Assembly: GCA_007129355.1 (NCBI GenBank)
Contig: SKVR01000179.1
Span: forward strand, 1 to 42,156
DNA: 42,156 nt
Direction: 5' to 3'
Source: Bacteroidales bacterium
GTDB taxonomy: Bacteria > Bacteroidota > Bacteroidia > Bacteroidales > UBA7960
Each line of letters begins with the position of its first letter. Position 1 is the first letter of the stretch. Made by a program: the position numbers and the translations under genes. Under the pieces are notes generated by a model. It did not search any database and was not told the origin of the DNA. It saw only the letters and a program-made list of their open reading frames with translations. Of the stretch, positions 1 to 42,156 are shown piece by piece.

Positions 1-63
1 TTCGATCAATGTACTATCTAAAGTAATTAACCGGGTACTCGCTCGCTTTTTGTTTGTCAATAT

Positions 64-82
64 CAAATATTTTCAAAGAACT
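64..82 (-). promoter_or_regulatory. boxA-like antitermination element in a putative rrn leader
   Basis: Minus strand AGTTCTTTGAAAATATTTG, downstream of the promoter at 143-172; resembles the TTCTTTGA boxA-like element of Bacteroidetes 16S leaders. Confidence 0.45.
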
Positions 83-142
83 ATCTTTTCTATCCTGTTT
101 TTAACCCCTTCTCTCGAAATGGGTCCCCGTGTTTGGGGAGTG

Positions 143-172
143 CAAAGGTAAAAACCTTTTTCTATTTGACAA
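143..172 (-). promoter_or_regulatory. Bacteroidetes-type sigma promoter, probably of an rRNA operon lying left of the window
   Basis: Minus strand reads TTG (172-170), 19 nt, then TACCTTTG (150-143), an exact match to the Bacteroidetes -33 TTG / -7 TAnnTTTG consensus and spacing. Confidence 0.65.
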
Positions 173-410
173 GAGTTTTTTTGAGAAATATTTTACGTCC
201 TGTCGTATTTTGTTGTTTGCCAGCATTTTCGAATCTGAAAAAAAATGGCACTTATCAATGAACTTAAAAAGGGTTGGAATCTTCTTTACAATCTCTATTG
301 CAAAAGGGTTACAAAGATACTAATTCTTAGCGAAAACTCATCAAAAAAAGATGCCTTTTTTATCAACACCCTCTAACTATCTGATTACGTTGAGATATGG
401 GGAAAAGTTA

Positions 411-1376
411 CTATTCGGATAGCTTTTCAACAATATTTTCAATACTCACACCTTCGGCTTCCGCCTTATAATTGCGCACGACTCTATGTCTGAGCACATC
501 ATTGGCAATAGAATTTACATCTTCTATATCAGGTGAATATTTACCGTTTATCGCTGCATTGCATTTGGCACCCAGAATAAGATATTGTGATGCTCTTGGC
601 CCGGCACCCCAGCTAATATATTCTTTTGCTAAAGGGTGGGCATCCGGCGATGTGGGTCTGGTTCTGGATGCGAGCCTTACGGCGTATTCTATAACATTGT
701 CAGGAACGGGTATTTTCCTTATCAGCTTCTGAAAGAAAATTATATCCTGTGCCGTAAGAACTACTTCAAGATCTTTCCGGATGTCGGCAGTGGTAGTTTT
801 AACTACCTGAACTTCCTCTTCAAAACTTGGATAATCAAGCCAAACATTAAACATAAACCTGTCGAGCTGAGCTTCTGGTAAGGGATAAGTACCCTCCTGT
901 TCAATAGGATTTTGTGTAGCCAGTACAAAAAACGGATCATCCAGTTTATAAGTTATACCTGCTGCAGTGACAGATTTCTCCTGCATAGCTTCAAGAAGTG
1001 CCGACTGAGTTTTGGGAGGTGTTCTGTTGATCTCATCAGCCAGGATTACATTGGCAAAAACCGGCCCTTCGATAAATCGAAAATTTCTGGTTTCATCCAG
1101 AATTTCGGTACCAATAATATCGGATGGCATAAGGTCTGGGGTAAACTGAATACGGTTATATTTCAAACCTAATGTTTGCGCAATGGTATTTACGAGCAAT
1201 GTTTTTGCAAGACCGGGTACCCCAACCAGCAAACAATGACCACGGCCGAAAATTGAAATAATGACTTTTCTGATTACTTCATCCTGCCCTATAATTACCT
1301 TACCAATCTCATCTCTGAGCCTATTATAGTTAATAGCAAAAGCATCAAGGGCTTCCACATCTGATTTGAATTCCAT
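411..1376 (-). CDS. MoxR-family AAA+ ATPase
   Basis: 321 aa; Walker A-like GVPGLAKT, ILADEINRTPPKTQSALLEAMQE, TQNPIEQEGTYPLPEAQLDRF motifs. Confidence 0.95.
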   Translation of the reverse strand: MEFKSDVEALDAFAINYNRLRDEIGKVIIGQDEVIRKVIISIFGRGHCLLVGVPGLAKTLLVNTIAQTLGLKYNRIQFTPDLMPSDIIGTEILDETRNFRFIEGPVFANVILADEINRTPPKTQSALLEAMQEKSVTAAGITYKLDDPFFVLATQNPIEQEGTYPLPEAQLDRFMFNVWLDYPSFEEEVQVVKTTTADIRKDLEVVLTAQDIIFFQKLIRKIPVPDNVIEYAVRLASRTRPTSPDAHPLAKEYISWGAGPRASQYLILGAKCNAAINGKYSPDIEDVNSIANDVLRHRVVRNYKAEAEGVSIENIVEKLSE

Positions 1377-1400
1377 ATAATTAATTTAACAGGTTAACGA

Positions 1401-2768
1401 TTACCTGGGTGCCTGGGCTACCCTATCCGTCCACTGGATGGAAAAATCACAATTCAGATAGATCTCGTTAATTGAGATGTAAGTGTTTCCAATCCTTCTT
1501 TTGATCCAATCTTGCACAACCTTCATTTTTTCTTGGTTAAGGGCTAATTGCTGAACAAAATCATAGTCTCCATCCATAGAAGCAACATGTGCATCTATGC
1601 GCTTGTTCACTTTGACAATCCTGAATGCCTGTTTTCCTTCTTCAGTCACCTTGGGCACCGGACTTGAAATTTGCCCTTCATCAAGCCTGTCGATTACAAA
1701 AAATAAATTCTGTTCTATTTCTTCATTCTTAAATCGTGTTGTATTTGTGAAGGGATTAATCATAATTCCACCATTGACTTTACCGGGGTCATCAGAAAAT
1801 TTCAGTGCAGCTTCGGCAAATGTAATTTCTTCGTTATTAATCAACCTTCTTATGCTGTCAAGTTTATTTCTGGCATTACTGAGTTGCAGAGGAGATATCT
1901 TGGGTTGCATCAGAATGTGCCTGACATTGATTTGCTCCCCCCTTCTTTCTATCATCTGTAAAATATGGTATCCGGCTTGTGTTTCAATAATTTCAGAGAT
2001 TTCTCCGGGTCTGAGACCAAAAGCTGTGGCTTCAAACTCAGGATATAATTCACCTCTTCCGTAAAGACCAAGTTCGCCCCCTCTGCGCGCAGATCCAGGG
2101 TCTTCAGAGTAAAGGATTGCGAGAGTGCTGAAACTTTCGCCCTGGAGAATTCTTTCCCTGAGTTCATTAAGTCGTCTTTTGGTTTCAGCAATTTCATCCT
2201 TCTCTACCGGAGGTTTAATAACAATCTGAGCCAGTTCGGTTTCGCTTTCTACAGTTGGGATGCTATCGGGGGGCAAACTATTGAAAAATCGACGTACATC
2301 GGAAGGAGTTACTCTTATATTTTGTGTAATCTGAGCTTCCATCATCTGGCTAAGCTCCTGTTCTCTTATGAGTGGTCTGAACTCATCTTTAAGTTCTTCA
2401 ATGGTTTTTCCATAATATGCTTCGAGTTGTTCTCGTGAACCGATTTGTTGAATAAAAAACCTGAGACGTCGCTCAAGGATTTGCTCTACCTGCATATCAG
2501 ATACTTCAATACTATCAATAACTGCCTGGTTGAAGAGAAGCTTCTGATAAAGCATTTCGTCTAATAATTCGCACTGGGGGTTTGAACCAAAAGTGATTCC
2601 CTGAGATTCAAGCTGTCTTTGCTGATTGAATAAATCCGATTTAAGAATAGCACTATTACCAACAACTGCAACTACCCGATCGATAATGACCTTTTCCTGG
2701 GCTACTATTTGCGAAATGAAACTAAGAATGAATACTGTGGCTATAAAAGCCGAATATAGATTTTTCAT
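1401..2768 (-). CDS. SurA-like periplasmic peptidylprolyl isomerase with parvulin domains
   Basis: Signal peptide, SurA_N-like region (VVAVVGNSAILKSDL), parvulin motifs (YSEDPGSARRGGELGLYGRGELYPEFEATAF; AGYHILQM). Confidence 0.9.
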   Translation of the reverse strand: MKNLYSAFIATVFILSFISQIVAQEKVIIDRVVAVVGNSAILKSDLFNQQRQLESQGITFGSNPQCELLDEMLYQKLLFNQAVIDSIEVSDMQVEQILERRLRFFIQQIGSREQLEAYYGKTIEELKDEFRPLIREQELSQMMEAQITQNIRVTPSDVRRFFNSLPPDSIPTVESETELAQIVIKPPVEKDEIAETKRRLNELRERILQGESFSTLAILYSEDPGSARRGGELGLYGRGELYPEFEATAFGLRPGEISEIIETQAGYHILQMIERRGEQINVRHILMQPKISPLQLSNARNKLDSIRRLINNEEITFAEAALKFSDDPGKVNGGIMINPFTNTTRFKNEEIEQNLFFVIDRLDEGQISSPVPKVTEEGKQAFRIVKVNKRIDAHVASMDGDYDFVQQLALNQEKMKVVQDWIKRRIGNTYISINEIYLNCDFSIQWTDRVAQAPR

Positions 2769-2822
2769 TATTTTTAAAAAGTTTAATTTTAATTTTCAAA
2801 ATGAAGCCCATGAAGTAATGGG

Positions 2823-3674
2823 TTAATAAACTTCAAAACTTCCGTTGCTGGCTGCATTTTTAAAAAGTTCATGTCTGAATTTATTTATTAATTCCTGTTT
2901 TCTGTGGTTAAGGATGATTGCTTTAATGTTATCACTTTGAAATGCTATGGGTGACGCACTTCCCTCAAGCCGGTAATCAATGATATGTAGGAAATAGCGA
3001 TAGAAGTCATCTGTTCTTTCCAGAAAACTGTTATTTCTTAAGAAAGACTCCGTGTTTTGTGGATTTACAGGCATATCCCTTAAGATATCAGAGAAAACAA
3101 ACCATGCATCACTATCGAGAAAATAACTGGCAGCATTATTAATACAATACTCTTCGAGAGAGATCAAGTCCTGCTCACTTTCAGATCTTATGAGTCTTCT
3201 TACTGTATTAATCTCCGGTGCATCAAGAGGAAGTTTGACAAACTTAACCTGTACAATATGGTCTCTGAGTTTAAACTCATCCTGATGTTTTTCATAATAC
3301 TCAGCCATTAGCTTAGGGGTAATAACAGTATCCAGGTTTGCTTTGATGTAGTGATTTTCATAGGAAAATATGATAAGTGAATTTCTGTAATTCTCAACTT
3401 TCCGCTGAAAATCGGCATAGTCTGCGGTCAGATTTTTTTCTGCATCCGCAAGATATACCTGCTGCCTTACCCAGTTGTCAATATATCTTTTGATTATAAC
3501 AGCACTATCTGCAGCATTGACGCCAGGGGTTATTATTCCCTGAAGATCTGATTTATAAAGGTATTTGTTATTGACCCTGGCAACTCTCTCGTCAGCACTT
3601 CTTCCACTAAACCAGGAGCATGCTCCAAAAAAGCTTGTCGAGAAAATAATTAATATGACAATGAATTTCTGCAT
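2823..3674 (-). CDS. SurA/PpiC-like lipoprotein with no clear parvulin active domain
   Basis: Lipobox-like FFGAC; SurA_N-like N-terminus (VARVNNKYLYKSDLQGI); lies between two parvulin genes. Confidence 0.65.
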   Translation of the reverse strand: MQKFIVILIIFSTSFFGACSWFSGRSADERVARVNNKYLYKSDLQGIITPGVNAADSAVIIKRYIDNWVRQQVYLADAEKNLTADYADFQRKVENYRNSLIIFSYENHYIKANLDTVITPKLMAEYYEKHQDEFKLRDHIVQVKFVKLPLDAPEINTVRRLIRSESEQDLISLEEYCINNAASYFLDSDAWFVFSDILRDMPVNPQNTESFLRNNSFLERTDDFYRYFLHIIDYRLEGSASPIAFQSDNIKAIILNHRKQELINKFRHELFKNAASNGSFEVY

Positions 3675-3731
3675 CCACTAAAAATTAATACTATTATGGG
3701 AAACGTTTATTATTCTCTAATGTTATATAAA

Positions 3732-5750
3732 TTATTCCCCAATCAACAATTCAAGGGCATCGGTATTAACGATGTATTCATATTTGCTGCGCAATTCCTT
3801 TACCCATTTTTTCTCCAGGTAATTCTGATAATCGGCAATTACGAGGCCGCGCACTTCATTCATCTTTTTGGGTTGTGAAGGTAAAAACTCATTTACCCTT
3901 ACAACGGCAAAATTGTTACCAGATTTAATAACATTCGAAACCCCTCGTCGGGTATCTGTTTCTGAGAGCAAAGGATTCTGTTCAGTTTCCATGAGTCCTT
4001 TTTCTGATGATACCTCAAGTTGAGAAGATGAATTGAATGTCTTCATAAGTTCATCGTGCGAAATATCCCGTCGTTGTGCTCTGCGGATTTGCTTTCTGCC
4101 TGCCTTTGCTGCCTTTTCCGAATTGAAGGTATAGATCTCAACATCGAACCGGTCATTCCACATGTAGTTTTCAATATTATTTTCAAAAAACTCCCTTAAT
4201 CCGGTCGTGTCCTGCATGGCCTTGCTCCATACCTTTTGATCTGTAAGCTCAAAGAGTAATATTCCATCATGATATTCTTTCATGATCTGCCTGAATTCAG
4301 GATACTTATTCTTCAACTGACTTTCTTCGTAGTCAAGTAGATTCTGATCACGGAAATTCAGATACATAGTGTTTACATAATTTCTAACAGATTCAGGGGT
4401 CCTCATGGACTGAACAATTGCAAGGTAATTTGCGAAATCCTGCTGAGTAAAAGTATTATCAGCAAATGAGAATAACAGGTCATTATGCCCATCTAACAGG
4501 CTCTTATCCCATCTTCCCTGGAAAACACTTTCATCAACCACTTCAAAAAATATTTGAAGATTCTGACTATATTCGCTGAAATCATTTTCATTCTTTATTC
4601 TCTCCAAAACTGCATTCTGGCTAAGTTTTGCCCTGTTGTCTCTGCTTATCCTGTTTTTGAGATCAGCTTTTGCTTCATCCTCAGGAGGCAAAGTTTTATC
4701 TTTTAGTTTTATCAGATGCCACCCGAATTGTGTTCTTACGGGTTCTGATATCTGTTCTGGTTCATTAAGTTCAGCAATTGCTTTAATAAATTCAGGTACC
4801 ATTCTGTTGGAAGTGAAAGCGGGAAGCTCTCCTCCTCTTCTACCTGACGCTTTATCATCAGAGAACCTTTCGGCCAGGTTTTCAAAATCTTCCCCATCCA
4901 ACACTTTCTGATAAATTTCTTCAACCTTAGCTTTAGCCTGTTGCTGATTGGTTTCAGGAGCGTCTGCGGCAACATTAACCATGATATGAGCCACACTGGC
5001 CTTTCCCATAGCAGGCAACTTGTCAGCAACTTTTATAATATGATAGCCAAAACTGGTTCTTACCGGCATAGAGACTTCATTTACCGGGGTATTGTAAACT
5101 ACATTTTCGAAAGGATACACCATATCCATCACAGAGAAATATCCAAGGTCGCCTGAATTGCCACTCATGGCGGGTCGGTTGGCTGTTGCGGTCATTCCCT
5201 TGGCTGAAGGATCATCTGAATATTCTACTGCAAGAGCGGAGAAATCTTCACCAACTAAAATTCTCTCTCTAAGGCTCATAATTTTATTCCATGCAGCCAG
5301 TGTATCGGCCGGATCAGCATGTTCTTCAACAGAAATCAGGATATGTGAAGCTCTCACGTCATATTGTAATCGTTCGTATGCTTCTTCAACTAAATCTTCA
5401 GCAATATTCTGATCACTCAAGTAAGGCTGGGCCAGTTGCTGACGATATCCGGCAAGTTCATCAATGAAGGTTGCATGGGTATCGAGTCCAAGCTGAATTG
5501 CTTCATATACCTTTAGATTGAAGTTGACAAACAACTCAAGATATTCATCAACGGATCTTGGGTCCATAACCTGCGGATTGAGATTGTTTTTTGAATAAAC
5601 ATATTCAAATTCCGAAACCGTAATCTCCCGATCATTAATTTTCAGTAAAACAGGGTCATCTGAAGTTATACCTGCAAATGACTGAAAACCAAACAGTAAG
5701 ATAAACAATATAAATCCGCATAATCCTTTTATCAGATTCAGGTTTTTCAT
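3732..5750 (-). CDS. PpiC/PpiD-like peptidylprolyl isomerase with two parvulin domains
   Basis: 672 aa; two parvulin units (ASHILISVEE...SFGYHIIKV and ASVAHIMVNV...QFGWHLIKLKD). Confidence 0.9.
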   Translation of the reverse strand: MKNLNLIKGLCGFILFILLFGFQSFAGITSDDPVLLKINDREITVSEFEYVYSKNNLNPQVMDPRSVDEYLELFVNFNLKVYEAIQLGLDTHATFIDELAGYRQQLAQPYLSDQNIAEDLVEEAYERLQYDVRASHILISVEEHADPADTLAAWNKIMSLRERILVGEDFSALAVEYSDDPSAKGMTATANRPAMSGNSGDLGYFSVMDMVYPFENVVYNTPVNEVSMPVRTSFGYHIIKVADKLPAMGKASVAHIMVNVAADAPETNQQQAKAKVEEIYQKVLDGEDFENLAERFSDDKASGRRGGELPAFTSNRMVPEFIKAIAELNEPEQISEPVRTQFGWHLIKLKDKTLPPEDEAKADLKNRISRDNRAKLSQNAVLERIKNENDFSEYSQNLQIFFEVVDESVFQGRWDKSLLDGHNDLLFSFADNTFTQQDFANYLAIVQSMRTPESVRNYVNTMYLNFRDQNLLDYEESQLKNKYPEFRQIMKEYHDGILLFELTDQKVWSKAMQDTTGLREFFENNIENYMWNDRFDVEIYTFNSEKAAKAGRKQIRRAQRRDISHDELMKTFNSSSQLEVSSEKGLMETEQNPLLSETDTRRGVSNVIKSGNNFAVVRVNEFLPSQPKKMNEVRGLVIADYQNYLEKKWVKELRSKYEYIVNTDALELLIGE

Positions 5751-5789
5751 AACATTCTTTTTTATCTGTTTATAATTTAAACTTAGAGC

Positions 5790-7301
<1,512 letters not shown>

Positions 7302-7397
7302 TTAAGCATACCACATCTAAAAAATACTAAAATCAAAAGCTCTCCAAACACCTGAATATCGGAGAAAAATCAAAGTTGTGTCTGAAACCGGAAAAAA

Positions 7398-8948
7398 TCA
7401 TCTGACCAAAACCATTGTGCCCGGTTTCTCATGACTTTTGCCTGAATGATCTGAATATCTTATTACGTAAGAATAAACCCCTGCAGGAGCTTCACGACCG
7501 TTTATTCTTCCGTCCCATCCGGAATAATGATCATCAGTTGTAAAAATGCGTTCACCCCAGCGATTAAATATGGTCATGTTGTAAGAGGATGGTGTGAAAA
7601 ACGCAAAACGAGGTTTAAAAATGCGGTTTTCAGCAATGGCACTTTTTGGTTTAAATGCATTGGGAATAAAAACATCCGTTTCCCTTTCCAGTGTGGCAAT
7701 GTTTGATAAAACAAATTCGGGCCCGGTGACATGATCTGAAGGCATTTCAACTGCCATAATGCGGTAATTTATCACTCCGGATTGCTCATTTTCAATAAGG
7801 TATGATAAATTGTCACTGTATGATCGGGTAAACGGATCGACTCGGTCAAGTATTTCAAACTCATTCATTCCATGAAGTTTACGTAAAAGGACATATTCAT
7901 ACACACCATGTTCCCAGCCATTGTAAAAATTCCATTCAATTACATTTTCAGAAACTGATAAAGGATTTACTGATGTATAAATAGTTGAAACTTCATGGCT
8001 TGTAAGTACATGTGCCATGCAGGAATCTAATACCTGAACCCGATATTTTTCAGAACGTTCGGATGCCAGGGGATTATTATCATCAAATCTGATTCTGTCA
8101 CCTGATGAGAATAATGTATCTGAACTAACAAACGCATTTTCACCACTATCCCATCGTTGAAGTATATATCCTGCCCCATCAACTGAGCTATCCACCAGCA
8201 AATCCATCTCAACATTTTCAGAACCTGCATCAAGACTAAGGCGTCTTACCTCAATAAACATTGGTGCCGGAGCAAAATTCACATCAATGCATCTTGCATT
8301 GGATGTTGATGAAATGTTAGTTTCAGAATGATAAGAACGTAAATTAAAACAATATTTTCCTTCTTCTTCGACCGGAAAAAACAAGTGCTGAGCATTTACA
8401 GCAACTGCTGTTTGATTTGTAAACCCCTGATCATTGAATGACCAGATTACGTTTGTATTATCAAAAGGAACCGGCAAAGGTACAGGAGTTCCGGCAGATG
8501 TGGTAACCTCATAATTATTCCAACTGATAAAGATTTGTCGGTTGCAAATATCGTATTCAGGTAACTTTTGAAAAATGGTTTGATGTGCCTCATTACTCAC
8601 TGCAAAACTATCTTCATTTGGATCCCTGGCAACCACATAATAGGAATATGCTTTATTTCCGGCATTAACTCCTGTATCCAGGTAAGATGATTGAGTGAGG
8701 GGCAGCTGAATGATTGGAGCATACCTATCATCATCAAGCCTGCGGTGAATTTCAATGTAGCCATCCTGCACATCAGTTTCCAATGTCCAGCCAATGATCA
8801 CATGATTGTTTTCATTCACACTCACGGAGTCCAATGTAATGAATGACTCTGCATGTGTAGCTGGTAAAAAGACAAAAATAAGAAGTATTGTTGCCAGGCA
8901 ATACATCCATTTTCCAATGAATTTTATATTTATTTCTTTTGTTCTCAA
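7398..8948 (-). CDS. Secreted protein with gliding-motility-associated / T9SS type-B C-terminal domain
   Basis: C-terminus FIPNAFKPKS...YNMTIFNRWGERIFTTDDHYSGWDGRINGREAPAGVYSYVIRYSD is the CHU_C-type sorting domain; signal peptide; Ig/FN3-like repeats. Confidence 0.9.
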   Translation of the reverse strand: MRTKEINIKFIGKWMYCLATILLIFVFLPATHAESFITLDSVSVNENNHVIIGWTLETDVQDGYIEIHRRLDDDRYAPIIQLPLTQSSYLDTGVNAGNKAYSYYVVARDPNEDSFAVSNEAHQTIFQKLPEYDICNRQIFISWNNYEVTTSAGTPVPLPVPFDNTNVIWSFNDQGFTNQTAVAVNAQHLFFPVEEEGKYCFNLRSYHSETNISSTSNARCIDVNFAPAPMFIEVRRLSLDAGSENVEMDLLVDSSVDGAGYILQRWDSGENAFVSSDTLFSSGDRIRFDDNNPLASERSEKYRVQVLDSCMAHVLTSHEVSTIYTSVNPLSVSENVIEWNFYNGWEHGVYEYVLLRKLHGMNEFEILDRVDPFTRSYSDNLSYLIENEQSGVINYRIMAVEMPSDHVTGPEFVLSNIATLERETDVFIPNAFKPKSAIAENRIFKPRFAFFTPSSYNMTIFNRWGERIFTTDDHYSGWDGRINGREAPAGVYSYVIRYSDHSGKSHEKPGTMVLVR

Positions 8949-8993
8949 TCTATAATTTACTTGTTTTGAAAGCTCAGAATCACCCTAATTATT

Positions 8994-10274
8994 TTATCCC
9001 ACCACTAATTCTATCATTTGATCTTCGTGGAGGTACTTTTCAGCAGTTTTCTGGATATCCTCAGATGTGAAGTTTTTCAGTGTTTTTAAATAATCTTTGA
9101 ACCATTCATAATCCTGACTGAAAAGAAAGATCTCTTTAAACCTTTCACTTTGCATGAAGGGTCCGTCAAATGAACGTAAAAAGCTGCCCGACAAATAATT
9201 TCTCAGCATTATAATTTCATGTTCACCTGCCGGGTTCTGACGCAAACGCCTAAGTTCATTGTATACTTCTTCCAGTGCCTTATCTTTTACCTGCTTACCC
9301 ACCTGTGACCCAATAAAAAAGTACGCTGCTCTCAAAAGATTTATAATGGCAGAGTTGATGCCATATGTATAGCCCTTTTCCTGCCGGATGTTTCGCATAA
9401 GCCTTGATCCAAAATAACCGCCAAGTAGTGTATTGGTTATGGAAAGCATATGATAATCAGGATGGTCACGATTAATCATCAGCTTACCGACTCGAATGGC
9501 CGATTGTAAGGCTTCTTTTTTTTCGATGTAATGTTTTGGGTTTGTCGGTATTTGTGGTTTAATAATAATATTCTCCTGCTGTTTCTGATGTTCCCAGTAA
9601 AAGTTATCAAGTGTCTTATTTATAATCTCTACAATCTCTTCGGGATAATTCCCGGCAATAAAGCAAACTGCATTTGCAGGATAAAAGATTGCTTGATGAA
9701 AGCTAATAAGATCATCCCTTACAACCTTTACAAAGTCATCATCTTCAAGCATTTTACCATAAGGATGCAAAGGACCAAAGATAAGTTCAGCAAAATGCAT
9801 GCGAGCAATGTACTGTACCTTTCTCTTGTTTACCAGATACTTTTGCTTTCGGTTTCTGAGAAAAATATGCATTTCATCTTCAGGGAAAACAGGCATGGTA
9901 ATAATCTCCAGCAAAAGCTCAAGTGCTGGTTTAAGATGTTTGGTGAGGGATACAAAACCAACAGAGATAATATCTTTTTGCGCATCGATCTGAAGCGAAA
10001 CTCCATAAAAATCCCACAACTGATTAATTTGTTCTGATGTTTTGTTTTTTGTGCCACTTTTAAGAAGATTGGCAGTGGTGAATGCCTGTAAGGGTTTCGA
10101 TTGATGGCAGCTTCCTGATTTAAATACCAGCTCAAACTTAATGATTTCCTGGCTCCCTCCTTTTTGCATAAATACAGGGATTCCATTTTTCATAAAACTG
10201 GTTTGTGGTTGCAGAAAATTTACATCTTCAATGAGTTTCAGTTCAGGCGCAATAGATCTTTCAGCAAACGGCAT
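8994..10274 (-). CDS. M16 peptidase-family protein lacking the HXXEH motif (non-catalytic partner)
   Basis: M16 architecture (LGGYFGSRLMRNIRQEKGYTYGI); N-terminal half lacks HXXEH. Confidence 0.88.
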   Translation of the reverse strand: MPFAERSIAPELKLIEDVNFLQPQTSFMKNGIPVFMQKGGSQEIIKFELVFKSGSCHQSKPLQAFTTANLLKSGTKNKTSEQINQLWDFYGVSLQIDAQKDIISVGFVSLTKHLKPALELLLEIITMPVFPEDEMHIFLRNRKQKYLVNKRKVQYIARMHFAELIFGPLHPYGKMLEDDDFVKVVRDDLISFHQAIFYPANAVCFIAGNYPEEIVEIINKTLDNFYWEHQKQQENIIIKPQIPTNPKHYIEKKEALQSAIRVGKLMINRDHPDYHMLSITNTLLGGYFGSRLMRNIRQEKGYTYGINSAIINLLRAAYFFIGSQVGKQVKDKALEEVYNELRRLRQNPAGEHEIIMLRNYLSGSFLRSFDGPFMQSERFKEIFLFSQDYEWFKDYLKTLKNFTSEDIQKTAEKYLHEDQMIELVVG

Positions 10275-10297
10275 CAGTTATCGTTTTAAGTTCATTT

Positions 10298-11536
10298 TTA
10301 TTTATTTGCCCTGTAATGCAAAACATTAGCTTTGTAAGGATTAAGAATGTCATTAGCCGCTTTTTGAAGTTCGCCGGCATCAATGGCAAAATACTTTTCA
10401 GTCTGGTGGTTCAGAAGATCTGCATCTCCAAGAAGTTCGTAATATGCGAGATTCATTGCCTTTGAAAGTATACCTGCTTCAGCAAATGTATTGGAAGCTT
10501 CCAGTTTATTTTTTACCTTCTGAAGTTCCCTTTCTGAGACCGGATTGTTTTTCAAATTCTGCAATTCTTCCCAGATTGCTTTTTCTGCATTTTCAATGGA
10601 TTGATCCTTATGTAATTTTCCCATAACAGCCAGAAATCCATTATCAATGCTACCGGTAATCCAGGCATTGGCTTCGCTGAATATTTTCTTTTTCTTTACA
10701 AGGTTTTCCCTTAACCTGGCTGACGAACCTCCGGCAAGTATATCAGTAAGCAAATCAGTTGTATAAAAACTGTAGTCAAGTCTTTTTCCTGTGGGAAATG
10801 CCATGTAAATTTCATCGAAAGGAACATCGCGCTCAACCTTTAAACGACGGTCTGCATTCTGAACTGTTTCGGCAGGCAGGTTTCTTTTATATTTTGCTCC
10901 AGCTGGTATGTCTCCAAACCATTTTTTCACAAGATCAAATGCCAGATTAGGCTCAATATCGCCTGTTAAAACCATAACTGCATTATTGGGTCTGTAAAAC
11001 TGGTAGAAGAAGTCCTTTACCTGTTCCAGTGTGGCATTTTTCACATGGTCAATACTTTTTCCAATGGTGGGCCATTGGTAAGGATGAACCTTATAAACCA
11101 ATGAACGAAGCAATGCCCAAACATCACCGTAAGGCTGATTGAGATATGACTGCCGGTACTCCTCTGAAACCACATCTTTCTGAATATTCAGTTTTTCTTC
11201 CGAAAAGGCAAGTTCAAGCATTCTGTCCGACTCAAGCCACAAAGCTGTTTCAATATTTTGCTTTGGAATTGTAAGATAATAATTGGTAATATCATTAGTT
11301 GTAAAAGCATTGTTTTCGCCACCGGCCATTTGCAATGCATTGTCATATTCTGGTATATTGGCAGAACCTTCAAACATCAAGTGTTCAAATAAATGAGCAA
11401 AGCCGGTGTGCTCCGGATGTTCATCACGTGCACCCACATCATACAGGATATTAACCGCTACAAGGGGTGTGGTGCGGTCCTGGTGGACAATCAACTTAAG
11501 GCCGTTATCAAGTATGTATCTTTGAAAATCTATCAT
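10298..11536 (-). CDS. M16-family zinc peptidase (catalytic)
   Basis: HTGFAHLFEHLMFEG (HXXEH) motif; start adjusted to MIDFQRYILDNGL, which removes the overlap with the upstream CDS. Confidence 0.92.
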   Translation of the reverse strand: MIDFQRYILDNGLKLIVHQDRTTPLVAVNILYDVGARDEHPEHTGFAHLFEHLMFEGSANIPEYDNALQMAGGENNAFTTNDITNYYLTIPKQNIETALWLESDRMLELAFSEEKLNIQKDVVSEEYRQSYLNQPYGDVWALLRSLVYKVHPYQWPTIGKSIDHVKNATLEQVKDFFYQFYRPNNAVMVLTGDIEPNLAFDLVKKWFGDIPAGAKYKRNLPAETVQNADRRLKVERDVPFDEIYMAFPTGKRLDYSFYTTDLLTDILAGGSSARLRENLVKKKKIFSEANAWITGSIDNGFLAVMGKLHKDQSIENAEKAIWEELQNLKNNPVSERELQKVKNKLEASNTFAEAGILSKAMNLAYYELLGDADLLNHQTEKYFAIDAGELQKAANDILNPYKANVLHYRANK

Positions 11537-11576
11537 AGCTAATGTTAAAAACTGAGAACTTCTACCAAATCCGGGT

Positions 11577-13109
11577 TTACCAGACAAATATATCTTCTTT
11601 TTTCTGCGGCCGGCGATCAGTTATCCATCTGAAATGCTGCAGGAACCTCTCTTCTAATGGTATTTCTTCCGGTGGAAAAAGATTTGCGTCGGCATTGGTA
11701 AACAATACCAGGCGGCTTACCATGTTATCTTCGAGGTAGATACGCATATCTGATGATAGCGATTTATTGATTCCAATCAGATTTTCATCTTCGTCCCTAA
11801 CATAGTAAATTGCTTCACCGTTTCCGAAAACATCAATTCTTCGCAGTTCGTTTTCTTTGAAATATCCTACGATCCTTCTTCCTCTAACCTGATTAAATGC
11901 CGATGTATCTTCCATTGAAACAATAAATGCCGCATCAAAAAGATGTATGGATTCAATACGGTTATCATCCTCAGTTTTTATTTCCATCCTGCTGGCAGTT
12001 AACTGATGAGTATCCGACCAGATTACCGGATTATTATATAGGTATATGGTAGAATCGGAAAAGTTATAAACGATAGAATCACTCAACCCCTGCAAATCTT
12101 TTCTGAAAAATTTGGCTTTGTAATAGGCAAATAACGTGCGTCTGTCATTTTCTTCATCGTGTATGGAACGTAATGTATCGGCATGCAGAAACAATGAATC
12201 ATTTTGCGCAACTACCGTAAGTACAGCATTGCGTGTTACTTCCGAAAAGTATTCATGTTCAAAATGTTCGGCAAAATGACCGGTAACCAGAGTATTCTGA
12301 ACAGAATCCTTTAGTAATACATTGTTGGTTGCTTTACCATATCCCCTGTTTCGGTCGTAAAATAAACTGTCGCCCGACAAATACTGCTCTCCATTGGTGA
12401 AATATGCATCTCTGCTGAAACGTGCAATATCATTGCGGGTATCGTACCAACCGTTTTTGCAGAATATAGTGTTCTCATCGCTGACTATGGTTGTGGGCCC
12501 GAAAAAGTAAGCAACCTCCGTCAATGTATTATAACGTAGCGTATCAGAATTCATTACATACTGAGGGTTCACAAGTTCAACATTTCTTCTGAAGAAAAAG
12601 TTCTTATCATCGGCATTATAAAAACCCCATATACTGGTGAGTGTATTTTCGGCATCTACAATTTTTCCTCCATCAATATAATTGGCAGTATTGGTATCAA
12701 GGTTGTAATACAGATGCTCTGTGGTTAGAGTCATCTGGTTATCAATCATTTTTACATTCCCATGAAGTTCAGCGATACGCGTTTTACCACTATAGTATAG
12801 TTTATCCCCAAAGATTTCCACACTGTCACTCACCTGGATATAAACATTTCCGTATGCATTAAAACGGTTATCAACGGTAAACTGATAAGCACTGTCGCAG
12901 TACATAATTGCGTCTTCATGTTTGAATCTTACATCACCAATAAGCCGGCGTGCATCGGGAGCAATACTACGGTCGAAACGCATTTCATCAGCCCTGATAA
13001 GTTCTACCCGGGTCGGTTGCTGGGTTTCCTGGGAAAAAGAATCCGGTGCAATTACAACCTTCAGAATAATAAGTATAAGAAAAACAGTAAAATAAAAGGA
13101 AACTTTCAT
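11577..13109 (-). CDS. OstA/LptA-like LPS transport periplasmic protein
   Basis: Repeated OstA-type strands (GDVRFKHEDAIMYCDSAYQF, LYYSGKTRIAELHGNVKMID); signal peptide. Confidence 0.82.
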   Translation of the reverse strand: MKVSFYFTVFLILIILKVVIAPDSFSQETQQPTRVELIRADEMRFDRSIAPDARRLIGDVRFKHEDAIMYCDSAYQFTVDNRFNAYGNVYIQVSDSVEIFGDKLYYSGKTRIAELHGNVKMIDNQMTLTTEHLYYNLDTNTANYIDGGKIVDAENTLTSIWGFYNADDKNFFFRRNVELVNPQYVMNSDTLRYNTLTEVAYFFGPTTIVSDENTIFCKNGWYDTRNDIARFSRDAYFTNGEQYLSGDSLFYDRNRGYGKATNNVLLKDSVQNTLVTGHFAEHFEHEYFSEVTRNAVLTVVAQNDSLFLHADTLRSIHDEENDRRTLFAYYKAKFFRKDLQGLSDSIVYNFSDSTIYLYNNPVIWSDTHQLTASRMEIKTEDDNRIESIHLFDAAFIVSMEDTSAFNQVRGRRIVGYFKENELRRIDVFGNGEAIYYVRDEDENLIGINKSLSSDMRIYLEDNMVSRLVLFTNADANLFPPEEIPLEERFLQHFRWITDRRPQKKEDIFVW

Positions 13110-13289
13110 TTATATAACATTCAACATTCTTTGCTTACATAAAACAACACAGGGCTTTTAATATTGTTAAGCCTGAAAAGTTTATGCCAGATTAATCAAA
13201 TTTCACGTATAAAGGTAAAAAGAATATTTTCTACCCGTTAGAAATTGTTAAAACGGACTTCTTAAGGGATTTCCAAAAAAAAATAATCA

Positions 13290-15017
13290 TCAGTAAGACT
13301 TTTCATCCGGATGTTCACTTCGGAAATCTTTCCAATAATCAACAATGGTTTGCTTGATTTCTTTGTGAAGTAACAATATTCCCACAAGGTTAGGTACGGC
13401 CATAAATGCTATTGTAATATAAGAAACCGCCCAAATGATGGTTGTATCGGTAAATGCTGCCAAAAAGAATGCAAATACGTAAAGGATTCTGTAGTGCAAT
13501 ACATATTTCACTCCAAAAAGATATGTAACAGAGCGGTCACCGTAATAAGACCAGGAGATGGCTGTGGAAAAAGCAAATAACAGCAAACCTATGGCAACAA
13601 TATATTGTCCAAAGTTACCCAGGAAACTTCGGGTAAATGCTTCTGCTGTGAGTGATGCACTGTGAATTAGCGATTCTCCGGAAAAAGAAACCGGGGTGCC
13701 GGTATCCAGCACTCTTCCATTTACAATTTCTACTTCACCCGAAAATGGCTCACCCTGGTGTGTTACCAATACATTCTCTGCCACTGACCTTGCATGAAGG
13801 ATGGTGATTTCGTCATTAATTTTCTGGTTAATTCTTCCATTTACTACATCCAGACTTCCTGAATATCTTGACAGGTCAAGTGAACCATCATAAAACCTGA
13901 ATAGTTTCTTTAGGTCTTCAGGGTCCTCTGAATCAAAATATTCTGCCAATATAATCTGGTCAGCCCTTTGGAAATCATTCTGTACTTTTTCCTTCCAAAC
14001 GCCTGATGATAAAAGCACAAGACCAGTAATCGTGCAAATGACTATGGTATCAATAAAAGGCTCAAGTAATGCAACCACACCTTCTGATACGGGTTCATGC
14101 GCCCGGGCAGCTGAATGTGCAATAGGTGCTGAGCCCTGACCAGCCTCATTGGAAAACAAGCCCCGGTTTACACCACGGTTAAATGCATAAATAATAGAAG
14201 CTCCCAGAAATCCACCCGTTGCTGCAGTGCCTGTGAAAACATCAGAAAAAATTGATACAATAGAAGGAATAATACTTTCATAATTGTATGTAAGCACGGC
14301 AAGAGCACCCAGAATATAAATTAACGCCATTGAAGGCACAAGCCTTGAAGTTACCTGTGCAATTCTCTTTATACCTCCAAGAATAACAAAAGCCAGTAAA
14401 ACCGCAAGCACTCCTCCAACAACAATATGGGGTATGCCAAAAGTAGAATACATGGCACCAGCAATACTATTTATCTGGGGCATATTTCCGGTACCCAAAG
14501 AAGAAAGAATTGTGGCTACAGCGAAAAATGCTCCCAGCCATTTTCCTGTATTTATAACTTTTTTATTGGGCAGGGTAATGTTCAAACGCTTTTTCATGTA
14601 ATACATAGGTCCTCCGGCAATTCTGCCTTCGCTATCTTTCTCCCTGTATTTATGAGAAATAGTGACCTCCACAAACTTGGTAGTCATACCTAACATACCT
14701 GTAATAAGCATCCAAAAAAGAGCAGCAGGACCTCCCAGGTGAATAGCCAAAGCAACTCCGGCAATATTACCAGTACCTACCGTGCCTGACAATGCTGTTG
14801 TTAAAGCCTGAAAATGAGATGTATCCCCAATGTCTCCAACACGGTCATAGCGGCCTGTAACCACCCTTATAGAATGCCTGAAGTAACGGATTTGCGGAAA
14901 GCCAAGATAGAGAGTAAAAAACAATCCTGTAAACAACAGGAGGTAAACAAACCAGGGGCCTCCTCCTATATAACCGTCCAAAATAATTAAATAATCATGT
15001 ACCTTTTCCATAAACAA
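13290..15017 (-). CDS. Sodium:alanine symporter (AGCS) family protein with soluble insertion
   Basis: GTVGTGNIAGVALAIHLGGPAALFWM, NRGLFSNEAGQGSAPIAHSAA; ~115 aa hydrophilic insertion before LTAEAFTRSFLGNFG. Confidence 0.93.
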   Translation of the reverse strand: MFMEKVHDYLIILDGYIGGGPWFVYLLLFTGLFFTLYLGFPQIRYFRHSIRVVTGRYDRVGDIGDTSHFQALTTALSGTVGTGNIAGVALAIHLGGPAALFWMLITGMLGMTTKFVEVTISHKYREKDSEGRIAGGPMYYMKKRLNITLPNKKVINTGKWLGAFFAVATILSSLGTGNMPQINSIAGAMYSTFGIPHIVVGGVLAVLLAFVILGGIKRIAQVTSRLVPSMALIYILGALAVLTYNYESIIPSIVSIFSDVFTGTAATGGFLGASIIYAFNRGVNRGLFSNEAGQGSAPIAHSAARAHEPVSEGVVALLEPFIDTIVICTITGLVLLSSGVWKEKVQNDFQRADQIILAEYFDSEDPEDLKKLFRFYDGSLDLSRYSGSLDVVNGRINQKINDEITILHARSVAENVLVTHQGEPFSGEVEIVNGRVLDTGTPVSFSGESLIHSASLTAEAFTRSFLGNFGQYIVAIGLLLFAFSTAISWSYYGDRSVTYLFGVKYVLHYRILYVFAFFLAAFTDTTIIWAVSYITIAFMAVPNLVGILLLHKEIKQTIVDYWKDFRSEHPDEKSY

Positions 15018-15095
15018 TACTTATTATGTATAATTATTGATTTTCAAATTGTTAAGTTTAAGCCAGTATGACTTTTTATTTGCAAGCTCTATTAA

Positions 15096-16460
15096 TTAGT
15101 TAAGAATTCCTATTGCATTAAGAAATATAATTGCGATGGCCACAGGGGCTATAAATTTTATCAAAAAGCGAAATACGCCAAATACCTGAAGCTTAAGTGC
15201 ACCCTGATTCGACATTTCATCTTTTACATCGGCATGACTCATATACCAACCTACAAAAATTACAATGAGCAACCCTCCAACCGGCAGCAAAACATTTGAA
15301 GCGGTAAAATCGAGCATGTCAAAAATATTTCGGCCCCCAATAGTAACATTTTCGAATGCCCCCCATGACAATGTGCAAAACACCCCTACAAAAGCAGCTG
15401 CAAAAGCAGTTATTAGTGTGGCATATCTGCGTAAGATATTAAACTCTTCAACCAGAAATGCTACAACAACTTCCATAATAGAAATGGAAGATGTAAGAGC
15501 AGCAATAGACAGCAGGATGAAAAATGCAATACTTATAAAATATCCGCCGGGGATTTGCAAAAACACATTAGGCAATACCATAAAAATAAGACCGGCCCCA
15601 CCTTGCTCAGGTTGCATTCCCAGTGAAAACATTGCCGGGAAAATAGCAATCCCCGCAAGGATGGCAATTACAACATCAGCAATTGACACTTCAAAAGCCG
15701 TATTGGAAAGATTGGTTCTTGATGGGAAATAAGACGAATAGGTGATAAGTGCACCCATACCAATACTCAGTGAAAAAAAAGCCTGACCCAAAGCACCCAA
15801 AATAACAGTAGAATCCAATTTGGTAAAGTCAGGTTTAAATAAAAATACCAAACCTTCAAAAGAACCAGGCAGAGTAACCGAACGTACTGATAAAGCTACC
15901 AGCAGTAGCAAAAGAAATGGCATAAGAATTTTGGAGTATTTCTCAATACCCTTTTTTACACCGGAGAGAATTATTACCGCAGTAAGAATAATAAATATCA
16001 TTTGCCAGAATACAGGCAGGAAGGTTGAAATCTGAAATTTCTCGAACATCAAAGTAAGTTCGGCAGTATCTCGCCCCTGAAAACCATTGATAACGGATAT
16101 ATATAAATAATGAAGAGTCCACCCTGCAATGGTACTGTAAAATGCAAGGATAACAAATGCTGCAACAATTCCCATTACACCAATAATGGGCCACAAAGTG
16201 CCAGGTGCAATTTCCTTAAATGCTCCGAAAGTATTGCGCTTTGCTTTTCGCCCGATAACAAACTCCGACAACATTACCGGAATTCCCAGTAAAAGAACAA
16301 ATCCCAGGTAAACAAGAAGAAAGGCTCCGCCTCCGTTTTCTCCGACAACATATGGAAACCGCCATATATTTCCCAGACCAATTGCTGAGCCGGCTGCAGC
16401 GGCAATAATTCCAAATTTACTGGTAAAGCCGTCGCGTTTACCACTTTCCTTTAAAGACAT
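15096..16460 (-). CDS. Sodium-dependent transporter (SNF/NSS family)
   Basis: AAAGSAIGLGNIWRFPYVVGENGGGAFLLVYL; multiple TM helices; start adjusted to MSLKESGKRDGF. Confidence 0.94.
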   Translation of the reverse strand: MSLKESGKRDGFTSKFGIIAAAAGSAIGLGNIWRFPYVVGENGGGAFLLVYLGFVLLLGIPVMLSEFVIGRKAKRNTFGAFKEIAPGTLWPIIGVMGIVAAFVILAFYSTIAGWTLHYLYISVINGFQGRDTAELTLMFEKFQISTFLPVFWQMIFIILTAVIILSGVKKGIEKYSKILMPFLLLLLVALSVRSVTLPGSFEGLVFLFKPDFTKLDSTVILGALGQAFFSLSIGMGALITYSSYFPSRTNLSNTAFEVSIADVVIAILAGIAIFPAMFSLGMQPEQGGAGLIFMVLPNVFLQIPGGYFISIAFFILLSIAALTSSISIMEVVVAFLVEEFNILRRYATLITAFAAAFVGVFCTLSWGAFENVTIGGRNIFDMLDFTASNVLLPVGGLLIVIFVGWYMSHADVKDEMSNQGALKLQVFGVFRFLIKFIAPVAIAIIFLNAIGILN

Positions 16461-16612
16461 ATAATTGGTGCTTTGGTTTATGCAACTATTTTGATAGATT
16501 TTTACAAAAGCCCAAAAATATAAAAATATACCCAAAGGCAAGGGGTTTGTGAAAAAAAAGAAAAGAGAGTTCAAATGAGAAGGAAAAGAATATGCCGGAC
16601 ATTAATAATTGG

Positions 16613-17941
16613 CTACCTGAAATAGTTCTCAATAATTCCGTTATTGGTAATTACCAATTCCCCTTCCGGTATTTCCCTGCGCCAGAAAAGAAAACCTGTT
16701 TTCAGGGAGGGTTCAGCAATTACACCCTGCCAGTTAGTATCGCTATACAATGCATTGGTTATTCTGCCACCATCAACTATCAGTCTGGCACCTGGTTCAA
16801 TTATCAGTGATGCTTCAGGAACCATTTTCAGGGTTCCGGTAAGATGTAGGTTGCTGCCGGTTTTTACAACTATATCCTGATAAAATTTAATATCTGCTGC
16901 CCAGGTCTGGTCTAAATCCACCTCATAGGGAACAGAACTGTATCCCCAGGCATATTTTCTTACACTTTTAAGGGCCAGGGCCCTGTTCATTCTTCCCATT
17001 TGCAGGGGGGTAATATTTCCGGCTCCACGGTTGCCACCCATTAAGTTATTGGTACAGGTAGTTTCAGGGTCCTCGATGGCACAGCCCCATGATCCTTCAT
17101 GAAAACAAATATCACAACCCGGTCTTGGATTATTGCACCATTCCTGTTTTTCAAATCCAAAAAGATCAAATAGAAAATCGGGATGTGATGTCTGGCAAAA
17201 CTCCGAATTGTAAGGATGCCTGAGCTCCAGATTATGTCCTAATTCATGCGCCACATGAAGCATAAGTGCCCACCATTGAACACTCTCCAGATCATCTCTA
17301 TCATGTTTCACGAAACTTACAACATATGAATCAGATCCTGAACTTCCTGATGATGGATAATTGGCATAACCTGATGCACCGCGGCAGGTTCCCTTTGTAA
17401 AATGTATGTTCAGAAATTTTCGTTTTTCAGGCGAAATGGCAAAAACGGCTTCATTCAGCCGGTTGCCCTCAAAACAACCAACCTCATAAAGATCAGTATT
17501 CTGGTAAAATCCCACATCCTTAAGCTCAAACCTGATATGGCTGTCTCTCAGGTATTCAATTCCTTTTACAGGATGAGTGGGTGGTGGCGTACTTCTGAAA
17601 TGCATATTCAGGCGTTCTGTCAATTCAAGTAAATGATCATATAATGCTTCACTCTCCGTAAAATTGCCTGTACCATCATCCTTCTGCCATATATTAATGG
17701 CAATGTAAATGGTTTTAACAGTTTGATTAAGGGGCTCGCCCGGGATATAATTTTTCTGGTGAGAAAAAAATAAACGGGCATTTTCGAAGGGACCGTAAGT
17801 TTTTTGCGGTTTAATCTTTATTGACTCAAATTGAGAAAAAGCACTAAAATGAAAAAGAAAAATTATCAGACCAGATACAAAAACTATAATTAATTTCTTT
17901 GATTTTGAATTTATTCGGGCACCCACCGGAGATGATTTCAT
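16613..17941 (-). CDS. Secreted metzincin-like zinc metalloprotease
   Basis: HELGHNLELRH motif plus Met-turn-like NNLMGGN; signal peptide; Bacteroidetes-type C-terminal beta region. Confidence 0.82.
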   Translation of the reverse strand: MKSSPVGARINSKSKKLIIVFVSGLIIFLFHFSAFSQFESIKIKPQKTYGPFENARLFFSHQKNYIPGEPLNQTVKTIYIAINIWQKDDGTGNFTESEALYDHLLELTERLNMHFRSTPPPTHPVKGIEYLRDSHIRFELKDVGFYQNTDLYEVGCFEGNRLNEAVFAISPEKRKFLNIHFTKGTCRGASGYANYPSSGSSGSDSYVVSFVKHDRDDLESVQWWALMLHVAHELGHNLELRHPYNSEFCQTSHPDFLFDLFGFEKQEWCNNPRPGCDICFHEGSWGCAIEDPETTCTNNLMGGNRGAGNITPLQMGRMNRALALKSVRKYAWGYSSVPYEVDLDQTWAADIKFYQDIVVKTGSNLHLTGTLKMVPEASLIIEPGARLIVDGGRITNALYSDTNWQGVIAEPSLKTGFLFWRREIPEGELVITNNGIIENYFR

Positions 17942-18109
17942 GTTTTAATAATAGAATACTATTTTGTAAAGTTCAAAAATATTAGCGAGAATGTCAAAAA
18001 ACTATTTTTTAAAACTCAAAAACATAGCCAAATAATTGCATATTTTATTTTTTTGTGCTAAATTAACACTGGTTAATCAATAATACACTGGCATAAAACA
18101 AGGATAACA

Positions 18110-19066
18110 ATGAGCTGGAAAGATTATTTTTATTTTACAAAAACGGAGAGAAATGGGATTGTTGTGCTGGTGATTTTAATTATTATAATAATTCTGTTAC
18201 CCCTTTTTTACCCCTTGCTTTTTCCGGCAAGAGTTTACGATTTTAGCGAGTTTGACAGGAAAGTTGACCGTTATGAACAGATGCTTGCAGAATACCGCGA
18301 AGCCAGAATAGCTATTGATGCAAGCTATGAGAGAGAAGCCAGCAGCAGAATTTCGCTTACTCTAAATCTTTTCCCATTTGACCCCAATAACCTTACCAGG
18401 GAAGAATTTCTGGAGATAGGAATACCCGAAAGGGTAGCCGGCAATATTGTTAACTACAGAAATGCTGGGGGTAGCTTCAGATTCAGGGAGGACCTGAAAC
18501 GAATCTACAGCATCAACGACGACTTATATTACAAGCTGGAAAATTATATAGAGCTGCCCTCTCGAGAAGAACAAGCAACCATCAGGAGTGAAGAACGACA
18601 GGCACGTCAATTTGCATCTGATACCACAAGAAGAGCTACCTTTCAGCCTGTCTGGGCAGATGTAATCATTGATATCAACCGGTCTGACAGCACTGAGTGG
18701 CAGAAAATAAGGGGAATCGGACCTGTATTTAGCAGAAGAATTACATCATACCGCGATTTGTTGGGCGGTTTTTATTCCACATCACAATTGATGGAAGTAT
18801 TCGGGATGGATTCAACACGTTTTGAACAGATACAACCACACATACATTTAGGTGACAGCCTGGAGCTAAAACGGATAAATATAAACTCATCCGATTTTGC
18901 AACTCTCATTCGCCATCCGTACCTTGATCGCAATCATGTAAATTCCATTTTACGCATGCGAGACAGGCACGGAAATTATAATTCAACTGATGAGATCCTT
19001 CGCTCAGAGTTGATAGATGAAGTACTTTATCAGAAAATAGCACCTTATCTAATGGTTTCCGATTGA
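18110..19066 (+). CDS. Membrane-anchored ComEA-like helix-hairpin-helix protein
   Basis: N-terminal TM followed by several HHH units (IDINRSDSTEWQKIRGIGPVFSRRITSYRDLLGGF; ININSSDFATLIRHPYLDRNHVNSILRMRDRHG). Confidence 0.88.
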   Translation: MSWKDYFYFTKTERNGIVVLVILIIIIILLPLFYPLLFPARVYDFSEFDRKVDRYEQMLAEYREARIAIDASYEREASSRISLTLNLFPFDPNNLTREEFLEIGIPERVAGNIVNYRNAGGSFRFREDLKRIYSINDDLYYKLENYIELPSREEQATIRSEERQARQFASDTTRRATFQPVWADVIIDINRSDSTEWQKIRGIGPVFSRRITSYRDLLGGFYSTSQLMEVFGMDSTRFEQIQPHIHLGDSLELKRININSSDFATLIRHPYLDRNHVNSILRMRDRHGNYNSTDEILRSELIDEVLYQKIAPYLMVSD

Positions 19067-19117
19067 ATATTTTTATCTGTTCACTTTTTACAGTTAAACA
19101 AAATCAAAATTAGGTTG

Positions 19118-19140
19118 TTATTTAGACGCAGACTAAATTA
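19118..19140. promoter_or_regulatory. Imperfect palindrome upstream of the SOD gene
   Basis: TTATTTAG-ACGCAGA-CTAAATTA, 7/8 matching half-sites about 75 bp upstream of the SOD start. Confidence 0.35.
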
Positions 19141-19214
19141 AAATTAGCTTGTCAATGACTTTGAAAAGCCAATAAAGTAAAAAACAGAGAATAAAAACCA
19201 AACAAGAGATTAAA

Positions 19215-19964
19215 ATGGTAGCGAAACGAACAAAATTTTTTACAGTATTATTCTTATTGGGAATAGTAACAACATCCTGTCAGCAAGCGCAGGAAAGAAC
19301 AGAAACGAGTAATAATAATGAACAACAAAAATCTTTAACAACTATGAAAGACGGAATGCACACATTACCTGAATTAAATTATGCATATGACGCATTAGAG
19401 CCTCATATTGATGCACGTACAATGGAAATACACCATACAAAACACCATCAGGCATATATTAACAACTTGAATAATGCCATTGAAGGAACCGAATTGGCGA
19501 ATAAAAATCTTGAAGAGATATTTACCAATATGAGTAATCATTCAGTTGCGGTAAGAAATAATGGTGGCGGACACTGGAACCATACAATGTTTTGGGAAGT
19601 AATGTCTCCTGACGGAGGTGGTAAACCAGGTGGCAAGTTACTAAGTGCTATTGAAGAAAAGTTTGAATCATTTGATAAATTTAAAGATGAGTTTAACAAA
19701 GCAGCTGCCACACGTTTCGGAAGCGGCTGGGCATGGCTGATTGTTGACGGATCAGGTGAATTACAGGTTACCAGCACACCCAATCAGGACAATCCGTTAA
19801 TGGATGTTGCTGATGTAAAAGGTTCACCAATCCTTGGTATTGATGTGTGGGAACATGCATACTACCTCCATTATCAGAATCGGAGGCCTGATTATGTAAG
19901 TGCCTTCTGGAATGTGATAAACTGGGCCGATGTTGAAAAAAGATACGAAGGCCTCGTACACTGA
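19215..19964 (+). CDS. Superoxide dismutase [Mn/Fe], predicted lipoprotein
   Basis: [69 protein letters not shown]; lipobox VTTSC. Confidence 0.96.
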
Positions 19965-19991
19965 TTTTCTTAAGGGTGATTATTTATAGTG

Positions 19992-20022
19992 AAACCGGAT
20001 GATTTTTTCATCCGGTTTTTTT
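19992..20022 (+). terminator. Rho-independent terminator of the SOD gene
   Basis: AAACCGGATGA-TTTTT-TCATCCGGTTTTTTT hairpin followed by a T-run. Confidence 0.8.
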
Positions 20023-20030
20023 ATGCATAA

Positions 20031-20066
20031 AAAATCGGTCTGAACTTCATTGTCCAGACCGATTTT
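20031..20066 (-). terminator. Rho-independent terminator of ornithine aminotransferase gene
   Basis: AAAATCGGTCTG ... CAGACCGATTTT, 12-bp perfect inverted repeat directly after the stop of the minus-strand CDS. Confidence 0.8.
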
Positions 20067-20084
20067 ATCAACTCAAATTGAATA

Positions 20085-21320
20085 TTATTCAAAAGCAGCA
20101 ACTGATTTGCGAATGATTTCAACACATTCCATCAATTGCTCCTCAGTTATTACAAGAGGTGGCGCAAAACGAATGATATCGCCATGAGTTGGTTTGGCAA
20201 GCAGGCCATTTTCAGCCATTTCAACACATACATCCCATGCTTCCTTACCGTTCTTAGGCTTAATAACGATAGCATTCAAAAGACCTTTTCCTCTTACAAT
20301 AGATATCATATCAGATTTAATAGCTTTGAGCTCTTTACGTAGAATCTTGCCAAGACGCTCTGATTTTTCTGCCAGTTTTTCTTCTCTGATCACTTCAAGT
20401 GCAGCATAAGCAACACGAGCAGCAACAGGGTTTCCACCGAAAGTAGAGCCGTGCTGACCGGGTTTAATAACCAGCATGATATCATCATTGGCAAAAACAG
20501 CAGATACAGGATACATACCACCACTAATGGCTTTTCCAAGAATTAGCACATCAGGTTTTACATTTACGTGGTCGCAGGCCAGCAGTTTTCCTGTGCGGGC
20601 TATTCCGGTTTGAACCTCATCCGCAATAAAAAGAACGTTATGCTTTTCGCAAAGCTCTTTACATTTAGGGAGATAAGAATCGCAAGGCACAAAAACACCT
20701 GCTTCACCCTGAATAGGCTCAACCAGGAATCCGGCCACATGCGGATCTTTCAATGCTTCTGCAAGTGCATCTGCATCATTGTAAGGAATGCGGATAAACC
20801 CCGGTGTAAACGGACCATAATCACCATAACCATCAGGATCATTAGAGAAAGAGACGATAGTAGTTGTGCGACCGTGGAAGTTATTCTCACAAACTACAAT
20901 TTTGGCCATGTTTTCTGGAATACCTTTTTTCTTATATGCCCACTTACGTGTAAGTTTAATGGCTGTTTCAACAGCTTCTGCACCGGTATTCATGGGCAAA
21001 ACCTTGTCGTAACCAAAATATTCGGTTACATATTTCTCGTACCTTCCAAGAACATCATTGTGAAAAGCCCTTGATGTAAGTGCCAGTGTTTTAGATTGTT
21101 CAACCAGTGCATCAAAAATTTTAGGATGGCAATGACCCTGATTCACAGCAGAATATGCTGAAAGAAAATCATAGTAACGCTTTCCTTCCACATCCCACAC
21201 AAATACTCCCTCACCGCGTGAAAGAACTACCGGCAGTGGGTGGTAGTTATGCGCACCATATTTGTCTTCCATATCAATAATTTGCTGCGAGTTTAACTTT
21301 TCAGTCATTACGTTAGTCAT
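20085..21320 (-). CDS. rocD: Ornithine--oxo-acid aminotransferase
   Basis: [66 protein letters not shown]. Confidence 0.95.
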
Positions 21321-21494
21321 AATAAAATCTCCTTTTTTAATAGTTAGCTTTATGTTTTATTTTAATTGATGTATGGGTAATTTTGGGGCAAATATATGAA
21401 AAAGGTTTTGATTTAAAATTAAAAGAAAATGCCTTCATTTTTCTGAAAACTAAATCATTAGATTAAACTATCGGGAAAGGTGCCCAACAGGTTT

Positions 21495-21911
21495 TTAAAG
21501 CGACGAACTGAGAAATTTATTTTTCAGCTCAGGTGAGGGAATCATACACTTGTCCCTTTTCCCAAACCATTTGTAGCGGTTACGACTTATAAACATATAT
21601 ACGGCATCACGGATAAATTTAGGAATAATGATAAAGCAGTATGCAACTTTCCATGGGAACCCAAGTTGCCTGGCAATTTTTAAAACAGCCGTTGATTTTT
21701 CAAATATTTTTCCATTTTCATAATACAGGATGGTGTGAAAATCACCTCCTTCAGGATAACTTTCTTCCAGTAAATCCCTGGCAACACTCCATTGTAAGGA
21801 AGCAAAATGGAATATGTTTCGCTTGTCATGCCGGATAACAAAGTTTACAGAACTGTTGCAAAGGTTGCAAACACCGTCGAATAGGATGATATGGTTGGGA
21901 AAATTTTTCAT
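21495..21911 (-). CDS. DCC-family thiol-disulfide oxidoreductase-like protein (DUF393)
   Basis: ILFDGVCNLCNSSVNFVIRHDK motif. Confidence 0.88.
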   Translation of the reverse strand: MKNFPNHIILFDGVCNLCNSSVNFVIRHDKRNIFHFASLQWSVARDLLEESYPEGGDFHTILYYENGKIFEKSTAVLKIARQLGFPWKVAYCFIIIPKFIRDAVYMFISRNRYKWFGKRDKCMIPSPELKNKFLSSSL

Positions 21912-22009
21912 TAAAGTTCGAATCGTTTATATCATTTTAAAGCCAGATGCACTAAAATTGTTTAGTCGCACATAAACCTTTAAACTCTTCTTATCTTTGC
22001 TCAAAATTT

Positions 22010-23437
22010 TTGATAATGAGCAGAAGCAACAAGCGACATTTATTTAACAAGGTTATCGAGAATGTTACCATAGCAGGAGTAGCCGCCGAAGGCAAAGCCA
22101 TTGCGCGGCATAATGATATGGTGATTTTTGTTAATTACGGGGCCCCCGGAGATGTGGTGGACATTCAAATAAAAAAAACCCGGCGGAGGCATCTGGAAGG
22201 CGAAATCATCAAGTTTCATAAAAAATCAGCATCCCGTACCGAGCCTTTTTGTGAACATTTTGGTATTTGTGGCGGCTGTAAATGGCAGCATCTAAGCTAT
22301 GAAGAACAGCTTAAATACAAGCAAAAACAGGTAACCGACAGCATTGAAAGAATTGGTAAAGTAAATTATCCTTTCGAGCTTATTCCTATCCTTGGTTCTC
22401 AACAAACCCAATTTTACCGCAACAAACTTGAATATACTTTTGCCAGCCGCAGGTGGCTCACTCCGGATGAAATTCAAGGCGGAGAAGAAATTTCAAACCT
22501 TGAAGCTCTGGGCTATCATATTCCCGGATTTTACGACAAAGTTCTCGATATAAAAAAATGCTGGTTGCAACCCGAGCCATCAAACCACATCAGATTGGGA
22601 ATAAAAGAATTTGCCATAAAAAACCATATTGACTTCTACGATTTCAGAACAAAGACAGGTTTACTTCGCAATATCATTATCCGCAACAATGAAAAGGGAG
22701 AGTTTATGCTAATCCTTGTGCTCTTTTCAGGTGAGGAAGAAAAACGCGAGAGTATACTGAAATATATTCAGAAAAGTTTTCCTGAAGTCATTTCTGTCTA
22801 TTACATGCTCAATGATAAGCAAAACTCCAGTATTGCCGATCTGGAACCGGTTCATTTTGCAGGCACATTTTACCTGACAGAGGAAATGGAAGGTTTACAA
22901 TTCAGGATAGGACCCAAATCCTTCTACCAGACCAACAGCCGGCAAGCTTATGAGCTATATAAAATTGCAAGGGAATTTGCCCGTCTTACAGGAAAAGAGC
23001 TCGTATATGATTTATACACCGGTACAGGCACCATTGCCAATTTTGTTGCCCGGCAGGCCCGAAAGGTAGTGGGCATTGAATATATTGAGGAAGCCGTTTC
23101 CCATGCCAGAGAAAACTCAAGGCTCAATAAACTTGATAACCTTGTATTTGCAGCCGGAGATATGGCAAAAGTTCTTACCCCGGAATTTATGGAGCAACAT
23201 GGTAAGCCTGATGTGATAATAACCGATCCGCCCCGGGCAGGCATGCACCCCGATGTTCTGAAACAAATAATCGCTTCAGAAGCAGAAAAGATCGTGTATG
23301 TGAGTTGCAATCCGGCAACACAGGCCAGAGATATTGAAATTTTATCGGGCAGTTATAAGGTAAAAAAAGTTCAGGCTGTAGATATGTTTCCTCATACACA
23401 GCATGTGGAGAGTGTGGTTTTGCTGGAGAAAATCTGA
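22010..23437 (+). CDS. rlmD: 23S rRNA (uracil-C5)-methyltransferase, RlmD-like
   Basis: TRAM-like N-terminus, CEHFGICGGCKWQH Fe-S cysteines, DLYTGTGTIANF, DPPRAGMHPDVL, YVSCNPATQARD. Confidence 0.92.
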   Translation: MIMSRSNKRHLFNKVIENVTIAGVAAEGKAIARHNDMVIFVNYGAPGDVVDIQIKKTRRRHLEGEIIKFHKKSASRTEPFCEHFGICGGCKWQHLSYEEQLKYKQKQVTDSIERIGKVNYPFELIPILGSQQTQFYRNKLEYTFASRRWLTPDEIQGGEEISNLEALGYHIPGFYDKVLDIKKCWLQPEPSNHIRLGIKEFAIKNHIDFYDFRTKTGLLRNIIIRNNEKGEFMLILVLFSGEEEKRESILKYIQKSFPEVISVYYMLNDKQNSSIADLEPVHFAGTFYLTEEMEGLQFRIGPKSFYQTNSRQAYELYKIAREFARLTGKELVYDLYTGTGTIANFVARQARKVVGIEYIEEAVSHARENSRLNKLDNLVFAAGDMAKVLTPEFMEQHGKPDVIITDPPRAGMHPDVLKQIIASEAEKIVYVSCNPATQARDIEILSGSYKVKKVQAVDMFPHTQHVESVVLLEKI

Positions 23438-23481
23438 TTTTTTTAACCGGAGAGACACGGAGACGCAGAGAAAAATAAAAG

Positions 23482-23517
23482 AAGTGGTCAGACGGGCTGA
23501 AAGTCGTCTGACCACTT
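23482..23517. terminator. Bidirectional terminator between rlmD and recA
   Basis: AAGTGGTCAGACG ... CGTCTGACCACTT, 13-bp perfect inverted repeat between convergent genes. Confidence 0.75.
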
Positions 23518-23535
23518 TAAAATTCTTCAGAATTA

Positions 23536-24558
23536 TTATTTTTTTACTGAAAGAGCTTCAATGATTTTGGCTTCGATCTCTTCAGCTAGTTCAGGATTAT
23601 CTGTCAGCAGACTTTTCACAGCATCCCTGCCCTGCCCCAGTTTTGTATCGCCGTAGCTGAACCATGAGCCGGCTTTTTTAATGATATTATAATCCACACC
23701 AAGGTCTATGATCTCTCCTGTTTTGGAGATCCCTTCACCATAAACGATATCAAACTCAGCCTGACGGAATGGGGGTGCAATTTTATTTTTCACAACCTTA
23801 ACCCTTGCACGGTTACCGGTAACACTGTCACCCTCTTTGATTTGCGATATACGACGAATATCCAGCCTCACAGAAGAGTAAAATTTGAGTGCATTACCAC
23901 CAGTAGTTGTTTCGGGATTGCCGAACATGATACCGATCTTTTCGCGCAATTGGTTGATAAATATGCAGCAGGAACCGGTTTTGTTGATGGTACCGGCAAG
24001 TTTTCTCAAAGCCTGTGACATCAACCGGGCCTGAAGTCCCATTTTGCTGTCGCCCATTTCACCTTCAATTTCACTTTTGGGTGTAAGTGCAGCAACCGAG
24101 TCAATGACAATGATATCAATGGCACCTGACCGTATAAGGTTTTCGGTGATTTCAAGTGCCTGCTCACCATTGTCGGGCTGCGAAACCAGCAGGTTATCAA
24201 TATCTACACCCAGTTTGCGTGCATAACTGCTATCGAAAGCGTGCTCTGCATCAATAAAGGCAGCTATTCCACCGGCCTTCTGGGCTTCAGCAATGGCATG
24301 AATAGCCAGGGTTGTTTTACCTGAGGATTCAGGTCCGTAAATCTCAACTATACGTCCTTTTGGGAAACCGCCAATACCTAATGCATGGTCAAGGCCAATA
24401 CTTCCCGAAGAAATACTGCTGATACTAACCACCGGCGAATCACCAAGCTTCATAACCGTACCTTTACCATAAGATTTCTCAATCTTATCCATGGTAAGTT
24501 GCAATGCCTTAAGTTTTTCGGCATTTACATTTTTTTCTTTCTCTTTTTCTTTGCTCAT
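23536..24558 (-). CDS. recA: Recombinase A
   Basis: [70 protein letters not shown]. Confidence 0.99.
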
Positions 24559-24782
24559 AAGCTTGTTAAAATGAAAATGTTCAGAAATATTGTTTTATTA
24601 AATATACAAAAAAATCAACCAACAGGAGCAAAATTACCATATAAATTTTTAAATACACCTTCAAATCAGAAAAAGAATTCAGAAAAAACTCAGTGATTAT
24701 TAAAAGTCTGACTAGCAAACACCCAAAGGGTTTTACTAATAGTTAACCGAGTGAAAAGTGAATTTCTGATTTCAATGATTGC

Positions 24783-25442
24783 CTATAAATTACCTTCCCA
24801 TTCCTGATAAAACTGATTTAAAAATTTTTCTAAAAATTCGTGTCTCTGAATGGCCATTTCTTTTCCGGTTTCAGTGTTCATTTTATCTTTTAGTAAAAGA
24901 AGCTTTTCATAAAAATGATTGATTGTGGGGGCACTGTTTTTCTTGTACTCTTCTTTAGTCATATTGAGATTGGGCTTGATTTCCGGGTTGAAAATTTCCC
25001 TGTTTTTAAAACCACCATAATTGAAAGCCCTTGCAATACCCATAGCACCCATAGCATCCAGTCTGTCGGCATCCTGAATTACATCCAGTTCATTTGACCG
25101 GAAAGCTTGTTTTTCTTTTCCGGTGCTAAAAGAAATATTTGCCACTATTTTAATAACATGGTCAGTAATTGATTCATCAGCACCTGACAGTTCCAGGAAT
25201 TCCCGGGCTTTTTGCGGTCCAAGCTTTTCATTACCATCATGAAATTTGGAATCGGCAATATCGTGCAGCAAAGCACCCAGCTCAACTACAAACATATCAA
25301 CATGTTCGGTTTGTGCAATCTTTACAGATAGTTTCCAAACCCGCCATATATGCCACCAGTCATGGCCACCTTCGGCACCGGCCAATTCGTTTTTTACAAA
25401 ATTTACCGTTTTATCTATGATGATTTGCTGGTTTTCCTTCAT
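24783..25442 (-). CDS. HD-domain phosphohydrolase
   Basis: EGGHDWWHIWRVWKL, VVELGALLHDIADSKFHDG, DADRLDAMGAMGIARAF. Confidence 0.92.
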   Translation of the reverse strand: MKENQQIIIDKTVNFVKNELAGAEGGHDWWHIWRVWKLSVKIAQTEHVDMFVVELGALLHDIADSKFHDGNEKLGPQKAREFLELSGADESITDHVIKIVANISFSTGKEKQAFRSNELDVIQDADRLDAMGAMGIARAFNYGGFKNREIFNPEIKPNLNMTKEEYKKNSAPTINHFYEKLLLLKDKMNTETGKEMAIQRHEFLEKFLNQFYQEWEGNL

Positions 25443-25667
25443 ACAATCAATGAGATTTTAAAATGACATGATATCCTTTTGCTGGTAACATCAATCAAAA
25501 TTATAAAAAAACATTTCAAAACACAGAATGCTTACTTTTGTCATAGCACTCGTTAAATTTTCCAATCAACAAAATCCTTAACGAAGATGTTAGTAACAGG
25601 AAATATTTGAATTCCGGAATTGATTTTCCGGGAAAAGATTCATAACCCTTATCTTGATTTATCAATT

Positions 25668-26435
25668 ATGAAGTTTGTTAAAACCATTATAGGCTCCAAC
25701 CCAAAATTTCAAAAACCCAAACCGGATGGGGAACCTTTTCTGGAAATAGCAGAATTTTTTTACGACACCATACAGGGTGAAGGTATCAATCTCGGACAGC
25801 CCGCTGCATTCCTAAGGGTGCAGCATTGCACACAAAACTGCTGGTGGTGTGACACCAAAGAGGTCTGGAGAGCCGGAAATCCTTACACTTTTATAGAACT
25901 CTGGACATTGATTGACCAGACCGACCTGGTGAATAAACTTCAAAACGGACAACATCTGATACTCACCGGGGGAAGCCCCATGAAGCAACAGAAAGGACTT
26001 ACTCTTTTCCTGCAGCAATTTACAGAACGATATGGCTTTAAGCCGTTCACCGAGATCGAAAATGAATGTACGCTGATGCCCGTTCCGGAGTTTACCCGAC
26101 TGACCGATGTTTGGAACAACAGTCCCAAACTCAAACACAGCGGAAATCCCGACAAACTGCGATATCAGCCTCCAATCATAAAACATCTTTCTTCGCTTGA
26201 AAATGCCTGGTTTAAATTCGTAATAGCCCAGCATGAAGACTGGGAAGAAATAGAAGAATTTTTCCTGATACCCGGTTTAATAAAAAGAAATCAAATCATC
26301 CTTATGCCGCTGGGTGGCACCCGTGAAGGACTTCACAGAATAAGAAATACCGTTGTGGAAATAGCTGTAAGAGAAAGTGTTCGCTACTCATCGCGAGAGC
26401 ATATTGAGTTGTGGGATAGGAAGACGGGGGTATAA
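25668..26435 (+). CDS. 7-carboxy-7-deazaguanine synthase (QueE)-like radical SAM protein
   Basis: FYDTIQGEGINLGQPAAFLRVQHCTQNCWWCDTKEVW (CX3CX2C) and LILTGGSP; start at MKFVKTII. Confidence 0.88.
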   Translation: MKFVKTIIGSNPKFQKPKPDGEPFLEIAEFFYDTIQGEGINLGQPAAFLRVQHCTQNCWWCDTKEVWRAGNPYTFIELWTLIDQTDLVNKLQNGQHLILTGGSPMKQQKGLTLFLQQFTERYGFKPFTEIENECTLMPVPEFTRLTDVWNNSPKLKHSGNPDKLRYQPPIIKHLSSLENAWFKFVIAQHEDWEEIEEFFLIPGLIKRNQIILMPLGGTREGLHRIRNTVVEIAVRESVRYSSREHIELWDRKTGV

Positions 26436-26469
26436 TAATGTTTGATTTCAGATGTTTGATGTCAAATGT

Positions 26470-26571
26470 CAAATCTAGGATGCTGAGAACCGAAAGTTCG
26501 AAGTCCCGTTAATACAGGATCAAATGCAGGATGATGAGAAACGTAGTTTCGAAATTTCGCCATTGCGAGAA
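26470..26571. repeat. Two imperfect ~51-bp direct repeat units in an intergenic region
   Basis: CAAATCTAGGATGCTGAGAACCGAAAGTTCGAAGTCCCGTT... (from 26470) aligns with CAAATGCAGGATGATGAGAAACGTAGTTTCGAAATTTCGCC... (from 26521). Confidence 0.6.
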
Positions 26572-26617
26572 TTAATTTGAAATTTAATTATTAATTAGCC
26601 TTTGCATCAGGTATAAT

Positions 26618-26660
26618 AAAAACCGCATCTTTATTGCATAAACAATCTGATGCGGTTTTT
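26618..26660. terminator. Terminator hairpin downstream of bcp
   Basis: AAAAACCGCAT ... ATGCGGTTTTT inverted repeat with A/T tracts, between convergent genes. Confidence 0.75.
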
Positions 26661-26687
26661 AATTCTAAGAAGTCAAAAACAAAAAGT

Positions 26688-27143
26688 TTACACAGGTATA
26701 ATCTGCGCAGTATGATTTTTCGTATCTACCTTCGCAATCACATCTTCAATCACACCTTTTTCATCAATAATAAATGTTGTGCGGTGAATTCCGTCAAAAG
26801 TTCTTCCCATAAATTTTTTCGGCCCCCATACGCCAAAAGCATTCAGAATTGCCTTCTCGGTATCGGCAATTAAGGGGAAAGGCAGATTATTCTTTTCCTT
26901 GAATTTCTGATGCGATTTTTCACTGTCGGCGCTCACACCTACCACCTTATATCCCTTGTTGAGCAATAAATCATAATTATCTCTGAGGTTACAGGATTGG
27001 GATGTACATCCCGGTGTGCTGTCCTTGGGGTAAAAATAAATAACCAGTTTACTTCCTTTGAAATCAGCAAGCTTGATTTCTTTTCCGTTCTCGTCTTTTC
27101 CTTTGAAGTCGGGAGCTTTGTCACCGGGTTTGAGTGTGGTCAT
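26688..27143 (-). CDS. bcp: Thioredoxin-dependent thiol peroxidase (Bcp/PrxQ)
   Basis: GDKAPDFKGKDENGKEIKLADFKGSKLVIYFYPKDSTPGCTSQSCNLRDNY. Confidence 0.96.
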   Translation of the reverse strand: MTTLKPGDKAPDFKGKDENGKEIKLADFKGSKLVIYFYPKDSTPGCTSQSCNLRDNYDLLLNKGYKVVGVSADSEKSHQKFKEKNNLPFPLIADTEKAILNAFGVWGPKKFMGRTFDGIHRTTFIIDEKGVIEDVIAKVDTKNHTAQIIPV

Positions 27144-27326
27144 ATTTATCGGGTTTTAATAGTTTATCAATATCTCGGAAACAACAAAAATCAAGAATTG
27201 TTTTTGTTTACTTACAAGAATTTTGCAAAAAAACACACTGAATGTTTAATCAAATAGGTATTTATGGTTTGATTGCATCTGATGTGCGAAGGTCTGGCCG
27301 GGGCAAAATTGGCCAGGAAGTTCCTG

Positions 27327-28853
27327 TCAATCTGGCAAATCAGATACCGTGTTGCTCACAAACGCCACTTTCTTTCCGTCGGGTGACCAGGATGGGACAT
27401 TGATAGTGCCCTGACCGCCATAAAGATGGGCAATTACTCTTGACTGGAAAGTAACAGTATCCATGATCCGCAGCATAACATGTTTATAGTAAGGATGATC
27501 TCCCGGGGCAACATCGGGCAGGTAGGACAGGAACACAATCTGGCTATCATCGGGAGATGGATGCGGGAACCAGTTCTGATATTTGTCATTGGTGATTTGT
27601 ACAGGCTTACTGCCATCGGCATTCATTCGCCATATCTCCATGCTGCCTGTCCGCTCAGAATTGAACCAGATATATTTTCCGTCGTAAGAATATTCTGACC
27701 CATCATCCAGTCCGGGGCTATTTGTCAACTGTACTTCTTCGCCCCCATCAACGGGAATACGAAAAATATCCCATTGCTCGTTTCGATGGGCAGTGTAGAT
27801 CAGGTATCTGCCATCGGGCGACCAACCATGCCAGTAGGATGGCCCCTTATCAGTTACCCTCACCGGAGTGCCCCCTTCGATGGGTAGGGTAAAAATTATG
27901 GAGTTCTGACCGGGTGGTAAATCATCCACATGATGACTGATCACCAGTTGGGTACCGTCGGGAGAAATACCATGGTCATTGTTGAGCGATGTAGCAAAAT
28001 CGGTATTAATTTGTTTCTTTACACCACTTTCAATATCTAAACGGTAAAGCAGGCCACGTCCGTTCAGTATCAGGTACTTGTCATCGGGCGACCAGTTAGG
28101 TGCTTCAAGATTATCATGCGTTTCGTAAACAACTTTTCTCAATCCGGTTTCCACATCCAGTATTTCCACCCTTGATCCCGCAAAATCGCGATAAGGAGTA
28201 AAACCTTCCCCAACCGGTATAGAAAGCCGCGTATTAGAGAATACGGCGGTTTCAACCACATCGGCATTATGAGAACATACAAACAGGCCTACATAAAACT
28301 CATCTTCAAGCCAGTCCGGCTCTAATGCCCCGGTTTTGGCAAGCGGATCGCCTGGCTGGCATGCCTGCACAAGGATCTTGTTGCCCGTTCTTTCCAGCTG
28401 AAGAATGCTGGCAAAACTTTCCGGATGCCGGAGCTCATCTGTAAATCCTCCATCTTCAAGCCGGTATTGCATGGATACCAGTCCATCGCCATGGTAAGCA
28501 GCACTTATGTAAGGAGAAGATGGATCAAGTGATTTCCGGATAATTAATCCTGCCTTGCGGTGGTCATCGACACCTTCGCCATGAAACTCTAGATTGGCAT
28601 AAAGGATAAAATCTCCACTTATTTTTTTCCACACAAAATGAAACTCATCAGTATCGTGCCACATGTTTTTGCCGCTAGCCGAAATGATATAATTTTCGGT
28701 AGATGTCTCATACACTGTTTTACCCTCATGGTTTACATTTCCCACATCCTGGGAATAGTTAAATATGCCATAGTTCGGTTCTTTCTGCATGGTGCAATTG
28801 ATTAATATGAACAACAATGTCAATGGAAATAATCCGTAATAATGTTTCTTCAT
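27327..28853 (-). CDS. Lipoprotein with N-terminal lectin/glucanase-like domain and TolB-type beta-propeller
   Basis: Lipobox LINC; FVWKKISGDFILYANLEFHGEGVDDHRKAGLIIRKS; repeated WSPDGRYLIY / YSYDGKYIWFNS / PSPDDSQIVF propeller blades. Confidence 0.85.
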   Translation of the reverse strand: MKKHYYGLFPLTLLFILINCTMQKEPNYGIFNYSQDVGNVNHEGKTVYETSTENYIISASGKNMWHDTDEFHFVWKKISGDFILYANLEFHGEGVDDHRKAGLIIRKSLDPSSPYISAAYHGDGLVSMQYRLEDGGFTDELRHPESFASILQLERTGNKILVQACQPGDPLAKTGALEPDWLEDEFYVGLFVCSHNADVVETAVFSNTRLSIPVGEGFTPYRDFAGSRVEILDVETGLRKVVYETHDNLEAPNWSPDDKYLILNGRGLLYRLDIESGVKKQINTDFATSLNNDHGISPDGTQLVISHHVDDLPPGQNSIIFTLPIEGGTPVRVTDKGPSYWHGWSPDGRYLIYTAHRNEQWDIFRIPVDGGEEVQLTNSPGLDDGSEYSYDGKYIWFNSERTGSMEIWRMNADGSKPVQITNDKYQNWFPHPSPDDSQIVFLSYLPDVAPGDHPYYKHVMLRIMDTVTFQSRVIAHLYGGQGTINVPSWSPDGKKVAFVSNTVSDLPD

Positions 28854-29087
28854 AATCCTGATTTTTTAGCTATCAAAAAATATGTCCAAACATAGTCAAA
28901 AAATTGATTTAAACATTACAGAGAAGGTGTAAGGTGAGATTTTTCTTTTCAGAAGAAGTGGATTAACCTAATTGCCTAAAAAATTGAGGTAGTTTTTTGT
29001 GATTTAAAAACCGATATGTCGTCAACATAATTTACTCTTCAGGTGTTTTAATGGAAGTTTTTAACTGAAGTGCAAATATTTTCTATT

Positions 29088-30863
29088 ATGACCGATGAAA
29101 CCCTGAATAAGAAAATTACTATCACAGGTTTGCGAAGACTGTTCAGGCTTTACCGCTATTTAAAACCCTATAAGTGGGAGTATGGTCTGGGGCTGTTGTT
29201 TCTTTTGGGTTCAAGTGCAGCCAGCCTGGCTTTTCCAAAGTTGCTGGGCGAGATTGTCGATTTAGGAAACCAGGGAATGCTGGGTAAAGAGATTAACCGA
29301 ATAGCATTGATCCTTGCATTTGTGTTGATCATACAGTCTGTATTTTCATATTTCAGGATATTTCTTTTTGTGCGAGTGGCCGAAAAAACGCTGGCCGATT
29401 TGCGCCAAAGCACATACAATCATCTGATTAAATTACCCATGAAGTTTTTTCAGCAAAGAAGGGTGGGTGAACTAAACAGCAGAATTTCATCAGATATAAC
29501 CCTTCTTCAGGATGCTCTCACTACAACTCTGGCCGAATTTATACGACAATTACTTATAATTATTGGAGGAATCGGGCTGATGCTTATCACTTCAATGAAA
29601 CTTACCCTTTTCATGCTGGCTATTGTTCCGGTAGTGGTGGTGCTGGTAGTTTTTTTCGGACGATATATACGGAAGCTAAGTAAACTGGCCCAGGCGCAGG
29701 TGGCCGACTCCAATACCATTGTGGAGGAAACTTTACAGGGAATACAAAGTGTAAAGGCATTTACCAATGAGTTCTTTGAAATGGCCCGGTATCGTATAAA
29801 AACCCGTGAAATAGCACAGACAGGAATTAAGAACGGTAAACTACGCGGAGCTTTTTCTTCCTTTATCATTCTGGGTCTTTTTGGTACCATGGTGGCTGTG
29901 ATATGGAGAGGTTCCATGCTGCTTGCCAGTGGCGAACTGGCTACCGGTGAGTTGTTTTCTTTTGTAATATACACGGTATTTATTGGCGGTACCATTGGCG
30001 GTATGGCTGATGTTTTTGCGCGGGTGCAGAAGTTTATAGGTGCCACTGAAGACCTGATGGAGATCTTTAATGAATTGCCGGAGCCAGTAAGTAAACTTAC
30101 GCTGCAGGATCCTCATCATATATTAAAAGGCGGTGTTCGTTTTGAACAGGTAAACTTCAGTTATCCCAACAGGCCAGACTTTCAGGTGTTAAAAACCATT
30201 GATACGGAAATTAAACCCGATTCCCTTGTTGCATTGGTGGGTCCCAGCGGTGCAGGAAAATCAACTTTTGTGTCGTTATTGCTCAGGTTGTACGATCCTT
30301 CATCAGGACGAATTCTTTTTGACGGGATTGATAATCGTGAAATACCCATCTCAGTGCTGCGAAGCCAGATGGCTATAGTTCCACAGGATATTTTTCTTTT
30401 TGGGGGTACCATCCGCGAAAACATTGCTTACGGGAAACCAGGTGCCACAGACGAAATGATAGAAGATGCAGCGCGAAAAGCCAATGCCCTGGAATTTATC
30501 ATCAAGTTTCCCGGAAGATTAGACACCCTGGTGGGTGAGCGGGGCACCCAGCTTTCGGGCGGACAGCGCCAGCGCATAGCCATAGCCCGGGCAGTGTTAA
30601 AAAACCCTAGAATATTGATTCTTGACGAGGCCACCTCTTCACTTGATTCAGAGAATGAACGACTGGTGCAGGATGCCCTTGAAAAGCTTATGAAAGGCCG
30701 TACTTCCATCGTAATTGCACACCGCCTTTCTACCATCAGAAAGGCTGACCTTATTCTTGTAATGGATAATGGGCAAATTGTGGAACAGGGCACACACAAC
30801 GAACTGCTCAAATCAAAAACAGGCCTGTATAGAAATTTAAGCGAGCTTCAGTTTCAAAGTTGA
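29088..30863 (+). CDS. ABC transporter ATP-binding/permease protein (MsbA/lipid exporter-like)
   Basis: TM domain plus GPSGAGKSTFVSLLLRLYDP, LSGGQRQRIAIARAVLKNPRILILDEATSSLDSENE; start adjusted to MTDETLNKK. Confidence 0.95.
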   Translation: MTDETLNKKITITGLRRLFRLYRYLKPYKWEYGLGLLFLLGSSAASLAFPKLLGEIVDLGNQGMLGKEINRIALILAFVLIIQSVFSYFRIFLFVRVAEKTLADLRQSTYNHLIKLPMKFFQQRRVGELNSRISSDITLLQDALTTTLAEFIRQLLIIIGGIGLMLITSMKLTLFMLAIVPVVVVLVVFFGRYIRKLSKLAQAQVADSNTIVEETLQGIQSVKAFTNEFFEMARYRIKTREIAQTGIKNGKLRGAFSSFIILGLFGTMVAVIWRGSMLLASGELATGELFSFVIYTVFIGGTIGGMADVFARVQKFIGATEDLMEIFNELPEPVSKLTLQDPHHILKGGVRFEQVNFSYPNRPDFQVLKTIDTEIKPDSLVALVGPSGAGKSTFVSLLLRLYDPSSGRILFDGIDNREIPISVLRSQMAIVPQDIFLFGGTIRENIAYGKPGATDEMIEDAARKANALEFIIKFPGRLDTLVGERGTQLSGGQRQRIAIARAVLKNPRILILDEATSSLDSENERLVQDALEKLMKGRTSIVIAHRLSTIRKADLILVMDNGQIVEQGTHNELLKSKTGLYRNLSELQFQS

Positions 30864-31031
30864 CCCTGATAAAACTTATAAACCTCAGTGAGTGAACACT
30901 GAACATATTTGGGTTTACGAGTAAAAAAACGTAAAAGCGATTGAGCATAGTCGGGTTCGTTTTCAATGTCGGTGAAGATAGGGCTCCGGTTCCCCAATCA
31001 AATCTATTCCAAACAGGTTATTTTTAATCAT
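30854..31031 (-). pseudogene. Small frame-disrupted ORF coupled to the end of the ThuA gene
   Basis: ATG at 31031 overlaps the ThuA stop (GATGATTAA). Frame 1 gives MIKNNLFGIDLIGEPEPYLHRH*. A one-base shift near CCCTAT gives ...GEPEPIFTDIENEPDYAQSLLRFFTRKPKYVQCSLTEVYKFYQGQL*. Confidence 0.4.
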
Positions 31032-31791
31032 CTTTCATTCCTGCTGTCCATAAAATCGCCCCGTGTAAATGCTTAAGAAACAAAGGGTCGGAATAGAGCT
31101 CTATGGGATGGCCCATCGCAGTTTGAAATACCCTTCCATCCCCTACATAACGGTACCATACCATTGGGTGATCACCCATTTGCTGGTTTACATCCTGAAA
31201 CCACTCATTGTTTCCCACATCATAACTTGACGCGTCGATAGAGATCAACACGTTCACTTCATTACGCGGATTGCGGTCAAAATTATACCATTCATCAACA
31301 ATGATCCATATAGAGTCAGGAAAAAATGAGGTGGCCGGATGCTGGCGGTTTTCAATAATAAGTTTGCCTTCTTGAACCGGAGGATGTCCGATAAATTTTG
31401 CACCAATGACTTCCATAAACCACTCCCAGTTATTTTCCGTTACTGTTCCGGTATGGATAGTGAGCAAACCTCCACCATTCTCAACAAAACCCTGTATAGC
31501 TTGTTGTTGTTCCTCACCAAAAATATTACCTGTGGTTTGCAAAAATATTACCAAATCCAGTGTGTCTAATTTGGTTCTTGAAAAATACAGAGAATCTTCA
31601 GTATGGTAAAGGTTCCAGTTGTTTTCAGCAGCAAGCTTTTCAAGTGCTTTTACCGCTACCGGAATATTATCATGCCTGAAGCCTTCAGTTTTGGTCATTA
31701 CAGCTATGTTCATTCTTTCCGATTTTTGAGATGGTGCGCATGCGGCTAAAATAAAAAAAAGGAGTAAAAAGCCGGTTAAATTTTTTTTCAT
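31024..31791 (-). CDS. ThuA-like domain lipoprotein
   Basis: Lipobox LAAC; NIAVMTKTEGFRHDNIPVAVKALEKLA, GGGLLTIHTGTVTENNWEWFMEVIGAKFIGHP, GDGRVFQTAMGHPIELY. Confidence 0.9.
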   Translation of the reverse strand: MKKNLTGFLLLFFILAACAPSQKSERMNIAVMTKTEGFRHDNIPVAVKALEKLAAENNWNLYHTEDSLYFSRTKLDTLDLVIFLQTTGNIFGEEQQQAIQGFVENGGGLLTIHTGTVTENNWEWFMEVIGAKFIGHPPVQEGKLIIENRQHPATSFFPDSIWIIVDEWYNFDRNPRNEVNVLISIDASSYDVGNNEWFQDVNQQMGDHPMVWYRYVGDGRVFQTAMGHPIELYSDPLFLKHLHGAILWTAGMKDD

Positions 31792-31892
31792 ATGTGTTTA
31801 ATTTGATTAACCAGGGTTTAAAATTTTTTGGGGATTTTCATGATGATAGTATTGTTTAAAGGAATTCTGGGAAGTGCAGCAGAACCAATACG

Positions 31893-32573
31893 TCAATAAT
31901 TATTTTTTCGATCTATCCCCTTCTGATAATACTTACAAACTTCCTTCAACGGGCATTCCTCGCATTTTGGTTTACGCGCCACACAAACATAGCGGCCGTG
32001 CAGGATAAGCCAGTGGTGGGCAATGGCTAGCAGGTCTTTAGGGATGTGTTTTACCAGTTGCCGTTCAGTTTCAAGAGGGGTTTTAGAATTGGTGGTAAGC
32101 CCGATGCGTGCTGAAACCCTGAACACGTGCGTATCTACAGCCAGGGCTGGTTTGTTGAAAACCACCGAAGCTATAACGTTGGCTGTTTTGCGCCCAACTC
32201 CGGGCAGCTTTTGCAGCTCGTCTACATCCTCAGGCACAATACCACGAAATTCGTTGGTTAGTTTTTGGGCCATTCCCAAAAGGCTTTTAGATTTATTATT
32301 GGGATAGGAACAGCTTTTTATATACTCGAAAATCTCACCCACTTCAGCATTAGCCAGAGATTCAGCAGTGGGGAAACGTTCAAAAAATGGTGGCGTAATC
32401 ATATTCACACGCTTATCGGTGCATTGTGCAGATAAAATAACCGCCACAAGCAATTCGTAAGGGCTGGCATATTTTAATTCCGTTTCGGCAATGGGCTGAT
32501 GAGTGAGAAAATAATCCAGCACAAATTTGAAACGGTCTTTTTTGGTAATTCGCTTTTTGGGTTGTTCCATCAA
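31893..32573 (-). CDS. nth: Endonuclease III
   Basis: ELVALSAQCTDKRVN-type region, LQKLPGVGRKTANVIASVVF, DTHVFRV, C-X6-C-X2-C-X5-C cluster (CVARKPKCEECPLKEVC). Confidence 0.97.
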   Translation of the reverse strand: MMEQPKKRITKKDRFKFVLDYFLTHQPIAETELKYASPYELLVAVILSAQCTDKRVNMITPPFFERFPTAESLANAEVGEIFEYIKSCSYPNNKSKSLLGMAQKLTNEFRGIVPEDVDELQKLPGVGRKTANVIASVVFNKPALAVDTHVFRVSARIGLTTNSKTPLETERQLVKHIPKDLLAIAHHWLILHGRYVCVARKPKCEECPLKEVCKYYQKGIDRKNNY

Positions 32574-32787
32574 GGATTTATGATTTCAGATTTATGATTT
32601 TCGAGTTTCGGATTTCGGATTTCGTGTTTCGGATTTCTCTGAGCTCGCCTTCGTCTCGGTTCGTGCTTCGAGTTTCGTGCTTTGAATTTTTTAATTTACA
32701 TCCCCCTATCCCCCTTGAAAGGGGGAATAGGTCAGTATTGGCTTCGGACTTCCGTCTTCAGACTTCGGACTTCCGTCTTCCGTCTTC
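32574..32787. repeat. Intergenic low-complexity word-like repeat tract
   Basis: GATTTC/GTTTCGGATTTCGGATTTC words; perfect 18-bp direct repeat CTTCGGACTTCCGTCTTC at 32742-32759 and 32763-32780; palindrome at 32705-32731. Confidence 0.75.
32705..32731. repeat. Near-perfect palindrome
   Basis: CCTAT-CCCCCTT-GA-AAGGGGG-A-ATAGG: 12 bp paired per arm with one bulge. Confidence 0.7.
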
Positions 32788-33762
32788 TTACATTTCATAT
32801 CCCACCATCTTTCCCTTTTCCATAATCAGCTCATCGTCGAAATAAACATCGGGTTCGATTACCAGTCCGTCCATATGGCTGTTTACTGAGATTCTGCCAC
32901 CCATGGTAATATTGTTACCAAAGGCAATGTGTATGGTACCGAAAACCTTTTCATCTTCCAGGATCATTCCGGTAAGTTTGGCTTTGTAATTGGTTCCGAT
33001 ACCAAATTCGGCAACTGCCCTTGCATCGCGACCTGACTTTTCAAAAAGTTCTACCAGTTTTTCTGCTTCTTTACCACCCTTAACTTCTTCGGCATAACCA
33101 TTTTTCACTTGAATAACTATGGGTTCTTCAATGATACCTACACCAGCCATGGAGCCATCAATAACTACCGTACCGTTTGACTGATCTTCCCAGGGAGCAA
33201 GAAAAACTTCACCCGATGGGAGGTTACCGCTGTCTCCTTGATTCTTCAAAACTCCGGTGCTTGGAATGATCTTACGGTCTTTCACCGGCATGGTGATATC
33301 GGTACCTTTTTCGGTTACTACCCTGATGTTGTAAACCCCTTCCAGCTTTTTTGCAATGTGATGGGTAAGACTAATGATCTTATCATAATCGGCACTCAGG
33401 CAACGAGACATGGCATCAACGGTTATTCCCGGCATAGTTCCAACCCTTACACCCAATTTAACCGCTTCGCGGCGTGCATCGGTATGGGTAAGAGATTTGG
33501 CGGTGGGACACACCACTACATCTACCAACTTCATCATTTCAGCTACCGGTTTTGGAGGTTCCTGCCCGTTGATTTCGCGGGATTTTATTTCCACAAATAC
33601 GGATTCTTTGCACATGGCCATTCCTGCTTCATGCAGAGCCATACCTATTTCACGTTTTACTTCATCAGTAATAATCAGAAGCGTTTCATTTTCCTTCAGA
33701 CCCATGCAGTCGCGTAATGCAATTACTGAAGCATCCTGGAGTTCTTTGTTTGTTTTGGTCAT
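32788..33762 (-). CDS. Aminopeptidase, M29-like
   Basis: KLVDVVVCPTAKSLTHTDARREAVKLGVRVGTMPGIT; PSGEVFLAPWEDQSNGTVVIDGSMAGVG; EFGIGTNYKAKLTGMILEDEKVFGTIHIAFGNNITMGG; start adjusted to MTKTNKEL. Confidence 0.8.
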   Translation of the reverse strand: MTKTNKELQDASVIALRDCMGLKENETLLIITDEVKREIGMALHEAGMAMCKESVFVEIKSREINGQEPPKPVAEMMKLVDVVVCPTAKSLTHTDARREAVKLGVRVGTMPGITVDAMSRCLSADYDKIISLTHHIAKKLEGVYNIRVVTEKGTDITMPVKDRKIIPSTGVLKNQGDSGNLPSGEVFLAPWEDQSNGTVVIDGSMAGVGIIEEPIVIQVKNGYAEEVKGGKEAEKLVELFEKSGRDARAVAEFGIGTNYKAKLTGMILEDEKVFGTIHIAFGNNITMGGRISVNSHMDGLVIEPDVYFDDELIMEKGKMVGYEM

Positions 33763-33797
33763 TTCTTTCAGATTTAGTTCACCGCAGAGACTAATCA

Positions 33798-34295
33798 CTA
33801 ATCACTATACTCGCCTTTTACATCATTGCTCATCATATCCACTTTTGCTTTAAGTTCATTTTTGAAGTCAATGATCTTTTGCCGGATTTTTTCATCCTGT
33901 GCACCCAGTATCTGGGCTGCAAGAATTCCTGCATTGCGGGCACCATCAAGTGCAACTGTTGCCACAGGCACACCGGCCGGCATCTGCAGGATGGATAGTA
34001 CAGAGTCCCATCCATCAATACTGTTGGATGATTTCACGGGCACACCGATAACAGGCAGCGGTGTAAGTGAAGCAATCATACCGGGCAAATGCGCTGCACC
34101 ACCTGCACCCGCAATTATAACCTTTACCCCTTTTTCATGGGCATGCTTTGCAAACTCAAACATCTTTTCAGGGGTACGATGTGCTGAAACAATATCCACC
34201 TCGCATTCCACACCCAGGTCTTTGAGTATATTAACTGCTTCTTCCATAACTCTCAAATCGGAAGAGCTTCCCATTACAATGGCTACTTTTTTCAT
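33798..34295 (-). CDS. purE: N5-carboxyaminoimidazole ribonucleotide mutase
   Basis: VAIVMGSSSDLRVMEEA, SAHRTPEKMFEFAKHA, IAGAGGAAHLPGMIASLTPLPVIGVPV. Confidence 0.97.
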   Translation of the reverse strand: MKKVAIVMGSSSDLRVMEEAVNILKDLGVECEVDIVSAHRTPEKMFEFAKHAHEKGVKVIIAGAGGAAHLPGMIASLTPLPVIGVPVKSSNSIDGWDSVLSILQMPAGVPVATVALDGARNAGILAAQILGAQDEKIRQKIIDFKNELKAKVDMMSNDVKGEYSD

Positions 34296-34452
34296 ATTGT
34301 TGGGTTATTTGGTTAATGGGTTTTTGGTTATTGAGTTATTAAGAAAATAGGAAAGTAAGAAAGTAGGGATTTTGGATTTAGGTTTATCTTCGTGCTTCGA
34401 TATTAGTGCTTCGAATTTTCCTTATTCCGTTCTCCGTTTTTCCTACTCCGTT
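34296..34452. repeat. Intergenic low-complexity repeat tract sharing a core with the 32.6-kb tract
   Basis: TTCGTGCTTCGATATTAGTGCTTCGAATTTT (34389-34419) aligns with TTCGTGCTTCGAGTTTCGTGCTTTGAATTTT (32660-32690); also CCGTTCTCCG...ACTCCGTTC words and GGTTATT/GAAAGTAAGAAAGTAG words. Confidence 0.6.
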
Positions 34453-35610
34453 CTAACTTTTCACCTTCAATATATCTTTCACTTTCATTGCATTTTCTTT
34501 GGCCTTTTCCAGGGAATCAGCTGTTATTGTAACGTGTCCCATTTTCCGGTAAGGCCTGGTTTCAGTTTTTCCGTAAAGGTGCATATAAGCCCCTTCGATC
34601 GCAAGCATTTTATCTGCTCCCTCATAGAACACAGGCCCTGTGAAATTTTCTTCGCCTGTAAGGTTTACCATTACAGCAGGTCGTACAAGTTTCGTATTGC
34701 CCAAAGGAAATCCAAGTATCGCACGTAAATGTTGTTCAAACTGAGATGTAACGCATGCTTCAATGGTAAGGTGACCACTGTTGTGCACCCTGGGGGCACA
34801 TTCATTTACCCATATCTCACCTTTTTTTGTTACAAACATTTCCACGGCAAGTAAACCCACAATCTGCAACTTCTCTACAAGAGACCGGGCAATAACATCT
34901 GCCGCATCAAGATATTCAGGAGATAGATCGGCCGGGCAAAATACATACTCCACAAGATTTGCAACGGGATGAAATGCCATTTCAACAGGTGGAAAAACCC
35001 GGATCTCACCGGCTTCATTACGGGCTGCTACTATGGCAATTTCATGCTCTATGGCAGCGAGCTCTTCTACCAACCCCGGCACATCCGGAATACTTTCAAT
35101 ATCAGACTTTGACCTGACGATGATCACTCCCCGGCCGTCATACCCGCCAACAGCTGCTTTCCAAACAAAGGGCATTTGGGTTGATTTCTTCTCCATCCTG
35201 CGGAGCATCTCAGCTTTATTCTTAAACCCAAACCATGGTGCCGTGGGAACCTTATGATCCTGGTAAAACTGCTTCTGGTCTGTCTTATTTTTGATAAGTT
35301 CAACGATCTCAGGCTGTGGAAATACTTTCTTTCCCATGGCCTGCAGGTCTTTCATAGCCTGAGTGTTCACATTTTCTATTTCAATGGTAATGACATCGCA
35401 ATCCTGACCGAACTGCATAACTGTATCATAATCATTGAAGCTGCCCTGAACAAATTCCTTGCTTCCCACCGAGCAGGGTGCATCAGCAGATGGATCAAGA
35501 ACTTTTGTGTATAGATCATAGCGACGGGCAACATCGAGCAACATTTTTCCCAGCTGACCCCCACCGAGAATTCCTATCTTTTTATCTTTTGATGAAAAGT
35601 AATTTTCCAT
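34453..35610 (-). CDS. purK: N5-carboxyaminoimidazole ribonucleotide synthase
   Basis: KIGILGGGQLGKMLLDVARRYDL; WKAAVGGYDGRGV; ECAPRVHNSGHLTIEACVTSQFEQHLRAILG. Confidence 0.97.
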   Translation of the reverse strand: MENYFSSKDKKIGILGGGQLGKMLLDVARRYDLYTKVLDPSADAPCSVGSKEFVQGSFNDYDTVMQFGQDCDVITIEIENVNTQAMKDLQAMGKKVFPQPEIVELIKNKTDQKQFYQDHKVPTAPWFGFKNKAEMLRRMEKKSTQMPFVWKAAVGGYDGRGVIIVRSKSDIESIPDVPGLVEELAAIEHEIAIVAARNEAGEIRVFPPVEMAFHPVANLVEYVFCPADLSPEYLDAADVIARSLVEKLQIVGLLAVEMFVTKKGEIWVNECAPRVHNSGHLTIEACVTSQFEQHLRAILGFPLGNTKLVRPAVMVNLTGEENFTGPVFYEGADKMLAIEGAYMHLYGKTETRPYRKMGHVTITADSLEKAKENAMKVKDILKVKS

Positions 35611-35641
35611 TATCTGTAATTAGTGCCATTTTCAATACAGG

Positions 35642-35649
35642 CAAAGGTA
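35642..35649 (-). promoter_or_regulatory. Possible -7 element (TACCTTTG) for purK
   Basis: TAnnTTTG match on the minus strand about 32 bp upstream of purK; no -33 TTG at the standard distance. Confidence 0.35.
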
Positions 35650-35803
35650 ATAAGTTCTTTTATTTTTAGAAACCAATCTATACAGCTTTAAGATTAACAG
35701 AGACCCATACAACGCAAATTTGAGTAAATTCAGCTGGTAAATTTACACTATAAAATGTGGGTTATAATCAGAATTTTTATTAGATTTGAATAGATAACTA
35801 ATT

Positions 35804-36739
35804 ATGATTAAGAGAAAAACCCATACTGGTGAAATAAAGGAATCAGTATTTTCTTCTGAACTAACTGCTGATCCTGAGCCCCGTGTTGCAAAACTGAGTG
35901 GTATTAAACTTTTTTTTCTTGCCATGGTTTTTATGGGTCAGTTGGCCGGCAGCCCGGCACAAACTCCCGATCGTATTGCCCTTACATACCACAAGCAGCT
36001 GGTAAGGGTGTTTGAATACCGCGACTCATTGGAGGGAGTTCATCCCTTTGTAAAAGGCCTTTACCCCATTGCCATTGCAGAAGACGGCTATTTCTATGTT
36101 TTTGACCTGGATAGTTCAAAAACCCAATACCGTATCATGGCCTATGAAGAAATTGAGATGAAGGTGCCCCGGGGCATCCGGGCAGCTTTTCCTCTACAGT
36201 TTTATGATAACAAATGTACATGTGTGGTAACCGGCGATGTATTTGATACTCCTGAAGGCTATATAATGATTTTTCATGAGTTTATTCACTGCCATCAATG
36301 GAATACCGTTGAACCCGGTTTACGCAGAGAATTACCCCTGGCAGTAAAATCGCTTGAGGCTGGTAATTATATGTGGGAAATTGAGCATCCTTTCCCCTAC
36401 CATGACAAATGGTTTGTAAAAACTTATAACGCTTTCCTTGAGGCAGCAAATAATTATGACGATGAGAAAGTAGCTGAAATGCGGGCCGAACTTGCATCTA
36501 TTCTTAACGAAGACGATTATCAGTATATGGTTTGGCAGGAATGGAAGGAAGGATTTGCACTTTCGCTGGAAAATAAAATGCGGAAACATTTAAATTTACC
36601 TGAGAACAAGGTAGGCAGACAGCAACCCTTCAGCCGAACCGTATTTTATGCAGGTGGTTCAGCATATATTGAATATCTGACCAAGAAAAATCCCGAGTTA
36701 CTTACCGATCTGGAAGCCCTGTTCTACAATATGTATTAA
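35804..36739 (+). CDS. Uncharacterised secreted protein with HExxH motif (putative gluzincin-like metallopeptidase)
   Basis: Internal hydrophobic signal-like segment; MIFHEFIHCHQW (HEFIH) followed downstream by EWKEGFALSLE. Confidence 0.55.
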   Translation: MIKRKTHTGEIKESVFSSELTADPEPRVAKLSGIKLFFLAMVFMGQLAGSPAQTPDRIALTYHKQLVRVFEYRDSLEGVHPFVKGLYPIAIAEDGYFYVFDLDSSKTQYRIMAYEEIEMKVPRGIRAAFPLQFYDNKCTCVVTGDVFDTPEGYIMIFHEFIHCHQWNTVEPGLRRELPLAVKSLEAGNYMWEIEHPFPYHDKWFVKTYNAFLEAANNYDDEKVAEMRAELASILNEDDYQYMVWQEWKEGFALSLENKMRKHLNLPENKVGRQQPFSRTVFYAGGSAYIEYLTKKNPELLTDLEALFYNMY

Positions 36740-36763
36740 AGAAATTATATTTAATTCCAGCCC

Positions 36764-37582
36764 ATGAAGCATACTTTACTACTGACTACTGCCCTGCTGA
36801 TTTTATCTTCCGTTACATGGGCAGCAAACGACAATTATCCTTTTGGCGGACGGGCTGCCGGTATGGGCAACGCAGCCGTTACTTTATACGACTTCTGGGC
36901 TATCAGTCATAACCAGGCCGGCCTGGCCCGAATGCAAAATATGGCTGCCGGGGTTTATTTTGAAAACCGTTTTCTAATACAGGAACTAAGTTTCGGGGCG
37001 GGCGCTATTGTATACCCCACAGAATCAGGTGTTCTGGGTTTTAACTTTACCTATTTCGGATTTGAGTTATACAATGAAAGCAAGGTCGGACTTGCTTATG
37101 CCCGTGAGTTTGGCGAACGCTTTTCTGCAGGTGTGCAGCTCAACTACCATAACACAAATATAGCTGAAGATTATGGCAATAAAGGAAACCTGACCTTTGA
37201 GCTGGGTGCCATATTTCATATTCTTCCGGAACTCAGCTTTGGGGTGCATCTTTTTAATCCCACCCGCGCAAAAATTGCAGACTTTGCCGATGAAAGAATT
37301 CCCACCATATTCCGAACCGGACTCTCTTATGAGTTTTCTGACAGGGTAATTGTGGTGGTTGAAACCGAAAAAAGTGTAAACCTGAATCCTGTTTTCCGCA
37401 CCGGCATTGAATATCGTATTTCCGATCCTTTATATATAAGAGGTGGTATAGGCACCAATCCAACCACCAATGCTTTTGGTTTTGGACTGGAACTGGGAAA
37501 CCTGAATATTGATGTTGCCACATCATTCCATCACGTTTTGGGTTATTCACCGCAACTGAGTTTTATTTATAACTTTAAATAG
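36764..37582 (+). CDS. UPF0164/PorV-like outer-membrane beta-barrel protein
   Basis: Signal peptide; GGRAAGMGNAAVTLYDFWAISHNQAGLA motif typical of this family; alternating beta strands to the C-terminus. Confidence 0.75.
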   Translation: MKHTLLLTTALLILSSVTWAANDNYPFGGRAAGMGNAAVTLYDFWAISHNQAGLARMQNMAAGVYFENRFLIQELSFGAGAIVYPTESGVLGFNFTYFGFELYNESKVGLAYAREFGERFSAGVQLNYHNTNIAEDYGNKGNLTFELGAIFHILPELSFGVHLFNPTRAKIADFADERIPTIFRTGLSYEFSDRVIVVVETEKSVNLNPVFRTGIEYRISDPLYIRGGIGTNPTTNAFGFGLELGNLNIDVATSFHHVLGYSPQLSFIYNFK

Positions 37583-37593
37583 TAAAACTTACT

Positions 37594-39735
37594 ATGCAGA
37601 TGGTGACTATTAAATATTTCTTACCAGGGTTTCTCTCACCACTATTGTTTATCGGGTTTTTTCTTCTGCCCAATCTCTTATACAGTCAGCAAGAAGAAAC
37701 TCCTCCATCTTTACAGCCACCGGAACAGATCGTTGAAGATGATGACTTTCATCAAAGAGTTGAAAGCCTGATCGAAGAAAGTGATGAAGAAATTGATGCC
37801 ACTGAACTGATTGAAGAACTGGAATTGCTAAGACAACGCCCCCTTAATCTCAACGCTGCAAGTGCCGATGATTTGCGAAGGATTTTCTTCCTGAATGATA
37901 TCCAGATCAATAACCTGATCGAACACCGTAACCGCTTCGGAAACCTTTTAAGTATGTTGGAATTGCAGGCCATTGACGGGTTTGATCTGGAAACCATCAG
38001 GCAAATACAGCCCTTTGTTACAGTAAGCGAAATTGTGGAAAGACGCCGTTTTAACATCAGCGATATCCTCGAACGTGGCAACAGCCAGTACTTTCTTCGC
38101 TATCAGCAACTTTTTCAAGAGCAAAGAGGCTTCTCGCCTATTGATCCGGAAGAACTTGAAGCAAACCCAAACGCACGCTACCTCGGAAGTCCTTACCGGT
38201 TATATTCACGATACCGGTTTTCCTGGTACAATAATCTGAGCATAGGAGTGACAGCCGAAAAGGATCCCGGAGAGGAATTCTTCAGGGGTAGCCAGCCTTA
38301 TGGTTTCGACTTTTACTCGGCCCACTTTTACCTGCGCGATGCCGGTCGCATAAAATCATTGGCACTGGGTGATTACCAGGTGCAATTCGGGCAGGGTCTG
38401 ACTCTCTGGTCGGGACTTGCTTTCGGAAAAAGCAGCGAGGCTGTTAATGTGAAGAAAAACGGTTTGGGTCTGCGCCCATATACTTCGGTAGATGAGAATA
38501 ATTATATGCGGGGTGCAGCAACCACCGTTACTCTGGGAAATTTTGAATTCACAGGCTTTTACTCAAGCAAAGGACGCGATGCCAATGTCATTGAGTTTGA
38601 TACCATAATGCAGGAAGCTCTTGTTATTACCAGCCTGCAGCAAACCGGGCTTCACCGCACCCCGCGTGAATTGGAGAACAAAAACGCAGTTCAGGAAACA
38701 TTCATGGGATCAAATATTACTTATCGAAGGTCAAATTTCCATGTGGGCATCACCGGTTATTACATGGAACTGGGCGCAGAGTTTCGCAGAAATCTTTCTT
38801 TCTATAATCAATTTGACTTTAACGACCGAACCAATTGGGCAACAGGTGTCGATTATAATTACATCGTACGCAATTTTAACATTTTTGGTGAAGCAGCAAC
38901 CAGCCAGAACGGTGGTTACGCTTTTTTGAATGGGGTAATGATGAGTCTGGATCCCAGGTTATCCATGAGTATTCTGCATCGAAGGTTCAGTAAAGACTAC
39001 CAGTCGTTGCTCAGCGTAGCTTTTTCTGAAAATACGCGGGTTGTGAATGAAAATGGATTGTATCTGGGTTTGAATGCACGCTTTTCGCGGGCCTGGACAC
39101 TCAATGCCTATGCCGATCATTTCTCCTTTCCCTGGATGAAGTTCCGCACCTATGCCCCCTCCGGAGGATATGACTACCTGGTGCAACTAAACTACCGCCC
39201 CGAGCGCAGAATAGAAATGTATGCCCGCTACCGCATCAAAAACAAGCCTCTAAACTCACCCGATGAGAATATTATCCGTTATCTGGATGATGTGAAAAGG
39301 CAGAATATCAGATTGCATGCCAGCTATCCCGTAAGTCCTTCCTTTACTTTTCGTAACCGGGTTGAGCTGATATTTTTTGAGCATGGTTCAAAAAAACAAA
39401 CAGGTTATTTAATTTACCAGGATATCGGGTACCGAAGCTTTGCCAGCCCCTGGGCCATAACCGCAAGGTATGCCATTTTTGACACAGATGGTTTTGATGC
39501 AAGGATTTATGCCTATGAAAATGACGTTCTGTATGCATTTTCTTTCCCTTTTTATTCAGATAAAGGACACAGGGCTTATATTGTTGCCAGATATCGGGTA
39601 AACAGGAATATTGACCTGCAGGCACGTCTTGCACAAACCGTTTACACCAACAGAAACCAGATAGGAAGCGGACTTGATTTGATTGAGGGAAACGCACGAA
39701 CAGAAATTAAAGCACAGATGCGTTTAAGGTTTTAG
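37594..39735 (+). CDS. Helix-hairpin-helix domain outer-membrane barrel-like protein
   Basis: Signal peptide; RPLNLNAASADDLRRIFFLNDIQINNLIEHRNRFGNLLSMLEL (ComEA-like HHH); then ~500 aa of beta-barrel-like sequence ending in an aromatic residue (MRLRF). Confidence 0.82.
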   Translation: MQMVTIKYFLPGFLSPLLFIGFFLLPNLLYSQQEETPPSLQPPEQIVEDDDFHQRVESLIEESDEEIDATELIEELELLRQRPLNLNAASADDLRRIFFLNDIQINNLIEHRNRFGNLLSMLELQAIDGFDLETIRQIQPFVTVSEIVERRRFNISDILERGNSQYFLRYQQLFQEQRGFSPIDPEELEANPNARYLGSPYRLYSRYRFSWYNNLSIGVTAEKDPGEEFFRGSQPYGFDFYSAHFYLRDAGRIKSLALGDYQVQFGQGLTLWSGLAFGKSSEAVNVKKNGLGLRPYTSVDENNYMRGAATTVTLGNFEFTGFYSSKGRDANVIEFDTIMQEALVITSLQQTGLHRTPRELENKNAVQETFMGSNITYRRSNFHVGITGYYMELGAEFRRNLSFYNQFDFNDRTNWATGVDYNYIVRNFNIFGEAATSQNGGYAFLNGVMMSLDPRLSMSILHRRFSKDYQSLLSVAFSENTRVVNENGLYLGLNARFSRAWTLNAYADHFSFPWMKFRTYAPSGGYDYLVQLNYRPERRIEMYARYRIKNKPLNSPDENIIRYLDDVKRQNIRLHASYPVSPSFTFRNRVELIFFEHGSKKQTGYLIYQDIGYRSFASPWAITARYAIFDTDGFDARIYAYENDVLYAFSFPFYSDKGHRAYIVARYRVNRNIDLQARLAQTVYTNRNQIGSGLDLIEGNARTEIKAQMRLRF

Positions 39736-39873
39736 TATCATTTTTATTATCTCAATATTTTTTTTACTGAAGTCTGACATTTGCTTTTTTGCATATATTT
39801 GCGCAATTCATTAAGTAATGTTAATAGTTACATCTTTAACTTATTAGTATTCACCAATCAAGCAAAAAAACAT

Positions 39874-42027
39874 ATGAAAAACGGTCAACCCAGGGCATTA
39901 TACACCCTGTTTTTCACAGAAATGTGGGAAAGATTTAGTTACTATGGTATGCGGGCATTATTGATTTTATATATGACCCGGCAGATTTTATACGGAGATA
40001 GCCAGGCATATGGTATTTACGCCGCCTACGGAGCATTGGTTTATGCTACTCCATTTATCGGGGGTATCATTGCCGATCAGATACTTGGATACAGGAAGGG
40101 AATCATCCTGGGTGCAATATTTATGGCTATAGGACACTTTCTTATGGCAATTGAATCAAGTACATTCTTTTATGGTGCCCTTGCATTTCTTATAATTGGG
40201 AACGGTTTTTTTAAACCTAATATCTCATCCATGGTAGGAGGACTTTATAAGCCAGGTGATCCCAGGCGTGATGGAGGATTTACCATATTCTATATGGGTA
40301 TCAATCTTGGTGCATTTTTGGCACCTCTTGCTTGCGGACTACTTGGTGAGCTCCTTGGATGGCATTATGGATTTGGCCTGGCTGGGATAGGAATGGTATT
40401 AGGATTGATTGTTTTCTTAAAAGGTCAGCACCGATTTGAACCAACAAATGGTGCACCTCCCAACCCTGAATTACTTTCAAAAATTATATTCCCCGGTATT
40501 AACAGAGAAAGGTTAATTTATATAGCAGCAGCAATAGTAACACCACTCATAGGACTGCTGGTTTACAATTATCACCTTATGGCATTTATTCTTACACCAT
40601 TTGCAGTTGTGGTATTTATTGGTCTTTTGATAATGTCCTTTTCCTTCGAAAAGATTGAAAGGGAGCGTATATGGGTAATTCTAATCCTGGCATTTTTCTC
40701 CATTACGTTTTGGGCATTTTTTGAACAAGCAGGCAGTTCTATCACATTATTCACTGCAAATAATGTAAACCGCGAAATCCTGGGTTTTGTAGTTCCGACT
40801 TCAGTTTTTCAATCTGTTAATCCATTTTATATTATCGTATTTGCCCCCATTTTTGCTGCTCTTTGGGTTGCTCTGGGTAAAAGAAATAAAGAACCCAATA
40901 CAACCATAAAATTTGCGCTCGGTATTATTCAACTGGGACTAGGATTTGGAGTATTTGTTCTGGGTGCCAGCATGGCAGGACCCGATGGAATGGTAGCTTT
41001 GGTATTTTTACTTATGGGATATCTTTTGCATACTACCGGCGAATTATGTATTTCCCCGGTTGGGCTTTCCATGGTTACAAAACTTTCTCCCGCACGAATA
41101 GTATCAATGGTAATGGGAGCCTGGTTCTTATCTTTTGCAATGGCACAACATGTTGGAGGTATCATCGCAAGACTGACATCTACTGCCCAATACATGGAAA
41201 CCGGAATTACCTATGAACCTGAAACAAGTTTCACAGGTAAAGACCATTTTTCTATCAGAACTTATTTTGTAAAGGAAATGGATGGAAGAATTGATACTCT
41301 TAGGTCTGAACCATTAGAAGTAACAATTGATGTATTTGCTGATCAGCCTGAAGTAATTGTGGAAAAACCAGAGATATTTTATATCCACAGAAATGTGAAA
41401 CCAGGTGATCAACTGGCAGTGGATTTAAGAGTTCCCTATCTGGATCCCACAGGCAGATTAACAGAAATTGAAATTGAACCTGTGGCTAATTATGGTGAAG
41501 TACTCATGCAACTGGATACACTGATCTACAAGGCATATGCAGATATAACCCCTTCTGATCATGAAAGCATTATAAACAATTCAGATATTATTACTGATGC
41601 GACTATCATGAGAAAGGATACAATTTTATACACACTGAGAGATATCAGTCGTCCGCAGCTTACAGATGAAGTTGCCCTGGTAATCACAATCTCCGAAGAA
41701 GAATTATTTGCTCCGGTTGTACTGAAAGAATCCATCAATTTTTCAGTTCAGAGATCAACGGCGTTAAGGACTTCATTTAACACCATCAATGTTCTTCATA
41801 ATTTTTACATAGCCAATGGCAAGCCGCTGGGTATTGAGATTGTTGAGGAACCTGCAAATGGTTTTGTTAATACTGGTAGCATGCTTAACCCTTTCGTAGG
41901 ACCCACCAAAACAATACATATCTACTCCAATGTGTTTTATTACCTTTTTCTTATATCATTGGCAGTGGGTGTTGTAGTTTTCCTGATCTCACCTCTCTTA
42001 AAGAAATGGATGCATGGCATTCATTAA
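39874..42027 (+). CDS. POT-family peptide MFS transporter with large C-terminal soluble insertion
   Basis: LYTLFFTEMWERFSYYGMRALLILYMT, NGFFKPNISSMVGGLY, FYMGINLGAFLAPL, FFEQAGSSITLF; ~245 aa hydrophilic segment before the last TM; start adjusted to MKNGQPRAL. Confidence 0.94.
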   Translation: MKNGQPRALYTLFFTEMWERFSYYGMRALLILYMTRQILYGDSQAYGIYAAYGALVYATPFIGGIIADQILGYRKGIILGAIFMAIGHFLMAIESSTFFYGALAFLIIGNGFFKPNISSMVGGLYKPGDPRRDGGFTIFYMGINLGAFLAPLACGLLGELLGWHYGFGLAGIGMVLGLIVFLKGQHRFEPTNGAPPNPELLSKIIFPGINRERLIYIAAAIVTPLIGLLVYNYHLMAFILTPFAVVVFIGLLIMSFSFEKIERERIWVILILAFFSITFWAFFEQAGSSITLFTANNVNREILGFVVPTSVFQSVNPFYIIVFAPIFAALWVALGKRNKEPNTTIKFALGIIQLGLGFGVFVLGASMAGPDGMVALVFLLMGYLLHTTGELCISPVGLSMVTKLSPARIVSMVMGAWFLSFAMAQHVGGIIARLTSTAQYMETGITYEPETSFTGKDHFSIRTYFVKEMDGRIDTLRSEPLEVTIDVFADQPEVIVEKPEIFYIHRNVKPGDQLAVDLRVPYLDPTGRLTEIEIEPVANYGEVLMQLDTLIYKAYADITPSDHESIINNSDIITDATIMRKDTILYTLRDISRPQLTDEVALVITISEEELFAPVVLKESINFSVQRSTALRTSFNTINVLHNFYIANGKPLGIEIVEEPANGFVNTGSMLNPFVGPTKTIHIYSNVFYYLFLISLAVGVVVFLISPLLKKWMHGIH

Positions 42028-42041
42028 TTGATAAAGGATAT

Positions 42042-42084
42042 TTAAAAAAGGGTGCAGCCATTGTTTGGCAGCACCCTTTTTTAA
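42042..42084 (+). terminator. Rho-independent terminator of the POT transporter gene
   Basis: TTAAAAAAGGGTGCAGCCA ... TGGCAGCACCCTTTTTTAA hairpin. Confidence 0.85.
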
Positions 42085-42089
42085 GTTTT

Positions 42090-42136
42090 TACATATAACA
42101 ACCTATCAACCCATAAACCTATAAACCTATAAACCC
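42090..42136. repeat. Short tandem word repeat
   Basis: AACCTATCAACCCATAAACCTATAAACCTATAAACCCAATTACC, ~10-nt (ATAAACCTAT) degenerate period. Confidence 0.6.
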
Positions 42137-42156
42137 AATTACCATCCCGGCCAGAA

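Follow-up and report, generated by a model that had tools for sequence, protein, structure and literature searches.

The 42,156-nucleotide contig of a Bacteroidales bacterium that was analyzed here (referred to as the window; contig C320 of fragmented genome G000, which measures 3.1 Mb and is 90.5% complete) carries two adjacent genes, encoding a small PorV-like protein and an HHH-barrel protein, that, we are confident, constitute a conserved two-gene outer-membrane unit. Given its operon with comEC in one family, the loss of the pair from that operon in one genus, the joint absence of barrel and ComEC from another family, the presence of ComEC without a secretin or pilus ATPase in the window's genome, and the HHH_3 domain of the barrel protein, we see an even chance that this pair is an outer-membrane component of a pilus-free route of DNA uptake.

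The gene pair and its neighbors

As the first-pass annotation had stated, three consecutive open reading frames (ORFs) lie on the same strand, separated by gaps of 24 and 11 bp (Table 1). They are preceded, on the opposite strand, by what we take to be a purine-biosynthesis-like gene (34453-35610) and followed by a presumably peptide-transporter-like gene (39781-42027), both names being based solely on a reading of the sequence.

TABLE 1 Features of the window discussed in the text
Feature	Position	Strand	Remarks
Putative HExxH metallopeptidase, secreted/anchored	35804..36739	+	Neighbor, outside the conserved unit
PorV/PorQ/FadL-superfamily small outer-membrane barrel, 272 aa, signal peptide	36764..37582	+	First gene of the pair
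HHH-barrel protein, 713 aa: signal peptide, helical periplasmic region with HHH_3, ~24-strand barrel ending in F	37594..39735	+	Second gene of the pair
HHH_3 (ComEA-like) domain, residues 83-145	37840..38028	+	Hairpin 1 FFLND instead of PGIG, hairpin 2 DGFD
Predicted beta-barrel, residues 163-713, ~24 strands	38080..39732	+	DSSP of AlphaFold2 model
Third extracellular loop, long and conserved (FGQGLTLW...KKNGLGLRPYTS...); may constrict the lumen	38386..38505	+	Conservation 0.492
TM-anchored protein, three HHH_3 domains (canonical RGIGP hairpin in the middle one)	18110..19066	+	PF12836, 9.8e-35

The pair recurs far beyond the window. Homologues of the HHH-barrel protein were present in 39 of 47 genomes of the same family, in 127 of 148 genomes of the order (E ≤ 1e-60, counted from the result table) and in 228 of 297 genomes of the phylum (E ≤ 0.001, some of the weak ones matching in the HHH region only). 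The PorV-like gene was located directly 5' of the barrel gene in every family locus inspected (20/20) and, in a phylum-wide sample of 56 Bacteroidota genomes, in 39, with the remaining 17 carrying a barrel without an upstream PorV-like gene. Two further neighbors were seen repeatedly. A gene for a WD40/PD40 protein of ~1030 aa, with a weak Peptidase_MA_2 match, recurs 3' of the pair within the window's family, where it is encoded on the other strand (L034:2759-5845 and similar loci). Moreover, DUF4835 (porD) lies divergently 5' of the pair in 22 of the 56 phylum genomes (loci L082-L121, e.g., L095:3297-4175), although genomes lacking a type IX system can carry the barrel as well.

The first-pass annotation had extended the unit to the upstream ORF, reading all three genes as one envelope system with a putative peptidase. 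The HExxH motif itself was confirmed (HEFIH), and HEF[IV]H together with a later invariant EG was kept in 11 homologues, which would fit a gluzincin-type zinc peptidase; searches of this protein against Pfam, NCBIfam and the PDB gave no match worth naming. In the window and its closest relatives, the short gaps between these genes on one strand do favor a three-gene system with a dedicated peptidase, but the gene neighborhoods speak against it. The HExxH gene was found in 12 of the 47 family genomes. Only in the closest genus subclade does it adjoin the pair, with the 34453-35610 gene on its other side (G000, G030, one contig of G037, G040 and G036; in G033, the locus is cut by a contig end). 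In six other genomes (G035, G038, G043, G045, G046 and G026), it is located on a separate contig, away from the pair, and most genomes carrying the pair lack it altogether. Since the gene adjoins the pair in the closest subclade only and is elsewhere unlinked or absent, we consider it a recent neighbor rather than a member of the system; the three-gene reading, largely refuted already, was rejected as extremely improbable, and what gene neighborhoods in relatives support is the pair of PorV-like and HHH-barrel genes. As for G037, its contigs C87 and C162 contain two versions of the pair (~82% and ~91% identical to that of the window), of which only one is accompanied by the HExxH gene; with a contamination of 9%, this genome is probably a mixed bin.

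The first protein of the pair had been described as UPF0164-like or PorV-like, of which the latter half held up better. It matched the NCBIfam model of the PorV/PorQ family (NF033709) at 1.1e-14 and 54.8 bits, below the 90-bit cut-off, and 34 of its 39 relatives matched the same model at E ≤ 0.001, so that on its sequence the protein is a relative of the PorV/PorQ family, not a member by that cut-off. UPF0164 membership was rejected because the window protein matched no Pfam family, UPF0164 (PF03687) included; among its relatives, 3/39 did match UPF0164 and 4/39 matched FadL/Toluene_X. PDB sequence searches returned nothing useful for either this protein or the HExxH protein. On inspection, both proteins of the pair start with an apparent signal peptide.

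Predicted architecture of the HHH-barrel protein

The claim that the second protein of the pair joins an HHH region to a long barrel was borne out. HHH_3 (PF12836) was matched at residues 83-143 above the gathering threshold (8.2e-9; 35.9 bits versus a cut-off of 27). In an AlphaFold2 model built on an alignment of 60 relatives (pLDDT 90.4, pTM 0.86), residues 45 to 145 comprise helices and the HHH region, followed from residue 163 to 712 by ~24 long strands, a figure obtained by DSSP of the model with strands grouped by hand. An earlier model, based on 18 close sequences, had been poor (pLDDT 69). Foldseek searches of the PDB returned only distant large barrels, the best being MtrB (6r2q; E 1.1e-11, TM-score 0.37-0.40), and a PDB sequence search with the barrel alignment yielded ComEA/HHH matches only. 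No paper describing this family was found in the open-access literature.

Within the barrel, mean conservation amounted to 0.436 in the strands, 0.428 in the extracellular loops and 0.305 in the periplasmic turns. Surface loops are generally the most variable part of such proteins; that they are here as conserved as the strands suggests that they form a conserved gate or lid. The third extracellular loop, at 40 residues, even exceeds the strand mean in conservation and may sit in the barrel lumen.

The HHH domain had been taken as an argument for DNA binding, and this argument turned out to be weak. The score against the full-length comE model (TIGR01259) was 16.9 bits versus a cut-off of 152, and the canonical GxG DNA-binding hairpins of the ComEA family are lacking (FFLND and DGFD). 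Absence of the DNA-binding hairpin glycines, which the first-pass annotation had named as evidence against its own reading, was found in part: hairpin 1 had its first glycine in 11 of 60 relatives and its second in none, and the corresponding counts for hairpin 2 were 41 and 12. As no relative (0/60) has an intact phosphate-contacting GxG in hairpin 1, while the fold is kept, it is doubtful that the domain binds DNA directly, and docking seems the more likely role.

A more convincing ComEA candidate is encoded elsewhere in the window. The second, TM-anchored HHH protein that had been noted at 18110-19066 indeed contains three HHH_3 stretches, exceeds the cut-off of the ComEA-repeat model TIGR00426, and has homologues adjoining comEC in G083 (contig C47) and G204 (contig C32). 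It is the better ComEA candidate of the two and likely the actual ComEA of this genome, as well as a likely functional partner of the pair.

Linkage to comEC and the proposed role

The link between the pair and DNA uptake was found by comparing the positions of barrel and ComEC within the same genomes, across 297 genomes of the phylum. In family f3, a search of 61 genomes, with 25 genera sampled, produced 30 barrel loci. In 28 of these, comEC lies directly 3' of the barrel gene, mostly touching or overlapping it, and in 27 a PorV-like gene lies 5' of the barrel; the identity of the downstream ComEC was confirmed for the two proteins checked (Pfam Competence, PF03772, 4.7e-54 and 2.5e-57). Moreover, in genus g27 of this family, merR is followed directly by comEC instead of by the pair and comEC, with both flanks intact (L169 and L170 versus L104). 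This is a natural deletion of the pair, in which the two genes were lost as one unit.

ComEC went undetected in 8 of the 297 genomes, 7 of which, all belonging to family f38, also lack the barrel; since related genomes are not independent, this joint absence counts as one or two events. In the eighth, fragmented genome G307, the barrel is present and ComEC undetected. Conversely, families f5 and f6 (e.g., G058 and G067) have kept matches to ComEC, SprA and the HHH protein and have no HHH-barrel, so the barrel cannot be universally needed. A replacement of the pair beside comEC in these two families by genes of the RS04915/RS04920 type was considered and found unsupported: ten comEC neighborhoods contained no pair and, by gene order, no obvious counterpart.

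The operon of barrel and comEC was seen in one family only (f3). A scan of GTDB genomes, mostly metagenome-assembled ones close to the window, covered 80 named relatives, and in none of them did comEC lie within ~5 kb of the pair. The presence of comEC and type IV pilus genes had been proposed as a check: comEC was indeed found in the window's genome, unlinked to the pair, whereas searches of this 90.5% complete genome detected neither a secretin (PF00263) nor a PilB/PilT (T2SSE-type) ATPase (PF00437). As regards the envelope system handling DNA at the outer membrane that had been suggested, the envelope unit stands, and independent context, namely, the comEC operon in f3 and the co-absence in f38, points to a role in DNA handling there; the peptidase falls outside the unit, and the HHH motif makes a weak case for DNA binding.

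How such a system might work can be outlined as follows. The PorV-like and HHH-barrel proteins would form an outer-membrane complex of a competence route that operates without a type IV pilus. The 24-strand barrel could then serve as conduit or gate for incoming DNA, with the conserved extracellular loops acting as lid or gate of its lumen and the PorV-like barrel plugging, stabilizing or gating the large barrel, like PorV on SprA. On the periplasmic side, the degenerate N-terminal HHH domain might dock the ComEA-like receptor (18110-19066) rather than grip DNA itself, after which ComEC, encoded elsewhere in the window's genome, would import single strands. That the barrel is itself the outer-membrane DNA channel we propose only tentatively. 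A similar reserve applies to the complete scheme, a Bacteroidota outer-membrane DNA translocon consisting of a loop-gated, single-chain 24-strand barrel with a PorV-like partner, from which DNA is handed to the ComEA-like receptor and ComEC; it is possible, and we hold it with less than moderate confidence. The main doubts about the DNA-uptake reading are that the operon comes from a single family, that the hairpins are degenerate, and that some families keep ComEC but have no barrel; further points against it are the 17/56 barrels without a PorV-like gene and the porD neighbor in 22/56 genomes.

Alternatively, the pair might be a general outer-membrane transporter or structural outer-membrane protein complex, concerned with protein, glycan or lipid, in which the degenerate HHH domain would be a protein-docking module unrelated to DNA, like other HHH/SAM-like domains whose hairpin glycines have been lost. 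The loss of the hairpin 1 GxG in 60/60 relatives fits this explanation, as do the very wide distribution, more like that of a housekeeping outer-membrane protein, and the generic nature of the large barrels retrieved by Foldseek (MtrB, TonB-dependent receptors, ushers). Against it speak the family-wide comEC operon in f3, the deletion in g27, which removed just these two genes next to comEC, and the absence of the barrel from the ComEC-less family f38; we rate it as rather unlikely. The PorV-family relationship and the divergent porD (DUF4835) neighbor, on the other hand, might suggest an accessory of type IX secretion, with the PorV-like protein as shuttle or plug and the barrel as a second translocon or surface platform. 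However, the barrel occurs without SprA in all listed f18 genomes, in f2 and in G048, while the SprA-rich families f5 and f6 have no barrel, and loss of PorD in Flavobacterium johnsoniae has no detectable effect on the type IX secretion system (PMC10994853). Since the barrel occurs without SprA, this alternative was rejected as the main reading, and we regard it as improbable.

Comparison with known systems

Naturally transformable members of the phylum, such as Porphyromonas gingivalis and Riemerella anatipestifer, have no pilus machinery known for DNA uptake, and how DNA crosses their outer membrane is stated as unknown (PMC11532111, PMC8459023). In R. anatipestifer, in which no pilus homologues were found, transformation needs a three-HHH protein, ComEC, DprA, ComF, RecA and an outer-membrane protein, among others (PMC8459023). 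With two genes only, a distribution throughout the phylum and, in one family, an operon with comEC, the pair is a candidate that brings the outer-membrane crossing of DNA within reach of single deletions. If the proposed role in DNA uptake is correct, the pair would represent an outer-membrane DNA conduit of new architecture that resembles the SprA-PorV translocon and replaces the secretin/pilus machine, and it would have a bearing on how resistance genes spread in a phylum dominant in the gut and the mouth. If not, it is still a very widely conserved ~24-strand barrel without an assigned function.

With ComEA, the HHH-barrel protein shares the HHH_3 fold, the periplasmic side and the link to ComEC; it differs in being fused to a ~24-strand outer-membrane barrel, in lacking the hairpin 1 GxG, and in scoring below the cut-off of TIGR01259. 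The PilQ secretin resembles the barrel in its place in a Gram-negative cell and in the proposed passage of DNA through the outer membrane. PilQ, however, is multimeric, whereas the barrel is a single chain of 24 strands in a genome where neither secretin nor T2SSE ATPase was detected. The SprA-PorV translocon likewise combines a large barrel with a PorV-family protein, but the SprA barrel has 36 strands, compared to the ~24 predicted here, and the HHH-barrel occurs in genomes without a type IX secretion system. MtrB, the 26-strand porin of the Mtr complex, is the closest solved fold according to Foldseek and, similarly, a large barrel with a partner on the periplasmic side; the TM-score of 0.37-0.40, the identity of 8% and the lack of an HHH domain set it apart. 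Finally, the transformation genes RA0C_RS02645 and RA0C_RS04915 of R. anatipestifer provide a pilus-free system of DNA uptake from the same phylum. RS04915 is described as having a carboxypeptidase regulatory-like domain and as confined to Flavobacteriaceae, not as an HHH-barrel, while RA0C_RS02645, essential for transformation, is a three-HHH protein like the one encoded at 18110-19066.
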